From Leptolyngbyaceae cyanobacterium C42_A2020_001 (GTDB lineage: Bacteria > Cyanobacteriota > Cyanobacteriia > Leptolyngbyales > Leptolyngbyaceae): DNA of 64,000 nucleotides. The DNA is taken from positions 1 through 64,000 of the forward strand of contig JACYLN010000081.1 in assembly GCA_015272515.1 (NCBI GenBank). The letters run 5' to 3'. The position numbers were made by a program, and so were the translations under genes. Below, piece by piece: positions 1 to 64,000 of the stretch. Below the pieces are notes generated by a model that saw nothing but the letters and a program-made list of their open reading frames with translations, made no database searches and was not told the origin of the DNA. The number at the start of each line of letters is the position of its first letter. Position 1 is the stretch's first letter.

Positions 1-744
1 CCTATCTTCTGACTCCTGACTCCCGTCGGCTGACGCTCTGGGAAGCCTGACTCCTGACTTCTTCCCTCTTCCCAACCACAATAACGTCACCACTTGTCCG
101 GCAAATGCCAGCAAAAAGAAGTAATGCACATAAAAGCCGAGGCTGTTGACGGCAATCCACCCCAGCCAAATGAGCGGGCGAAATTGACGACGATGCAGAT
201 CGATTAGTATTTGATACAGCCCGGACAGCGCCAGGATGACCAACAGCATCGGCAAGGTGTAATGGCGGGCTTCTTGCGACAGATACACGCCAAAGGGTGA
301 AATTGCCATCACAACTGCACCCAGCAATCCGGCTTTGTGAGAAAAGGCGATGCGATTGAGTTGATCAATAGCCGCGATCGCGACTACCCCAAACAACGCT
401 GGTAAGGCTCGCAGTTTCCATACCCAGGAAAGCGGCAGCGAATTCACCCAACCCAGCCACTGATGCATCCAGCAAAAGAACAGCGGCGGATGGACAGATT
501 GGGTCGATACGGTGACAGCAATTTGAGTGCAGGAAGCGTCTGGATTGAGGTTGAAGACTTGCTCAAAAGCGGCAAGCGGCAGTGCCTGCTGCAGTGGCAC
601 ATCGTAGTAAGTGCGCCCCAGGCTAAATAAGGCGGTAATCACCTCATCCATCCACAGTGGCTTGAAGTCCAGATTCCAGAACCGGAGAATGGCTCCCAGC
701 AGAAGAATGAGCGCCAAAAGAGGAATACGTTTTGCGATCGTCAT
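1..744 (-). CDS. GT-C fold glycosyltransferase (family 39 / PMT_2-like), 3' part outside window
   Basis: Reading frame starting at ATG 744 and still open at base 1, giving 248 visible codons. It encodes a polytopic membrane protein. An N-terminal membrane helix (about residues 7-22) is followed by LWMDE (D33-E34), the acidic pair in the first extracytoplasmic loop typical of GT-C lipid-phosphosugar-dependent transferases. Further hydrophobic helices follow, and the SQEARHYTLPM segment is common in cyanobacterial family 39 proteins. The likely role is sugar transfer from a polyprenyl-phosphate donor; the acceptor is unknown. The last visible 20 codons are low complexity and derive from GTCAGGA heptads (in-frame repeat insertion), so the visible C-terminal end may be a linker between membrane segments. 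No neighbour is visible on the left. Confidence 0.75.
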   Translation of the reverse strand, partial: MTIAKRIPLLALILLLGAILRFWNLDFKPLWMDEVITALFSLGRTYYDVPLQQALPLAAFEQVFNLNPDASCTQIAVTVSTQSVHPPLFFCWMHQWLGWVNSLPLSWVWKLRALPALFGVVAIAAIDQLNRIAFSHKAGLLGAVVMAISPFGVYLSQEARHYTLPMLLVILALSGLYQILIDLHRRQFRPLIWLGWIAVNSLGFYVHYFFLLAFAGQVVTLLWLGRGKKSGVRLPRASADGSQESEDR

Positions 745-869
745 CCTGCTATTCAATCAGAGGTTCGCCTATGTAGCAAATTGCTACAACTGATATTTCA
801 CCTGAGCAGAGAGAATCACAATAAAACTGTGAGGAGGTTGTGTTCATCCGAATTAAGGAGGTGAACAAC

Positions 870-1223
870 GTGTCTACCAAATCTCTCCACAAACCAACTC
901 ATCATGCCAATCATGAAAGTTTGTGGTGTCCTAAATGTCAGGATTATGGCTTGGTATATTGCGACCACAATGACGAAGATCTATGGAAATGCGTTTATTG
1001 CAATTACCAGGTGAACTTGACGAAAGGCACCAGAAGCAGTGGCAGTGGTGAGTCTTTCGAGTTTCCGTGGGAAGTTTTCTTTGCGGCAATCATTGTGTTT
1101 CTCTTCATGTTCTTTGCCAAAGAGTTTGCTTTGGAAAGACAGTTCTCTCAACGATTTGACGACAGAGGTCAGATAACTCTTCCCGCTAATTTTCGTTGGT
1201 GGCAACGCTTACCGACTTTTTAA
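870..1223 (+). CDS. Small zinc-ribbon protein with one membrane helix
   Basis: I do not recognise the family. GTG 870 is chosen because AAGGAGGTGA lies just upstream at good spacing; an upstream in-frame GTG at 840 sits only two bases from its own AGGAGG. The 117-residue product has CPKC and CVYC pairs about 24 residues apart, forming a probable zinc ribbon. A Gly/Ser-rich linker follows, then a membrane helix (VFFAAIIVFLFMFF) and a short basic and aromatic tail. It may be a membrane-anchored, metal-binding adaptor. The 3' end overlaps the convergent gene at 1209 by 15 bases. No function is assigned. Confidence 0.6.
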   Translation: MSTKSLHKPTHHANHESLWCPKCQDYGLVYCDHNDEDLWKCVYCNYQVNLTKGTRSSGSGESFEFPWEVFFAAIIVFLFMFFAKEFALERQFSQRFDDRGQITLPANFRWWQRLPTF

Positions 1224-1799
1224 CTCAGCTTCCAGTTTGGGTAGGTCTTCGCGCAGAAAAACAGTGAGTCTGCCAGCATAGGCAAAGCCATCAGGGCGAC
1301 GAGTGACTTCCAGCCAGTAAGCATAGCGATCGCCTGCTCTCACTTCTCCTTGTGTTGCAGCCAACAACGGCGTATCTCGGTTAATTGCCTGCCCAACCAC
1401 TCCTTGACTGGGATACGTGTAAATCCGTGTGGCTTGGGCATAGTCCTGGTAAATGGCGGGACCGTAGATGGCACGTAGTGATTCCTCCAGGCGAAAGAAG
1501 GTAATGCCCTTGATCATGTCAAACAGTGCCAGTTCTTCCGTGCGGATGACACTGCCACCAAAGCCGATCGCCGCTCTACCCACTTGCATCGGCAATGCCT
1601 GAAACGTAAACCGTTGAGCGGGTGAGTCTGATTTTCTCACGAGTAAGCGTTCTCCCCGGACGGGGCGGAGGGTTGGGTTTGCCTGAATCCAGGAAGCAGC
1701 TTCGTCAGCCGTTTGTCCAGGTAGGGCGTGGGCAGATTGCCCTAAGAGTGACAGCGCGATCGCTAAACCCAGCGCTGTTAGCAGGTTGCTTCTCCCCAT
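1209..1799 (-). CDS. Exported hypothetical protein
   Basis: A 196-residue protein with a clear Sec signal peptide: MGRS, a hydrophobic core to about residue 22, and a probable cut after AHA (SAHALPG). The mature part has no cysteines or recognised catalytic motif. It reads as a soluble alpha/beta domain, with segments such as FDMIKGITFFRLEESLRAIYGP. It is probably periplasmic or lumenal. Similar proteins are, to my knowledge, restricted to cyanobacteria; no function is known. Start ATG 1799 lies 40 bases downstream of the recJ stop, so it may be co-transcribed with recJ. Confidence 0.7.
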   Translation of the reverse strand: MGRSNLLTALGLAIALSLLGQSAHALPGQTADEAASWIQANPTLRPVRGERLLVRKSDSPAQRFTFQALPMQVGRAAIGFGGSVIRTEELALFDMIKGITFFRLEESLRAIYGPAIYQDYAQATRIYTYPSQGVVGQAINRDTPLLAATQGEVRAGDRYAYWLEVTRRPDGFAYAGRLTVFLREDLPKLEAELKSR

Positions 1800-1838
1800 G
1801 ACCCCTCTCCTTCGTGCAGTGACGATGCCATCTTGCCA

Positions 1839-4484
1839 TTAGTTTGCAGAATTGGAGCCATCGTTTGACGAATTGTTGAGGGTCGCTGCTACCTGCGCCG
1901 CGATCGCTTGAATGGATGCCAGCGGCAACTGGGCAAAATACTGACGATGAAAGCGCTCTTCCCGCACCGCAATCAAAAATTGCCTCACGGCTTCCATCAA
2001 CACTGGATGCGATGGCTGTAATGGTTTGCCCTCCACAACCTGGATCTGAATGCCATGCTCCAGTGATTTCAGTGCAAACCCCAAATGCACCAAACTTTTA
2101 CAGCCAGCTTGCAACGCGCGATCGCCAATGCCCAACTTATCCAGCAATTGCTGACGAGTGACCAACTTTCCAGTGCGGCTCAGATACTTGGCAATCCCGA
2201 CCAACTGCTGCCAGAGTTCCATTGGAGGAGTCGTTGATGGCAGGGAAAACGCGATCGCCAATGGTCGTTGTTCCTGCCAGGCGCGACGAATCCACAGTTG
2301 CAGTTCCGTCCAACTGGCGGGAGGCGTGGAGAGGATGAGGGGAGAGGGGGAAGTGGGGGAAGTTGAGGGAGATAGGGATGATGGGGCAGGAGTCAGTGCT
2401 GAGTGCTGAGTGCTGAGTGCTGCCTCCCTTCTTCTGCCTCCTGACTCTTGAATTCCTTCTTCTGGCTCCCTCCAATCCAAAATCCATTCATGGTTAAACT
2501 CTACCTGTTGAAGCAGAGTCAGTTCAGCATGGGGACGCAGTGCAATAATCCGGACTTCGTAGCGGCGATCGTAGGCGTTAAAGTCAAGCTCAACAATAGC
2601 ATCGCATCGCTCTGGCGGAAAATCATCCCGGTAGTGCCCCCACCAGGTGCCGGGAAATCCCTGCTGACTCGATTCATCCCACAGTTCAAATTCTGTTTTG
2701 ATGTATTCAATCTTCTGTCCCCGACGATCTTTAATCTTCTTGTTCCAGAGATTGGTAAACCAGCAGTTCTGAATCAGCAACCGTGGTGCCGGATTGCCAA
2801 TTCCGCACGGTTCCAGTAGCTTTAATTCTTGAAATAAGTCTTTCCCCAAATCACTCACCGTCACAACTAAATCGGCATAAATTGCGGGTATAGCCTGCTC
2901 ACCCATCTGTTGCCGCAATTGCTGGTTAATCGCCTCTGTGAACAATGGCAAATTCTGTACAGGCAAACTCAAGCCTGCCGCAAACGGATGCCCCCCAAAG
3001 CGGTAGAGCAAATGCTCCTGTCCTTTTACAAGTTGGTAGAGGTCGATCGCGTTAACCGAGCGAGCAGAGCCTTTGGCAAGGGGATGGGGGATAGGGGATA
3101 GGGGCTGAGGTGGATGAGTAACGGGGTGGGTGGGTGAATAGGTAGGTGAGTGAATGGGTGATTGAGGAGTCGAAGAATTTTGAATTTTGGCTTCCGGTGA
3201 GTCAGCCGAACCGAATTTTGAATTTTGAATTTCTCCTCCCTCTTCCTTCCCTCTCTCCCCTCTTGCCTCCTCCTCCTGCCTCCATCCTTCTGTGCTCAAC
3301 AGAATCGTGGGTCTGCCGTATTCCTGAGCAATTTGCCCTGCCACAAGCCCCAAAACGCCAGGTTGCCATTGGTCATCGGCGAGAACAATGACGCGGGTGG
3401 TGGAAAGATCGAGTTGGGTAAGGCGATCGCTGACTTGCTGCAACACATCTTTTTGTAAGCCTTTGCGGCGGGCGTTGGCGAGTTCGGTGGCTTCTGCCAG
3501 GTGGGTGCAAAGATGCCGATCCTGGCTGGTGAGCAGTTCCACACAAAAATGAGCATCCCCCTGAATGCGGCTCACGGCATTGATGCGTGGGCCCAAGCCA
3601 AAGGAGATATCGGTGGGGCGATCGCCCGTGCGTTTGCAAAATTCCAGCAGTTTCGCCACCCCTGGTCGGGTTGCCCTAGTAGGATCACTCTGCTTCTGCA
3701 ATTGTTCAATTCCTCGTTGCGCCAGATAGCGGCAATCCCCTTTCAGTTCCACTAAGTCGGCAATTAACCCGATCGCCACCAGATCTAGTAAATGCTCCAG
3801 CGGTTGTTGTGGTACATCCGGCATCACTTCGTACAGCGCTTCCACCAGCTTGTAAGCCACTGCCACTCCAGAGAGCGTTGCTAATGGATGCCCTTCCGGT
3901 AAGTAACGCGGATTAATAATGGCAGTAACAGGCGGACGCATTTCTGGTAAGGTGTGATGATCGGTCACAATCACATCCATGCCTAAACTTCTGGCATACT
4001 CAATCTCTTCCAGGTTGGTGCTACCCGTGTCACAGGTAACACTCAACTGACAGCCTTTAGCCTTCAGCACATCCAACCCCTGGCGAGACAACCCATGCGA
4101 CTCTATTAGGCGGTTTGGAATGTAGTAAAACAACGTTTTCTGTGGCTGAAAAAACTGACCCAACCCATCCCACAGCACAGCCGTTGCCGTCACCCCATCG
4201 GCATCAAAATCGCCCCAAATGCCTACAATTTCTTGGTTGTTTCGTGCCTGTTGTAATCGAGCCACTGCCAGCTTCATCTCCCCCCCAAACTCAAACGGGT
4301 TGGCAGGTTTGTAATATTTGGCGCTGAGAAACCCGGCAATTTGCTCTGGTTTACAAAATCCCCGTTGCCACAATAATTGAGCCAGCACCGTACCTTTTAG
4401 CTCTGGCATTACCTGCCGAATTGCTTGCACTAGCCATTGCGGAGGATTGCTCGTTTGAATCTGCCATTGAGGTTGTTCTGGCAT
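1839..4484 (-). CDS. recJ: Single-stranded-DNA-specific exonuclease RecJ with two low-complexity insertions
   Basis: RecJ degrades single-stranded DNA 5' to 3' in recombinational and mismatch repair. ATG 4484 (MPEQPQWQIQ) is preferred over an upstream frame extension because homologues start near here. Visible DHH-phosphoesterase motifs are DFDADG (residues 92-97) and VTDHH (DHH at 175-177). A DHHA1 region follows, with RFGGHPFAAGLSL as the conserved GGHxxAAG-type motif. The product is 881 residues, far longer than about 570 for typical bacterial RecJ. Part of the excess is two Pro/Ser/Glu/Lys-rich blocks, roughly residues 398-475 and 670-718, encoded by tandem heptads and by repeats of the kind usually found between genes here. 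Cyanobacterial RecJ also carries a C-terminal extension. The gene diverges from the AbiEii gene. Confidence 0.93.
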   Translation of the reverse strand: MPEQPQWQIQTSNPPQWLVQAIRQVMPELKGTVLAQLLWQRGFCKPEQIAGFLSAKYYKPANPFEFGGEMKLAVARLQQARNNQEIVGIWGDFDADGVTATAVLWDGLGQFFQPQKTLFYYIPNRLIESHGLSRQGLDVLKAKGCQLSVTCDTGSTNLEEIEYARSLGMDVIVTDHHTLPEMRPPVTAIINPRYLPEGHPLATLSGVAVAYKLVEALYEVMPDVPQQPLEHLLDLVAIGLIADLVELKGDCRYLAQRGIEQLQKQSDPTRATRPGVAKLLEFCKRTGDRPTDISFGLGPRINAVSRIQGDAHFCVELLTSQDRHLCTHLAEATELANARRKGLQKDVLQQVSDRLTQLDLSTTRVIVLADDQWQPGVLGLVAGQIAQEYGRPTILLSTEGWRQEEEARGERGKEEGGEIQNSKFGSADSPEAKIQNSSTPQSPIHSPTYSPTHPVTHPPQPLSPIPHPLAKGSARSVNAIDLYQLVKGQEHLLYRFGGHPFAAGLSLPVQNLPLFTEAINQQLRQQMGEQAIPAIYADLVVTVSDLGKDLFQELKLLEPCGIGNPAPRLLIQNCWFTNLWNKKIKDRRGQKIEYIKTEFELWDESSQQGFPGTWWGHYRDDFPPERCDAIVELDFNAYDRRYEVRIIALRPHAELTLLQQVEFNHEWILDWREPEEGIQESGGRRREAALSTQHSALTPAPSSLSPSTSPTSPSPLILSTPPASWTELQLWIRRAWQEQRPLAIAFSLPSTTPPMELWQQLVGIAKYLSRTGKLVTRQQLLDKLGIGDRALQAGCKSLVHLGFALKSLEHGIQIQVVEGKPLQPSHPVLMEAVRQFLIAVREERFHRQYFAQLPLASIQAIAAQVAATLNNSSNDGSNSAN
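2394..2421. repeat. Heptanucleotide tandem repeat inside recJ
   Basis: Four copies of a 7-base unit (GAGTGCT, the first starting CAGTGCT). They lie within a longer purine/pyrimidine-biased block (about 2330-2465) that also has a GACTCCTGACTC-type unit near 2440. Translated in frame on the minus strand, the block becomes the second low-complexity insert of RecJ. Confidence 0.9.
3085..3290. repeat. Degenerate and heptad repeats inside recJ (first insert)
   Basis: On the plus strand this is GGGGATAG-, GGGTGGGTG- and GAATTTT-type repetitive sequence. GAATTTT occurs in direct tandem at 3213-3232 with period 7, and pyrimidine-rich TTCCCTCTCTCCCCTC-like sequence follows. The same kind of sequence fills non-coding gaps elsewhere in the window (7905-7980, 34104-34190, 51910-52140). 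Here it is read in frame as a Pro/Ser/Thr/His-rich linker. Confidence 0.85.
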
Positions 4485-4589
4485 TGGGGACGTTCTGATT
4501 TGAAGTTTAGATACCGCGCTTTTCGGTCGGCGCAAACTTTAGGATTGCTTTATCCTAGCGAATAAGTCTGTTCTAATCGTTGGTGAGCG

Positions 4590-5543
4590 ATGTCGGTTGT
4601 GCCCGATTCCATCAAGGTTCCCAAAGATTTGCCATTTCTGGAAGCGATTTCATGGCAATTAGCAGATTGCCGCCAACTTACACCTTTAGAAATGTTGCAT
4701 CAATACGAACGTAACTGGCATTATCTGGGCGTGTTGGGCAATCTCAGCGTTGAAGAGTCAGCATTTGTGCAACAGTTGAGCCACCAGTATGGTTCCTGGT
4801 TATTGATGAATGTCACAGTAGAACTGCATCAAAAAATTTTGGTTGTTTTACGCCATTTGAATGCCGATTTTTTACGGGATTGTGGTGTTTATTTTGGTGG
4901 AGGAACCTTGCTAGCTTTAACCCTTGATGAGTATCGAGTTAGCCAGGATGTTGATTTTTTGTGTTCGTCTACCGGTGGCTACCGTCAACTTCGTCGAGCT
5001 GTTTTCGATCGCGGCTACGATGCACTTTTTGCCAATCGACACGACATTGAGTTGCCACGGGAGATTCAGAGTAACCAGTATGGCATTCGCTTTCCTGCTA
5101 TGGTAGACGGACACTCCATTAAGGTTGAAATGGTCTCAGAAGGCAGAATAGAACTGGATGATCCTGAAACTTTGGATGCAATTCCCGTGGCGTGTTTGAG
5201 CCGAGTGGATTGTTTTGCCGAAAAGCTATTAGCCAATGCTGATCGCTGGCTTGATGAATCCACTGCTTCCAGAGATTTGATCGATTTAGCGGTGCTGCGA
5301 TCGCACTCGCCCATTCCAGAACAAGCAATCACCAAAGCTGAAGCTGCTTACCCTGTAGTCGAACCCTTGAAACGAGCCATTACCAATTTTCAAGCAAAAC
5401 CTGATTACCGCGATCGCTGCTACCAGATGTTGTGTGTGCGATCGCCCAACCTGGTCATTGACGGACTCGATCAACTCGCGGCTGATTTCAAGCTGTCACA
5501 CACTCCGCGAACCACTCACGAAACATCAGGGGGAGGAAATTGA
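4590..5543 (+). CDS. Nucleotidyltransferase, AbiEii/AbiGii toxin family, with extra N-terminal domain
   Basis: The 317-residue protein contains a DNA polymerase beta-like nucleotidyltransferase fold. GGGTLLAL near residue 108 is followed by RVSQDVDFL, the G-G/T...R.S.D.DF signature of AbiEii toxins. Later come a Lys in CFAEKLLA and an SRDLIDLAVL segment, both usual in the family. AbiEii enzymes transfer nucleotides to target RNA, such as tRNA, and act in abortive infection or as type IV toxins. No AbiEi-like antitoxin ORF lies beside it. Residues 1-75 before the toxin-like core (LTPLEMLHQYERNWHYLGVL) look like a separate small helical domain; an internal ATG at about residue 74 marks the boundary. 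The 3' end overlaps the convergent DUF2887 gene by 28 bases. The domain call is firm; an actual toxin role is inferred. Confidence 0.8.
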   Translation: MSVVPDSIKVPKDLPFLEAISWQLADCRQLTPLEMLHQYERNWHYLGVLGNLSVEESAFVQQLSHQYGSWLLMNVTVELHQKILVVLRHLNADFLRDCGVYFGGGTLLALTLDEYRVSQDVDFLCSSTGGYRQLRRAVFDRGYDALFANRHDIELPREIQSNQYGIRFPAMVDGHSIKVEMVSEGRIELDDPETLDAIPVACLSRVDCFAEKLLANADRWLDESTASRDLIDLAVLRSHSPIPEQAITKAEAAYPVVEPLKRAITNFQAKPDYRDRCYQMLCVRSPNLVIDGLDQLAADFKLSHTPRTTHETSGGGN

Positions 5544-6409
5544 TCAAACCAGGCTTCCAGATCATTCACCGACGAAAAGCTGAGGAGGGCAACGGCAAGG
5601 GCTTCGAGTTGCTCCAGGTTGAGTGTTGTAAGGCGAGCAGTCACTGTATCTGGCAACGGTGAAAACCGTTGATTGAGCAACATTAGAATGAGCGATCGAC
5701 ATTCTTCTTGCCGTCCTTCTTGCCGTCCTTCTTGCCGTCCTTCTTGCCGTCCTTCGGCTTTAGCTTCCTGGTAAACCCGTGTTTCTTGTAGGCGAATTCC
5801 CAACATCTCTTCCACCTCTGCTCTGCTCATTCGGTCAAATTTATAAACCATAATCGTCGCGATCATATCCATTATGGCGCGGCTAATTTTGGGATCTCTA
5901 GCTTCCTGCCGCGATCGCGCCAGTAACTCTCGCGCTGCTGGTGCTGCCCCAGTTTCATCAATAATCGTTAAAACCATCAAAGCCACACCTAGCGAAAGCT
6001 GCTGAATTTCGCCTAATTCATCTAGATAGATTCGCTGAATATGATCGCTGCTCAAGAGCATTTGGTAAGGCTCAAGTTGGGCTTGCTCTGTTGCACGGGA
6101 AGGATAAATAATAACTGCGTACCAATCGTTGAACCGTTGGCGGTTACGGTAAAAGTAAAGAAATAATTCTCCGAATAAACGCTCGTAGAGACATTCATCC
6201 CTCTGAAACTGCACTTCACAGAAGTAAACTACAGCAGAGCGATCGCTATCCGGAGGAAGGAAAACCCCATCGATTTCAAACTTTGGCTCCTTCACTGCAA
6301 CAGAGTCAAAGCGGTAAGCCGAGGCATTGTCTGGAGGCTGCGGCAACAACTCAAACAGAAAACTGGGGAATTGCTGAAACAACTGGTAAAAAATTGAATC
6401 TCGTCGCAT
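5516..6409 (-). CDS. DUF2887 / Rpn-like putative nuclease with DUF4351-like C-terminus
   Basis: The 297-residue product starts at ATG 6409 (MRRDSIFYQLFQQFP), one base after the stop of the GNAT gene, so translational coupling is likely. The N-terminal domain, with FEIDGVFLPP and VVYFCEVQFQRD, resembles the PD-(D/E)XK-derived DUF2887/RpnA group: D...E-x-Q with the catalytic Lys replaced by Gln. A charged hinge of four EGRQ units (about residues 220-236) leads to a C-terminal LILMLLNQRFSPLP...LEAWF domain, as in DUF4351. Cyanobacteria carry many such paralogues, often called putative transposases. Real activity is unknown. Confidence 0.8.
   Translation of the reverse strand: MRRDSIFYQLFQQFPSFLFELLPQPPDNASAYRFDSVAVKEPKFEIDGVFLPPDSDRSAVVYFCEVQFQRDECLYERLFGELFLYFYRNRQRFNDWYAVIIYPSRATEQAQLEPYQMLLSSDHIQRIYLDELGEIQQLSLGVALMVLTIIDETGAAPAARELLARSRQEARDPKISRAIMDMIATIMVYKFDRMSRAEVEEMLGIRLQETRVYQEAKAEGRQEGRQEGRQEGRQEECRSLILMLLNQRFSPLPDTVTARLTTLNLEQLEALAVALLSFSSVNDLEAWFDQFPPPDVS
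5703..5750. repeat. 12-base tandem repeat inside the DUF2887 gene
   Basis: Four consecutive copies of CCTTCTTGCCGT (the first slightly altered) encode EGRQ four times on the minus strand. The unit length is a multiple of three, so copy-number change would lengthen or shorten the hinge without shifting frame. Confidence 0.95.
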
Positions 6410-6410
6410 A

Positions 6411-6977
6411 TCAAGATTTTGTTGGTCTGCGAGGGCGCTTCCAGACTGCCCGTTCTGCCTTTTCCCGTTCGTAGGCAATCAGCTTGCCGTAGTATTCGTG
6501 CTTACTCAGGTTCATAGAAAGAAAGACGTGCCTGCGGACGTTATTAAAGCCTTTGCGAGTAAAAAACTTGACGGCGGGCACATTCTCCGGGTCGGTGTCT
6601 GCCATCATGAAGCGGGCACCGTCATCGATCATGCGCTCCACCAGGCGATCGACCAGGCTGTCGGCAACTCCGCGCCGCTGAAACTCTGGATTAACGCCCA
6701 GCCAAAGAATATAGCCATAAGTCCAGGTGGCTTTGTTGATAATCGTGCCTAGCACAAACCCTGCCAGTTTCTCGTCTGCTTCTGCCACCAAACAGTATTC
6801 TGGATCGGTGTTGTAGAGTCCAATCACTTCCCACTGATCCCAGGTGCGGTAGATAAAGGGATACAGGTCGCTGGTAAACAGCATCTCGCCCAGGTGATAC
6901 ACGGGAGCCAGATCGTTAATATCCATATCCCGAATAGTGATAGGTAAGGGTTCGTCAGGTTTTGATTCGGCAGTCAT
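6411..6977 (-). CDS. GNAT-family N-acetyltransferase
   Basis: A 188-residue single-domain acetyltransferase. The acetyl-CoA loop is visible as VNPEFQRRGVADSLVDRL (Q/R-x-x-G-x-A, about residues 105-122), preceded by beta-4 (YGYILWLGV) and followed by the conserved Asn/Phe segment ENVPAVKFFTRKGF. The substrate could be a protein amine or a small molecule and cannot be read from sequence. The C-terminal basic tail (EREKAERAVWKRPRRP) is unusual. It lies immediately upstream of the DUF2887 gene (one-base gap), so the two are probably one operon. Confidence 0.85.
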   Translation of the reverse strand: MTAESKPDEPLPITIRDMDINDLAPVYHLGEMLFTSDLYPFIYRTWDQWEVIGLYNTDPEYCLVAEADEKLAGFVLGTIINKATWTYGYILWLGVNPEFQRRGVADSLVDRLVERMIDDGARFMMADTDPENVPAVKFFTRKGFNNVRRHVFLSMNLSKHEYYGKLIAYEREKAERAVWKRPRRPTKS

Positions 6978-7045
6978 GGGAGCGAGATGGGGTGGGAAGG
7001 CAATAGGACAACCAGCACAATGTAGGGTACCAGAGGTTAGAAAGA

Positions 7046-7885
7046 TTACAGTGGGATTTCTGCAATCTCAGACAGGGTGGGGAGAACGTTAGGCAGTTGA
7101 GCGGACGCGATCGCCCTATCCTCTTCAGCTATCAAAGTATTGTCTGAGGAGACAGGAGTTCGACCGCACCGTGCTGCAAAACTACACACTTCACACTGCG
7201 CCGATCCCCATCCTACCTGGGGAAAGGGTTCGCCTGCCTGGTAACGGCTGAGCCAGTGGGAGAGTTGGTTGAGCAACTGCGTCAATTCCTGGCGAGTTTG
7301 CTCGTGTTTACTGGTGTTGTATTGAAATGTCAGGCTTTGTGGCGTGGCGGTTGCCTGTTCTGTTTGAAAAAACCAGTACACCATTGAGATTTGTTCCGGC
7401 AAATAAGCACTCGTCTCGGCAAGAACAAATGGATACAGGCGGGTTTGCCAGTTTTGCTCTAGCCAATGGGCATTTTGGGGACGGGGGTAGGTTTTCCAAT
7501 CCAAAATTTTGGCGTGATGATTCCCTATCAGTAACAGGTCATAGCGTACAGTCAGTAGAAAGCTGGCGAATTCCAGGGTGCGATCGCTCTCCGGTTGTTG
7601 CTGGGCTTCTGCATCTAAAATTTGGGGCGCAGCCGCCTGAAATGCCATTAACCACTGTTGCAATTGGGTTTCTTCTGCTAGCACGGAATTAACTGGCAGG
7701 TCGAGCAACCATTGCTGGAGCACCAGGTGAAATCGTGCTCCCTGGAGGAGGCGTTCTTGCTGAGCGATCACGTCTGCCGTCCCCAGTTGTTCAATAAAAC
7801 TGTGCTGAAACTTACGCGGACACGCTGTAAGAAGATTCAAGTGTCCTTGAGAGAGACGCAAAAGTGTGGGAGGGGAGGATGCCAT
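7046..7885 (-). CDS. PD-(D/E)XK nuclease-family protein with four-cysteine cluster
   Basis: A 279-residue RecB/Cas4-like nuclease domain protein. It starts with LSQGHLNLLTACPRKF, the first cysteine in the usual place. The core motif is seen as RYDLLLIGNHHAKILDWKT (D...D-x-K). QTRLYPFVLAE matches the Q-x-x-x-Y motif, and a C-terminal CEVCSFAARC follows. C18 plus the three C-terminal cysteines match the Fe-S cluster arrangement of AddB/Cas4 relatives. No cas genes or helicase are adjacent, so this is probably a stand-alone cyanobacterial RecB-like protein. Start ATG 7885 is the first codon of the homologous region. Confidence 0.8.
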   Translation of the reverse strand: MASSPPTLLRLSQGHLNLLTACPRKFQHSFIEQLGTADVIAQQERLLQGARFHLVLQQWLLDLPVNSVLAEETQLQQWLMAFQAAAPQILDAEAQQQPESDRTLEFASFLLTVRYDLLLIGNHHAKILDWKTYPRPQNAHWLEQNWQTRLYPFVLAETSAYLPEQISMVYWFFQTEQATATPQSLTFQYNTSKHEQTRQELTQLLNQLSHWLSRYQAGEPFPQVGWGSAQCEVCSFAARCGRTPVSSDNTLIAEEDRAIASAQLPNVLPTLSEIAEIPL

Positions 7886-8001
7886 TGGAGATGATGCGGA
7901 AGGGGGAAGTGAGGGTGGGGGCGTGGTGGGTACTGAGTGATGGGTGATGTGTAGACAAGTGGCTAAGTGGATAGGTGATCGGCAATCTCAAATCCTTCGG
8001 C

Positions 8002-8586
8002 TTAGCCTTTTGTCAACACAAACACACTGCCTTCGTTGCCACGCCCAATGCGGAGATCCTGATCCAAATAGGTGATATCGAGCCAGCCCCGCTGTTCCCG
8101 ATTGGTAATTGCAAAGTCAATCGCCCGAAATTTGTTGCCCGCTTTGATTTCATGAATAAAGGTTGCAGGAGTTTGGTAACCGATGAGGCGTTGAAGTCCA
8201 ATGATGGAGCGATCAAACGTAACATCTACCCGGCGATCGCTCACAGGCACAAACCGCGCCGCCACGCTCACCACTCCCTCTAACAAAGGCAGTCCGTAGA
8301 CTTCTGCAATGTTGTAAAGGGTGGCATCTGCAACCCGAACGCATTGGTAAACTTGCCCTAGCTTTAGAAGTGGCACTTGCTCAATTCCCAAAATGCCGCG
8401 ACTAGTGGTGTAAATTAGCCGCCAATCTCCATTTAAGAGATCGGTCGCTTCTACTGGACGAGGTGTAGGGTTGCGATCCTCCAGTTGAGAAATTGCTGAT
8501 AAAACCGCCTGCTTCTGCTGTTCTGTTGCCAGCAATCCGCGATTTTTTCCTGCAATGGTTTCTAACAAGTCTGCTTTACCAATCAT
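8002..8586 (-). CDS. PAP/fibrillin (plastid-lipid-associated) family protein
   Basis: A 194-residue lipocalin-like protein of the family shared by cyanobacteria and plastids. Recognisable segments are the N-terminal helix KADLLETIAGKNRG, NGDWRLIYTTSRGILG, the central sheet with LEGVVSVAARFVPVSDRRVDVTFDRS, and the C-terminal LDITYLDQDLRIGRGNEGSVFVL, the family's most conserved end. Fibrillins associate with thylakoid lipids and protect against photo-oxidative stress. Seen: the motifs. Known: plant and cyanobacterial family. Inferred: a thylakoid role here. No operon partner is evident. Confidence 0.92.
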   Translation of the reverse strand: MIGKADLLETIAGKNRGLLATEQQKQAVLSAISQLEDRNPTPRPVEATDLLNGDWRLIYTTSRGILGIEQVPLLKLGQVYQCVRVADATLYNIAEVYGLPLLEGVVSVAARFVPVSDRRVDVTFDRSIIGLQRLIGYQTPATFIHEIKAGNKFRAIDFAITNREQRGWLDITYLDQDLRIGRGNEGSVFVLTKG

Positions 8587-8850
8587 TTCCGTATTCCTCG
8601 ATGGGGAGGGTGATTTTTCCTATGGAATACTTGTAATTAAACTGCTTCCACATCTAGACCTCCTGTTTATCGAGGGAAAACTCCAGTTTTTAGCTGGAAG
8701 TGGTTGGAACAAAAAACTTGCATTCTACCGAAAGGGTGATACACTCTGTTTGACTTATGGGCGGAATGGAGATAGGAAGATTTTTTGCTAACATCACTCT
8801 TTAATCTTTCAGTATACTGACCGCACTTCCACCTAACCAATCTGGCAACT

Positions 8851-9087
8851 ATGGCATACAATCCTTCCCTTCATGAAGAACCCCGAAACCAGCGAGCCAC
8901 TGTTTTAGCGGCGCGGCAATCTGCGTCCATTCTGGACTGGTTGGAGCAATCAGGTCGTCTGCTGGCACGGGATAGCAGCGATTTTGATTATTCTGACGAC
9001 GAAGAAGAAATCAATGAGTTGATGGCTGGTGAGGATAACTCGTTTGATCTGGATGACGATGATGATGACCTGGATTTAGAAGATTAA
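8851..9087 (+). CDS. DUF3134 family small acidic protein
   Basis: The 78-residue protein has the DUF3134 core NPSLHEEPRNQRATV...SASILDWLEQSGRL at residues 4-38, followed by a highly acidic tail rich in Asp and Glu to the end. It is a cyanobacteria-specific family of unknown function. A TATACT box lies about 40 bases upstream of ATG 8851 (near 8811). The gene is monocistronic as far as I can see; mraY begins 150 bases later without an obvious terminator between. Confidence 0.85.
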   Translation: MAYNPSLHEEPRNQRATVLAARQSASILDWLEQSGRLLARDSSDFDYSDDEEEINELMAGEDNSFDLDDDDDDLDLED

Positions 9088-9239
9088 TTCGCAGCGATCG
9101 CACTTAACCAAGTCGCGTTGTGCTGTTTTCATATTTTCGATAGCGTTTTAAGATTTGTGTGGTTGTGAGCGATTCATAAACGCTGCACTTGGTTATCTCA
9201 ATGCGGCGATGTGTAGTGTGTGGAGTGAAATAACCGTTC

Positions 9240-10334
9240 GTGGATGCAAAACTGTTTTACCGTAGCTCATTCAGGCTTTCAGGCTCATTGCTTCTCGGTT
9301 TGCTAGCAGTTGGTTTAAGTGTTGGGGCGCTCTACCTCGATTGGATTGCAGGACGTTCCCCCTTTCAGCTTGAGTCTCTCACGATGCCCCTGTGGGCGTG
9401 TAGCTTAATCACAGCATTGGTCGGGTTTTGGGCTGTTCCAGTGCTGCGGGCGCTGAAAGCAGGGCAGGCGATTCGAGAAGATGGTCCCCAGTCGCACTTG
9501 AAGAAGGCTGGCACTCCGACGATGGGAGGTATCTTTTTTGTTCCCGTTGCTTTGCTCGTTGCGATTGTTTGGTCAGGTTTTGCACCTTCGGTTTTAGCTG
9601 TCTCTGCTCTCACCTTTGGCTATGCGCTGATTGGCTGGCTTGACGATTGGCAGATTATTCGTCGCAAGTCTAATAAAGGCATTTCTCCCCGCATGAAGCT
9701 GGCACTGCAAATTGGCTTTGGCGGGCTGTTTTGTTTCTGGGCTGCAATGACTCAACCTGTCACGATGACAAATTTGGTGTTGCCATTGGGTTGGATGGTG
9801 CCGCTGGGAATTCTGATGTTCCCAATTGGCTGGTTTTCGTTGGTGGCAGAAAGCAACGCAACCAATCTGACGGATGGGTTGGATGGGTTGGCTGGGGGAA
9901 CAGTGGCGATCGCCCTGTTAGGGCTTGGAGCGTTTGTTGCGCCGACTTCGCCTGCATTAATGTTGTTTTGCGCCTGTTTGAGTGGCAGTTGCCTGGGGTT
10001 TCTGGTGCATAACCGCAATCCTGCACGAGTATTCATGGGAGACACTGGATCTCTGGCGCTGGGCGGCGCTTTGGCGGCAGTGGCAATTCTCACAAATGCG
10101 TTGTTCGTCTTACTCGTTCTTAGCGGTTTGTTTTTGATAGAAACCCTGTCTGTGATGATTCAGGTTGGTTACTTTAAAGCAACAAAGGGACCGGATGGTG
10201 TGGGTAAGCGCTTCTTCAAAATGTCGCCCTATCATAATCATCTGGAGTTGTCTGGGTGGTCGGAGACTCGTATTGTGGGAGCCTTTTATATGGTCGGTGG
10301 ATTGCTGGTTTTTCTGACACTGGCATTGTTCTAA
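9240..10334 (+). CDS. mraY: Phospho-N-acetylmuramoyl-pentapeptide transferase MraY
   Basis: The 364-residue, ten-helix inner-membrane enzyme transfers phospho-MurNAc-pentapeptide from UDP to undecaprenyl phosphate, forming lipid I of peptidoglycan synthesis. Diagnostic segments are KKAGTPTMGGIFF near residue 90, IGWLDDWQIIRRKSNKGISPRMKL (the DD pair), SNATNLTDGLDGLAGG, and FMGDTGSLALGG, followed by FFKMSPYHNHLELSGWSE. The length is normal. The start is GTG 9240; no better upstream codon exists. The dcw genes are not adjacent, as is usual in cyanobacteria; murD lies about 26 kb away in this window. Confidence 0.97.
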   Translation: MDAKLFYRSSFRLSGSLLLGLLAVGLSVGALYLDWIAGRSPFQLESLTMPLWACSLITALVGFWAVPVLRALKAGQAIREDGPQSHLKKAGTPTMGGIFFVPVALLVAIVWSGFAPSVLAVSALTFGYALIGWLDDWQIIRRKSNKGISPRMKLALQIGFGGLFCFWAAMTQPVTMTNLVLPLGWMVPLGILMFPIGWFSLVAESNATNLTDGLDGLAGGTVAIALLGLGAFVAPTSPALMLFCACLSGSCLGFLVHNRNPARVFMGDTGSLALGGALAAVAILTNALFVLLVLSGLFLIETLSVMIQVGYFKATKGPDGVGKRFFKMSPYHNHLELSGWSETRIVGAFYMVGGLLVFLTLALF

Positions 10335-10411
10335 TTGTTTTGCGAGTGTCGCAATATTTCCACAACTCCAATGAACGATTGGGCAAAATCTGCTATGATG
10401 TTCCAACGTCT

Positions 10412-10503
10412 GGAGAGATGGCTGAGTGGTCGAAAGCGGCAGATTGCTAATCTGTTGTACGGATCGAAAGGCCGTACCGAGGGTTCGAATCCCTCTCTCT
10501 CCG
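10412..10503 (+). tRNA. trnS: tRNA-Ser (anticodon GCU)
   Basis: A 92-base class II tRNA. The acceptor stem GGAGAGA (10412-10418) pairs with TCTCTCC (10496-10502), with discriminator G at 10503. The D-arm GGCTGAGTGG, anticodon loop TTGCTAA with GCT at 10446-10448, long variable arm (TACGG...CCGTA) and GGTTCGAATCC T-loop are all present. No CCA is encoded. It decodes AGC and AGU codons. It stands alone between mraY and a strong terminator. Confidence 0.97.
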
Positions 10504-10532
10504 TTCAATTGAATTAGAGGTTCTTGGTTCTG

Positions 10533-10564
10533 GGGCTTCTCACTGATTAGTGAGAAGCCCTTTT
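10533..10564 (+). terminator. Intrinsic terminator after tRNA-Ser
   Basis: A perfect 12-bp stem, GGGCTTCTCACT / AGTGAGAAGCCC, with a GATT loop, followed by TTTT. It ends the tRNA (and possibly mraY) transcript. Confidence 0.9.
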
Positions 10565-10633
10565 AGCATTACCCATGTTGATAAATCCGCGATCGCGTTA
10601 CGATAACAACTTGATTTCTATAAACCCACTTCG

Positions 10634-11962
10634 ATGAGCAAACTGGTTTCCCCCAACCCCATTTCCCCTTTCAAGGCCCTTTCTCTGACTGCGATCGCAC
10701 TGTCGGTTGGCATCCTTACGGCTGCCTGTCAAGAGCAGGGAACTGCCCCCTCTGGCACCAGCACCACTTCACCAACGGCGGCAGGTGGTACAGGAGGGCT
10801 CAAAATTGGCTCGCTTCTCCCGGCAACTGGAGACCTTGCTTCTGTTGGGCAGCCGATGCTAGCGGCAGTGCCGATGCTAGTTGACACAGTAAACAAATGC
10901 GGCGGCGTAAATGGTGCTCCGGTGACGCTGGTACCTAACACAGACGACCAAACCGATCCAACAGCGGGTGCCGACGGGATGACGAAGTTGGCAGAAGTGG
11001 ATAAGGTGGCTGGAGTTGTGGGGTCGTTTGCCAGTAGCGTGTCTTCCGCCGCCGCCCCGATCGCCGTTCGCAATAAGGTGATGTTGATCTCTCCAGGTAG
11101 TACCAGCCCGGTGTTTACCGAACGTGCCAAGAAAGGTGAATTTCAGGGCTACTGGGCACGCACAGCTCCCCCAGATACCTATCAGGCTCAGGCGTTGGCA
11201 AAGTTGGCTTACGACAAAGGCAAGCGCAAAGTGGCGACAGTTGTAATTAACAATGACTACGGTGTGGGCTTTGAGCGAGAGTTTGTGCAGGCGTTCAAAA
11301 AGCTGGGCGGTACTGTGACTAATGAAGCGAAACCGACGCGTTATGACCCTAAAGCCACCACGTTTGAAACAGAAGTACAGGCAGCATTTAGCGGACAACC
11401 CGAAGCGGTTGCTGCGATTGCTTATGCCGAAACGGGTGCACTCTTGCTCAAAACCGCTTACGAACAAGGATTGAGCAAAGGGGTGCAAGTCTTGCTCACG
11501 GATGGCTCCAAGTCTGATCAGTTTCCGGGGCAGGTGGGCAAAACCTCAGACGGGCAATTCATCCTGGCAGGGGCGCTAGGAACGGTGCCTGGTGCAGATG
11601 GAAAAGCGTTGGATGCCTTCTCTAAACTGTGGCAAGACAAGTTTAACCGACCCCCGGCTGAGTACGCTCCGCAAGCGTGGGATGCAGCAGCTTTGTTAGT
11701 GTTAGCAGCTCAGGCAGCCAAAGCCAATACGGGTGAGGCGGTTCAAAGTAAGCTACGCGAAGTGGCGAATGCTCCGGGAGAAGAGGTGTCTGATGTCTGT
11801 CAGGCGTTGAAACTTCTGCAAGAAGGCAAAGATATCAACTACCAGGGAGCCAGCGGCAATGTAGATATCGACGAGAATGGCGATGTGGTCGGTGTTTATG
11901 ACGTTTGGCGGGTGGAAGACAACGGTAAGTTAAAGACGGTTGAGCAGGTGAGATTGCAGTAG
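10634..11962 (+). CDS. ABC transporter substrate-binding lipoprotein, branched-chain/neutral amino-acid type
   Basis: A 442-residue periplasmic binding protein of the Leu/Ile/Val (type I) fold. The lipoprotein signal ends in ILTAAC (C32), followed by a Ser/Thr/Gly linker. GGLKIGSLLPATGDLASVGQPM is the usual N-terminal strand and ligand loop, and later NNDYGVGFEREFVQAFKKLGG and YAPQAWDAAALL. In cyanobacteria such proteins feed NatB- or Urt-like transporters; the ligand cannot be assigned. No permease or ATPase genes are beside it. ATG 10634 starts 130 bases after the tRNA. Transcription probably ends at the 11966-12008 hairpin. Confidence 0.88.
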   Translation: MSKLVSPNPISPFKALSLTAIALSVGILTAACQEQGTAPSGTSTTSPTAAGGTGGLKIGSLLPATGDLASVGQPMLAAVPMLVDTVNKCGGVNGAPVTLVPNTDDQTDPTAGADGMTKLAEVDKVAGVVGSFASSVSSAAAPIAVRNKVMLISPGSTSPVFTERAKKGEFQGYWARTAPPDTYQAQALAKLAYDKGKRKVATVVINNDYGVGFEREFVQAFKKLGGTVTNEAKPTRYDPKATTFETEVQAAFSGQPEAVAAIAYAETGALLLKTAYEQGLSKGVQVLLTDGSKSDQFPGQVGKTSDGQFILAGALGTVPGADGKALDAFSKLWQDKFNRPPAEYAPQAWDAAALLVLAAQAAKANTGEAVQSKLREVANAPGEEVSDVCQALKLLQEGKDINYQGASGNVDIDENGDVVGVYDVWRVEDNGKLKTVEQVRLQ

Positions 11963-11965
11963 TTT

Positions 11966-12008
11966 CAGCTAGAACTCCGAGTTCTGGAAAAACTCGGAGT
12001 TCTAGCTG
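11966..12008. terminator. Bidirectional hairpin between convergent genes
   Basis: A perfect 16-bp inverted repeat, CAGCTAGAACTCCGAG / CTCGGAGTTCTAGCTG, with a TTCTGGAAAAA loop. It lies between the binding-protein stop and the serine-hydrolase stop and overlaps the last codons of the latter (stop at 12002). It has no long T-run, so termination strength is uncertain. Confidence 0.7.
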
Positions 12009-12964
12009 AGCGATCGCACCGCTTCTACTACCTGTTGCGAGATAAACGGCAGGATGGATTCATTCTTGGCGTGATCCGCCCCTTCCGTAAACACCACGAG
12101 CAAGTACGGTCTACAGTCGGGTGATTCGATGTAGGCGGCATCGTGACGCACGCGGCTCATTAGCCCAGCCTTTGACCAGACTTGAGCATCTAGCGGTAAG
12201 CCAGCCCCCAAAAATCCAGTGACTTGATTTTCAGGATCGGACAGCAATACCTCTGGGTTCAGCGATCGCCGCAAAATTGCCATCATTGCTTGCGAACGAG
12301 CCGCAGAAACGGCTACGCCGCCCACAATGCTGTGTAGTAAACGAGCGGTGGCATTGGTGGTGAGCATATTCCGGTTTTCAAAATGTTCGCCATAAAATGC
12401 CCGCTCCCGCCCATAGGGACCATCACACCAGGTTTTTTGGCAGACATTGATCGTTTGTAATTCTTCCCAGCCAAACGACTCGAAATAGCGATTCACCATT
12501 AACCGCTGCTGCTTCCAGGTTTCAAATGGGGCAGGTGATAACTCTGGACCGCTCGTGGTTCCAGTCAACACATCCACAATTAGCCCCGTCGCGTCGTTAC
12601 TGGAATCTACAATCATGTCTCGCATGGCACGATCCAGTTCTGTAGAGGACTGCACCATGCCGCGCTCCAACCATTCCTGTATTGCTACCAGATAAAACAG
12701 CTTCACGACACTGGCAGGATACATCAATTCCACGCCGCGATAGCTGAACCCACGCGGCGAATATTTCCAGAATTCAGTTGAACTGAGCGCACCACCCGTA
12801 TTGACTGGAGCGGGAGGATCGTATACCAACCAGGTAAGCGCAAGTTGGTTGCGAGCTAAACTCGGAAAGGCTGCCCATACTACTTCTAAAATGCGATCGC
12901 CCGCATCTTCAAGTTGCCCGTCTTTGTGAAAAAACACCGGTCTAAAATCCCATCGCTTTGGCAA
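12002..12964 (-). CDS. Serine hydrolase of the class A beta-lactamase / PBP fold
   Basis: The roughly 311-320-residue product carries the active-site triad of serine beta-lactamase-fold proteins: PASVVKLF (S-x-x-K, about residue 82), SSNDATG (S-x-N-type, about residue 116) and WSKAGLM (the K-T/S-G equivalent, with Ala for Thr). No signal peptide is seen. The frame begins at TTG 12964 inside the end of thrC; GTG 12937, just after the thrC stop at 12942, is an equally good start. It is probably co-transcribed with thrC. It may be a cytoplasmic esterase or peptidase rather than an antibiotic-resistance enzyme. Confidence 0.75.
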
Positions 12965-14054
12965 CTGATTCTAGATCCGGAGCAATGCCTTGCTTCAAAG
13001 GATTTTCGCTGTGTTTGATTGCCGCATCCGGATCTTTCAAACCGTTGCCCGTGAGCACACACACCACCGTTGCGCCTGTGGGCACCTGATCTTTGACTTT
13101 CAACAACCCCGCCACCGAAGCCGCACTGGCAGGCTCACAAAACACGCCTTCCTGCGAAGCTAACATCCGATAGGCCGCCAAAATTTCGTCATCTGTAACG
13201 GCGTTAAAAGCTCCCTGGCTGGCATCTCGCACGGCGATCGCCCGTTCCCAATTGGCTGGATTGCCAATCCGGATTGCGGTTGCCAGAGTCTCAGGGTGTT
13301 CTACAGAATGACCCGTAATTAACGGGGCTGCTCCCGCCGCCTGGAAGCCCATCATCCGGGGCAACTTTATACAACGCTGATGCTGGTGATATTCACAAAA
13401 ACCCATCCAGTAAGCGCTGATGTTTCCGGCATTGCCTACGGGAATGCACAGCCAGTCGGGCGCGTCACCCAGCACATCCACCACTTCAAACGCGGCGGTT
13501 TTTTGTCCCTCCAGTCGATAGGGGTTGACCGAGTTCACCAGCGTGACGGGATGGGTCTCCGCCATTTCCCGCACAATTTTTAATGCCTGGTCAAAATTTC
13601 CTTGAATTGCCAGCACTTCTGCCCCATAAACCAGGGCTTGTGCGAGTTTACCCAACGCCACGTAGCCATCGGGAATCAGCACAAACGCTCGTAACCCGCC
13701 GCGCCGCGCATAGGCTGCTGCTGCCGCCGAAGTATTGCCCGTACTGGCACAGATGACGGCTTTGGCCCCAGCTTCTTTGGCTTTGGTGATTGCCATCGTC
13801 ATTCCCCGGTCTTTGAAGCTGCCAGTGGGGTTAAGACCATCGTATTTGACGAAGACTTGCACTTGTCTGCCAATCTCAGCGGCGATCGCTGGAACGGGTA
13901 TCAGCGGTGTGTTGCCTTCCCGTAGGGTGACAACCGGGGTGCTGTCGGTCACGGGTAAGTAGGAACGATATTCCTCAATCAGTCCTCGCCAACCCCCTTG
14001 ACGGGTGGGGGAGGTTGTGTCTACTTGGGAACTTGTGAACAAACTCGATGTCAC
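12942..14054 (-). CDS. thrC: Threonine synthase
   Basis: A 370-residue PLP enzyme that converts O-phosphohomoserine to threonine. The PLP lysine is K81 in [12 protein letters not shown], followed by [20 protein letters not shown] (the Asn that contacts the PLP ring) and the phosphate-binding [15 protein letters not shown]. Length matches the short bacterial/archaeal-type enzyme. Start ATG 14054 follows a 198-base gap from the divergent gene at 14253. The 3' end runs into the downstream hydrolase gene. Confidence 0.96.
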
Positions 14055-14252
14055 TGTAAATTAGGGTGCGATCGCGATAATTAAAACCTGAACTCTTAGT
14101 TTACCTGATTCAATCCGCGTCCCAGAGACTTGTGTCAACCTAATCACTCAACCAGTTACAAAACCTTCACTCAAGGACGCTATCTTTTTGTAAAGTTTGG
14201 GTTAAGATATATCGAAGTGGTGTTAGTGAGTACAAATAACTAGAGCATTGAT

Positions 14253-14510
14253 ATGGAGATTAGTGACAGTTTTACCCGTGTAAGTTCCCCGGTGGAAGCA
14301 GCTCAAGCTCAACCCATTACAGACAGCGCAACCGATGCTTCCCAGCCGCGTTTGATGAAAGCGATGAAGCTGCAATATCAAGTGGATCAACAAACGAAAT
14401 ATCTAGACCTTCAGGCTGAAATGGAATCTCTTCTCCAGCAGTTGAAAGATCTAAAGCGTCAGCGAGAAACTGTGGATGAGCGAGTTTTAGTCGAAGCGTC
14501 TTCGCGCTAA
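14253..14510 (+). CDS. Small coiled-coil hypothetical protein
   Basis: An 85-residue protein: an acidic, Ser/Thr-rich N-terminal 35 residues, then a helix with heptad-like Leu/Met spacing (MKLQYQVDQQTKYLDLQAEMESLLQQLKDLKRQRETVDE) predicted to be a coiled coil. I recognise it only as a small protein of cyanobacterial type without known function. The next gene starts 55 bases downstream on the same strand, so they may share a transcript. Confidence 0.65.
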   Translation: MEISDSFTRVSSPVEAAQAQPITDSATDASQPRLMKAMKLQYQVDQQTKYLDLQAEMESLLQQLKDLKRQRETVDERVLVEASSR

Positions 14511-14564
14511 TAGGGCTACCAGGTTTTATACTTGGGCATGGCTTTATCCGTATAACGGTTTGCT

Positions 14565-15464
14565 ATGCGCTCTTTTTGGTCTGACCCGTATCTCTGGATT
14601 CATCTTGCTGGAATCGCCACTCTGCCTATCTGGTTGGAGTTGTGTTTGCTAGGGCTGGCGGTGGGCGATCCGCTTTTACCCGTTTGGTTAGAAATTATAC
14701 TAGTGGGCATTGCCGGGATTGCACCGATTCTTTGGATGCAGTGGCAGCGCCCTTTTTACATTTTTAGCCTGGTTGCTATAGCCCTTAAGCCGGAGCAATT
14801 GACTGAGGATCAACGCAGGCTGCTAACGTTATTCAAATCTCAACGCCACCGCATCCTGGCGGTGGCAGTAGCGGTGGTGATGTTGGTGGTGTTGCAAAAG
14901 TTGTACTACGGGGCGGCGATCGCATCTACGATTGCGCCCTTTGGAAGTGCACGGTGGTTAGGGCTGTTACTGGCAGCAATCGCCTTTCTGGGTGCCAATC
15001 TGTTCCTCCAAGTTCCGGTGAGTGTAATCAGCGTGATGCTCACGAGCGATGCTACTTTTGCGTCTACCCCGCCTTACGCGATCGACCAAATTCGTTCGAC
15101 CTTCTCTCGATTCGGCTTTCCAGTGAATCAAATCTTGCCACCCATTGTTGTAGAGCGTTCTATGCCCATTTCAGTTGTCACAGGTGTCGCTCCTGGCTCT
15201 ACTTCCCCCGTTCACACCCCACCGATGCCTACTCCTCCGTCAGGGGCAGGTGCTACAACAGCCACCCCTACAACCGCTGACTCAAACGATGCGGATGACA
15301 TTTGGGGAACCTCGGAGGAGGTTTCAGAGATTAACTTAGGCACCGAAGCCGCCACAATTGAGCTAGTTGATGAGCCAATCGTAGAACAACCAGACGAAAA
15401 ACCGGATTTAGCCTCCGGAGACATGGAAACAGAAGAGGTTAAAACAGAAGAGGATATTTTCTAA
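14565..15464 (+). CDS. Low-complexity-tail membrane protein
   Basis: A 299-residue protein with about four to five membrane segments in residues 10-165: WIHLAGIATLPIWLELCLLGL, IILVGIAGIAPILW, ILAVAVAVVMLVVLQKLYY and LLLAAIAFLGANLFLQV. A soluble Pro/Thr-rich stretch and a very acidic C-terminal tail follow (DDIWGTSEEVSEI... to EEDIF). It is conserved in cyanobacteria as far as I know, without function. The kinase gene starts 21 bases downstream, so the two are probably translated from one mRNA and may act together. Confidence 0.75.
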   Translation: MRSFWSDPYLWIHLAGIATLPIWLELCLLGLAVGDPLLPVWLEIILVGIAGIAPILWMQWQRPFYIFSLVAIALKPEQLTEDQRRLLTLFKSQRHRILAVAVAVVMLVVLQKLYYGAAIASTIAPFGSARWLGLLLAAIAFLGANLFLQVPVSVISVMLTSDATFASTPPYAIDQIRSTFSRFGFPVNQILPPIVVERSMPISVVTGVAPGSTSPVHTPPMPTPPSGAGATTATPTTADSNDADDIWGTSEEVSEINLGTEAATIELVDEPIVEQPDEKPDLASGDMETEEVKTEEDIF

Positions 15465-15485
15465 TCGTGCGTTCTGTTTTGACCT

Positions 15486-17564
15486 ATGACGACGCTTTAT
15501 TGCAGCCAGGGACACCTGAATGCCTCAGATAGCCGCTTCTGCCGATTGTGCGGCGAGGTGTTGCCAAGCTCCAACGCAGAAGCGAATTTAGGCGTAGGTC
15601 AACTGCTAGGTTGGCGCTATCGAGTAGTGTCTGAATTGGGGCAGGGCGGTTTTGGGCGAACCTATTTGGCAGAAGATACCAATCGGTTTGATGAGCCGTG
15701 TGTCTTGAAAGAGTTTGCGCCGCAAGTGCAGGGTGATGAGGCGTTGCAGAAGGCAGAAGAACTGTTTGCCCGGGAAGCAGGCATTCTATACCAACTTCAA
15801 CATTCCCAAATTCCGCGGTTTCGTGAGATGTTTCGGGCAGATTGGCAGGGACAAGAACGTATTTTTCTGGTGCAGGACTATGTGGAAGGGGAGAATTATT
15901 ACGAGGTTTTGAAGACTCGTTTGCAACAGGGATGTACGTTTTCCGAGTTGGAAGTTGTTCAACTATTGCTGCAACTGTTGCCTGTGCTGAATTACATTCA
16001 CTCAGTCGGGGTAATTCACCGAGATATTTCACCCGATAATCTGATCCAGCGATCGCCCGATGGCGTGCCTGTGTTGATTGACTTTGGGGGCGTGAAGCAG
16101 GTGGCGGCAAAGGTGATTTCTGCCAGTCGTCCGGTGGCAACGCCAGCTCAGCCCGAAAAAGTAACGCGATTGGGCAAAGTTGGGTATGCTCCTGCTGAGC
16201 AACTGGAGTTGGGTGAAGTGTATCCCCATAGCGATTTGTATGCGTTGGCAGTAACGGTGCTGGTGCTGCTCACCGGCAAGGAGCCGCAAGAGTTGTTTAG
16301 CAGCAATGGCTCTCTCAATCGTCATCAGTGGCGGCAGTATGTCACCTTGCGTCCGGGCTTAGTAACTGTTCTTGCGCGGATGATTGATCCCTATCCCAAC
16401 AAGCGGTATCAATCTGCCCAGGAGGTGGAACAAGCCCTAAAGTTACTGGGATACACCACGCCTGAGCAGCAGCCTAGCCCAGCCTATGGTCAGCCGCCTG
16501 CACCTATCCCAGCGTACTCCCCCAACCCAGCCACGATCGCCGTTGCGCCAAAGGGTTTAACTCAGTCAGTTGCAGTGCCGCCTGTTGCCAACCCTCGCCG
16601 CCGCAAAGGAGGGCGGGTGATCGCCAGTACTGTATTACTAGCGGGTATGATCGCCGGTGGTTGGTGGGCAGGCGTGAAGTGGATCGGTCCGGCGTTGAAG
16701 TCTCAATTGCCGGAGATTGTTAAACCGTCACCAACCAAGCCGTCTCCCAAACCAACATCAACCCAGCCGTCAGCGCCAGATTTTTCTAAGTCCGAGCAAG
16801 AACGTAAGCAAACCATTGATACACGGCGACAACAGTTGGGCATTGACAATTCTTTCTTCGTCGAACTGGTGAATCAGGCGTTTTACGCCAAACACCCGGA
16901 GATGAATGGACGTAAGCTTGGCACGGATGCAGGGGATGCGGATTTACGGAAATCCTGGGATGAGACTGCTCTGCAATATCTGGATCGGTTGGAGCAGATT
17001 AGCCCAGAAGCCCGATCTCGAATGGGACAGTACACTGAAGCCGATTTGCGCGATCGCCAAAATGCGGTGAGCCAATTTAACCTGAGTGGACGAGCGCTGA
17101 ATGATCTGGCAGATGCTGCCTTTTTCCATCTGTTTCCAGAGCAATCTAGGGGTGAAAACCTACTAAACAAACCAATTGGGCAGGTGTGGCAGGCCGTTTC
17201 AGCAGACCAGTTGCTGGCGGTTCAGTCAGGCAAAGCGTTGCAAAAGGTGGAGTTTCCACCAGATAACTTTAGCGATCGCGTCAGTGGTACTCTCCAACCT
17301 GGCAAGGGGAAAGCCTACATCGCGAATCTTGCTGCTAATCAAACGCTGCGGCTCCAGCTACAGGCTGCGACTGACTCAGTTTACCTATCGCTCTACCCAC
17401 CCACGGGTAAATCTCCTGCCTTGCTAGAAGATTCTCGCGAAACCACCTGGACTGGAAAGTTAACCGAATCGGGCTACTACGAAATTGTGGTGGTGCCAGG
17501 CTCTAAAAGCCCAACAAACTACGCAATTGATGTAACCGTTGCCGAAGAGGTTACTGCTCCTTAA
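15486..17564 (+). CDS. Serine/threonine protein kinase with zinc ribbon, membrane anchor and extracytoplasmic domain
   Basis: A 692-residue kinase. Residues 6-23 form a zinc ribbon (C6, H10, C19, C22). The kinase domain runs from about 45 to 320, with a GQGGFG loop (52-57), catalytic K75, a VIHRDISPDN loop near 178, IDFGG as the DFG motif and GYAPAEQ as the APE-like segment. HRDISPDN in place of HRDLKxxN is typical of a cyanobacterial subgroup. A Pro-rich linker precedes a membrane helix (about 378-400). The outside part ends in a beta-rich PPC-like domain (SGTLQPGKGKAYI to NYAIDVTV). The topology suggests signalling across the inner membrane; the ligand is unknown. Confidence 0.92.
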   Translation: MTTLYCSQGHLNASDSRFCRLCGEVLPSSNAEANLGVGQLLGWRYRVVSELGQGGFGRTYLAEDTNRFDEPCVLKEFAPQVQGDEALQKAEELFAREAGILYQLQHSQIPRFREMFRADWQGQERIFLVQDYVEGENYYEVLKTRLQQGCTFSELEVVQLLLQLLPVLNYIHSVGVIHRDISPDNLIQRSPDGVPVLIDFGGVKQVAAKVISASRPVATPAQPEKVTRLGKVGYAPAEQLELGEVYPHSDLYALAVTVLVLLTGKEPQELFSSNGSLNRHQWRQYVTLRPGLVTVLARMIDPYPNKRYQSAQEVEQALKLLGYTTPEQQPSPAYGQPPAPIPAYSPNPATIAVAPKGLTQSVAVPPVANPRRRKGGRVIASTVLLAGMIAGGWWAGVKWIGPALKSQLPEIVKPSPTKPSPKPTSTQPSAPDFSKSEQERKQTIDTRRQQLGIDNSFFVELVNQAFYAKHPEMNGRKLGTDAGDADLRKSWDETALQYLDRLEQISPEARSRMGQYTEADLRDRQNAVSQFNLSGRALNDLADAAFFHLFPEQSRGENLLNKPIGQVWQAVSADQLLAVQSGKALQKVEFPPDNFSDRVSGTLQPGKGKAYIANLAANQTLRLQLQAATDSVYLSLYPPTGKSPALLEDSRETTWTGKLTESGYYEIVVVPGSKSPTNYAIDVTVAEEVTAP

Positions 17565-17609
17565 AGTTCTCCAAACTTGAGTATCGCAACAAATTTGTTC
17601 CTAGACGAT

Positions 17610-17644
17610 ATAGCCGCTGTCCTGTCAAAAACGACAACGGCTAT
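17610..17644. terminator. Hairpin between kinase and sucrose synthase genes
   Basis: ATAGCCGCTGTC pairs with GACAACGGCTAT at 11 of 12 positions, around a CTGTCAAAAAC loop. It is the only structure between the two convergent genes and probably serves both. A T-run is weak on either side. Confidence 0.6.
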
Positions 17645-17666
17645 CTCACTTGATCGCATTCGCTCC

Positions 17667-20087
17667 TTATCGCCGCAGGTGTTCTTCTAGCAATGCTTTA
17701 GCCCGTGGACGATACAGCAGGTAGAACAATGCTTCAATATAGCGAATCATATCCTCCCGGTTTTCCTTTGAGGTGTAGTTCCAGAACCCATAGATTTTGG
17801 CCAGAGACAGCAGCCGTGTAGTGTGAATTTTCCAGGTATAAGTGCTGTACACGCGTTCAATACCCCGCTGCGAAATTTCAGTCCAGTAGTGAGGGTTTTG
17901 ATTGCAAACTTTCACAAAGTTCAAGATGATCTCTGCCATTTCTTCGTGATGGGTGGGGTTGATGTAGAAACCGTTATGTTTGTCCTGAATAATTTCAAGC
18001 GGACCACCAAATCGAGTTGCGAATGTGGGTAAGCCAGTAATCATTGACTCCAGAATGGTGAGACCAAAGGCTTCAAACAGGGCAGGCTGCACAAAAATCC
18101 CTTGATGGTCTGCAATGATGCGGTACACTTCGCCAGAGTCGGTTTTGGATAAGCGCACTCCTAGCCAGCGAACTTTGCCATGCAGATCGTATTCGTTAAT
18201 GATTTGATACAGCTTTTGGATTTCGCTGATTTCTTCATGATCTGTGGATTCTTCTGTACGGAGTTTCCCCGCAATCAGAATCAGGTTGCAGTGTTCTTGC
18301 AGGTCTTTGCTCTTGCCGTAACACTCGGCTAAGCCTGTGAGGTTTTTGATGCGATCGAGCCGTGCCATTGAAAACAACGGTCGTTTGTCTGGGTCGTCGA
18401 GGGTGCCGTATACCTGAGCTGGATCCTCCAGAGTGAAGAGGAGATCTTCGAGGCGATCGCGTTCTGTGATCAAACGGTCTTCCTTCTGGGTATACGGAAA
18501 ATACACGTGCTCATTCACACCGGGCGGCACCACATTGAACTTAGGACTAAACAGCTCAATCCCGCTCACCACATGGTAAAGCTCTGGCATGGTGAAGCAT
18601 TTGTAAGACTCATACTGCCCTACACTATCCGGCGTTCCTACAATTTCTTGGTAAGTACTGCTGATTACAAAGTGCGCGGCATTCATGGCAATTAAATCAG
18701 CCGTAAATTGCAGTGAGAAATGATACTTATCTTCCAGATCTTGCCAATAGAGGTTGCTGAAGAGATATTTGGATTTTTCTAGGGCGTGGGCAATGTTGCA
18801 CTGGGTTACCTCCATGCGACGCGACAGCAAAAATGCCACCAAGTTGCCATCGGAGTAGTTGCCAACAATCAAGTCAGGCTTGCCACCAAACTCTGCCCGC
18901 AGTTCTCGTTCTGCATCAATGGCGTAAGTTTCCAGGTAGGGCCAGATCTCAAACCGAGAAATCCAATTTTGAGTCAGGCGGGGATTAAATTCACGAAACG
19001 GCACCCGCAAAATCCAGGCATCTTCGGTGCCATACACTTTTTCAAGCCGTTGATTACAGGTTGTGCCGTCGCTATTGGGAATCAGCCGCGTTAGAACAAT
19101 CACTTTTGGATGCACATTCAGCACATCCAGCCCGGCTAATTCAATATCTTCCTGGAGTTGTTTTTCTAAGCTTTTGACCTGATCCAGAATGTAGACCACC
19201 TGTCCACCTGTATCGGGTCGTCCTAACACTCCTTCTTGCCCAAACCATCCATGCGGTGACACTAGCACAATCCGAAAGATCATCGGAATACGAGAAATGA
19301 ATGCCTCTAACACCTGATGATCGGGCGAATCAATCAGTTGATCCAGAATTTCTAGCGTTTCTTGAACGCGATGGGCGGTATTGCCCCATCCCGGTTCAAA
19401 GCCCAAGTCTTGCAGTTCAAACCGGAACTGTTCGTAGGGTTGGTCGGTTGGACGACTGCCAACAAGGTTGATGGCTTGTTTAACGCGATCAGAAAGCCGC
19501 TGCTGAGTTTGGATGCGCTCATTAATTAGCAATTGAAACCCGTTGTAACAGTGCAGTCGCAAGAAGTTGAACAGTGCATCTTGCCATTGGCGCGGGTCTT
19601 GAAACAGTTTGCTGGAGAGGTAGCGGTTCAAGAACGCTACACCCTTTCCAATATTTTTGGGATCTCGAATGCTGGGCGAGTAGTCGTAAAAGGGCTGAAA
19701 ATCGACTTCCATGACATCGCCTTCTTGGGGATGACAGCGATTGACGAAGCGATCGCGCAAATCCAATAAATCTTGAGTACTCATCGGCTCAACGGTCAAG
19801 TCTTCCAACAAGCGATAAGCTTCTTGACTGGCAATGCGTGGGCGAATAATCAAGCAGAGACTTTCGTTATCAATGATAATTTCTTGAATGTAGTAAATGA
19901 GCTTGCTGAGATTTGAAGCGTGATAAAACCGCTCAGACTTCTCATAGTCTCGGCAATAGTCAGCAAACATTGTCAGAATTTCGTTACGCAGCAAGTAACG
20001 CTTATCCTGAGCACGGAGCAAACTGGCAAACTGGCGCAAGTTTGTTTTTTCGTCGCTATGTAATACAGCCTGGATCAGATCGGACAT
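17667..20087 (-). CDS. susA: Sucrose synthase
   Basis: An 806-residue GT4 enzyme that interconverts sucrose plus UDP/ADP with fructose plus nucleotide-glucose, normally in the cleavage direction. The N-terminal regulatory region (LLRAQDKRYLLRNEIL) is followed by the GT-B domains: SPHGWFGQEGVLGRPDTGGQVVYILDQ, then FSMARLDRIKNLTGL and PALFEAFGLTILESMITGLPTFATRFGGP with the E-x7-E motif. The length equals that of plant and filamentous cyanobacterial SuS. The gene is monocistronic, with a 590-base upstream gap holding an inverted repeat. Together with glgA (52236) it links sucrose to glycogen through ADP-glucose. Confidence 0.95.
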   Translation of the reverse strand: MSDLIQAVLHSDEKTNLRQFASLLRAQDKRYLLRNEILTMFADYCRDYEKSERFYHASNLSKLIYYIQEIIIDNESLCLIIRPRIASQEAYRLLEDLTVEPMSTQDLLDLRDRFVNRCHPQEGDVMEVDFQPFYDYSPSIRDPKNIGKGVAFLNRYLSSKLFQDPRQWQDALFNFLRLHCYNGFQLLINERIQTQQRLSDRVKQAINLVGSRPTDQPYEQFRFELQDLGFEPGWGNTAHRVQETLEILDQLIDSPDHQVLEAFISRIPMIFRIVLVSPHGWFGQEGVLGRPDTGGQVVYILDQVKSLEKQLQEDIELAGLDVLNVHPKVIVLTRLIPNSDGTTCNQRLEKVYGTEDAWILRVPFREFNPRLTQNWISRFEIWPYLETYAIDAERELRAEFGGKPDLIVGNYSDGNLVAFLLSRRMEVTQCNIAHALEKSKYLFSNLYWQDLEDKYHFSLQFTADLIAMNAAHFVISSTYQEIVGTPDSVGQYESYKCFTMPELYHVVSGIELFSPKFNVVPPGVNEHVYFPYTQKEDRLITERDRLEDLLFTLEDPAQVYGTLDDPDKRPLFSMARLDRIKNLTGLAECYGKSKDLQEHCNLILIAGKLRTEESTDHEEISEIQKLYQIINEYDLHGKVRWLGVRLSKTDSGEVYRIIADHQGIFVQPALFEAFGLTILESMITGLPTFATRFGGPLEIIQDKHNGFYINPTHHEEMAEIILNFVKVCNQNPHYWTEISQRGIERVYSTYTWKIHTTRLLSLAKIYGFWNYTSKENREDMIRYIEALFYLLYRPRAKALLEEHLRR

Positions 20088-20679
20088 CTGAAATTTCCTC
20101 TGCGTAAGTCAGTGTTTAAGACCCAGAATTCTCTGGCGCTATTTAGCGATCAAAGTAAAATAATCGAGATTGCACCTTCTTTTATTGCAGCGATCGCACA
20201 ACCATTTTGTGCTTGCGCTTCACAAAGTGGAGCAACCCTTCACCGCACTTCGTAAAACTTCAAGCTAAACGTACCAAACAGGGTTAGCGCACTAAGGAAT
20301 GAGAAATAATTAAAAATGCAAAGTTAAAAGTTCAAAATGGCTTCCAGTAAGGCTTTGCCACTTTTAATTTTACATTTTGAATTATTCACTGTCCTAAGCT
20401 CAGTTCATCTATCGGTTTACAGACTACCAATGTGGGATTAGTACCTCCCGATTTTAGGCACGTTCAGTTGCAAAACTTGTCTTTCTTAGGTTAGGTCGGA
20501 TAAGGGTTAGGACATCGGGTTAGGGTGTGAAGAAGGTTGCAATCTATAAAACTTGAAACCCCTGGAATTACATTAACTAGAGCGTTACCGGAAGACCGTA
20601 AAGCTACTGAGTTCTAGTTTAAATTTCTGATGAAGATGTTCAAATACCAAAAGTAGTTTCTACCCTCACCTGAAATGGG
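20088..20679. other. 592-base intergenic region
   Basis: It separates susA from the TPR-FHA gene, both on the minus strand. Apart from the inverted repeat at 20289-20398 and a HIP1 octamer remnant, I see no ORF, tRNA or recognised riboswitch. It must contain the susA promoter. Confidence 0.6.
20289..20398. repeat. Long imperfect inverted repeat upstream of sucrose synthase
   Basis: The left arm (about 20289-20331) and right arm (about 20360-20398) pair over roughly 35 bases with a few mismatches. The core is AATAATTAAAAATGCAAAG against the reverse complement of the right arm, with a GC-richer loop. This AT-rich palindromic unit of about 110 bases contains no ORF and looks like a small non-autonomous repeat or a processed-hairpin element. 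No flanking direct repeat is obvious. Confidence 0.6.
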
Positions 20680-21765
20680 CTATACAGGCAAGGGCAATAA
20701 GCGATAAGTCACTTGAACTCCAGGACCAAAAATAACAATGTCTTCTGCCTGTAACTCAGAGGTTCGGCATTTTTTACCATTCACTAATAAGCCATTGGTG
20801 CTGGCTTTGCCATCGGGACTGCCATCTATAAGTTCGTAAGTGGGGCGACCGTCGGGTGTTGTTTTTTGAACTAAGACAGCGTGTTGACGAGAAACATATT
20901 GAGAATGGAGGCAAATGTCGGCGTTGGGGTCGCGCCCCATCGTGTAAGAGTCGCGTTCTAAAATCACTTCACGCCTGCCCCAGTCGTCTTCGATGACAAG
21001 CAGGGGCTGACCCACGGGTAAAGAGGTTACTTCAGCCGCTGCCGCAAATTGAGAAGTAAAGATTACGTTTGAGTCAGTATCGCCTTCGACAAAGGTTTGG
21101 TCACTCCCAAACCCAGAGCCATACCAGGCAGGGTTGGTTGTGGGCTGGCGATCGCTCACTCCAGTTTTCTCGGCGGCTAAACTACGAGCGTGCCAGGAGA
21201 CTTGATCATCAGGACGAATCGCTAATGCCTGGTCGTAGCTGGCAATCGCCTCGTCATAACGGCGTAGTTCAGCCAGGGAGTTGCCTCGATTTCGCCAGGC
21301 CAAATTATTTTTAGGATTAATTGTGATCGCCTGGTCGTAGCAGAATAGCGCTTCTTCTGGCAGGCTCAAGCCATATAACAAGGCGTTTCCTCGATTCTGC
21401 CAGATGGCACCGTGTTTTGGGCATTGCTTCAGTGCCCGCTCGTAGCAAGAAATGGCTTGAGTGTAATCACCTAAGCCGTATTGTAGTGCGTTTCCCCGAT
21501 CATGCCAGATCTCACAAGCCGCATCCTCTGATGGACGAAGACTAAGAGCACGGTCATAGCTGGCGATCGCTTCGATATAGTTGCCCAAGCGTTCCAACGC
21601 CAAACCACGCTCATACCAAACTTCGTGACAGTTAGCTTGAAGTTCCAACACCTGATTGAAAAAAGCCACTGCCTGTTCGTAGCAACTTATTGCAGCCGCA
21701 GCTAACCCTTGCCTGAATAGGGCGAGAGCTTCGCGACCAAGTTTGAGTTGACCGGTATCAAGCAT
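20680..21765 (-). CDS. TPR repeat protein with C-terminal FHA domain
   Basis: The 361-residue product from ATG 21765 (MLDTGQLKLGREA) has about five tetratricopeptide repeats over residues 15-195, each with a W-x-x-RG-x-L/A pattern and the block AIASYDRALxxxP. After a linker comes an FHA domain: SYTMGRDPNADICL, SQYVSRQHAVLV and STNGLLVNG, the phosphothreonine-binding signatures G-R, S-x-x-H and N-G. Such proteins bind phosphorylated partners of Ser/Thr kinases, and the kinase at 15486 is a plausible but unproven partner. An upstream in-frame GTG (21792) is the alternative start. Confidence 0.88.
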   Translation of the reverse strand: MLDTGQLKLGREALALFRQGLAAAAISCYEQAVAFFNQVLELQANCHEVWYERGLALERLGNYIEAIASYDRALSLRPSEDAACEIWHDRGNALQYGLGDYTQAISCYERALKQCPKHGAIWQNRGNALLYGLSLPEEALFCYDQAITINPKNNLAWRNRGNSLAELRRYDEAIASYDQALAIRPDDQVSWHARSLAAEKTGVSDRQPTTNPAWYGSGFGSDQTFVEGDTDSNVIFTSQFAAAAEVTSLPVGQPLLVIEDDWGRREVILERDSYTMGRDPNADICLHSQYVSRQHAVLVQKTTPDGRPTYELIDGSPDGKASTNGLLVNGKKCRTSELQAEDIVIFGPGVQVTYRLLPLPV

Positions 21766-21792
21766 AGTCTTTACTTGAAATGCACCTACCAC

Positions 21793-22309
21793 AATCAGGA
21801 CAACGTTACGCAGGCTAAGTTAAGCAGAGCGATCGCGCTATTCCGTAAATTCTACCTACGCTCTACGAAGCACGTATGAAGTCATCATCTTCCTCACACT
21901 TTCTTTAAACAAGATACTTAAGAAAAAGTCCGTCAACTTTAGTAAATAAATCGATGACTTTAGTGTGAATAATTCTCCTGAAAAAATCAAAAGTGTGGGA
22001 GTAGAAATTCTTCCCTGATTGCCAATTTTTGGGGAGCAATGTTTTTTATTTAACAAAAATAACTAACACTGAACTGCCTGAGAACAACAAATTGAATAAC
22101 CTTTAAAACTCTGTGACATTTACTCTATGAGCACCGTTTGTCTCAGGCATAAGGCTGAGTAGGGTCATTCAAACGACTTTGTTGAAGTTGTAATGCTTCG
22201 GAGCAAATTTTCATGCCTGATATTGATTGTTCATCAGCCGATGTCTCACTATGGCTGAATGCTAAAAATTTTAATAAAGAAGAATAAATTTAATCGCGGT
22301 TTTCCATGA
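21793..22309. other. Intergenic region without a convincing gene
   Basis: An AT-rich 517-base gap between the TPR-FHA gene and pmbA. A 66-codon minus-strand ORF at 21856-22056 has no recognisable features and AT-rich codons. I see no RNA gene or strong terminator. Confidence 0.5.
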
Positions 22310-23641
22310 TTAACCACGGGACGTGGTTGATAAGCCACCTACGATCATGGATGGCGTATAGCAAGAACCGTTCCAGTCGGCATCGTTGCCTAGTTCAATT
22401 AATTGCTTTAAGGCGGTGTAAACATTACCAGAAACCATCGTGTCTTTTACGCGTCCGATGATTTGCCCATTCTTAACCCGGTAGCCCAGGTCAACGTTAA
22501 TTGAAAATTCGCCAGAAATCCCTGCACCACCGCCCAACATTTGATCCACGATTAAGCCACTATCCATGCTGGCAATCAGTTCGGATAAGGATTTGGTGAA
22601 CTTAGAACGAGATCGCGCTCCAGGTTCAACTATCAGATTAAACATTCCTGGCGTGGGGTAACTGCCCAATCCGGGGCGAAATCCATTTCCAGTGGTGCCG
22701 CTGCCGAGAGTGCGACCCGTGGTGCGATCGGCGTAGAACAATTTGAGGATGCCCTGGTCGATGAAGGTGATGGGTCGAGTAGGCGTGCCTTCGTCATCAA
22801 ACGGGCAGCTAAAAGGACCAATGTTAGGCTGCTGAAGCAGAGTCAGTTCTTCGGATATAACAGGTTCGTTCAGGCGATCGCTCCAGGGAGAAGCGCCTTC
22901 AATCACCTGTTTGCCGTTCAATGCTGCCTGTACAGTGCCCCACAGCATATCGGCCGCCTTAGATGTAAATAGAATTGGCAGCTTACCGCTGATGGACCGG
23001 GTATTTTCCGTTGCCCAATCAAGCCGCATCAGAATTTGCTCGACCAATGCTTCTGGAGCAAGGGTTCCGCGCTGAGTTTGCCCATCATACACGCTCAAAA
23101 AATCGTCACCCCGAATCCATTCTGCCGAGAGGGAGCAACTCAATGTCGTGTCGGTGTAGCCGTAGTCTACCCCTTTTGTGTTGATCAACCGGGTAGTTTC
23201 TGCCTCACATTCCCACTCTGCTTCACAGAGAACGTCTGGATAAACATCCCGCACTAGCGCGATCGCGTGTTTTCCCCAGTCCACCAATTGCTCAACTGAA
23301 ACCGCCTCACCCAGATCTGGGTACGCTATTTTAGACCCATCAGATAGCTCTATCGTCTCTGGGTCATTCAATTCACTCAACGCCAATGCCCGATCTACCA
23401 GAAGCTGGGCATCTACGGCTCCATAGGCAACTGCTAAGCCAGGGCGACCCTGCCGCCACAACCTGAGTGCCATTCCTTCTGCCTGGGCACTTTCTAGCTG
23501 TTTCAACCGATTTGCTTCAAAAAAAACTGGACGCGATAGCGATCGCGACTGAAACACTTCTGCTGCTTCCGCTCCAGACCTCACGGCAAGGTCGAGCAGT
23601 TGCTCTGCTAGCGTCGTTTTATGCAATTCTTCCGAACCCAT
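22310..23641 (-). CDS. pmbA: TldE/PmbA-family metalloprotease subunit
   Basis: The 443-residue product from ATG 23641 (MGSEELHKT) belongs to the TldD/TldE family, whose heterodimer degrades unfolded peptides and matures small peptides. Visible segments are RSGAEAAEVFQSRS (N-terminal), DGSKIAYPDL, the central PILFTSKAADMLWGTVQAALNGKQV and the C-terminal SGLIVDQMLGGGAGISGEFSINVDLGYRVKNGQIIGRVKDTMVSGNVY. No HExxxH motif is present, as expected for TldE/PmbA rather than TldD. The TldD partner is not in this window. Tab2 lies 138 bases upstream on the same strand. Confidence 0.9.
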   Translation of the reverse strand: MGSEELHKTTLAEQLLDLAVRSGAEAAEVFQSRSLSRPVFFEANRLKQLESAQAEGMALRLWRQGRPGLAVAYGAVDAQLLVDRALALSELNDPETIELSDGSKIAYPDLGEAVSVEQLVDWGKHAIALVRDVYPDVLCEAEWECEAETTRLINTKGVDYGYTDTTLSCSLSAEWIRGDDFLSVYDGQTQRGTLAPEALVEQILMRLDWATENTRSISGKLPILFTSKAADMLWGTVQAALNGKQVIEGASPWSDRLNEPVISEELTLLQQPNIGPFSCPFDDEGTPTRPITFIDQGILKLFYADRTTGRTLGSGTTGNGFRPGLGSYPTPGMFNLIVEPGARSRSKFTKSLSELIASMDSGLIVDQMLGGGAGISGEFSINVDLGYRVKNGQIIGRVKDTMVSGNVYTALKQLIELGNDADWNGSCYTPSMIVGGLSTTSRG

Positions 23642-23779
23642 AATGGTTGAGTCACCAGCGGTCAGCGATTTGCTGCCAGCCAAGATAAGCAGAGCGAATA
23701 GAAGATATAAGAGAAGCGAATTCCTTTCACTTCAGTGCTTCTAGCCCTTCATCTCTGCTGCTGTCAGCTACCAATCACT

Positions 23780-24643
23780 TTACGCCAAAACGGTCTCCTG
23801 CAATAGCCAGAATCCGGCAAACGCCTCGGTTTCTGGATTCGCTTGAATCGCTAAAAAATGAACGCCATTAGCTTGTTGTTTGGCAGTTTCAAAGGTTTGA
23901 GCTTCTGCCCAAAGTTGAGGGTTTCCCAGATTTGCCAGAATCCAGCGATCGCCAATCCCCGTTTCTAGCAACAGTCGGGGAGGCGACTCAGCATCGACTG
24001 TTAGATAACCCAACTCCAAACCCGACATCCAGCCCGCCATTGCCACTGCCCGTGAAGAAAAAAGAATGATCCCCGGTACTACCGCATCTGGCGGCAGGTT
24101 TGCCAAACTCAACGGAAACGCCTCGCTAAAATCGATCGCCCATTCATTCATGTCTTCCAGCACGCTTGCTTCTAGCGAGACAAACGCCCACTTTTGCCCG
24201 ATCAATGCATCTGGTAAAGGCTGGGCAACAGTTGCGGCAAACTGAATAGACGGGTTTGCTCCTGGTTGAAATCCTGGATGCTTGGGGTACTCCTCTTCTA
24301 GGCGTTGTTGTAGCCACTGATTGAGGGCATAGGTGCGATGGCTCAATACCGAGGGGATGTCTAGATCCTTGCAGGCTTTAGTGATCATATTTTTCATTGC
24401 CTGTCGAAAAAAGCGAATGCGGCTAGGTGGATTGGGAGAGTGAGCGATCGCCGTTTTCAAGGCCTCCAACAGTCGTTCCGAATTGACTTCTGTGCTGGCA
24501 CAATACTCTGCAAAGCGAAATAGCGTGTCTGGCTCGGTTTTGACATTGATAGGGCTTTCACACACCACCACCTCCCATACTTTCTTGCCGCTCTTATCCA
24601 AAATCGGGCGCGAGTAAAAATCTAGTTCCCAAATCGTACTCAT
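23780..24643 (-). CDS. Tab2/Atab2 family RNA-binding protein
   Basis: The 287-residue protein begins at ATG 24643 (MSTIWELDFYSRPILD), the exact N-terminus of this cyanobacterial and chloroplast family; an upstream extension in the same frame is rejected. Further family segments are KKVWEVVVCES, RFFRQAMKNMITKACKDLDIPSVLSHRTYAL and the C-terminal GFWLLQE. Tab2/ATAB2 proteins bind the psaB (and psbB) mRNA leader and promote photosystem synthesis in chloroplasts; a similar role in cyanobacteria is inferred. Confidence 0.93.
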   Translation of the reverse strand: MSTIWELDFYSRPILDKSGKKVWEVVVCESPINVKTEPDTLFRFAEYCASTEVNSERLLEALKTAIAHSPNPPSRIRFFRQAMKNMITKACKDLDIPSVLSHRTYALNQWLQQRLEEEYPKHPGFQPGANPSIQFAATVAQPLPDALIGQKWAFVSLEASVLEDMNEWAIDFSEAFPLSLANLPPDAVVPGIILFSSRAVAMAGWMSGLELGYLTVDAESPPRLLLETGIGDRWILANLGNPQLWAEAQTFETAKQQANGVHFLAIQANPETEAFAGFWLLQETVLA

Positions 24644-24913
24644 GAACAAAGCAACAATAATGACATTGAGATACCTGTAAACCCTATCACAGTCAGCTTT
24701 ACGTCGTGTCCTAACTTTGTCATAACCACCACAAAACGAATTATTAGGGGTTGACATTCATGCGCGGGAACCTAGCCAAGTCGTATTCGGTCATGACATG
24801 ATAAACCTGATTAAGTGTGTAGTTCTTTTACAAAAGGTGCTACATGACGTACCGTGTAAAAAATTAAAATTCTGGATGATTAATACATCTACCCCTGCCG
24901 GTGTGGATTGCAG

Positions 24914-24942
24914 ATAGTTAACGCTTGCCCTCAGTTAACTAT
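24914..24942. promoter_or_regulatory. Inverted repeat upstream of radical SAM gene
   Basis: ATAGTTAAC (24914-24922) and its exact reverse complement GTTAACTAT (24934-24942) are separated by 11 bases. The distal arm ends 42 bases before the start codon at 24985. It could be a dimeric repressor operator or an mRNA hairpin; no known consensus is matched. Confidence 0.45.
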
Positions 24943-24984
24943 TCAGGAAGGTGATGGGCATTGCATTCCTTTTAGTGTGGTTGA

Positions 24985-26574
24985 ATGAACGTTTTACTGC
25001 TTTATCCGCGCTTCCCTAAAAGCTTTTGGTCTTTTGAAAAGACTTTAGCCCTGCTTGATCGTAAGGCGATGCTGCCGCCGTTAGGTTTGGTTACTGTGGC
25101 AGCGATTTTGCCTCAGTCGTGGAACTTCAAACTAGTCGATCTCAACGTCCGTTCAGTGACCGCAGCCGAATGGGCATGGGCAGACTTGGTGATTTTGTCT
25201 GCCATGATTGTGCAGAAGGAAGATTTGCTCAACCAAATCGCGGAGGCAAAACAGCGAGGTAAAAAAGTTGCAGTAGGCGGACCTTATCCAACAGCACTAC
25301 CTGAAGAGGCAAAAACCGCTGGTGCAGATTATTTAATTCTTGATGAAGGGGAAATTACCCTGCCCCTGTTTGTGGAGGCGATCGCTCGGGGAGACGGTTC
25401 TGGTATTTTTCGATCAAACGGTGAAAAACCGGATGTTACCTCAACCCCCGTTCCTCGCTTCGACTTGTTAGAGTTTGATGCCTACTCCGAAATGTCGGTG
25501 CAATTTTCACGAGGATGCCCCTTCCAGTGCGAATTCTGCGACATTATTGTGCTCTATGGTCGTAAACCCCGCACCAAAACGCCCGCTCAGCTACTTGCTG
25601 AACTGGAACGCCTGTATGAACTTGGCTGGCGGCGCAGTATTTTTATGGTCGATGACAACTTCATCGGCAATAAGCGCAACGTCAAGCTATTCCTCAAAGA
25701 ACTTCAGCCCTGGATGGTAGAACACGGCTACCCCTTCTCTTTTGCCACGGAAGCCTCTGTTGACTTGGCGAAGGATCAAGAACTGATGGACGCGATGGTG
25801 GCGTGTAACTTTGGAGCGGTGTTCCTCGGTATTGAAACCCCTGATGAAGAAAGCCTTGCCCTGACACAAAAATTTCAAAATACGCGAGATTCTTTGAGCG
25901 ATTCTGTTTATGCCATCACAAAATCAGGGTTGCGGGTAATGGCAGGGTTCATTATTGGGTTTGATGGGGAAAAGCCAGGAGCGGGCGATCGCATTGTCCG
26001 CTTTGTGGAGCAAACCTCCATTCCCACAGCGTTGTTCAGTATGCTTCAGGCCCTCCCCGACACAGCACTGTGGCACCGCTTAGAAAAAGAAGGACGATTG
26101 CGAAATCAACTATCTAATGGCAATCAAACGGCGCTGATGAATTTTGTGCCGACTCGTCCCTTAGAAGATATTGCCCGTGAATACGTAGAAGCCTTCTGGA
26201 CGTTATATGAACCAAAGCGGTTTTTAGATCGCACCTATCGCCACTTCCGTATTTTGGGAGAAGCGACCTACCCGAAAAAAGGCAAGCGGGCTGGCAAAAA
26301 ACTCGATTGGGTGACGATTCGAGCGCTCTTAATCATTGTTTGGCGGCAAGGGGTTATGCGCGATACTCGGTGGCAGTTCTGGCGCAACTTGTGGAATATG
26401 TATCGCTACAATCCAGGTGGGATCAGTAGCTATTTATCGGTGTGTGCCCAGATTGAGCATTTTGTGGAATACCGTGCTATTGTACGCCGCGAGATTGAAG
26501 CCCAGATTGACGACTATTTGAAAGAAGAAGCCCGTTTGCAGAAAGACACTGCGATCGCGGTTGATGCTGCTTAG
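24985..26574 (+). CDS. B12-binding-domain radical SAM protein (with DUF4070-type C-terminus)
   Basis: A 529-residue protein. The N-terminal cobalamin-binding-like domain (MNVLLLYPRFPKSFW to DYLILDEGE, residues 1-120) lacks an evident DxHxxG. The radical SAM domain follows, with CPFQCEFC (C178, C182, C185) ligating the 4Fe-4S cluster, and FMVDDNFIGNKRN, GIETPDEESL and GFIIGFDGE downstream. The C-terminal part (TRPLEDIAREYVEAFWTLYEP) matches DUF4070-containing cyanobacterial proteins. Some relatives are linked to hopanoid or tetrapyrrole methylation and ring chemistry; the substrate here is unknown. It is monocistronic and convergent with aroF. Confidence 0.88.
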   Translation: MNVLLLYPRFPKSFWSFEKTLALLDRKAMLPPLGLVTVAAILPQSWNFKLVDLNVRSVTAAEWAWADLVILSAMIVQKEDLLNQIAEAKQRGKKVAVGGPYPTALPEEAKTAGADYLILDEGEITLPLFVEAIARGDGSGIFRSNGEKPDVTSTPVPRFDLLEFDAYSEMSVQFSRGCPFQCEFCDIIVLYGRKPRTKTPAQLLAELERLYELGWRRSIFMVDDNFIGNKRNVKLFLKELQPWMVEHGYPFSFATEASVDLAKDQELMDAMVACNFGAVFLGIETPDEESLALTQKFQNTRDSLSDSVYAITKSGLRVMAGFIIGFDGEKPGAGDRIVRFVEQTSIPTALFSMLQALPDTALWHRLEKEGRLRNQLSNGNQTALMNFVPTRPLEDIAREYVEAFWTLYEPKRFLDRTYRHFRILGEATYPKKGKRAGKKLDWVTIRALLIIVWRQGVMRDTRWQFWRNLWNMYRYNPGGISSYLSVCAQIEHFVEYRAIVRREIEAQIDDYLKEEARLQKDTAIAVDAA

Positions 26575-26617
26575 GGCTTCCGTTTCACGGTCTGAGACTT
26601 TTTCCCAGACAACGCGT

Positions 26618-27499
26618 TTACCGAGTTAGCAGCACCTTTTCAGCACTGGTTTTCTCATCATTCTTGGCGGAATTACTGCCCAACTTGCGCCCAATTGCAG
26701 CCGCAACTGGCGCTAAACTGTCAACCAAAGCTGTCATGGCATTTAATGACAATGCCTGGCGTGCATCAGAAACAGACTGCTCCGGCTCAGGATGACATTC
26801 GATAATTAAGCCATCGGCTCCACAGGCGATTGCCGCCCGTGCCAGATCGGGGATTAGTTCCCGTTTTCCGGTAGCATGGCTGGGATCCACAATCACAGGC
26901 AGATGAGTAAGTTGTTTCAGCGCTACGACCGCCCCCAGATCCAGCACATTCCGAGTGTAGGAGTCGAAGCTACGAATCCCCCGTTCACACAGCACCACAT
27001 TAGGGTTGCCGTGCGCCAGAATGTACTCCGCTGCCATCACAAACTCTTCAATCGTGGCGGCTAATCCCCGCTTTAGCAATACAGGCTTGTTTGCTTCACC
27101 CAGCGCCTTTAAGAGCTCAAAATTTTGCATATTGCGGCTACCTACCTGGAGCATATCGGCATAGGCGCATACCGGTTCAATTTGAGCGATCGCCATTACC
27201 TCGGTTACCACAGGCATTCCATACTGTTGCCGAACTGATGCCAGCACTCGCAGCCCATCTATTCCCATTCCCTGAAAACTATAAGGGGAGGTGCGTGGCT
27301 TATACACACCTCCCCTCAAAGCTTGAACATAACTGGTTGAGAGCGTTTGGGCAATCTGCTGCATCTGCTCCAAACTCTCAACTGCACACGGGCCACCAAT
27401 CACAATCACATCTTCTGCACCAATAGCAACCCGCTCACACAGATGAACTACAGTACGGTGGTCAGAATGGGATTTAGCTGCAAGTTTTGCGTTCAACAT
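26618..27499 (-). CDS. aroF: 3-deoxy-7-phosphoheptulonate (DAHP) synthase, type I-beta
   Basis: This enzyme condenses phosphoenolpyruvate and erythrose 4-phosphate, the first step of the shikimate pathway. ATG 27499 (MLNAKLAAK) follows GGAGTC at a suitable distance; an in-frame extension to 27628 is rejected because it crosses a terminator. The 293-residue product shows IGGPCAVES, RGGVYKPRTSPYSFQG, QVGSRNMQNFELL, LLKRGLAATIEEF, CERGIRSF, VIVDPSHATG and IIECHPEPE. The catalytic domain begins only about 30 residues from the N-terminus, so neither the ferredoxin-like allosteric domain of the Thermotoga enzyme nor a fused chorismate mutase is present. Control appears to be by the tandem leader attenuators upstream. 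Confidence 0.97.
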   Translation of the reverse strand: MLNAKLAAKSHSDHRTVVHLCERVAIGAEDVIVIGGPCAVESLEQMQQIAQTLSTSYVQALRGGVYKPRTSPYSFQGMGIDGLRVLASVRQQYGMPVVTEVMAIAQIEPVCAYADMLQVGSRNMQNFELLKALGEANKPVLLKRGLAATIEEFVMAAEYILAHGNPNVVLCERGIRSFDSYTRNVLDLGAVVALKQLTHLPVIVDPSHATGKRELIPDLARAAIACGADGLIIECHPEPEQSVSDARQALSLNAMTALVDSLAPVAAAIGRKLGSNSAKNDEKTSAEKVLLTR

Positions 27500-27525
27500 G
27501 GTTAAGACTCCTAAGTGGATTGTGG

Positions 27526-27559
27526 AAATAAAAAAGCCCGGAACCTGAGTCCCGGGCTT
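27526..27559 (-). terminator. aroF attenuator 2: intrinsic terminator
   Basis: Read on the minus strand: AAGCCCGG / CCGGGCTT (8 bp; plus-strand arms 27534-27541 and 27552-27559), then TTTTTTATTT. It ends about 27 bases before the aroF start codon, so RNA polymerase must read through it to express aroF. Its upstream arm can alternatively pair with the last codons of leader peptide 2. Confidence 0.9.
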
Positions 27560-27592
27560 GTGTGAATCAATGCACAACAAACTTACCCGGGA
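27550..27592 (-). promoter_or_regulatory. aroF attenuator 2: alternative (antiterminator) pairing
   Basis: On the minus-strand RNA, TCCCGGGT (27592-27585; the His-Pro-Gly-stop end of leader 2) can pair over 8 bases, one of them a wobble, with GCCCGGGA (27557-27550), the ascending arm of terminator 2. A competing hairpin, CCAGGGA-ACA-TCCCGGG (27602-27586), can form inside the leader. These give the classical 1:2, 2:3 and 3:4 pairing options. Confidence 0.7.
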
Positions 27593-27645
27593 TGTTCCCT
27601 GGTCCAAAAATAAAATCCGTAAAACCAACTGTTCAGGTGTGACAT
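27583..27645 (-). CDS. aroF leader peptide 2 (aromatic attenuator peptide)
   Basis: ATG 27645 to TAA 27583 encode MSHLNSWFYGFYFWTREHPG. Seven of the eight residues 7-14 are aromatic (W F Y G F Y F W), covering Trp, Phe and Tyr. The stop codon abuts the CCCGGG that can form the antiterminator. Ribosome stalling on scarce Trp-, Phe- or Tyr-tRNA would leave that strand free, so the downstream terminator would not form. A ribosome reaching the stop codon would cover it and allow termination. No strong Shine-Dalgarno is visible. It is too short for normal gene calling. Confidence 0.82.
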   Translation of the reverse strand: MSHLNSWFYGFYFWTREHPG

Positions 27646-27673
27646 GCGTTGAAGATTTGCGAGTTGGGTAACT

Positions 27674-27701
27674 AAAAAGCCGCAGGTTCTGGTCTGCGGC
27701 T
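27674..27701 (-). terminator. aroF attenuator 1: intrinsic terminator
   Basis: On the minus strand, AGCCGCAG pairs with CTGCGGCT (8 bp; plus-strand arms 27678-27685 and 27694-27701), followed by TTTTT. It lies between leader peptides 1 and 2. No complete minus-strand gene ends here, so its role is best explained as premature termination in the aroF leader. Confidence 0.88.
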
Positions 27702-27746
27702 CACCTAGAGAAGTTCAGCAAATGTCTTGCTCACTCCAGGTGAACC
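27698..27746 (-). promoter_or_regulatory. aroF attenuator 1: antiterminator stem
   Basis: On the minus-strand RNA, GGTTCACCTGGAG (27746-27734, the last codons of leader 1) pairs with CTCTAGGTGAGCC (27710-27698) over 13 consecutive positions, with two G-U wobbles. The second strand includes GCC, the start of terminator 1's ascending arm, so the two structures exclude each other. A small AGCAA/TTGCT hairpin lies in the loop. Confidence 0.8.
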
Positions 27747-27778
27747 AATAGATACCAAAAGTAAAACGCTTTAAGCAT
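27731..27778 (-). CDS. aroF leader peptide 1 (aromatic attenuator peptide)
   Basis: ATG 27778 to TGA 27731 encode MLKAFYFWYLLVHLE. Residues 5-9 are Phe-Tyr-Phe-Trp-Tyr, five consecutive aromatic codons covering all three aromatic amino acids. The following Val-His-Leu-Glu codons are one strand of the 13-bp antiterminator. The ribosome's position (stalled at the aromatic codons or parked at the stop) would therefore decide whether terminator 1 forms. A candidate promoter lies about 43 bases upstream. Confidence 0.82.
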   Translation of the reverse strand: MLKAFYFWYLLVHLE

Positions 27779-27820
27779 AGTGTTGGGGAATCTGCCTACA
27801 TTTAACTACCTTAGCTCGAC

Positions 27821-27848
27821 CGTATCAGAGAAAATCTCAGAACGTCAA
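27821..27848 (-). promoter_or_regulatory. Candidate promoter of the aroF leader transcript
   Basis: Minus strand: TTGACG (27848-27843), a 16-base spacer, then GATACG (27826-27821) as a weak -10. Transcription would begin near 27813, about 35 bases before leader peptide 1. The -35 is near consensus; the -10 matches only three of six. Confidence 0.4.
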
Positions 27849-28045
27849 GCCACGAATGGGTAGACTCTACGCAATTTGTATGAATATCTACTCTTACATC
27901 CAACCGCGAGGTTAGCCAAACAACACTCTCGGAGGAACTTGAGGTTTCTTCAGTTTCTTCTGGCACTTTAAGGAGTCTTCAAATTATTTCAGTACTTATA
28001 CTGTTCAACAGTTTTTAATATGTCTACAATTAAGGACACAGGGTG

Positions 28046-28324
28046 ATGGTTAATAACATGGCTTTGGATCCAGTAGATAACGTGTGGGCAGTGCCTCTGC
28101 TTCTCGGAGCATCTTTTTTACCGCTGGTTTCTACCCCAGCCTTTTATGAAAAAGCATTCAATAATCCGTTGGTCTTCAGTATAACTGCTGAAAGAGTCGC
28201 GATCGCAAACCTTGCGGGTAATTCTGTATCTGAGTATGAACCCCCTCCTGATATCGGCAAACCTAGACGAACTGGAGGTTCAGGAGGAAGGGTCGTATCA
28301 TCTCAGGTTTTGAATGTCATTTAG
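28046..28324 (+). CDS. Small exported-type hypothetical protein
   Basis: ATG 28046 (MVNNMALDP) has AAGGA about ten bases upstream. The 92-residue product has a hydrophobic stretch, VWAVPLLLGASFLPLV, ending near a possible cut (STPAFYEKAF). Its C-terminal motif, YEPPPDIGKPRRTGGSGGR, resembles the PPxxIGxPxRRxGGGTR segment near the mature N-terminus of cyanobacterial DUF928 proteins, but the rest of that domain is absent. It could be a truncated DUF928 gene or an independent short secreted protein. It is divergent from the aroF leader and followed by a strong hairpin. Confidence 0.5.
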   Translation: MVNNMALDPVDNVWAVPLLLGASFLPLVSTPAFYEKAFNNPLVFSITAERVAIANLAGNSVSEYEPPPDIGKPRRTGGSGGRVVSSQVLNVI

Positions 28325-28341
28325 CAAAACGCCTTTCAATA

Positions 28342-28379
28342 GAAAGAGAGGAGGGTAGTAATCTATCCTCCTCTCTTTC
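28342..28379. terminator. Hairpin between the small ORF and petA
   Basis: A 17-bp stem, GAAAGAGAGGAGGGTAG / CTATCCTCCTCTCTTTC, with one G-U and a four-base loop. It sits between two convergent genes and probably ends both transcripts; flanking T-runs are short. Confidence 0.75.
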
Positions 28380-28412
28380 AGTGACTTGAACAATCAACCA
28401 GAATTAGCAAGT

Positions 28413-29399
28413 TTAAAACTGCATTTCCGCTTCTTGCACTTTCTCAATCTGCTTCTTCTTGAGCACTAGCATGATTTGAGCTAGGGTGACAATGACGAAG
28501 AAAGCAAGCAAGCCGAGAATCCGATTTGGACTTTGTAGAACGATTTCGGCATCAACCTGTCCAAATCCACCAACGTTTGGGTTGTCGGTTAAGGCATCGC
28601 CTGACTTCACTTCCTGCCCTTCAGCAATGAGTAAGGGAGGTCCCGCGGGAACGGTATCAACAACTGTGTTACCATCCGCCGTTTGGATCGTTACCTGGTA
28701 ACCACCATCTTCTGCTTTAGCAATTTGGCTAACAGTTCCACTTGCAGAGGCGTTGTAAACAGCGTTATTACTCTTTTCACCGTTGGGGTACACCTGCCCA
28801 CGTCCACGGTTTCCGCCTACGTGTACTGAGTACTTGCCGAAGGAAACACTCTTGTCTGTGTTAGGGTCGGGAGATAAAACAGGGAAGGTGATTTCCTGAT
28901 ATTGCTCACCTGGTAAGGGACCAACAACAATAATGTTTTCCTTATCTTCACTGTAGGGTTGGAAGTAGACATCCTGAACCCGTTCCTTCATTTCTTCAGG
29001 AATGCGGTCTTCGGGAGCAAGCTTAAAACCTTCAGGCAGCATTAGCACAGCGCCGACGTTTAGCGGTCCTTTCTCACCACCTGCCACAACTTGTTGAACG
29101 CTGGTATCGTAGGGGATTTTGACAACCGCTTCAAATACAGTGTCTGGTAGAACGGCTTGGGGAACTTCTACGTAAGTGGGCTTTGCTGCCAAGTGACAGT
29201 TAGCACAAACAATCCGTCCGGTTGCCTCACGGGGAGTTTCGTAAGCCTGTTGAGCAAAGATGGGATAGGCGATCGCGGTTTGAGGTAACGCCAGGCTACC
29301 AACTAGTAATAGGGTGATGGTGGCGATCGTGACTGTGGCGACGCGCCTAAGATTGGCGAGACTCTCTAGCAATACTTCTGTCAAAAAGCGTGTTCTCAT
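28413..29399 (-). CDS. petA: Cytochrome f (apocytochrome f of the b6f complex)
   Basis: The 328-residue precursor starts at ATG 29399. The signal peptide and first membrane helix cover residues 1-44, and the mature N-terminus is Y45 ([10 protein letters not shown]), whose amino group is an axial heme ligand. CANCH (C65, C68, H69) binds heme c. The large lumenal beta domain follows, and a C-terminal helix ([20 protein letters not shown]) anchors it in the thylakoid. It passes electrons from the Rieske protein to plastocyanin or cytochrome c6. It is downstream of petC with about 110 bases between, the normal cyanobacterial petCA operon. Confidence 0.98.
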
Positions 29400-29507
29400 G
29401 TCTGATTCAGGTTCAATAGCAAGGATGTGGGCAGGATCGAGGCTCAACAAGTGACAAACGCAACGAACTTCGATCAAGCGAAAATGAAACTCAGGCTAGG
29501 AAGGGAT

Positions 29508-30047
29508 TTAAGCCCACCAGGGGGCTTCACCTGTCCGGAAGTCGGTTTCTGTCCACGGCGTGAACGAAACTTTGTCGTCTTCAACGCTGGCATGAACAAG
29601 TGCCAAAGATAGCGGAGCTGGTCCCCGAACAACTTTACCCTCGCTGTCGTACTGAGAACCATGACAAGGGCACATAAACTTGTTTTCGTTGGCATTCCAG
29701 GGGACAACGCAACCCAGGTGAGTACAAACCGCGTTCAACCCAAAGCTAGCGATTGACTTATCTTCCTGAACGATGATGTAGGTGGGATCGCCTTTCAATC
29801 CTTGAGCCAATACGTGGTCACCTGGATTGTGAGTAGACAGGAATTCAGTAACTCCAATGTCGTTTCCAAGTGCATCCTTTGCTGTTACGCCGCCACCACT
29901 GCCGCCTTTGGAAGGAGGAATGAAGTAGTTAATAACTGGATAGAGCATACCCAGAACCGCGCCTGCGCCTGTACCCACCATCAAAAGGTTCATAAATTGG
30001 CGACGACCCATATCAGGTACATCGGGAGATCCAGAGAGTTGAGTCAT
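29508..30047 (-). CDS. petC: Rieske iron-sulfur protein of cytochrome b6f
   Basis: The 179-residue protein starts at ATG 30047 (MTQLSGSPD). A twin-arginine type N-terminus (MGRRQFMN) precedes the membrane helix (about residues 20-42), then a Gly-rich hinge (SKGGSGGG). The 2Fe-2S ligand motifs are CTHLGC (108-113) and CPCHGSQYD (126-134). It oxidises plastoquinol and passes electrons to cytochrome f, encoded just downstream. Length and order match the major PetC isoform. Confidence 0.98.
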
Positions 30048-30149
30048 AATGTTAAACAATGTTAAGGATTGAGCTTACTTTAGAACAATCGCGTGCTTGC
30101 TCCGCGCACTAAGCCTGCTGGTTGGATCTGGCTACAGACCAGGCGTATA

Positions 30150-30187
30150 CCTGTAAACCTGTAAAAGCCACAGGTGACCCTGTAAAA
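30150..30187. promoter_or_regulatory. Direct repeats in the petC upstream region
   Basis: The 345-base gap between petC and glmU contains CCTGTAAA at 30150, 30158 and 30179 (starts), with related ACAGGT and TTGCAGG units nearby. On the minus strand these read TTTACAGG, head to tail, about 100-140 bases before petC. They could be a transcription-factor site. The 8-base period does not match the 10-base HLR1 pattern. No ORF is present. Confidence 0.4.
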
Positions 30188-30392
30188 CAGCTAACGCCCT
30201 GCTAAAGCAATCAAGGTGCTTTGCGAAAGCTGTTTGCAGGTGTCAATGGTAATTATTACATTGTGTAAGCATCCTGAAAAACTCCAAAAACCGATTTGAA
30301 TTGATACGAAATGTTAAGGCTGCTGTTGGATTGATTGGGGTAAGCGGGGTTATTTGTTGAATTTCTCTAAGTTGAAGCACGCTAAATTTGGC

Positions 30393-31787
30393 TCAACTTG
30401 GCTGTGGTTCTGAGTTGGTACTGGTTAAGCGCCATCCCGGTTTTACAACCTGGCGCGATCGCGCGATGACTAGGCAATCATCTGGCACACTCTCGGTTAT
30501 CGTGGAGCCAGCCGCAACCGTGACTGCTTCACCCAGGCTAATGGGTGCAACCAAAACGCTATTGGAACCTGTTTTTGTACGATCGCCAATTGTGGTCGGA
30601 TGTTTCTTGACCCCATCGTAGTTAGCCGTAATCGTTCCGGCTCCAATATTGACGTGGTTGCCCGCGGTAGTGTCGCCCAGGTAGGAAAGGTGAGCCACAT
30701 TGGTGCGATCGCCTAATTTCGTGTTTTTTAGTTCTACGAAATTACCGATTCGACACTTGTGACCAACTTGAACCTGCCCTCGAAGATGGCTGTAAGGACC
30801 GACTTGAGTGTCATCCGCGATCGTGCTATTGCTAACCACCGAATACAGCACTGTCACATTTCTACCAATCTGGCTGTTTTCAATCAGGCTACCAGGTCCA
30901 ACGCGACTGCCCGAACTAATCACTGTTTTGCCCCGCAGATGGGTTTGGGGTTCAACAATCACATCAGGTTCTAGTTGGACTGTGTCATCAATTGTGGTGC
31001 TGTCTGGATCGATTAGGGTCACGCCCTTTCGCATCCAATCGTCCTTAAGTCGAGTTTGCAGAATACCGTAGGCATCGGCGAGTTGTTTGCGATCGTTAAT
31101 GCCTAAAATCTCCTGGTAATCATCCACATCAAATACCGTGACTGGGTCTAAGTAATTTACTGCGTCAGTCAAATAATACTCTTGCTGATCGTTGTCAGCC
31201 GTGACTTTTGGGAGCACGTCAGCCAGAGATGACCAGCGAAAACAATACACTCCAGCATTAATTCGACGGTTTTGCTTCTGAGCCGGAGAGCAATCGCGGT
31301 CTTCTACAATTTGCTGCAATATATTTTGACCATTGCAAAATACGCGTCCGTACCCTTTGGGGTTTGGTAGATGTGCCGTCAAAATTGTGGCGAGGCTATT
31401 ATTTTCTTGATGGGTTTTAAGTAGCAGTTCGAGGGTCTCTGGTCGTAGAAGTGGAACATCGCCATTGAGCACTAACAAATCCCCATCAAAATCTTGTAGG
31501 TGAGGTAGAAGCTGTTGAACGGCGTGCCCCGTACCTAATTGTTCCTGTTGCTGGACAAATTCTAAAGGCGGCAGAATAGGATCTGTCATTTGCGGAGTGG
31601 TTAACGCTTCAGTGACTAATTCCGCGCGATACCCCACAATGACCAAACGCCGAACGGGTTCAAGCGGCTTCACACTACTGAGCACCCACTCAATCAGCGA
31701 TCGCCCACCCAATCGATGCAAAACTTTGGGCAAATCCGACTTCATTCGGGTGCCACGCCCAGCCGCTAAAATTGCTACTGCTACCAT
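30393..31787 (-). CDS. glmU: Bifunctional GlmU: GlcN-1-P acetyltransferase / GlcNAc-1-P uridyltransferase
   Basis: The 464-residue enzyme makes UDP-GlcNAc for peptidoglycan and lipopolysaccharide. The N-terminal uridyltransferase has [18 protein letters not shown] (residues 7-24) and LNGDVPLL. The C-terminal left-handed beta helix has hexapeptide repeats from about residue 250 and the active-site region [24 protein letters not shown], then [11 protein letters not shown]. Normal length for the family. It is the only cell-wall nucleotide-sugar gene here besides mraY and murD. Confidence 0.97.
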
Positions 31788-31870
31788 GCCTTGTTCAAAA
31801 CCTGTCGATCTGCGTCTTTAAGCTTATCGGAGAAGGCGTAGGAGATGAAGATGGCACTGAACATCGTCTC

Positions 31871-32899
31871 TTAAGCAGCCGAAGACGCTGGCTGAACCAA
31901 ACCTGCTGGCGGCTGTTCAAACTCGCAGGGGGTGCCTCTTAACAATTGAATGAACTCTTTAAACTGTGCCACTAATGCTGCGTTACGCCATCCTTTGGCA
32001 GTTTCCTCATCCAAAATTGCTAAAGCTTCCTCCGGGGTGAATGCTCGCTTGTAAGGACGTTCGCTAGTTAATGCGTCGTAAATATCAATCAACTGAAACA
32101 CCTGAGCTAAAAACGGAATTTGATCCCCTACTAATCCGTCAGGATAGCCAGATCCATCCCAGCGTTCGTGATGATGGCGAATGATAGGGACTACACCACG
32201 CATAGTCCGAAGTGGCTGACAGATGCGTTCCCCAATGGAAACGTGCTGCTGCATAATTTCCCACTCTTCAGCGGTTAGTTTCCCTGGTTTTAGCAAGACT
32301 GCATCGGGAATGCCGATTTTGCCGATGTCGTGGAGGTAACCTCCCCACATCAAATCTCGTACTTCGTTGCGTGGCAGCCCCAAAAACTCTCCAAACGCTT
32401 TTCCCCGTTTTACAAGACGCTCACAATGGTCGCCAGTGTTTGGATCGCGGCTCTCAATGGTACGAGCGATTGAGAACAATACCTGTTCGGCATGATCCAG
32501 ATCTTCATTGAGCCGCTTTTGCCGAATCAGTGACTTGACTCGAGCCGATAGCTCTAATTGATCAAAAGGCTTGGTCAGGAAGTCATCGCCTCCGGCTTCA
32601 ATTCCCCTCAGACGAGAACGGCGATCGTCCAGAGCCGTGACAAACACGATGGGAGTTAACCGGGTATGTTCGTCTTGCTTAAGGTGACGGCAAACCTCAA
32701 ACCCATCCATGCCAGGCATCATTACATCTAGCAGGATTAAATCCGGATTCCCTGAGTTCACCATTTCCAGGGCGACTGGACCACTATCTGCTTCAATTAC
32801 GTCGTACCCCTCAACCGACAACAACGCAACAGCCGTCATTCGGCTAGAAGGGTGGTCGTCAACAACAAGAACTCGGGGACGCTCTGATGAATGATTCAC
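31871..32899 (-). CDS. Response regulator with HD-GYP phosphodiesterase domain
   Basis: GTG 32899 (NHSSERPRVLVVDDHPSS) is preferred over an upstream extension that reads through a hydrophobic, unrelated stretch. The 342-residue product has a receiver domain (phosphoacceptor D in LILLDVMMPG, T in FVTALD, K in FLTKPFD), then an HD-GYP domain with YLHDIGKIGIPD, HHERWDGSGYPDGL and a DIYDALTSERPYK segment. Such proteins hydrolyse cyclic-di-GMP when phosphorylated. No histidine kinase is adjacent. Related to RpfG-type regulators. Confidence 0.92.
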   Translation of the reverse strand: MNHSSERPRVLVVDDHPSSRMTAVALLSVEGYDVIEADSGPVALEMVNSGNPDLILLDVMMPGMDGFEVCRHLKQDEHTRLTPIVFVTALDDRRSRLRGIEAGGDDFLTKPFDQLELSARVKSLIRQKRLNEDLDHAEQVLFSIARTIESRDPNTGDHCERLVKRGKAFGEFLGLPRNEVRDLMWGGYLHDIGKIGIPDAVLLKPGKLTAEEWEIMQQHVSIGERICQPLRTMRGVVPIIRHHHERWDGSGYPDGLVGDQIPFLAQVFQLIDIYDALTSERPYKRAFTPEEALAILDEETAKGWRNAALVAQFKEFIQLLRGTPCEFEQPPAGLVQPASSAA

Positions 32900-33179
32900 G
32901 GGAAAAGACCTTGCGTTAAGAAATGGTAGAAACACCAGTAAAGCCCGAATTGGATAGGCTCTACTCATCTATTCGGACATTTCTACTCCAGTATGGTCAA
33001 TCACTCAAATGGAGAAATCAGGTTTTTTACGGAGATCAATTCTTCACAACACCTATATCTTGTGAGGATTGCGAAGAACAGGCGATCGCTTCCCCAAAAA
33101 CTAACCCATCTGACCTCGCCTCCCAATCTCGATAGCGCCCCCTCAAGAAGCAACTCAATTCAGTTGAGTGGGAGCGTAG

Positions 33180-33413
33180 TTAAGATTTTGGGGAGATCTG
33201 TATCGCCAAATCATCAAACTTCATTGTGAGCTGAGATTGGCCAAGGGCAGGAACGGCACTGTCACTCACTGCTTTTTGCCGATTTTTTAAGAAAACGGCT
33301 TGTTCAAAATTTTTATCTAAAATCTCTGTACGACAACGCCGACACAACCAGTAAGCTTGCCCAGCACGGATATGGCGTAATAAAACATCTGAACAAAATG
33401 GGCAATTAGCCAT
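33180..33413 (-). CDS. Small zinc-ribbon protein
   Basis: A 77-residue protein from ATG 33413. MANCPFCSDVLLRHIRAGQAYWLCRRCR gives C4-x2-C7 and C24-x2-C27, a typical zinc ribbon. The remaining 50 residues are polar with a Lys/Asn-rich helix. Similar short proteins occur beside signalling genes in cyanobacteria, but I do not know a function. It lies upstream of the HD-GYP regulator on the same strand, about 280 bases apart. Confidence 0.65.
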   Translation of the reverse strand: MANCPFCSDVLLRHIRAGQAYWLCRRCRTEILDKNFEQAVFLKNRQKAVSDSAVPALGQSQLTMKFDDLAIQISPKS

Positions 33414-33853
33414 CTTAAAGTTTCCATCTAATTTAGTATTGAATGCTTAGAATCTCTCAAAGCCGCTTGCAGTAACGGAGAAACATATCAACTTCAAGTA
33501 TTCAATGAGGCTGAAAACTTAAACCCTGCAAATTTCATATCGGAAACGTTTTAGAGCACTGCTGTAGGTGCACCAATACGTCAATTGTTGCCTTTTCAGT
33601 TACAAACCACTTGTATCACTCAGTACAAATTCAAATAAGTTCATAGAGACATTACTAAGGGCCGGTTTTTGCTCAAGCTTCTTAATAAACTCAAATTGAT
33701 GCAAGTGAGGCGCAAATCCAATGCTCTGCAATTTTTGTAGGGTAAGGTTTAGACCTCCCGTGGCTCGATCAAAAGTCGCAGTTTGATGTGAACGAGCACA
33801 AACGCTTAGCGCTAGGATTGTTTACGGAAGCAATTGCGAAGCAAAGGTGAATT
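33414..33853. other. 440-base intergenic region
   Basis: This is a divergent region between the zinc-ribbon gene and nfu. I see no ORF of note, tRNA or terminator. It should hold promoters for both sides. Confidence 0.5.
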
Positions 33854-34096
33854 ATGTCTCAAGCACTAACGCTCACTCCTGAAAACGTTGAAACCGTCTT
33901 GGATGAAATGCGTCCTTACCTGATGGCAGACGGTGGCAATGTGGAACTAGTTGAGATTGATGGTCCGGTTGTAAAATTGCGGCTTCAAGGGGCGTGTGGT
34001 TCTTGCCCCAGCTCCACGATGACCCTGAGAATGGGTATTGAACGTCGCTTGCGGGAATTTATTCCGGAAATTGCTGAAGTTGAGCAAGTGATATAA
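33854..34096 (+). CDS. nfu: NifU-like iron-sulfur scaffold protein (Nfu)
   Basis: The 80-residue stand-alone NifU C-terminal domain has [30 protein letters not shown] and the cluster-binding CGSCPSS (Cys-x2-Cys). It holds and passes on 4Fe-4S clusters, important for photosystem I in cyanobacteria and for chloroplast CnfU. The length equals that of Synechocystis-type Nfu. ATG 33854 follows AAGG. The GH57 gene starts 94 bases downstream. Confidence 0.95.
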
Positions 34097-34190
34097 GAGG
34101 AACTTGGGGTTAGGGGCTAGGAGTGAATACGCCTCAGCTCTACCCCTCCCCTCCATCCCCCTAACTCCTTGCCCTCTACCTTCTATCTCT

Positions 34191-36437
34191 ATGCCTCATC
34201 CTCTTTATGTTGCCTTTATCTGGCATCAACACCAACCTTTGTACAAGAGCCGTGCAGAGTCTGGTGTGTCTGACGGGCGCTATCGGTTGCCCTGGGTTCG
34301 TTTACATGGCACTAAAGATTATCTCGACTTGGTGTTGATTCTGGAGAAGTATCCCAAGCTGCATCAGACCGTGAATTTGGTTCCATCGTTAATCTTGCAA
34401 CTGGAAGACTATGTGGCTGGGACGGCGCTTGATCCGTATTTGAGAATTGCGCTGATGCCCACTGAGCAACTCTCGCAGGAACAAAAAGCATTTGCGATCG
34501 CCCATTTTTTTGATGGCAACCATCGCACCCTGATTGACCCCCACCCCCGTTACTCAGAGCTTTATCATTACAAGCAGGATAAGGGTGCAGAATGGTGCCT
34601 GGACAATTGGGGCGACCAGGACTACAGCGATCTAGCGGCGTGGCATAACCTGTCCTGGATTGATCCACTCTTTTGGGATGATCCAGAAATTGCCACCTGG
34701 TTAGAAAAAGGCAAAGGGTTCACATTAAGCGATCGCCAGCGAATTCACTCCAAACAAAAAGAAATTCTCAGTCGCATCATCCCGCAGCATCGCCAAATGC
34801 AAGATGCCGGACAGCTTGAAGTGACCACAACTCCTTACACTCATCCAATTCTGCCGCTGTTGGCAGATACCAACACTGGGCGGATAGCCGTGCCAGAAAT
34901 GACCTTGCCCAATCAACGATTTCAATGGGCAGAAGACATTCCGCGCCATTTACGAAAAGCAAAGGCACTGTATCAAGAGCGATTTGGACGAATGCCCAAA
35001 GGGTTGTGGCCCTCCGAGCAATCGGTAAGCCCAGAAATTTTGCCTTATATCTCAGAGCAGGGGTTTCAGTGGATTTGCTCAGACGAAGCTGTTCTTGGCT
35101 GGTCAATCAATCAATTTTTCAGCCGCGATGGTTCAGGGAATGTGTATGAACCAGAAGCGCTCTACCGTCCTTACCGCTTGGAAACACCCCACGGAGATCT
35201 GGCGATTGTATTTCGGGATCACCGTTTGTCTGACCTGATTGGATTTACCTACGGCAACATGGAGTCGGGGCACGCTGCACGAGATTTAGTGGGGCATCTG
35301 GAAGCGATCGCGCGATCGCTAAAAGCTCGCCAGAACAGCGGCAGCACCTCGCTGGATCAACCGTGGTTGGTCACCATTGCACTAGATGGTGAAAACTGCT
35401 GGGAATTTTATCAGCAAGATGGTTTGCCGTTTCTCACCACTCTCTACGAAATTCTCAGTCAGAATTCTGACATTCAACTTGTGACTGTATCGGAATTTAT
35501 TGAGCAGTTTCCTCCTACTGCCTCCATTGCAGTCGAAAGGTTGCACAGTGGCTCTTGGGTCGATGGTAACTTTACCACCTGGATTGGTGACCCGGCTAAG
35601 AATCGCGCTTGGGATTTGCTGACGGATGCTCGGCAAATGTTGGCAAACCATCCAGAAGCGACGGAGGAAAACAATCCTGAAGCCTGGGAAGCTCTGTATG
35701 CCGCAGAAGGATCAGACTGGTTTTGGTGGTTTGGTGAGGGGCATACTTCCAATCAAGATGCCATGTTTGATCAACTATTCCGGGAACATTTGGCAGCCAT
35801 TTATCAAGCGTTGAATGAACCTGTGCCGCCGGAGGTGCGTCGTCCTGTGGAGTTGCATATTGGTGGGGGCGATCGCTCACCAGAAGGGTTCATTCATCCT
35901 TACATTGATGGGCACGGCGACGAACAAGACTGGAACAAAGCAGGACGCTTCGAGATTGGTGGCGCACGGGGCACCATGCACCGGAGCAGCATTATTCAAC
36001 GGCTGTGGTATGGGGTTGATCACCTTAATTTTTATCTCAGGCTCGACTTCAAATCGGGCATTCAGTTTGGGGTCGATTGTCCGCCTGAACTCAATTTGCT
36101 CTGGTTTTACCCAGGGCAAACCATGCACAACAGCCCCGTTCCGTTAGTGGAATTGCCCGATGAACCACCTCTGAATTACCTGTTTCATCATCATTTAGGT
36201 GTGAATTTGTTGACCCAAACGATTTGGTTTCAAGAAGCCGGAGATCACTGGCGCTGGCATTCTCGCGCCAGCCGAGCTGAGGTGGGGTTGAGATCCTGTT
36301 TGGAATTGTCTGTTCCCTGGGCAGACCTGCAAGCTGAACCTGACTGGGCAATCCAGCTTGTGTTGGTGCTCTCAGATGGCGGACGTTATCGCAGCTACTT
36401 GCCTGAAAACGCCCTGGTACCTTTGAGTGTGCCTTAA
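34191..36437 (+). CDS. Glycoside hydrolase family 57 protein (alpha-amylase/amylopullulanase-like)
   Basis: The 748-residue product from ATG 34191 (MPHPLYVAFIWHQHQPLYK) starts exactly at the conserved HQHQP motif of GH57; the upstream in-frame 29 codons are pyrimidine-rich repeat sequence and are excluded. GLWPSEQSVSPE and WICSDEAVLGW surround the expected catalytic Glu, and TIALDGENCWEFY carries the catalytic Asp. The C-terminal 200 residues form a beta-rich domain (GGDRSPEGFIHPYIDGHGDEQDW) common in cyanobacterial relatives. It acts on alpha-1,4 or alpha-1,6 glucans, probably glycogen; exact specificity is unproven. Confidence 0.9.
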   Translation: MPHPLYVAFIWHQHQPLYKSRAESGVSDGRYRLPWVRLHGTKDYLDLVLILEKYPKLHQTVNLVPSLILQLEDYVAGTALDPYLRIALMPTEQLSQEQKAFAIAHFFDGNHRTLIDPHPRYSELYHYKQDKGAEWCLDNWGDQDYSDLAAWHNLSWIDPLFWDDPEIATWLEKGKGFTLSDRQRIHSKQKEILSRIIPQHRQMQDAGQLEVTTTPYTHPILPLLADTNTGRIAVPEMTLPNQRFQWAEDIPRHLRKAKALYQERFGRMPKGLWPSEQSVSPEILPYISEQGFQWICSDEAVLGWSINQFFSRDGSGNVYEPEALYRPYRLETPHGDLAIVFRDHRLSDLIGFTYGNMESGHAARDLVGHLEAIARSLKARQNSGSTSLDQPWLVTIALDGENCWEFYQQDGLPFLTTLYEILSQNSDIQLVTVSEFIEQFPPTASIAVERLHSGSWVDGNFTTWIGDPAKNRAWDLLTDARQMLANHPEATEENNPEAWEALYAAEGSDWFWWFGEGHTSNQDAMFDQLFREHLAAIYQALNEPVPPEVRRPVELHIGGGDRSPEGFIHPYIDGHGDEQDWNKAGRFEIGGARGTMHRSSIIQRLWYGVDHLNFYLRLDFKSGIQFGVDCPPELNLLWFYPGQTMHNSPVPLVELPDEPPLNYLFHHHLGVNLLTQTIWFQEAGDHWRWHSRASRAEVGLRSCLELSVPWADLQAEPDWAIQLVLVLSDGGRYRSYLPENALVPLSVP

Positions 36438-36580
36438 ACCTCGAATTCTCTGCGAGGGTGAGTTTGCTGAGGATAAAGGTTGACTAGCTGGTAAAAGCTT
36501 AGAAGCTTTACAAGCTTACGGGTATAACCGAATAGCGGTAGGATGAGGAATGCAAATTTCGGCAACTCTACACACTTACT

Positions 36581-37957
36581 ATGCCTACAGCCTGTGTCAT
36601 CGGTCTGGGAAAATCGGGAGTCGCAGCGGCTCGATTACTCAAGCGAGATGGCTGGCAAATAATTGTGAGCGATCACGGCACAGCAGGCGTACTCCAACAA
36701 CAGCAGCAGGAACTTGCAGCCGAAGATATTTCTGTGCGATTGGGTGATTTGTTTGACCCAGAAGCGATCCGTCCAGAGTTAGTAGTTGTTAGTCCAGGGG
36801 TGCCGTGGGACACTCCTGGACTGCTACGAGCGAGGGAGCTTCAGATCGAAACGATGGGGGAGATGGAACTGGCGTGGCGGCATTTGCAAGGCATCCCCTG
36901 GGTTGGGATTACGGGCACCAACGGTAAAACAACTACTACTGCTCTAATTGCTGCCATTTTTCAAACGGCTGGTTTTTACGCACCCGCGTTTGGCAATATT
37001 GGTTATGCGGCGTGCGAGGTGGCGCTAGCAGATCGTAAACCCGACTGGGCGATCGCTGAACTTAGCAGCTATCAAATTGAAGCCTCTTCTACGATCACCC
37101 CTAAGATTGCTGTCTGGACAACTTTTACCCCTGATCATCTCAGCCGTCATAAGACTCTAGAGCGCTATTACAGCATCAAGGCGAAACTGTTGAGTAATGC
37201 CCAGTATCAGGTATTCAATGGGGATGATCCGTATCTGCGGAACGTTGGTAAGTTGATGGCAGACCCGGTTCATGGGGATGCTTGCTGGACGAGTGTCAAC
37301 GGCAAAGCTAATTTAATCGGCGATCCGGAGCGAGGTATCTACATTGAAGATGCCTGGGTTCGCACATCCAAAGAGCTGATTTTGCCAGCAAATTTGTTGA
37401 AGATGCCCGGGCAACACAACTTACAAAATTTGCTCATGGCGATCGCTGCCGCCAGACTGGCAGGCATTGATAAAACTGCGATCGCTCAGGCAGTCTCCAC
37501 CTTTCCCGGTGTTCCCCATCGATTAGAATACATCTGCACCTGGCAAGGCATTGATTTCATTAACGACAGCAAAGCAACCAACTACGATGCCGCCGATGTT
37601 GGGCTTTCTTCCGTCAATCCTCCAACGATTTTGATTGCAGGTGGCGAAGCCAAAGAAGGCGATGACAGCATTTGGCTTTCCAACATTCAAAAACGAGCCG
37701 CCGCTGTATTACTGATTGGCAATGCCGCTCCGACCTTTGCAGAGCGATTGGAGCAAGTCGGCTATTCTAACTACGAAATTGTGGAAACGATGGAGCGTGC
37801 CGTTCAACGGTCAGCTAACCTTGCCCCCCAACTTGGCGTAAAAAACGTGCTGCTATCCCCCGCCTGCGCCAGTTTTGACCAATACAACAACTTTGAAGAG
37901 CGCGGCAATCACTTTCGGCAGTTGTGCCAGGAAGCGTTTAGTGAAGGGAGAGGGTAA
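36581..37957 (+). CDS. murD: UDP-N-acetylmuramoylalanine--D-glutamate ligase
   Basis: The 458-residue Mur ligase adds D-Glu to UDP-MurNAc-L-Ala. The N-terminal Rossmann domain ([15 protein letters not shown]) is followed by the ATP loop [14 protein letters not shown] (about residue 112), ELSSYQIE with the Mg-binding Glu, FTPDHLSRH and [10 protein letters not shown]. The C-terminal signature [19 protein letters not shown] is complete. ATG 36581 is the homologous start. No dcw neighbours. Confidence 0.97.
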
Positions 37958-38053
37958 AGCGGCTAGGGCTTGGAGGAAGATGGATTTTAGATTGGAGATT
38001 GCAGATTGAGGTGTTGGCGAATTTTGAATGTGTCCTCTATCTCCCTTACTTTC

Positions 38054-38473
38054 CTACCCCTTCCCCCCATTTCCTAATTCCCCTTTCCTTCCCTCTTCCA
38101 TCTCTAGTAGCGTTTGCAAGACCAGGCGTTTTGCTTCTAACTTCCAACCACGCCGCTGAATGGCGATCGCGATCGTGGCTCCAGCGACAGTGGCTAGGAA
38201 ATCGAGTGGTTGCAACATCGAAATGCCCAGCAGCAATCCCAATCCGGCAATCCCCCAAAACGGTAAAGCGGCTGCCTGACGCTGATTCATAATGATGCGG
38301 CTAATTGGGTCCGTTGGAATTTCCGCTAACAGCGTTTCTTTAATTTGCGTTTGCTCGGCGGCAGATACTGATAAACCAATTTTCTGCCGCAATTTCTCTA
38401 ACTTCCGAGCATCGGTGCTGTACTGGGTCAACTCATCTTCCGCCATCATGATCAACCGTTCGTACTGTCCCAC
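38054..38473 (-). CDS. Small membrane protein, hypothetical
   Basis: The 139-residue product starts at GTG 38473 (or an internal ATG, MAEDELTQ). The cytoplasmic N-terminal 70 residues are charged and helical. Two adjacent membrane helices follow (ALPFWGIAGLGLLLGISML and FLATVAGATIAIAI), then a basic helix. The last 13 residues (EGRKGELGNGGKG) are read from the purine-rich repetitive sequence that fills the gap after murD, so the original stop may have been displaced. Function unknown. Confidence 0.6.
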   Translation of the reverse strand: MGQYERLIMMAEDELTQYSTDARKLEKLRQKIGLSVSAAEQTQIKETLLAEIPTDPISRIIMNQRQAAALPFWGIAGLGLLLGISMLQPLDFLATVAGATIAIAIQRRGWKLEAKRLVLQTLLEMEEGRKGELGNGGKG

Positions 38474-38725
38474 GCGTTAACCTCACAACCTTACGGATAC
38501 TTATTATCCCACCGGAAAAACCACTATTGGCATCCAACTCTTCAAACCCAGGTTCAAACAAAAGGCTGCAAGCATCAGCCATCCACTTCACGACAACACC
38601 ATCACCAATCGTCATGAATAGACATCTGCAAAACTGCACAAAGTTTCTAACCAGATTGCTTGAAATGATTTATCCTAAACGCGATCGCCGCTTTATAACC
38701 AGGTGACAAAAAAATACGAGGCACT

Positions 38726-39739
38726 ATGCGAAGGACTCGCTTTTTTCGCTTCTTCCGGTATCTAAACCTTGCAACCTTCAAAGAAACTATTGCTCGTTGC
38801 GAGCAGCAGCGTTTACCTGGCTTAGCCGCAGAAATTGCCTTCAACTCAGTACTGGCAATGTTCCCAGCGATCGTGGCATTACTAACGGTTGTGGGGATGG
38901 TGGGGTCTTCCCAAAAAACTCTGGAAAATTTGAGTGAGCAACTGATCCAATATGCCCCGGTAGAAGTGTTGGAAATCGTCAAACGTTTTGTTCAAGAGTT
39001 GAGTCTCGGCAGCAGCCAGGGGCTTTTATCCATCAGTTTTATTGCTGCTATTTGGATTGCTTCTGGTGCTGCCAGTTCCACGATTAATGCCCTGGATCAA
39101 ATTCATCGAGTTCCGCCCCATCAAACCCGCCCTTTTTGGAAAGCAAAACTTGTTTCCCTGGGACTCACCTTCGGCACCATTCTGCTGCTAGTTGCCGCCT
39201 CAGCTATGGTGTTTGTCAGCGATTTGTTAGTAAAACTGGTTGCTACTCAAGGTGATCAAATCGTGGAAACGATCGCGAAACGACCTGGTGTAATGGAGCC
39301 TGGAGTGCTCACCCTATGGTCACGACTCAGCACTCCAATCGCCCTGGGAATGGTAGCCGTTGCCTTTGCTTTTATTTACCGATTTGGTCCCAGTCGTCGT
39401 TTGCGAGGCACCCCCCTCTTGCCCGGAGCCATTCTCGCAACCTTGTTTTGGGCGTTGTTTTCAGGTGTGTTTCGACTCTATGTGTCTAATTTTGGGAATT
39501 ACAATCGAGTTTATGGCGCAGTTGGAGCAATCATCGTGTTGCTGGTGTGGCTTCAGCTTGGCGCGTTGACGATGTTGATTGGGGCACAACTTAATGTAAC
39601 CGTGGGCGATGCAATGCACAGGCAGGCAGCTCAAAAGCAGTTAGCAACTGAGCGATCGCTATCGTATATTGCTCAAGACCGCCAAGAGAATACAGGCGAA
39701 AATCAACACCCAAAGAAACGCTCCCGGTATAAAGCCTAA
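38726..39739 (+). CDS. YihY/BrkB-family membrane protein
   Basis: A 337-residue protein with about six membrane helices. Family segments are LPGLAAEIAFNSVLAMFPAIVALLTVVG (residues 30-57), LLSISFIAAIWIASGAASSTINALDQIH, RLRGTPLLPGAILATLFWALFSGVFRLYVSNFGNYNRVYGAVGAIIVLLVWLQL and the C-terminal GAQLNVT. Formerly misnamed RNase BN; real function is uncertain, possibly transport. A polar basic tail ends the protein. Confidence 0.9.
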   Translation: MRRTRFFRFFRYLNLATFKETIARCEQQRLPGLAAEIAFNSVLAMFPAIVALLTVVGMVGSSQKTLENLSEQLIQYAPVEVLEIVKRFVQELSLGSSQGLLSISFIAAIWIASGAASSTINALDQIHRVPPHQTRPFWKAKLVSLGLTFGTILLLVAASAMVFVSDLLVKLVATQGDQIVETIAKRPGVMEPGVLTLWSRLSTPIALGMVAVAFAFIYRFGPSRRLRGTPLLPGAILATLFWALFSGVFRLYVSNFGNYNRVYGAVGAIIVLLVWLQLGALTMLIGAQLNVTVGDAMHRQAAQKQLATERSLSYIAQDRQENTGENQHPKKRSRYKA

Positions 39740-39837
39740 GACAGTAAAGCCTCGCAGTACCCAAACAAGCAGGGTAAATCCCAACAGGATCAGGAACACT
39801 AACGTTGTCGTCTTAAATCGTCTTATCACACAACCTC

Positions 39838-40032
39838 TTACTTGCGGCTACTCCGTAACCCTCCAATAATTCCAATTCCAATCGCCAACAACACCAATGC
39901 CCACACAACATACTCAGGAATCGTCGGCAGTAGCCCCACCCCTTTGAGCAAGATCAACCCTGCCATCATAACTAACAGAATTCCGACAACGTAAAGGACG
40001 ATTCTAACAGCGAGATTGACAGGTTCGTTCAC
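39838..40032 (-). CDS. Two-helix small membrane protein
   Basis: A 64-residue protein: short N-terminus, helix 1 (IVLYVVGILLVMMAGLILL), a short loop (GVGLLPTIPEY), helix 2 (VVWALVLLAIGIGIIGGL) and a basic end (RSSRK). The IPEY loop recurs in small cyanobacterial proteins of this size. Function unknown. ATG 40032. Confidence 0.6.
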   Translation of the reverse strand: MNEPVNLAVRIVLYVVGILLVMMAGLILLKGVGLLPTIPEYVVWALVLLAIGIGIIGGLRSSRK

Positions 40033-40203
40033 AAATCGAGCATCCCGAAAAGTAAATCTGCGGAAAATCAGATTCCATATTCTTCAGATCTTCACACTCT
40101 TAGTTAGTAACACGCAACATCTTTTTACAAAACCAGAGTACTCTTTTGAAGAGAACTGTTTACAGTCTCCAAGATTCCTTCAGTAAAGGAGCGATGGTTC
40201 AGA

Positions 40204-40791
40204 ATGGTTGCATTCACCTCTTCAACAGCCAACCGTGATTACTCTCCTGCAAGTTCTTTACACGTCGATCAATGTGTGGCGAACCTTCTCAACGGAGATG
40301 TGATTGTAGATACAAAAGCGCACACTGCTTGGGGCGCTGCTGTAACAGCCCAAATGTATCTACCTGCGAGGCGTGAAAGGGTGTGGCAACAATTAATTGA
40401 TTATCCACGTTGGGTGCAGTATTTCCCCGATGTGACCCAGAGCCAAGTCCTCTCTACTGGAAATATCACCACTCAAGGAACGACCTGCGGTAAACGTCTA
40501 TATCAGGCAGCAAGTAAGTCCTTCCTGTTCATCACAGCGCAGGTTGAAATCTATCTGCACGTTGTTGAAATGAAAGGTCAACAAATTCAGTTTGATCTGG
40601 AGTCGGGCAGCTTTACTGATTTTTCGGCTAACCTCAAATTGAAGGATTACCAGGATGGCACCGTGTTGACTTATTACGTGCAGGCAACTCCGGGACTTCC
40701 AATTCCTAGCGTGTTTATTCAGCAGGCGATTCACCTGGATTTGCCCTCTAATATGCGAAAAATGCGTCAGGTTATTTGCGATCAGGTTTGA
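40204..40791 (+). CDS. SRPBCC-fold protein (polyketide cyclase/dehydrase family)
   Basis: A 195-residue START-like lipid- or pigment-binding fold. YLPARRERVWQQLIDYPRWVQYFPDVTQSQVL is the diagnostic N-terminal helix-turn. The strands LKLKDYQDGTVLTYYVQATPGLPIPSVF and a long C-terminal helix complete the fold. A good AAGGAG lies 12 bases before ATG 40204. Members bind hydrophobic ligands; the ligand here is unknown. The gene lies just upstream of pstS, with about 155 bases between. Confidence 0.85.
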   Translation: MVAFTSSTANRDYSPASSLHVDQCVANLLNGDVIVDTKAHTAWGAAVTAQMYLPARRERVWQQLIDYPRWVQYFPDVTQSQVLSTGNITTQGTTCGKRLYQAASKSFLFITAQVEIYLHVVEMKGQQIQFDLESGSFTDFSANLKLKDYQDGTVLTYYVQATPGLPIPSVFIQQAIHLDLPSNMRKMRQVICDQV

Positions 40792-40883
40792 AAAACTGTG
40801 CCCAAATTTTCAACTGACTCTATTTCTTCTAATGGAAAAATAAAAGTATTAAAGTTAGGGATTTATACTTGTTGATCCAGCAT

Positions 40884-40902
40884 TTTAACCTTCTCTTTAC
40901 TG
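40884..40902 (+). promoter_or_regulatory. Possible Pho box upstream of pstS
   Basis: TTTAACCT-TCT-CTTTACTG resembles two of the 8-base CTTAACCT repeats with 3-base spacing bound by the cyanobacterial PhoB homologue SphR. The first matches 7 of 8 and the second about 5 of 8. It lies 45 bases before the pstS start. A third repeat is not evident. Confidence 0.4.
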
Positions 40903-40946
40903 AAGAGTTGTACGGTTATGGAGTCGCATTGTGAGATCACGAGGTT

Positions 40947-42056
40947 ATGGTTTCCTTGTTGAAGGTAAAGCATTGGGCGTTCTCAGCTTCAGTCGTTGCT
41001 TTAGCAGCAGGTATTGCATCCTGTGCGCCAAGTGCACCCCCAACGGCTCCTGGTGCAGGTACAGCTAGCCCCGCTGCTGGAACAGGTAGTGGCAGCACGA
41101 TTACGATTAACGGTGCTGGTGCAACCGCTCCTAATCCTCTTTATCAACGTTGGTTTGCTGATTACAACAAAGTCGATCCGGCTGTGCAGATCAGTTATCA
41201 ATCGGTGGGTAGTGGTGCCGGAGTTAAGCAATTTCTTGAACAAACGGTTGATTTCGGTGCATCGGACGATCCACTTAAGGACGCGGATCGGGCAAAGTAT
41301 CCCCAAGCAAGAGGGGCAGGACCTATTCAAGTTCCTTCAACCGGAATATTTGTCGTCCTTGCTTACAACCTGGATGGAATTGATAACCTGAAGCTTTCTC
41401 GCGAATCCTACTGCGGAATTGTAGATGGTTCCGTCAAGACGTGGAATGATGCCAAGTTGGTGAAGGATAACCCTGGTGTTACCTTGCCTGATGTTCCGAT
41501 CACGTTTACTCACCGCTCAGATGGTAGCGGTACAACGGCTGTTTTTACCAAGCATATCGAAAAAGCCTGTCCTAACTGGAAGGCGGGTTCTGGTAAATCT
41601 GTTGAGTGGCCCGTTGGCACCGGAGCGAAAGGGAACGAAGGGGTTACTGCCGCTATTCAACAAACTCCAGGCGCGATCGGTTATACCGAGTTCTCTAATG
41701 CGAAAGAAGCCACTCTTAAGATGGCGACTTTGCAAAACAAAGCAGGGGAGTTTATCACTCCTTCTCCAGATGCTGCTGCAAAAGCGTTGGATGGGGCAAA
41801 GCCAGATGCAAACCTGGCGGTTTCGGTGCCTGATCCCGAGGGGAAAGAAGCATACCCCATCGTCAGTTTGACTTACCTATTGCTGTATGAGCAGTATCCC
41901 GATGCTGCCAAAGGAGAAACCCTAAAGAAGGTAGTCAATTGGGCGCTTAAAGATGGTAAAACTGCTGCGACCGAGTTAGGCTATATTCCTCTTCCAGACG
42001 AAATTGTAACTCAGGTAGCCTCAAAACTTGATACGATCAAGGTTGCTGCTAAGTAA
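40947..42056 (+). CDS. pstS: Phosphate ABC transporter substrate-binding lipoprotein
   Basis: The 369-residue periplasmic phosphate-binding protein has a lipobox ending in C26 (AAGIASC), a Ser/Thr/Gly linker, then ITINGAGATAPNPLYQRW, SVGSGAGVKQFLEQTVDFGASDDPL and HRSDGSGTTAVFTKH, which carry the phosphate ligands (Ser, Asp, Arg and SGT). It delivers phosphate to PstCA. First gene of pstSCAB; a hairpin after the stop may give it higher mRNA levels than the permease genes. Confidence 0.97.
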   Translation: MVSLLKVKHWAFSASVVALAAGIASCAPSAPPTAPGAGTASPAAGTGSGSTITINGAGATAPNPLYQRWFADYNKVDPAVQISYQSVGSGAGVKQFLEQTVDFGASDDPLKDADRAKYPQARGAGPIQVPSTGIFVVLAYNLDGIDNLKLSRESYCGIVDGSVKTWNDAKLVKDNPGVTLPDVPITFTHRSDGSGTTAVFTKHIEKACPNWKAGSGKSVEWPVGTGAKGNEGVTAAIQQTPGAIGYTEFSNAKEATLKMATLQNKAGEFITPSPDAAAKALDGAKPDANLAVSVPDPEGKEAYPIVSLTYLLLYEQYPDAAKGETLKKVVNWALKDGKTAATELGYIPLPDEIVTQVASKLDTIKVAAK

Positions 42057-42065
42057 CAATGGTTT

Positions 42066-42103
42066 CTCAACCACTCTGGAGATGTTGATCCGGGGTGGTT
42101 GAG
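42066..42103 (+). other. Intercistronic hairpin between pstS and pstC
   Basis: CTCAACCAC (42066-42074) and GTGGTTGAG (42095-42103) form a perfect 9-bp stem without a following T-run. Such a structure after pstS fits 3'-end protection of the binding-protein mRNA or partial termination. Confidence 0.6.
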
Positions 42104-42229
42104 TTGATCTTTGGTTAGGAATAATGCTAATCGGCAGAGTTGCATTTGTCGAAAAGAAAAGCTTTTGGCGATCGCGCCTTTGGCTTCTGGGTTTCTCATA
42201 ACTTCTTTGCTTTCAATACTCAAAAGTTT

Positions 42230-43186
42230 ATGGCTACATCAGTCGATAACCCAACGGGGATGTCTTACAGGCGGACTGAGTTTTCTCGGATTGTAGACAA
42301 CGGCTTCAAATGGTTGACTACCATCTTTGCGATGGGCGTGGGTGTGACGCTGATGGCGATCGCGTTTCAGGTAGGTCTCCAAGCCATTCCATCTATTCAA
42401 AAATTTGGGCTTGGTTTTCTGTTCACCGCTCGCTGGAACCCGGTTGAAGATATTTATGGTGCCTGGACTCAAATTTACGGAACGCTGATCACCTCCTTTT
42501 TGGCGCTGTTGTTAGCTGTTCCCGTTGGGGTCGGGGTGGCGATCATCCTCAGTGAAGATTTTCTTCCCCCCCGCGTTCAGAAGCCTCTGGTTTTCATGGT
42601 GGAGTTACTGGCAGCGATCCCCAGCGTTATTTACGGTTTATGGGGAATTTTTATCCTTGCGCCATTTCTGCAAGGTCCGATGAATTGGCTCTATCAAAAC
42701 TTTAAGTGGATTCCCCTGTTCAGCACCCCGCCAACCGGACGAGGAATTTACATTGCTTCCATCGTGCTGGCAATCATGATTCTGCCTATCATTGCAGCAA
42801 TTTCCAGAGATTCATTGGTGGGTGTTTCTCCTGATTTACGGCAAGCTGCCTATGGGCTAGGTGCAACTCGCTGGGAGACGTTGTTCCAGGTGATTATTCC
42901 AACCGCAATTTCCGGCATTATTGGGGGCGTGATGTTGGCACTGGGGCGAGCAATGGGCGAAACGATGGCAGTCACCATGTTGATTGGTAACTCTTCAAAT
43001 CCCTCACCATCTTTATTTGCTCAAGGATCAACTATTTCGGCGTTGCTGGCAAACCAGTTTGCTGAAGCCAGTGGGCTTCAGGTAGCTTCTCTAATGTATG
43101 CTGCTTTGATTTTGTTCGGTCTTACCTTATTGGTGAACGTTCTTGCCGAACTTTTGGTAAGAAGAGTTGAGATTAAGAAAATTTAG
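42230..43186 (+). CDS. pstC: Phosphate ABC transporter permease PstC
   Basis: The 318-residue permease starts at ATG 42230 (MATSVDNPTG), a better match to family N-termini than the upstream frame extension. It has six membrane helices. The conserved permease region VELLAAIPSVIYGLWGIFIL and the EAA loop (QAAYGLGATRWETLFQVIIPTAISGIIGG) are clear. It pairs with PstA to form the channel. The frame runs 20 bases into an upstream extension of the next ORF, but pstA proper begins 52 bases downstream. Confidence 0.96.
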   Translation: MATSVDNPTGMSYRRTEFSRIVDNGFKWLTTIFAMGVGVTLMAIAFQVGLQAIPSIQKFGLGFLFTARWNPVEDIYGAWTQIYGTLITSFLALLLAVPVGVGVAIILSEDFLPPRVQKPLVFMVELLAAIPSVIYGLWGIFILAPFLQGPMNWLYQNFKWIPLFSTPPTGRGIYIASIVLAIMILPIIAAISRDSLVGVSPDLRQAAYGLGATRWETLFQVIIPTAISGIIGGVMLALGRAMGETMAVTMLIGNSSNPSPSLFAQGSTISALLANQFAEASGLQVASLMYAALILFGLTLLVNVLAELLVRRVEIKKI

Positions 43187-43238
43187 ATGTTCACGATCAG
43201 ACCTTCCACTATTCAGCTCAAGCGTTACAGGCGTTGGT

Positions 43239-44138
43239 ATGACCCCTCAAGATTTTTCCTCCTTAGCATCGGGTAGAAGCCTGACTCGGACTCTGTCATC
43301 TAAGACGATTTTTTCCAACATGATGACAGGTCTGGCCTTTGCCTGTGCAGTGATTGCCCTGATTCCTCTGGTGGCAGTCATTCTTTATGTGTTGATCAAT
43401 GGCTCAGTTCGATTGGGTCCACAATTATTCACGCAATTGCCTCCTCCTCCTTATCAACCAACCTCTCCTCAATTCAATTCGGGTGGTTTTGGCAATGCCT
43501 TTGTCGGAACGCTGATGACGGTGGGAATTGCCTCACTCATTAGTATTCCTTTTGGGGTCTTGGCTGCTATCTACTTGTCAGAGTTTGCACGAGACACAAA
43601 AATTGCTGACGCAGTTAATTTCATGACAAACGTCTTAAGCGGTGTTCCCTCAATTGTGATGGGGGTTTTTGCCTACGGCTTGATTGTTCTATATACAAAA
43701 TCTTATTCAGCGTTTGCGGCAGGGTTTGCCCTAGCTGTGCTGATGCTGCCAACCATTGTGAGAACGTCTACGGAGGCATTAGAGTCTGTTTCGGGTGAAC
43801 TTCGACAAGCATCAGTGGGGTTGGGGGCAACCAACTTCCAAACAGTTTCGAGAGTGATTTTGCCTGCCGCAGTTCCAGCAATTTTGACAGGAGTCATGCT
43901 GGGGGTGGCTCGTGCGGCGGGTGAAACGGCACCTGTAATCTTTACGGCACTGTTCAATAACTTTTGGAACTTTGATGTTTGGAAGCCGACAGCAACGCTT
44001 TCCGTATTGGTTTATAACTTTGCGGTTACGCCTTACAAGAACTGGCAAGAACTCGCCTGGGCCGCAGCGTTGGTTCTGGTGGCGCTGGTTTTGGTGGCAA
44101 ACATTCTATCTCGTTGGTTAACCCAGCGTAAGCGCTAG
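43239..44138 (+). CDS. pstA: Phosphate ABC transporter permease PstA
   Basis: The 299-residue permease from ATG 43239 (MTPQDFSSL) has six membrane helices, with LSGVPSIVMGVFAYGLIV and the EAA loop ELRQASVGLGATNFQTVSRVILPAAVPAILTGVMLGVARAAGETAPV. It forms the inner-membrane channel with PstC. An in-frame extension upstream overlaps the end of pstC and is excluded. Confidence 0.96.
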   Translation: MTPQDFSSLASGRSLTRTLSSKTIFSNMMTGLAFACAVIALIPLVAVILYVLINGSVRLGPQLFTQLPPPPYQPTSPQFNSGGFGNAFVGTLMTVGIASLISIPFGVLAAIYLSEFARDTKIADAVNFMTNVLSGVPSIVMGVFAYGLIVLYTKSYSAFAAGFALAVLMLPTIVRTSTEALESVSGELRQASVGLGATNFQTVSRVILPAAVPAILTGVMLGVARAAGETAPVIFTALFNNFWNFDVWKPTATLSVLVYNFAVTPYKNWQELAWAAALVLVALVLVANILSRWLTQRKR

Positions 44139-44237
44139 GGTGTAGTTGTCAGTAAGTTTTAGTTAACGTCAACATCTAGATCGAGTTCGTTCTTTTGTTT
44201 TTTAAGTTTGTTCTAACCTTTCTTCACCACTGACCTT

Positions 44238-45047
44238 ATGACTCCTAATCTTGAGCGGAACGCGCTCCAAACAGATACGGTTTTCCAAACTAAAGATCTC
44301 AATATTTACTACGGCAACTTTTTGGCGGTTCGGGATGTCACGATCGATATTCCCAAGAATGCGATTACGGCGTTCATTGGTCCTTCTGGTTGCGGTAAGA
44401 GTACGGTTCTGCGCTGTTTCAATCGTTTGAATGATTTAATTAAGTCTTTTCATATTGACGGCAAGATTTTTTATCATGGGCAGGATTTATATGCTCCGGA
44501 TGTGGATCCGGTAGAGGTGCGGCGACAGATTGGGATGGTGTTTCAACGTCCGAACCCATTTCCCAAATCAATTTATGACAATATCGCGTTTGGTCCGCGG
44601 TTGTTGGGCTATAAGGGTGATATGGATGAGTTGGTGGAGCGATCGCTACGGGGGGCGGCACTTTGGGAGGATGTGAAGGACAAGCTAAAAGTCCTGGGAA
44701 CAGATCTTTCTGGTGGGCAGCAACAGCGATTATGTATTGCACGAGCGATCGCAGTTCAACCCGACGTGATTCTGATGGATGAACCCTGTGCGGCACTTGA
44801 CCCCATTTCTACCCTCAAGGTTGAAGATTTGCTCCAGGAACTTAAAGAGAATTACACCATCATCATCGTGACGCACAATATGCAACAAGCGTCTCGTGCT
44901 TCCGACTTTACCGCTTTTTACAACGTTCAAGCAAACGAAAAAGGACAGCGGACAGGCTACATTGTCGAGTACGACCGGACAGAAGTCATCTTCCAAAGTC
45001 CAAAGAACAAGTCTACCCAGGAATATGTCAGTGGTCGCTTTGGTTAA
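44238..45047 (+). CDS. pstB: Phosphate ABC transporter ATP-binding protein
   Basis: The 269-residue ATPase has Walker [10 protein letters not shown] (about residues 49-57), a Q-loop in VFQRPNPFP, the signature LSGGQQQR, Walker [14 protein letters not shown] and the H-loop VTHNM. Energises PstSCA import of phosphate; closes the operon. An N-terminal extension of about 15 residues precedes the KDLNIYYG start of the domain. No phoU follows. Confidence 0.97.
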
Positions 45048-45206
45048 TAGAACCTACCGTTTGGTGTCACTTCAACGACTCATGCTTGGGGGGATTTTTA
45101 GAGTCAACTGTCGTACACGTTACCGAATCGAGCTAGGATGATTGAAAGAATCTAACCTTTACAAAAGGTAAAGAATCTCAATATCGTCCTCTCTCTAGTG
45201 AATGTT

Positions 45207-45614
45207 ATGAAGCGCTATTTATCTCGTTTGCTTGCCTTGATGTTGGTGGTTTGCATGGGGCTGATGGGTTGTTCAGCGGCTCCTGAAGGTTCCATCGGGC
45301 TAACTGGAAACTACCGCCAAGATACCCTGACAGTTATTGACAGTTTGAGAACAGCGCTTCAGGTTCCGGACGATGCACCAGAAAAAGTTTCGGCTCAAGC
45401 TCAGGCGAAGCAGTTGATTAGCGATTTTGCTTCTCGCTACCGCCGGGAAGATTCGCTAACTAAGCTTTCATCGTTTACAACGATGCGAACTGCTTTGAAT
45501 TCTCTGGCGGGGCATTACAGTTCCTATCCTAATCGCCCAGTTCCCCAAAAGCTGAAGGATCGGTTAGAGCAGGAATTTAAACAAACAGAATCTGCTTTAG
45601 AACGTGGAGCATAA
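45207..45614 (+). CDS. psb27: Photosystem II assembly lipoprotein Psb27
   Basis: The 135-residue protein starts at ATG 45207 (MKRYLSRLLA); an in-frame GTG at 45198 is the alternative. The lipobox LMGC puts the lipidated Cys at residue 22. The mature four-helix bundle shows GNYRQDTLTVIDSLRTAL, SDFASRYRREDSLTKLSSFTTMRTALNSLAGHYSSYPNRPVP and KLKDRLEQEF. It binds CP43 on the lumenal side during PSII repair. The gene is monocistronic, with its own terminator. Confidence 0.96.
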   Translation: MKRYLSRLLALMLVVCMGLMGCSAAPEGSIGLTGNYRQDTLTVIDSLRTALQVPDDAPEKVSAQAQAKQLISDFASRYRREDSLTKLSSFTTMRTALNSLAGHYSSYPNRPVPQKLKDRLEQEFKQTESALERGA

Positions 45615-45626
45615 GGAAGGTTTCAG

Positions 45627-45655
45627 GGGGCGACTTGGAGTCGCCCCTTTGTTTT
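45627..45655 (+). terminator. Intrinsic terminator of psb27
   Basis: GGGGCGACT / AGTCGCCCC (9 bp) with a TGG loop, then TTTGTTTTT. Confidence 0.9.
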
Positions 45656-45687
45656 TGGTTGGGTTTTTGGGCGATCACCCACTCCTC

Positions 45688-46749
45688 TTATGGAACGATG
45701 GCTTCGTAGCGGTCTGTACGACTCGGTGAATCAGATTCAGGTTTGAGAAGTCGATTGAGTAGCGATGCGGGGTGTTGAGGATGGGGCCAGGCAAAGGCAT
45801 GACGAAATGCCGCATCCTGACACGCTTGAAGTTCCTCAAACCCGATAATGTCATAAGTCAGCAGGTTTTCGTACTCAAACGGCAGGCGGACGTTATGGAG
45901 ACCTGCGTTGTCGGTACAAATGGCAATATCTACCCCTGCCTCAAAGCAGCGATCAAACACGAGTTTGAGTCGAGAGAAGTCTTCCAGGGTACCTGTTTTA
46001 AAATACGTCGTCGGGCATACCTCCAAACACTGATTACGTGCTGCCACTTCTTTCAACAAGTGTGGGTAGTGGATGGGAATTTGAATGCCGTGACCAATTC
46101 GCATCAGGTAAGGGAGAAGTTCTGGATGACAGCCTTCGCGAGTCTCGTACAAATGCCCCGTAGTGGCGATATTGAGCGATCGCGCATAAGCATATAGCTC
46201 AACAAACTCCTCCAATCGCTCCCCATAATGGTTGTCACCACCTGCCACATCAATTGCACAAACGTATTCACGAAATTGAGCAGCCAACTCCACAATCGCT
46301 CGATTCACCTCATAGGGCAGCTTAGAGTGCATACAAAGAATTTGGCTGGTCACGATTGGGTATTCGCTAATCTGGCTTGATTTCCCAACAATTTCCACAA
46401 TTTCCGCCATAGCATCAATTCGTTGAGACTGCGTAAACTGAGCAGGCGTTCGCAGATAAGGCGTATATCGTAATTCTAGGTAAGCAAGATTTTCAAAGAT
46501 ATAAGCTCCCCGAACGAGGCGGTAAATGAAATAGGGCAGGGCTTCTGCTGTTTGTACACTTTCAACCAACGTATGGAGTTCAAGATACTCATCCAATGTG
46601 TTGCGAGGGCGAGTGTAGAAGTCTTCAAATTCGCCATAGTCCGCAAAGCGCTGAATTAGTTCAGACTCGCTTCGTTGGAGATAGCGCCATAAAACCCGGG
46701 GAACAACAGATCCTCCCAAGTGACGATGTAATTCTGCATATAAAGCCAC
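45688..46749 (-). CDS. add: Adenosine deaminase family protein
   Basis: The 353-residue product starts at GTG 46749 (VALYAELHRHLGG) with AGAGG six bases upstream. The zinc-binding H-x-H is ELHRHLGG. Later come the family's GHLYETREGC, RIGHGIQIP with catalytic-loop His, and CTDNAGLHNVRLPFEYENLL. In canonical adenosine deaminase the last motif is T-D-D-P; here the second Asp is Asn, as I recall for cyanobacterial relatives, so substrate preference may differ. It deaminates adenosine-type nucleosides in purine salvage. Divergent from purA, a purine biosynthesis gene. Confidence 0.82.
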   Translation of the reverse strand: MALYAELHRHLGGSVVPRVLWRYLQRSESELIQRFADYGEFEDFYTRPRNTLDEYLELHTLVESVQTAEALPYFIYRLVRGAYIFENLAYLELRYTPYLRTPAQFTQSQRIDAMAEIVEIVGKSSQISEYPIVTSQILCMHSKLPYEVNRAIVELAAQFREYVCAIDVAGGDNHYGERLEEFVELYAYARSLNIATTGHLYETREGCHPELLPYLMRIGHGIQIPIHYPHLLKEVAARNQCLEVCPTTYFKTGTLEDFSRLKLVFDRCFEAGVDIAICTDNAGLHNVRLPFEYENLLTYDIIGFEELQACQDAAFRHAFAWPHPQHPASLLNRLLKPESDSPSRTDRYEAIVP

Positions 46750-46997
46750 AAGAACCTCTTGAGTGAGTAGTAATCGGTTTACGAGTATTGAGAAAAAGAT
46801 CTGCTTGTTTAACAAATCTTCTCTTGATCATAGGGAACTCAAATCAATTCGTCGTGTGTTTTACAGTCATTTCAGGCAGGTCACTGCTCCAAAAGACCAT
46901 CAACAGCTTCTTTTTTAACTTTCTTAGGTTTGTCTTAAACAAATAGTTGACACTCGCGTTGATAAATCCTGATAATAGACGTTTGTGCAAACTCTAA

Positions 46998-48344
<1,347 letters not shown>

Positions 48345-48349
48345 GGACT

Positions 48350-48913
48350 ATGCAACTTACAATTGAATGCCAATCTCGTCCAGAAGGGAGTAAACCAAAT
48401 ACCCTGCGTCGTTCTGGTAAGTTACCCGCCGTTTTATACGGACATAAAGGAAACGAATCTATTTCACTTGTTTTGGATGCGAAAGAAGCAGAGTTGTTGT
48501 TGCGGAATGCATCGATTAACAACTCCTTGATTCAGGTCAATATTCCTGACAAGTCTTGGAACGGCAAAGCTTTGTTGCGGGAAGTGCAAACCCATCCCTG
48601 GCGAAACACTCCTTACCACATCAGCTTTTTCGCTGTTGCTGAGCACGGCAATCTGGAAGTAGACGTACCTCTTCATTTTGTTGGCGTACCCAAAGGGGCA
48701 AAGGTCAGCGGAGGTTCTCTCGATCCTTCCATGAACTCTTTGCACGTTAAATGTACCGCCGACAAGATTCCTGAACAAATTGAGATTGACGTTTCAGATC
48801 TGGATGTGGGCGAATCTCTCCAAGTTAGTCAATTAACCTTACCTGAAGGTGTAGAAGCGCTGAACGACCCAGGACGAGTGGTGGTTTCAGTCCTGCCGGG
48901 TGGTGGCAGCTAA
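48350..48913 (+). CDS. rplY: 50S ribosomal protein L25 / Ctc-type
   Basis: The 187-residue protein binds 5S rRNA. The N-terminal L25 domain (TLRRSGKLPAVLYGHKGNESISLVLD) is followed by the Ctc beta domain (VDVPLHFVGVPKGAKVSGGSL, EIDVSDLDVGESLQVSQLTLPEGVEAL). The length matches the longer Ctc form. Five bases from the purA stop, so one operon. Confidence 0.95.
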   Translation: MQLTIECQSRPEGSKPNTLRRSGKLPAVLYGHKGNESISLVLDAKEAELLLRNASINNSLIQVNIPDKSWNGKALLREVQTHPWRNTPYHISFFAVAEHGNLEVDVPLHFVGVPKGAKVSGGSLDPSMNSLHVKCTADKIPEQIEIDVSDLDVGESLQVSQLTLPEGVEALNDPGRVVVSVLPGGGS

Positions 48914-48939
48914 TCACCCCACTCTATCTCTATCTATTA

Positions 48940-48966
48940 GCTGATAGTCACTTTGTGACTATCAGC
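48940..48966 (+). terminator. Hairpin after rplY (first of two)
   Basis: GCTGATAGTCAC / GTGACTATCAGC, a perfect 12-bp stem with a TTT loop, not followed by a T-run. Confidence 0.6.
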
Positions 48967-48971
48967 ATCGT

Positions 48972-49000
48972 AACCAGGAGAGAGTTTTCTCCTGGTTTTT
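48972..49000 (+). terminator. Intrinsic terminator of purA-rplY
   Basis: AACCAGGAGA / TCTCCTGGTT, a 10-bp stem followed by TTT. It is placed immediately before the stop of the convergent gene at 49003. Confidence 0.88.
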
Positions 49001-49002
49001 GA

Positions 49003-49938
49003 TTAATTTGTTGATTGGTCTAAACCTTGCGATGATGTGACGATGAGGACCGATTTTACTGGGCGATCGCTTCCTTGTCCGGCTGTATCCAGCTTTCCAT
49101 AAAAAACCTCGCCCTGGTAATACATCGCCGCAGAACTACCACCGTCCAGGTTCATCCCCTTCTCAACGCCCAATTTTTTCATAAAGTTTGCCAGTTCGGA
49201 TAGGGTTAACCCGGAGTTGTTGGGTGCATCTGACCGTTGAGCAGCTAAAACCCAGATAGTGCTGCCATCACGAGTAATTCCTATTGCACTACGGGCATTG
49301 GGCTGATTGCTGCCAAGCGGATCGCGCACAACTTGTCCATTTTGAGTGTCCAAAAATCCTTCGTGTTCTAATGTCATGAAGGGAAGTAACTGTGGTCCAC
49401 CGCCGAGAGCCTCCTCAAGTTGACAGTTGGCAGGGGGTAATTCTTGGCGTAGCACAATATCGTATTGCACAATCCCATCACATCGATAACGCCGAAACTC
49501 GCTGCGATTCAAGATTTTGTCCAGGTAGGGCAGCAGATTGGGGTTCGACATCAGTCGCTCGTTATCTTCTGGTTTGGCAACCTGTTGCCCATTCAAAATA
49601 ATAGATGACGTAGATTTCTGATTTTCAGGATCAAAGAACCCGCCGTTGATGACCGCGATCGCTGCTTCAGTTTCTGCAAACGCTTCTACGGTTTTAAGCG
49701 TGCTGCTGAGCGCTGGAGTCACCACAAATCGACTTTGGGCTGGAATTTTTAAGGTGTGAACAAAGCTACGAGGAAGTTGATGCAGGTTGTACTCTAACTG
49801 TCTTTCTGGGATTGGGGTTGGTGATGGGGTAAGGATCGGCGATCGCACCTCAGATGGTGTTGTCTGCAAACAAGCCACCAACACCATATTCACACTGAAC
49901 AGCAGCACGTATCGCAGCCAGTTTACAGGTATGCCCAC
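49003..49938 (-). CDS. Phosphodiester glycosidase (NAGPA/DUF2233) family lipoprotein
   Basis: The 311-residue product starts at GTG 49938. A lipoprotein-type signal ends at VLVACLQ (Cys about residue 23), followed by a Pro/Ser-rich linker. The family core is AAIAVINGGFFDPENQ, GGGPQLLP, NARSAIGITRDGSTIWVLAAQR and GMNLDGGSSAAMYYQG. Relatives of mammalian uncovering enzyme and bacterial YeeC/NagPA hydrolyse phosphodiester-linked sugars; here it probably acts in the periplasm on polysaccharide or wall material. The substrate is unknown. Confidence 0.88.
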   Translation of the reverse strand: MGIPVNWLRYVLLFSVNMVLVACLQTTPSEVRSPILTPSPTPIPERQLEYNLHQLPRSFVHTLKIPAQSRFVVTPALSSTLKTVEAFAETEAAIAVINGGFFDPENQKSTSSIILNGQQVAKPEDNERLMSNPNLLPYLDKILNRSEFRRYRCDGIVQYDIVLRQELPPANCQLEEALGGGPQLLPFMTLEHEGFLDTQNGQVVRDPLGSNQPNARSAIGITRDGSTIWVLAAQRSDAPNNSGLTLSELANFMKKLGVEKGMNLDGGSSAAMYYQGEVFYGKLDTAGQGSDRPVKSVLIVTSSQGLDQSTN

Positions 49939-50024
49939 ACTTCATCCAATAAAAACTACATCCTATAACCCTACACCCCCCATCTGCCTTAGCAGGTAGA
50001 GTCCGTCATCAGAGATTTCTTCCC

Positions 50025-50051
50025 AAAAAAATACCCCGCAATTGCAGGGTA
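50025..50051 (-). terminator. Intrinsic terminator of the Hlip gene
   Basis: Minus strand: TACCCTGC-AATT-GCGGGGTA, 8 bp with one G-U, then TTTTTTT. It lies 39 bases after the hli stop. Confidence 0.88.
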
Positions 50052-50089
50052 CGAACACTTGTGGAGGAAATCGAGTTTTGCTGGACGGC

Positions 50090-50299
50090 TTACAGCCCCG
50101 TCAAAAAACCGATGATTCCATGCCCTGTAAAAGCTTCAAGCAGGAGCAAAGAAACAAAACCGATCATGGCAAGACGACCGTTTAACAACTCCGATTGTTT
50201 ATTGAAGCCAAACTGAGAGTCACCAGATACGTACATAGTTGGCTCAACCGCGTAAATATTTTGTCTTCCCTGCTCTTCTGTAACAACGCCGCTTCTCAT
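50090..50299 (-). CDS. hli: High-light-inducible chlorophyll-binding protein (Hlip/SCP)
   Basis: A 69-residue single-helix protein starting at ATG 50299 (MRSGVVTEEQGRQN), with AAGGA upstream. The chlorophyll-binding motif is SELLNGRLAMIGFVSLLLLEAFTG (E-x-x-N-G-R-x-A-M-x-G-F, residues 40-51), followed by the family ending GHGIIGF. Hlips bind chlorophyll and carotenoid and protect nascent PSII. A longer N-terminal in-frame extension lacks support. Confidence 0.95.
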   Translation of the reverse strand: MRSGVVTEEQGRQNIYAVEPTMYVSGDSQFGFNKQSELLNGRLAMIGFVSLLLLEAFTGHGIIGFLTGL

Positions 50300-50319
50300 T
50301 GCAAGATCCTTTATTTGCT

Positions 50320-50337
50320 TATGTAACGCTATGTTAA
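50320..50337 (-). promoter_or_regulatory. HLR1-like direct repeat upstream of hli
   Basis: The minus strand reads TTAACATA-GC-GTTACATA. This is the (G/T)TTACA(A/T)(T/A)-N2- repeat bound by RpaB at high-light genes, with one mismatch in 16. It is only 20 bases from the start codon, which would suit a repressive site overlapping the promoter or could be coincidence. Confidence 0.35.
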
Positions 50338-50616
50338 CAAAGTTTGAGTTATATTGCAAGTCCACTTCGGATTTCTCAGGAAAAAGCCAGCATTATCTTC
50401 CTCATGGCAGTGGGTTCTGATTGCAGCGGGTTTAACAAATCGTTCTTCGCCTCAAGCTTTTGTATCGCCAAAATCCTTGACAAACCGTGCCTCTACACCG
50501 AACCTCCGTTGTTTTATGTTTGATTTCGCCCAGCTACTTAGTTTGATGCAAACTTCTTCAATCAAACCTCGAATTCTATGGAACAATTGTTGAGCTATTC
50601 CTCACGCTAGTCGATC
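50338..50616. other. Intergenic region between hli and the exported protein gene
   Basis: It is divergent. A 79-codon ORF at 50354-50593 has no family features. I see no hairpins of note. It probably holds two promoters. Confidence 0.5.
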
Positions 50617-51003
50617 ATGAGCCAATTTTTTAGACTCTTGCTTCTTGCTCCAACGGCATTTGCACCGCTACTTTCACTTCTGGTAGTCTCCCCTGCTCAT
50701 GCTGGCTCTGAGTCTTGGGTTCCAGTTTCAGAGAATTATGCTTGTATGCGAACGGCGACCCGTGAACCTAAAAAACTAGTGTGCAAACGGCTTGGTGCTG
50801 GGAGTTCTGAAACTGGAAGAGTAATTGATTTGACCCAGGCAAGGGATGCTGCTTCAGTCGATGACATAAACTCGCCCAATGGGGAGTTGCCTGATACCTT
50901 TGAATTGACGGACGAAGAGAGTAATGCCTCTGTGGCGCTGTTTGGGTGTGATTGCCCGGCGTGTGTGCGATCGCTACGGCAGTTACGCAGCCTGGCATCA
51001 TGA
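50617..51003 (+). CDS. Exported hypothetical protein with CxCxxC
   Basis: A 128-residue protein with a Sec signal (MSQFFRLLLLAPTAFAPLLSLL, probable cut after AHA, about residue 29). The mature domain has Cys at YACMR and LVCKR, plus a C-terminal GCDCPACVRSLRQL. The C-x-C-x-x-C cluster could bind a metal or form disulfides outside the membrane. I do not recognise a family. The aspartoacylase-like gene starts 18 bases later. Confidence 0.65.
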   Translation: MSQFFRLLLLAPTAFAPLLSLLVVSPAHAGSESWVPVSENYACMRTATREPKKLVCKRLGAGSSETGRVIDLTQARDAASVDDINSPNGELPDTFELTDEESNASVALFGCDCPACVRSLRQLRSLAS

Positions 51004-51021
51004 GCCTGATTTGAGGGTAGC

Positions 51022-51909
51022 GTGCTAGGTGCCAAGATCCATCGAGTTGCGATCGCCGGGGGAACTCATGGTAACGAGTTCACTGGAATTTACCTGGTCA
51101 AGAAGTTTCAGGGCTATCCAGATCTGGTTCAACGTCCAAGCTTTGAAACCGTGCCACTGCTGACAAATCCTCAAGCCTTTGCACTGAAGCGGCGCTATGC
51201 TGAGCAAGATTTAAACCGCTGCTTTCTCCCCGCTGATTTGCAATCCTCGACCTCAACAAGTTATGAGGCATTGCGGGCGAAGGAGCTTTATCAAACGCTC
51301 GTTGCCCAACCGGAGTCTAAAGCCGACTTCATTCTGGATCTGCACACCACAACCGCCAATATGGGCTTAACTGTGATTTTGGTGAACCATCATCCATTTA
51401 ACCTGAGACTGGCGGCGCATTTATCCGCTGTGAATTCGGCTGTGAAAATTTACAGCGCTTATCAACCAGGAAAAACGCTGGCGTTTCTAAACTCGCTGTG
51501 TGAGTTTGGGTTTGCGATCGAGGTAGGGGCGATCGCTCAGGGCACATTACGAGCCGATCTCTTCCAGCGCACCGAAGCTTTGATCCATACGCTTCTCGAT
51601 TATCTAGATGCGGCGAATCGAAATGCCTCACCTCCTGTGGCTTCCTCTCTCACAATCTATCAGCACCTCAGAACGGTGGATTATCCGAAAGACGAGCATG
51701 GTGAACTGCTGGGGATGATCCATCCACGCTTGCAGGATCAAGATTATCAGCCATTACATCCAGGTGCCCCCCTGTTCCTAACCTTTGATGGAGACGTGAT
51801 CTGCTATGAAGGCGACGCTACCGTCTATCCCATTTTTATTAACGAAGCAGCTTACTACGAAAAAGGCATCGCCCTCTGCCTGACTGAGCAGCAAACGCTT
51901 GAACTCTGA
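51022..51909 (+). CDS. Aspartoacylase-family zinc hydrolase
   Basis: A 295-residue M14-type amidohydrolase. Zinc ligands are visible in GGTHGNEFTG (His, Glu) and the downstream His in LDLHTTTANMG. AEQDLNRCF provides the substrate Arg, and IEVGAIAQGTLR the catalytic Glu. Aspartoacylases cleave N-acetylaspartate or related N-acyl amino acids; in cyanobacteria the substrate is uncertain. GTG 51022. Probably co-transcribed with the exported protein gene upstream. Confidence 0.9.
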   Translation: MLGAKIHRVAIAGGTHGNEFTGIYLVKKFQGYPDLVQRPSFETVPLLTNPQAFALKRRYAEQDLNRCFLPADLQSSTSTSYEALRAKELYQTLVAQPESKADFILDLHTTTANMGLTVILVNHHPFNLRLAAHLSAVNSAVKIYSAYQPGKTLAFLNSLCEFGFAIEVGAIAQGTLRADLFQRTEALIHTLLDYLDAANRNASPPVASSLTIYQHLRTVDYPKDEHGELLGMIHPRLQDQDYQPLHPGAPLFLTFDGDVICYEGDATVYPIFINEAAYYEKGIALCLTEQQTLEL

Positions 51910-52235
51910 AGCAGAAGACGGAAGGCGGATCGGGGTATGGGAAATAGGAGATAGGGTTTGGAAAAGTTGAGGGCGTTGGGGGAGAAGTTCAAAATTCCCA
52001 ATTACTAGCCTATCCACTCATTTACTCACTTACCTATTCACTCCTTTGCCTTCCCATTTTTCCTACTCCCCTATCCCCTGTTACCCATAATTACCCATTA
52101 CCAATTACCCACTACCAATCACCAATTCCTCATTCCCCCGTATCCGACATCTACCACTTGCTAGACAAAAGATGTAGAACAGCGGAGTATACTTTTGTGA
52201 AGTTGAAGGCGATCGTTAATTGAGCGAGGAGTCAG
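51910..52235. repeat. Repeat-rich intergenic region before glgA
   Basis: Degenerate tandem units (ATTACCCATTACCAATTACC and related TCACTTACCTATTCACTC) run from about 51990 to 52130. They are of the same type as those found inside recJ and nagA. The last 100 bases hold the glgA promoter region, with TATACT at about 52187. No ORF. Confidence 0.7.
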
Positions 52236-53711
52236 ATGTATATCGTACAAATTGCCTCTGAATGTGCCCCTGTGATTAAAGCTGGAGGCTTAGGCGATGT
52301 TGTGTACGGTCTTAGCCGAGAGTTAGAGATTCGAGGTCATACTGTCGAGATTATTTTGCCCAAGTACGACTGTATGCGGTATGACCATATTTGGGGATTG
52401 CACGATGCCTACAAGGATTTGCAGGTGCCCTGGTATGGCTCCGAAATTCACTGCTCTGTTTACTGCGGATGGGTACATGGGCGGCTCTGTTTCTTCATTG
52501 AACCCCACTCCCAAGACAGCTTCTTCGATCGCGGCATCTACTACGGGCACAACGATGACAATATGCGATTTGCCTTCTTCAGCAAAGCAGCGCTGCAATT
52601 TTTGCAGCAAAGCGGTAAGCGTCCCGATGTGATTCACTGTCACGATTGGCAAACGGGATTGGTGCCTGTCATGCTTTACGAAATTTACAAATGGCATGGT
52701 TTGGGCAATGTGCGAGTTTGCTACACCATCCACAACTTCAAGCATCAAGGCATCGGCGGCACGGATATTCTCCAGGCAACGGGGCTGAATCGGGAAGACT
52801 ATTACTTTGAATACGATCGCCTGCGAGACAACTTCAATCCTTTCGTGCTCAATTTTATGAAAGGGGGAATTGTTTACTCCAACCACGTCACCACTGTATC
52901 GCCGCATCACGCCTGGGAAGCCCATGTGGGCGAGTTTGGTTATGGGTTGGGACACACACTCCACATGCACCAGCACAAGTTTAGTGGCGTGTTGAATGGG
53001 ATTGATTATGACGTGTGGAATCCAGAAATGGATCACTACATTCCCTATCAGTTCAATCAGGATGATTTAGAACAAAAAGCGTTAAACCAAAAAGCGCTAC
53101 GCGATCGCCTCTGGTTGCAGCACAGCGACAAGCCAATCATTGCCTACATTGGTCGTTTAGATGATCAAAAAGGTGTGCATCTCGTGCACCATGCCATTTA
53201 TTACGCCTTACATCGAAACGCTCAGTTCGTTTTACTGGGTTCCCCAACCGAAGCTGGGATTGCCTCCTGGTTCTGGCATGAGAAAAATTTTCTTAACGAC
53301 AATCCGGATGTGCATTTAGAGCTAGGGTTTAACGAGGAACTGTCACACCTGATTTATGCCGGGGCAGACATGATGATTGTGCCTAGCAACTTTGAGCCAT
53401 GTGGACTGACTCAAATGATCGGGTTAAGGTATGGCACAGTGCCAATTGTGCGGGGTGTGGGCGGTTTGGTGAATACCGTTTTTGACCGTGATTATGACCA
53501 AACCCACCCACTAGAAGAGCGGAATGGGTATGTGTTTTACCAGACGGATTATCAGGCGTTAGAGTCGGCAATGGATCGGGCGATCGGGTTGTGGTATCAC
53601 TATCCTGAAGAATTTAAAGCCCTACAAATTCAAGGAATGAATTACGACTATTCTTGGAATCATCCAGGACAAGACTACGTCGAGATTTATGAACATATCC
53701 GCCACAAGTAA
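52236..53711 (+). CDS. glgA: Glycogen synthase (GlgA, GT5)
   Basis: The 491-residue GT-B enzyme elongates alpha-1,4-glucan from ADP-glucose. APVIKAGGLGDVVYGL contains the ADP-glucose-binding Lys (K15). VIHCHDWQTGLVPV, YTIHNFKHQGI, GVLNGIDYDVWNPE, IGRLDDQKGVHLV and PSNFEPCGLTQMIGLRYGTVPIVRGVGGL carry the remaining catalytic motifs (E-x7-E). The sequence resembles the second (GlgA2-like) cyanobacterial isoform. Monocistronic with terminator. Confidence 0.95.
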   Translation: MYIVQIASECAPVIKAGGLGDVVYGLSRELEIRGHTVEIILPKYDCMRYDHIWGLHDAYKDLQVPWYGSEIHCSVYCGWVHGRLCFFIEPHSQDSFFDRGIYYGHNDDNMRFAFFSKAALQFLQQSGKRPDVIHCHDWQTGLVPVMLYEIYKWHGLGNVRVCYTIHNFKHQGIGGTDILQATGLNREDYYFEYDRLRDNFNPFVLNFMKGGIVYSNHVTTVSPHHAWEAHVGEFGYGLGHTLHMHQHKFSGVLNGIDYDVWNPEMDHYIPYQFNQDDLEQKALNQKALRDRLWLQHSDKPIIAYIGRLDDQKGVHLVHHAIYYALHRNAQFVLLGSPTEAGIASWFWHEKNFLNDNPDVHLELGFNEELSHLIYAGADMMIVPSNFEPCGLTQMIGLRYGTVPIVRGVGGLVNTVFDRDYDQTHPLEERNGYVFYQTDYQALESAMDRAIGLWYHYPEEFKALQIQGMNYDYSWNHPGQDYVEIYEHIRHK

Positions 53712-53760
53712 CCATTCCCTTTGTCGCTGTAAATAGCCCTCCCAACCTCCTTGCTAAGCA

Positions 53761-53783
53761 GTGAGCCATCTCACTTTTTTTTC
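53761..53783 (+). terminator. Terminator of glgA inside a larger inverted repeat
   Basis: AGTGAG-CCAT-CTCACT followed by seven Ts. It sits in the loop of a longer imperfect inverted repeat with arms at 53740-53760 and 53802-53824 (CTCCCAACCTC against GAGGCTGGGAG). Confidence 0.8.
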
Positions 53784-53879
53784 TTGTGCGTTAAATAGCT
53801 CTGCTTCTTAGCGAGGCTGGGAGCAGTTCATCCCCTTGAGCGGAGGTGTGATTTCATCGTTTTCACGGTTCTACGACGG

Positions 53880-55760
53880 ATGACAACGGCTACAAGTGAA
53901 AGCGAAATGATTTCGTTTAACATGGGAATCGCGGCGTTCATGAAAAGGAGTTCGATTTTGGTTCAGTCTGCCCTCCCTCAACTGGAAAGCTCCCAGGAAT
54001 GGAATCTGTCTGACTTGTATCAGGGGTTCGACGATCCCAAATTGCAAACAGATCTGGCAGACTTGCAGCAGCGATCGCAGGCATTTCGGGAACAGTATCG
54101 CGGCAAGGTAAAAGACTTGACTCCGGAGCAGGTGGCAGCCTGTTTGCAAGAACTGGAGGCAATCTCTCAAACTGCTGGATTTCTCTACGCCTTTCCAGCG
54201 TTAATCTTCTCGGCAGACACACGCAACACTGAAGCCAAGCAGATGCAAGACAAACTGCTGGAGCAAATTACTGTTATTGAAAACCAACTGCTGTTTTTTG
54301 ATCTAGAACTGAAAGCGCTGGACGCTGCCAAGTTTACGGAACTAGAGGCGGCAGCGGCACTGCAAACCTATCGCCACTATTTTTATAGCATCGCCAAATT
54401 CCGCCCCCACACTTTATCCGAGGAAGTGGAGCAAACCCGCAACCAGGATAATTTGACCGGACGGCAGGCATTTATCAATCTGAGATCCGTGCATTTGGGC
54501 GAACAAGAATACGAGCCTGTGACTACGCCCGATGGCAAATCAGCCAGTACCGAAGCGGAATTGGGAGCACTGCTGTTTCACCCTGATGCAACCGTGCGCT
54601 ACAACGCTTATGCCTCAGTTCGCCAGGTGATGAAGCAGCACAACTCGCTCTATGCCTACATCTTGAACTCGGTTGCCCAGGATCACAAGCTGGAAAACCA
54701 GATGCGGGGGTATGGCTCCACCCTGCAAAAGCAACTCCTGTCCGATGAAGTGTCGGAACCTGTATTCCGCGCCATTATGGATGGGACGAAGGAACGCTTT
54801 GACCTGTGGCAACGCTACTACACACTGAAAGGAAACGCCCTGGGTCAAAAAATTCGTACCTGTGATGTTTATGCACCCTGGGCGAGTGAACCCGTGGAAC
54901 CGTTGCCCTACAAAACAGGGGTGGCAACGCTGCTTGCCGCGATCGCTGAATTTGACATAAATTACGCTCGTCGTGCCGAAGAGTTTTTCATCAACAACTG
55001 GGTGGATGCCAAAGTGCGTCCCGGTAAGCGGGGCGGGGCTTTTTGCTGGTATGCCCACGGCAAACATAGTTACCTGCTGCTCTCCTACACGGAAGACTAC
55101 AATTCTCTGTTTACCCTGGCGCATGAGATGGGGCATGGACTGCACTTTGCCTGGATTGGCGATCGCCAGACCTATTTCAACAGCAATCCGCCAATGGTGC
55201 TAGCAGAAATTGCTTCCACGTTTAATGAACTGCTGCTGCTGGATTATTTGCTAAAGCAAGCAGGCGACAATCCTGCATTGAAGAAAACCCTGATTACTCG
55301 TCAGCTTGAAGACCAGCTCAACCTTCTATTCCGCCAGAGCACCATTAGCCGCTTAGAGTTGGCAGTGCACGATCGCGCCGTGCAGGGCAGTTTTGACCAG
55401 ACATTTGTGAATCAGCAGTGGCGATCGCTCTATCAAGACCTGTGTGGCGATGCGGTGGAAGTGCTACCCGAGCACGATTATGACTGGGCACGGATTGGGC
55501 ACATTTACTTCAAACCCTACTACTGCTATCAATACACAGCTTCCAATATCGTCAGCCTTGCCTGCTACCAGAAGTATCGCGAAGTCGGTAAAGACTTCAT
55601 TCCTGGCTATCTAGAATTATTAGCCGCAGGGGGCAGCCAGGATCAGGTAGCAGCTCTGCGCCAGTATGTGGATGTGGATCTGGAAAATCCTGCGACGATC
55701 GCCGCCGCGCTGAAATATGTAGAAGGCTTACTGGATCAATTGCAGGCAGCTATTTTATGA
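53880..55760 (+). CDS. pepF: M3 family oligoendopeptidase (PepF-type)
   Basis: The 626-residue zinc metallopeptidase (about 600 is usual) has the catalytic LAHEMGHGLHF (HExxH near residue 413) and the downstream Glu in NPPMVLAEIASTFNE. The N-terminal domain (WNLSDLYQGFDDPKLQTDL) is typical of oligoendopeptidase F. Cytoplasmic; degrades short peptides. Several in-frame starts lie in the first 35 residues (ATG 53880, ATG 53940), so the true start is uncertain. The 3' end overlaps the convergent Anbu gene by six bases. Confidence 0.93.
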   Translation: MTTATSESEMISFNMGIAAFMKRSSILVQSALPQLESSQEWNLSDLYQGFDDPKLQTDLADLQQRSQAFREQYRGKVKDLTPEQVAACLQELEAISQTAGFLYAFPALIFSADTRNTEAKQMQDKLLEQITVIENQLLFFDLELKALDAAKFTELEAAAALQTYRHYFYSIAKFRPHTLSEEVEQTRNQDNLTGRQAFINLRSVHLGEQEYEPVTTPDGKSASTEAELGALLFHPDATVRYNAYASVRQVMKQHNSLYAYILNSVAQDHKLENQMRGYGSTLQKQLLSDEVSEPVFRAIMDGTKERFDLWQRYYTLKGNALGQKIRTCDVYAPWASEPVEPLPYKTGVATLLAAIAEFDINYARRAEEFFINNWVDAKVRPGKRGGAFCWYAHGKHSYLLLSYTEDYNSLFTLAHEMGHGLHFAWIGDRQTYFNSNPPMVLAEIASTFNELLLLDYLLKQAGDNPALKKTLITRQLEDQLNLLFRQSTISRLELAVHDRAVQGSFDQTFVNQQWRSLYQDLCGDAVEVLPEHDYDWARIGHIYFKPYYCYQYTASNIVSLACYQKYREVGKDFIPGYLELLAAGGSQDQVAALRQYVDVDLENPATIAAALKYVEGLLDQLQAAIL

Positions 55761-56522
55761 ATTCAACAAGTTGTCTGTTGACGATTCCAAATAGGTTTCC
55801 CAATCGATATCGGGCATGTTGTCAAAGGCTTCCCGCAAGGCAACTTCCCACATCCGCCGAATTTGCCCCAGGTATGGGGCACCCAGTTTCAGCTTTAGCT
55901 CATAGCGAATCTTGAAACTGTTGGTTTCGTATATTGCCAGATTGATTGGCGGTCCCACCGAAATATTGGATTTCATCGTGGAATCGATCGACAACAGCGC
56001 ACACTTTGCCGCTGCTTCGAGAGAGGTATCGAAGGTCAATAGCCGATCAAGAATCGGTTTGCCATACTTTGCTTCACCAATTTGCAGAAAGGGTGTGTCT
56101 TTCGATGCCTGAATGCAGTTACCCTGGCTATAAATCAAGTAGAGTTCTGGTTCTTCCCCTTTTACCTGTCCACCTAAAAGGAAGCTGCACTGAGAATCGA
56201 TGCGATCGCGCTCTAGCCAGGGGCGATCTTGATCTTGCATTTCACGGGCTTTTGCGCCGATATAGCGGGCAATTTCGTAAAGGCTGGATAAGGTGTGCAA
56301 GCTTGTTTCGGCTTTGGCGATCAAATCGCGCCGAATCAGGGTCAACGTTGCTTGAGTGATCGATAAATTTCCAGCCGTACAAATCAGCAAAACGCGATCG
56401 CCCGGTTCAGAAAAGTCAAACAGCTTTTGATGGGTAGAAATGTAATCTACGCCAGCATTGGTGCGAGAATCCGCCGCCATGACCAAGCCAGAATTTGTCA
56501 GAATACCAAGACAGTAGGTCAT
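55755..56522 (-). CDS. Anbu (ancestral beta subunit) proteasome-like peptidase
   Basis: The 255-residue T1-family N-terminal nucleophile hydrolase starts MTYCLGILTNSGLVMAADSRT; removal of Met would expose the catalytic Thr2. Family segments GDRVLLICTAGNLSITQA, SSLYEIARYIGAKARE, FLLGGQVKGEEPELYLIYSQGNCI and GKPILDRLL are present. Anbu assembles into spiral or ring particles; its biological substrate is unclear. The usual operon partners (transglutaminase-like protein, alpha-E domain protein and ATP-grasp ligase) are not adjacent here. Confidence 0.93.
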   Translation of the reverse strand: MTYCLGILTNSGLVMAADSRTNAGVDYISTHQKLFDFSEPGDRVLLICTAGNLSITQATLTLIRRDLIAKAETSLHTLSSLYEIARYIGAKAREMQDQDRPWLERDRIDSQCSFLLGGQVKGEEPELYLIYSQGNCIQASKDTPFLQIGEAKYGKPILDRLLTFDTSLEAAAKCALLSIDSTMKSNISVGPPINLAIYETNSFKIRYELKLKLGAPYLGQIRRMWEVALREAFDNMPDIDWETYLESSTDNLLNS

Positions 56523-56563
56523 GCAACCATCCGGATGAAGAGCCTCTCGATTTTAAGGGATCT

Positions 56564-57088
56564 TTACCAGTGATTCACCGAAAGTAACTGCTGATTGAGA
56601 AACAGAACCAGGTCTTCGACGGTTGTGAATTGTTCCAAATCAAATTCAGCTTGCAGATCAACGCCAAACGCCTGCCAAAACGCTTCACAAAAGGACAGTT
56701 CCCAATCAAACCAGCAGACTAAAGGCAAGTGCAAATCTTCATTCAGGCGATCGCTGGGGCGCACCCTGCCAAATTCCAGCCCGGAATACTCCTGCATTTT
56801 CTGATAAACGAAAGTAGAAACTGGTGGAGACACCTCTGAGGATTGCCAGCATGTTTGATGCCACTCTGTCGCAACCAGGTTGGGACGACTGCGGAGTACC
56901 TTGTTAACATGTCGCCGCATCCGCAAATCTGGACTCAAATCCGAATAAGTCCAGAGGCTAAAGATGAAGTTTTTGAGCGATCGCCACATGCGAAAAAACC
57001 GCAATCGAAACTTCCCGAACTTTTCTAAGTATTCCCCCTGAATGGCAGAGATAGCAGACTGCCACCGTTTAATTTTTGCAGCAGGCAT
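56564..57088 (-). CDS. Hypothetical protein, DUF1493-like C-terminus
   Basis: The 174-residue protein starts at ATG 57088 (MPAAKIKRW); a TTG-started extension to 57151 is less likely. The N-terminal half is basic and aromatic. The C-terminal part, VRPSDRLNEDLHLPLVC...FCEAFWQAFGVDLQAEFDLEQFTTVEDLVLFL, resembles the acyl-carrier-protein-like DUF1493 fold, but I see no Ser phosphopantetheine site. It lies 42 bases upstream of the Anbu gene on the same strand, so they may be co-transcribed. Function unknown. Confidence 0.6.
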   Translation of the reverse strand: MPAAKIKRWQSAISAIQGEYLEKFGKFRLRFFRMWRSLKNFIFSLWTYSDLSPDLRMRRHVNKVLRSRPNLVATEWHQTCWQSSEVSPPVSTFVYQKMQEYSGLEFGRVRPSDRLNEDLHLPLVCWFDWELSFCEAFWQAFGVDLQAEFDLEQFTTVEDLVLFLNQQLLSVNHW

Positions 57089-57217
57089 AAGCAAATCAGC
57101 AGGATAGGCGCAAACTCTCTCAGGCAAAGCATAATCCGCTATTCTGAACAAGATCGCAAATTCGGTTATGTCTTAAAGTTGTTGTCCTGATTTCGCTGGC
57201 AATACATTTTTCCTTGT

Positions 57218-58513
<1,296 letters not shown>

Positions 58514-58525
<12 letters not shown>

Positions 58526-58795
58526 CACTGCTGTCACAATCGTGGTTACAGTTGCCGTCGCCAACAAACCAAATGCCAGACTCACCACCCATTGCGACGC
58601 TTGTTGATAGGCATTAAAACGAATACTCAACTCCTTCGACTCTTCCCGTTGTTGTCGAATTGCTTCATAGGTTTCTTTGGATTCTTCCCGCAGTTGCCGA
58701 ATTGCCTCAGTATTTTCCTGAGAAATGCGAGACGCTTCTTTCAGCGTTTCGGCGATCTCGTCCAGCATTTCATCCGTCCAACGTTCGACTGGCAT
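58514..58795 (-). CDS. Coiled-coil protein with C-terminal membrane helix
   Basis: The 93-residue product from ATG 58795 (MPVERWTDEMLDEIAE) has a long charged helix with repeats of the EAIRQLREESKET type, then a membrane segment (VVSLAFGLLATATVTTIVTAVL) and RK end. It resembles small DUF1640-like or phage-tail-fibre-like coiled-coil proteins common in cyanobacteria. Function unknown. Its 3' end overlaps the nagA end by 12 bases. Confidence 0.65.
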
Positions 58796-58921
58796 CTCAA
58801 ATTCCCTGGTGGCATTACAACTGAGAATACCCAAATCCTAGCTCAACTCATGTTTCTATCGTTTGCAGTCACCAAAACTCGGTAGGATGAACACTGTTGC
58901 AACACGTTCAAAAACAGCTTT

Positions 58922-59605
58922 ATGACCGCACTCGACGATAAAACCATTGTCCGAGAATACTTTAATGCCAAAGGGTTCGATCGCTGGCGTAACATCTATG
59001 GCAATGGCGAAGTCAACAAAGTTCAGCTAGACATCCGCATTGGGCACCAGCAGACCGTCGATACATTGCTGGGCTGGCTCAAAGATGATGGTAATCTTTC
59101 CCAATTAACGATTTGCGATGCAGGTTGCGGCGTGGGTAGCCTCAGTATTCCGCTAGCTCAAGCAGGCGCAACCGTCTTCGCCAGCGACATTTCCGAAAAG
59201 ATGGTGGGTGAAGCCAAAAGCCGGGCGGCTGAAGTATTAGGTGAAGCGAATAATCTGACGTTTGCTGTACAAGATTTGGAAACGATTTCTGGTAAGTATC
59301 ACACCGTCGTTTGTCTGGATGTGTTGATTCACTACCCGCAAGACAAAGCCGCAGACATGATTCAGCATTTGAGTTCGTTAGCAGAATCGCGCCTGATTCT
59401 CAGCTTTGCTCCCAAAACTGTGTTCTACCAGTTACTCAAGAAAGTGGGTGACTTTTTTCCAGGCCCCAGCAAAGCCACTCGTGCCTATCTCCACAAAGAA
59501 CAAGACGTTGTTCGCATTTTGGAATCTCAAGGTTGGAAGATTAAGCGCAATGCCATGACTAAAACGCGATTCTATTTTTCCCGAATGCTGGAAGCTGTGC
59601 GGTGA
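58922..59605 (+). CDS. chlM: Mg-protoporphyrin IX O-methyltransferase
   Basis: The 227-residue SAM-dependent enzyme methylates Mg-protoporphyrin IX in chlorophyll synthesis. REYFNAKGFDRWRNIYGNGEVNKVQLDIRIGH is the diagnostic N-terminus. ICDAGCGVGSLSIPLA (about residues 64-79) is the SAM loop, FASDISEKMVGEA follows, and the C-terminal ILSFAPKTVFYQLLKKVGDFFPGPSKATRAYLH is family specific. Full length; monocistronic. Confidence 0.97.
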   Translation: MTALDDKTIVREYFNAKGFDRWRNIYGNGEVNKVQLDIRIGHQQTVDTLLGWLKDDGNLSQLTICDAGCGVGSLSIPLAQAGATVFASDISEKMVGEAKSRAAEVLGEANNLTFAVQDLETISGKYHTVVCLDVLIHYPQDKAADMIQHLSSLAESRLILSFAPKTVFYQLLKKVGDFFPGPSKATRAYLHKEQDVVRILESQGWKIKRNAMTKTRFYFSRMLEAVR

Positions 59606-59688
59606 TGCGATCGCGGCCCCATGTGGTTTCCTCTTTCCCAAAAAAGTGAAGGCTAAGATAGCAACAGCATTTAGGGATTGAGAACACG

Positions 59689-60129
59689 ATGAAACTGCTG
59701 GTTAAAGTGATTGCAGGTGCACTGCTAGCAATTGGTATACCGATTACGCTATTGGCAGCAACCGAGGTTTTAAATCCTAGCAAAACGGCTGAACAGCGGG
59801 AGAATTCGTTTATTGCCATGATGTTACTGGGCTTGCCGCCAACAGCTTTGGGCGGTTGGATCGTTTGGTCACTCAACCAACGACACCAACATGGAGAGCG
59901 CGATCGCCTCCGTTCTGCCTTTTTTCGTTTAATCCAAGAAAACAACGGGCATTTAACCGTGTTGCGATTCTCGATGGAAACGGGATTGGATGGGCAAACG
60001 GCTAAAACCTATTTGGATGATCGCGCTAAAGAGTTTAATGCTGCCTACAATGTCACTGAAGAAGGGAGTTACTCCTATCATTTCAATCTAGACGGCAATC
60101 AAAAGTTGCTGACCGATGAAGAGTCGTAA
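59689..60129 (+). CDS. Small membrane protein with winged-helix-like tail
   Basis: The 146-residue protein has two N-terminal helices (LVKVIAGALLAIGIPITLLA and AMMLLGLPPTALGGWIVWSL), then a soluble domain (LRSAFFRLIQENNGHLTVLRFSMETGLDGQTAKTYLDDRAKEFNA) that reads like a winged helix. The same layout occurs in other cyanobacterial hypotheticals. Function unknown. The DUF423 gene starts 34 bases downstream. Confidence 0.7.
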   Translation: MKLLVKVIAGALLAIGIPITLLAATEVLNPSKTAEQRENSFIAMMLLGLPPTALGGWIVWSLNQRHQHGERDRLRSAFFRLIQENNGHLTVLRFSMETGLDGQTAKTYLDDRAKEFNAAYNVTEEGSYSYHFNLDGNQKLLTDEES

Positions 60130-60163
60130 GGAAATACCATTCAGCAAAGTAGATTGAGATTGT

Positions 60164-60541
60164 ATGGCGCAAATTTTTCTGGCGATCGCAGCCATGTTTG
60201 GTGGTTTGTCTGTTGCCGCAGGTGCTTTTGGTTCTCATGCTTTGCGAGCACAGTTGAGCGATCGCGCCCTGGAAATTTTTGAAACGGGTGCTCGCTATCA
60301 GATGTATCACGCGCTAGCTTTGCTGGCTGTGGGAATTCTGCTCACTCGCGCCGAATCCGTTCCGCCCACATTGCCCTTTGCCGGATTTGCGTTCATCATT
60401 GGCACGGTAATCTTTTCCGGTAGCCTCTATGCCCTTAGTATCAGCAATATCAAGTGGTTGGGAGCCATTACCCCATTCGGTGGCGCTTTTTTCATCGCTG
60501 GTTGGGCGTGTTTAGCGATCGCGGCATTGCAATACAAATAG
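60164..60541 (+). CDS. DUF423 family membrane protein
   Basis: A 125-residue, four-helix protein. AAMFGGLSVAAGAFGSHALRAQLSDRALEIFETGARYQMYHALALLAVG is the family signature, and GSLYALSISNIKWLGAITPFGGAFFIAGW the second half. Widespread (YwdK/YgdD type), function unknown. Confidence 0.93.
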   Translation: MAQIFLAIAAMFGGLSVAAGAFGSHALRAQLSDRALEIFETGARYQMYHALALLAVGILLTRAESVPPTLPFAGFAFIIGTVIFSGSLYALSISNIKWLGAITPFGGAFFIAGWACLAIAALQYK

Positions 60542-60653
60542 GTAGGGAAATCCGAAGTTCTCAGGTGTGGACAACTCCCTTACTACAATAGGAAATACTT
60601 GCCGAAACTAAATAGTAATAATCCTCAACGTCCTAGATCCTTTGGAGCGACTC

Positions 60654-62717
60654 ATGACGACTGTTCTGGAAAAGGGCAACATCAGCATCCATACCGAGAA
60701 TATTTTTCCGATTATCAAAAAGTGGCTGTATTCAGACCACGAGATTTTTCTACGAGAACTGGTATCTAACGCAGTAGACGCGATCCAAAAGCTCAAAATG
60801 GTGTCCCATTCGGGTGAGTATTCCGGCGATTTGGGCGAACCCGAAATTGTGATCACGCTGGATAAGGAAGCCAAAACCCTGTCGGTAACAGATACTGGAA
60901 TTGGGATGACGGCTGACGAAGTGAAAAAGTACATTAACCAGGTGGCGTTTTCCAGCGCAGAAGAGTTTGTTGAAAAGTACAAAGCCAGCACCGACCAGCA
61001 AATCATTGGACACTTCGGTTTGGGGTTCTACTCATCCTTCATGGTGGCAAGTCAAGTCGAGATCGATACCTTGTCTTACCAGGTGGGAGCGCAACCTGTT
61101 CACTGGTCATGTGATGGCACCACCGAATTTGAGCTGACGGATTCTACCCGTTCCACTCGCGGCACAACTATTACACTGCACTTGATGGAGGAGGAGCAGG
61201 AATATCTGGAGCCGTATCGGGTGCGATCACTAATCACCAAATACTGCGACTTCATGCCTTTCCCCATCAAGCTAGAAGTCAAGGAACCACCTAAGGAAGA
61301 GGACGCTAAGGAAGGGGAAACTGCGCCTGAGCCAAGAGTTCCCGAACAAATCAACCGTCAAAAAGCACCCTGGAAAGAATCGCCCAGTTCTCTTAGCAAA
61401 GAAGACTATCTGGAGTTCTACCGCTACCTTTATCCCTTCCAGGAAGAGCCGCTGCTGTGGGTGCACCTCAACACCGACTATCCTTTTGTCGTTAACGGCA
61501 TCCTCTATTTCCCTAAACTCAAGCCCGATGTGGATGTCACCAAAGGGCAAATCAAACTCTTCTGCAATCAGGTGTTCGTCAGCGACAACTGTGAAGAAGT
61601 CATTCCCAAATTTCTGTTGCCCTTGCGTGGTGTGATCGATAGTGTGGATATACCGCTCAATGTGTCGCGTAGCTTTTTGCAAAACGATCGCACCGTGCGT
61701 CGCATTGCCGACTACATTGCCAAGAAAGTGGGCGATCGCCTGAAAGAACTCTACCGCGACGATCGCGATCAATATGTGCGTTCCTGGCAAGATCTTGGCA
61801 CCTTCGTCAAATTCGGCTCCATGAACGACGACAAATTTAAGAAGCAGGTCGAAGATATCCTGATCTATCGCACAACCTGGGCAGGTAGCACGGAGTCAGA
61901 AGAGGCACCGAAGGTAGAAGTGCAATCGGCTGAAGGCGATGTCTGGCAAGACGTTTCTACCCCATCTCCCGCATCTTCCCAAACTTCCCCATCTTCCACC
62001 TCTCCCACCTACACCACCCTCAAAGAATACCTGGAACGTAACAAAGCCCGTCATGAAAACCGGGTCTTTTACTGCAACGACGAAGTTACTCAGGCAACGT
62101 ATGTAGAGTTGCACAAACAGCAAGGGCTGGAAGTTCTGTTCATGGATTCGTTCATCGACACGCATTTCATTAGCTTCCTGGAGCGGGAATATCCAGAGGT
62201 GAAATTCTCACGGGTGGATGCAGATCTGGATGAAACCCTGATCGACAAAGAGAAAGAATCGGAAATCGTTGATCCAACCACGAACAAAACTCGCAGTGAA
62301 ACGATCAAGGAATTGTTTGAGCAGTCGCTCAAGAAGCCCAAAGTTACCATTCGCACAGAAGCTTTGAAAGCTAGCGATGATGCGCCTCCCGCCGTTGTGT
62401 TGCTGCCAGAAAACCTGCGTCGAATGCGGGAAATGATGGCATTGATGCAGCAGCAATCTGTAGAGTTTCCCGAAGAACACATTTTGCTGGTGAACACGGC
62501 CCACCCACTGATTCAAAACCTGGCAACGATTAGCAAAGGCGCGGTGGTGCAAACGGGCGGACAATCGCCATCGCAAGAGTTGGCAGACTTGATTTGCCAT
62601 CATGTGTACGATTTGGCACTAATGGCACAAAAAGGCTTTGATGCGGAGGGAATGAAAGCGTTTATCGATCGCTCCAATCAAGTCTTGACCCGTCTAGCAG
62701 AACGCGCTACTGCTTAA
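60654..62717 (+). CDS. htpG: Molecular chaperone HtpG (Hsp90)
   Basis: The 687-residue chaperone starts at ATG 60654 (MTTVLEKGNISIHTENIFP). The GHKL ATPase motifs are FLRELVSNAVDAIQKL, VTDTGIGMT and IGHFGLGFYSSFMVA. The middle domain has GVIDSVDIPLNVSRSFLQ with the catalytic-loop Arg. A charged linker (about residues 205-235) and a Ser/Thr/Pro-rich segment near 430-445 are longer than in E. coli HtpG. C-terminal dimerisation domain intact. No CIRCE element upstream. Confidence 0.97.
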   Translation: MTTVLEKGNISIHTENIFPIIKKWLYSDHEIFLRELVSNAVDAIQKLKMVSHSGEYSGDLGEPEIVITLDKEAKTLSVTDTGIGMTADEVKKYINQVAFSSAEEFVEKYKASTDQQIIGHFGLGFYSSFMVASQVEIDTLSYQVGAQPVHWSCDGTTEFELTDSTRSTRGTTITLHLMEEEQEYLEPYRVRSLITKYCDFMPFPIKLEVKEPPKEEDAKEGETAPEPRVPEQINRQKAPWKESPSSLSKEDYLEFYRYLYPFQEEPLLWVHLNTDYPFVVNGILYFPKLKPDVDVTKGQIKLFCNQVFVSDNCEEVIPKFLLPLRGVIDSVDIPLNVSRSFLQNDRTVRRIADYIAKKVGDRLKELYRDDRDQYVRSWQDLGTFVKFGSMNDDKFKKQVEDILIYRTTWAGSTESEEAPKVEVQSAEGDVWQDVSTPSPASSQTSPSSTSPTYTTLKEYLERNKARHENRVFYCNDEVTQATYVELHKQQGLEVLFMDSFIDTHFISFLEREYPEVKFSRVDADLDETLIDKEKESEIVDPTTNKTRSETIKELFEQSLKKPKVTIRTEALKASDDAPPAVVLLPENLRRMREMMALMQQQSVEFPEEHILLVNTAHPLIQNLATISKGAVVQTGGQSPSQELADLICHHVYDLALMAQKGFDAEGMKAFIDRSNQVLTRLAERATA

Positions 62718-63169
62718 CTACGACTCATTAACAATGATGCGATCGCTTTCTTAAATGGGGGCGATTGCTTTATTTTATATTTCCTTGCTTGTAGATATAG
62801 ATTCTGTAAAGTCGCACTTTACTTCGAGAAGAGATTGTGTGGAGTGACCCAGGTCACACCTTGTGTAAAAAGCTTCTCAGTAGTATGGATGGTAAATCGT
62901 CTCGGCTTCACAGATATCCGTTCCCAGGAGTAAGCATTAAATAACGTAGTTTGTTGTGTTTTGGGCTTTACCATAGGCAAAACGCTTGAGTAAAAGGTTT
63001 CAGCAGTTATTTAAGCCTTAATCCAATGTCGGTGTTCGAGTAAGTTTGCGATCGTCACTTTCCATTCAAAACACTTCCCTCTAGAATTGGAACCGGATAA
63101 GGGGTTCTGATCGTCGTCGGAAGTCAAACTGTAACAATTGTCGTTCCTGATTCTAAGACTTTCAATATC
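62718..63169. other. Intergenic region with a palindrome
   Basis: A 452-base gap between htpG and the last gene. It contains GTGACC-CA-GGTCAC (62844-62857), a perfect 6+6 palindrome that could be a regulator site. The minus-strand ORF at 63011-63271 is not convincing. No RNA gene seen. Confidence 0.45.
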
Positions 63170-64000
63170 GTGAGCACCTGGACAGCCCGTTACACTCGTC
63201 ATATCGCCGAAGAAGAGCAGCAACTGTATGATCATTTGCTGAACATCGTGCAGACCGAAATGCCCAGTCAATTGGTGCAGCGGTTTCGAGCATTATTTAT
63301 TGACGGGGTGGGTTACCCGGATGAAGAGACATCAGCTATTCTTGACAAAATTGCAACTTCTAAGGCGGCTGATCAGGAATTCCGCTTTGTTCTAAATCGG
63401 TGTTGTCACATCTTAATCAACCGTTGGCAAGCTCGCCCTCAGTTTCAGTCCTATATTCCTACTCTGGTCGATCTGTTTGAGTCAACCCCCTCTCGCTCAG
63501 GATACGAATTATCTCGTTCTCGCTCAGTCCGCCGTGTCCGAGAACTAGTTAGAGACTTCACTACTACTGAGCAATATTTAACCTTGCGTCGGTTAGCCCA
63601 AGTCATGGGACAAACGGTTGATTCGGGGCATCTTGCCGGAAACGAGCCTTTGGGAATGTTGATTCGGCGCTATCCCTATCTCTACGACCACTGCCTCTTA
63701 GCAGAAGGCAGTACCTATGAACAACAGCAAACGATTCGTCAATTACGATCGCGGGCACAACGACAGTATGAGATTGATTTGTCGCAGTTTGTTACTTATC
63801 AAGTGCGGCGATCTCAACTTAGCCGCAGCAACCTGCCAGAAAATGCCACCCGCGTCTTACAACCAGTCAACAATCCAACACTCTTGCCTGATCAGGAGTT
63901 GTACACAGCTCTCAAGCATTTTGCAGGTAAGTCTCAAGGAATATACACCTATCGAGATTTAGCCCAATGTTTCCTGGTTCACAGTTCCCAAACAGCAACT
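63170..64000 (+). CDS. Large cyanobacterial hypothetical protein, 3' end outside window
   Basis: GTG 63170 (STWTARYTRHIAEEEQQLYDH) opens a frame of 277 codons that is still open at base 64000; an in-frame stop lies at 63098. The visible part is largely helical, with regularly spaced Arg and Glu, and contains no cysteine-rich, membrane or nucleotide-binding motif. I believe similar proteins are conserved among cyanobacteria without a known function. The weak ribosome site leaves the start uncertain. Confidence 0.7.
   Translation, partial: MSTWTARYTRHIAEEEQQLYDHLLNIVQTEMPSQLVQRFRALFIDGVGYPDEETSAILDKIATSKAADQEFRFVLNRCCHILINRWQARPQFQSYIPTLVDLFESTPSRSGYELSRSRSVRRVRELVRDFTTTEQYLTLRRLAQVMGQTVDSGHLAGNEPLGMLIRRYPYLYDHCLLAEGSTYEQQQTIRQLRSRAQRQYEIDLSQFVTYQVRRSQLSRSNLPENATRVLQPVNNPTLLPDQELYTALKHFAGKSQGIYTYRDLAQCFLVHSSQTAT

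Follow-up and report, generated by a model that had tools for sequence, protein, structure and literature searches.

Two putative leader-peptide attenuators in series upstream of aroF in a Leptolyngbyaceae cyanobacterium and its relatives

Layout of the aroF locus

The window (the whole stretch of DNA that was analysed, 64,000 nucleotides) encodes a 3-deoxy-7-phosphoheptulonate (DAHP) synthase, AroF, on its minus strand. In the direction of transcription, the gene is preceded by a promoter-like element, leader ORF 1, terminator 1, leader ORF 2, and terminator 2. The features, with the evidence for each, are as follows:

27843-27848, minus strand: -35-like element TTGACG of a putatively shared promoter-like site (TTGAC conservation in relatives; window sequence)
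27819-27824, minus strand: -10-like element TACGGT, with an 18-base spacer (TAnnnT conservation in relatives; window sequence)
27731-27778, minus strand: leader ORF 1, MLKAFYFWYLLVHLE and stop (sequence; relatives of type '..SYFYFWxxVVHRE' and stop)
27734-27746, minus strand: antiterminator 1, 5' arm GGTTCACCTGGAG, in the last codons of leader 1 (alignment; positions read from sequence)
27698-27710, minus strand: antiterminator 1, 3' arm CTCTAGGTGAGCC, overlapping the 5' arm of terminator 1 (alignment; positions read from sequence)
27677-27702, minus strand: terminator 1 (terminator scan, 9 pairs; 94.7% of 300 cells paired in 30 sequences)
27583-27645, minus strand: leader ORF 2, MSHLNSWFYGFYFWTREHPG and stop (sequence; relatives of type 'MTYxSSWFYGFYFWPRxSSG' and stop)
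27585-27592, minus strand: antiterminator 2, 5' arm TCCCGGGT, in the last codons and first base of the stop codon (alignment; positions read from sequence)
27550-27557, minus strand: antiterminator 2, 3' arm GCCCGGGA, which is the 5' arm of terminator 2 (alignment; positions read from sequence)
27534-27559, minus strand: terminator 2 (terminator scan, 11 pairs; 92.5% of 308 cells paired in 31 sequences)
27508-27512, minus strand: AGGAG, Shine-Dalgarno-like sequence of aroF (sequence)
26618-27499, minus strand: aroF, DAHP synthase, 293 aa (NCBIfam NF006421, 401 bits, and TIGR01361, 362 bits, both above cut-off; PF00793)

The sequence-only reading had held that nothing but aroF lies downstream, and this is the case: the first long ORF beyond it (24985-26574) runs on the opposite strand. 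A terminator scan of 26400-29400 returned seven sites (3.1 expected), including those at 27702-27677 and 27559-27534. No clear Shine-Dalgarno sequence was found for either leader in the window. The genome encodes two paralogous DAHP synthases, and neither has a leader of the tandem type upstream. One paralogue (L001) is preceded just by a 44-residue ORF lacking an FYFW-like block; the other (L002) has a short ORF (MSFYPSFYHCQS and stop) 267 bases before the gene, and the sole terminator-like site found there is inside the gene.

A very strong terminator-like hairpin (15 pairs) lies inside aroF itself, at 27318-27282 on the minus strand. The 60-base stretch folds at -31.5 kcal/mol, compared with a mean of -14.3 (sd 3.4) for synonymous random versions, none of which (0/1000) is as low. 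Resembling palindromes occur in three relatives (L004, L005, and L020) and are absent from most of the 28 checked; the hairpin may be either a third, intragenic control point or a product of chance.

Elsewhere in the window, a long near-perfect hairpin (28342-28380) lies between a short plus-strand ORF (28043-28324) and a minus-strand ORF ending at 28413, and is possibly a two-way terminator; in Rfam it drew weak microRNA-family matches and nothing else. A tRNA gene at 10412-10503 on the plus strand overlaps, in antisense, a match to the Rfam family Plastid-psbl-rps4 (68.2 bits; cut-off 68).

Leader ORFs and mutually exclusive helices

Both leaders contain Phe-Tyr-Phe-Trp, each is followed by its own intrinsic terminator ahead of the gene, and the two share TTTTAyTTTTGG, as had been proposed from the sequence, on the minus strand. 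The leader of unit 1 is rich in aromatic codons (FYFWY in the window), and an aromatic block is present in all 75 loci whose upstream DNA is long enough; the block of unit 2 (WFYGFYFW) is longer. An apparent internal repeat of the aromatic block (FYSVYFWFGFYFWFG) was seen in the unit 2 leader of Tildeniella nuda (L005).

The shared motif lies at 27766-27755 (TTTTACTTTTGG) and 27615-27604 (TTTTATTTTTGG). These are the only two matches to TTYTAYTTYTGG in the window, where 0.06 were expected, and 1 of 100 shuffles had at least two. The genome as a whole has 12 matches, and just at the two aroF-leader sites does the motif fall within a short ORF that has a terminator hairpin behind it, as judged by eye from the 60-67 bases after each stop.

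In unit 1, the putative antiterminator comprises 13 helix positions and is mutually exclusive with the terminator, the 3' end of CTCTAGGTGAGCC being the 5' arm of terminator 1. Pairing is retained in 91.8% of 390 cells of the alignment, against at most 48.3% when the arms are slid relative to each other. There are 22 cells changed on both sides (shuffled mean 8.2), a number reached by 0 of 500 shuffles. Antiterminator 2 is likewise mutually exclusive with its terminator, with modest covariation: 93.2% of 309 cells are paired (slid versions at most 55.5%), and just three cells are changed on both sides, which 27 of 500 shuffles reach, a weaker signal than that of unit 1. When distinct pairs rather than cells are counted, the number with a double change shows no clear excess over shuffles in any of the four helices (reached by 222/500 shuffles for antiterminator 1, 39/500 for terminator 1, 71/500 for antiterminator 2, and 84/500 for terminator 2).

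A partner-swap comparison used a set to which more divergent loci had been added and from which L091 and L092 (the latter lacking the terminator) had been dropped. The antiterminator arms of unit 1 pair better with their own partners than with the mean of locus-swapped partners in 53 of 57 loci (-25.7 vs. -21.2 kcal/mol; -11.9 kcal/mol with shuffled arms), and do so in 27 of 27 when the divergent loci are taken alone. The corresponding figures for unit 2 are 43 of 53 (-17.6 vs. -15.5 kcal/mol; -8.0 kcal/mol with shuffled arms) and 20 of 23. In neither unit does any locus have its own antiterminator pairs worse than the shuffled mean. As read from these alignments, covariation clearly supports the predicted switch helices of unit 1 and, more modestly, those of unit 2.

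Pairwise differences within the aromatic codons of units 1 and 2 fall mostly at the third (523 and 935) and second (477 and 539) positions, and much less at the first (57 and 58); the second-position differences are largely Phe/Tyr exchange. The UGG codon is kept in 28/30 sequences of unit 1, and the two UGG codons of unit 2 in 29/30 and 26/30. This pattern of codon variation is in keeping with selection for aromatic codons.

The conserved peptide patterns might also be expected if the short ORFs encoded functional microproteins and the hairpins were incidental, a reading to which we give next to no credence. The conserved C-terminal codons are the very ones that pair with the terminator arm, Phe and Tyr are frequently exchanged, and in two relatives (L093 and L120) the pairing arm of unit 2 has moved further upstream in the ORF with the pairing kept (about CCGGGTCAGG with CCTGACCCGG); all three observations argue against it. 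Similarly, it is extremely improbable that a riboswitch, T-box, or RNA-binding protein drives the terminators. The Rfam searches speak against it: no family matches the leader at its gathering score, and 13 relatives lack a leader match up to an E-value of 1. The closest hint is Trp_leader (RF00513) on unit 2, at 21.2 bits and so below the gathering score of 41; unit 1 does not match that family.

A shared promoter-like element

The element TTGAC occurs upstream of unit 1 in all 74 loci compared (shuffled mean 11.6), mostly 80-108 bases before the first aromatic codon (4/74 outside this range); these loci leave out one (L028) that has both leaders. It is followed after 16-18 bases by TAnnnT in 73 of the 74 (70 of them at 17 bases; shuffled 7.1), mostly with TGn before TAnnnT. 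In a search that covered promoters with a TTGAC element, the space between the units has it at 0/74 loci (shuffled mean 8.1), and the stretch from leader 2 to aroF likewise at 0/74 (shuffled 9.4). Because TTGAC is universal upstream of unit 1 in this set, absent between the units, and almost always accompanied by TAnnnT, a single promoter probably serves both units, and both appear to be carried on one RNA.

The -10-like TACGGT of the window is far from consensus, and a generic sigma-70 consensus scan of 26400-29400 returned no site on either strand (3.6 expected), the promoter-like site itself scoring below threshold. Since no site was found anywhere in that interval, the scan does not decide on a promoter between the units. 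Such a promoter would make the two units independent transcription units, and it was looked for as the observation that would undo the serial arrangement. We consider it very improbable: the distribution of TTGAC (0/74 between the units vs. 74/74 upstream of unit 1) argues against it, as does the spacing in the window, with 31 bases lying between terminator 1 and leader 2.

Distribution of the two units

The near-relative sample consisted of the best 80 of 331 AroF loci from one scan of named genomes and is therefore biased to near relatives and Nostoc. Both leaders are present in 75 of these 80, and the remaining five have just 44 to 264 bases of upstream sequence. A strain of Nostoc punctiforme (L054) is among the carriers of the tandem. 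Judged by their sequence patterns, leaders 1 and 2 are of distinct types across the relatives. Covariance models for unit 1 (R1) and unit 2 (R2) were built from 30 and 31 sequences, respectively. In a class-wide search of 242 genomes (E-value 0.1), unit 1 was found in 88 and unit 2 in 94.

AroF orthologues were defined by a cut-off of at least 324 bits (the next match being 311), giving 84 in the 242 genomes. The survey of aroF upstream regions called for by the sequence-only reading found both units at 78 of these 84, unit 1 alone at five, and unit 2 alone at one. Such retention of the two units among relatives is more than chance would give. The 78 comprise 76 identified by the models and two recognized by eye (G121 and G057; terminators seen), and span 13 families (12 by model). 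The co-location count drew on 84 AroF, 88 R1, and 96 R2 places, leaving out a weak second R2 match in one genome (G081). Three genomes (G003, G109, and G127) are not among the 84, the gene being cut or off the contig; G109 and G127 have both leaders. In 20 regions that were read directly, both leaders were present in all; these are no independent sample, because they were picked among genomes with matches to both models. Across the phylum, R2 matched in 16 of 117 genomes, 15 of them inside the class and one outside it, as a weak partial match. The weak R1 or R2 matches lying away from aroF (L096-L105) have no matching leader.

The five genomes with unit 1 alone (L086-L090) all belong to one family (f11), and the genome with unit 2 alone is G224 (locus L095). 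Two units are therefore not indispensable. The single-unit relatives lend some weight to the view that just one unit works as an attenuator, the other being vestigial or having a different role, for instance in RNA stability or in releasing a small RNA. We regard this as improbable: both units have a conserved ORF, a terminator, and conserved antiterminator pairing, and with both kept in 78 of 84 orthologues, neither is degenerate in all relatives.

Two further loci carry parts of the system. In one (L092, genome G116), unit 1 lies beside an apparently broken aroF (77 aligned residues, 48% identity); in the other (L091, genome G115), a unit 1 remnant has no aroF match in 1641 bases of sequence.

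In an AroF tree of 57 rows (without L001), the five unit-1-only genomes stand beside the unit-2-only genome (98/91). A tree of 58 rows, with both paralogues and shorter ends, and with a bootstrap that had not settled, groups each kind with a relative that has both units: the five with L122 (98/84), and the unit-2-only L095 with L107 (95/73). A sister relation of the opposite single-unit genomes is thus not robust, because the two trees disagree. Both are compatible with the single-unit genomes having lost one of two ancestral units, and neither settles the root.

Relationship between the units

The shared motif had been taken to suggest that one unit was duplicated from the other, a proposal that the searches do not support. 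In the 242 genomes (E-value 0.1), R1 had no match to unit 2 and R2 none to unit 1, under stricter filters, which are liable to miss weak matches; within the genome of the window, R1 did not match unit 2 at an E-value of 10. The helix layouts also differ. The leader end of unit 2 copies the 3' arm of its terminator; in unit 1, a separate and longer hairpin overlaps just part of the terminator's 5' arm. By the R1 and R2 searches the units show no resemblance beyond the aromatic codons, and a recent duplication is not supported. An old duplication may have been erased by divergence.

Modelled ribosome positions

Equilibrium folding of the finished RNA separated the ribosome states poorly: the probability of the terminator rose by more than 0.2 from the first aromatic codon to the stop in just 19/30 sequences for unit 1 and 14/30 for unit 2. 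After this poor result, a second measure was chosen, namely the chance that upstream RNA ties up the terminator's 5' arm while the 3' arm is still to be made. With the ribosome modelled on the codon that opens the last aromatic run, this chance was 0.74 for unit 1 and 0.91 for unit 2, and with the ribosome at the stop it was 0.26 and 0.25 (n = 30 each). The difference was at least 0.3 in 26/30 sequences of unit 1 and 30/30 of unit 2. Between the last aromatic codon and the stop, the same difference was reached in 2/30 sequences of unit 1 and 26/30 of unit 2.

Codon by codon, the modelled change comes where the aromatic block ends. A ribosome on the Trp codon of unit 1 gave 0.31-0.56 when its footprint was set to 10-13 bases, and 0.17 when it was set to 15. 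On the second Trp codon of unit 2, the corresponding values were still 0.82-0.88 and 0.66, and they fell after that codon. For unit 1 of the window, the values were 0.61-0.79 at the Phe and Tyr codons that precede Trp; they stood at 0.27 on Trp itself and 0.34 on the stop, with three codons near and before the stop still at 0.50-0.52. For unit 2 of the window, they were 0.88-0.96 across the aromatic codons and 0.26 at the stop. Because of these codon-by-codon values, gate 1 is predicted to respond mainly to Phe and Tyr, with weak sensing of Trp, and gate 2 to sense Trp too, and strongly. The proposal that the leaders sense all three aromatic amino acids stands insofar as all three are encoded in each; equal sensing does not follow, as the model gives weak Trp sensing in unit 1.

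Proposed mechanism

The ORFs, the terminators, the mutually exclusive helices with their covariation, the one promoter-like element, and the conservation of the arrangement together support the proposal of two attenuators in series on one gene. From these features of the sequence, we infer that the locus very probably encodes two ribosome-mediated transcription attenuators in one leader RNA, transcribed from one promoter, such that aroF mRNA would be made only when both have been passed.

In each unit, a ribosome would trail RNA polymerase through the short ORF. Were charged tRNA-Phe, -Tyr, or -Trp scarce, the ribosome would stall in the aromatic codons, leaving the last codons of the ORF free to capture the terminator's 5' arm by pairing, and transcription would continue. 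Were all three plentiful, the ribosome would reach the stop codon and cover the last codons, allowing the terminator to form. Each gate would then act as an OR over the amino acids that it reads, and aroF as an AND over both gates. Serial gates would be expected to multiply repression, and could sharpen the response.

A fuller reading, which we put forward tentatively and regard as slightly short of probable, is that this is an old cyanobacterial device in which two unrelated peptide attenuators with overlapping inputs form an AND of ORs. Gate 1 would open on shortage of Phe or Tyr and gate 2 also on shortage of Trp; full opening would need both, and repression would multiply when all three amino acids are plentiful.

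Relatives that carry both units, or one or the other alone, offer a ready comparison for the benefit of a second gate (dynamic range, sharpness, and input logic). In particular, L095 (G224) and L086-L090 (family f11), which have opposite single units, constitute a natural test of each gate alone.

Comparison with known systems

Classical peptide attenuators, such as the trp leader, combine a leader ORF containing regulatory codons with a mutually exclusive antiterminator and terminator, and there is normally one per operon. The aroF units differ from these in that the 5' arm of the putative antiterminator is the end of the ORF itself.

Single leader peptides are described ahead of aroF in other phyla. 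A leader peptide with Phe-Tyr-Phe likewise precedes aroF in Corynebacterium glutamicum, for which the accessible part of the source names one such peptide (PMC4046766). In Acholeplasma, the uORFC-13-1 motif consists of a uORF with at least one Phe codon, followed by a terminator and aroF, and one uORF is described in the portion available (PMC8632094). For cyanobacteria, a 2016 paper states, in the part accessible, that on attenuation 'there is no reliable data' (PMC4833913).

Serial or paired control elements of other kinds offer partial parallels, each drawn here from the accessible parts of the source. The rimP-leader has a second terminator in tandem in several Gammaproteobacteria; leader ORFs, as found in the aroF units, are not mentioned in that portion of the text (PMC2965389). 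The tandem riboswitches of metE in B. clausii are serial gates with two likely intrinsic terminators, but there the RNA senses its ligands directly, and the two ligands are different (PMC3641672). Control of ermB requires two leader peptides, ermBL and ermBL2, but operates by translational attenuation and is induced by erythromycin (PMC8274638).

The sequence-only reading had called tandem peptide attenuators rare or undescribed. The latter does not hold in general, as tandem attenuators are published for Salmonella mgtCBR; a same-input tandem at aroF was not found reported. Titles and abstract openings yielded no earlier report of tandem leader-peptide attenuators at aroF or in cyanobacteria, within a coverage outside which most subscription journals fall, and the terms 'tandem' and 'aroF' were not found in the accessible part of PMC1262725.

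The mgtCBR leader, as described in the available portion of its source, contains two short ORFs in series, mgtM and mgtP, as does the aroF leader; each belongs to an attenuator, and the two act independently on the same operon (Lee and Groisman, 2012; PMC3641672). The mgtCBR signals are ATP and proline, and its stem-loops are unlike intrinsic terminators (PMC3641672), whereas the two aroF units have codons for one and the same set of amino acids and each has its own intrinsic terminator. On the sequence evidence, the predicted aroF tandem is a real, conserved, and mechanistically coherent variant of peptide attenuation, and a new one. If the reading is true, the tandem would be a widespread one in which both peptide attenuators take the same inputs and each has an intrinsic terminator of its own; it would also be a well-supported instance, in cyanobacteria, of attenuation by amino acids.
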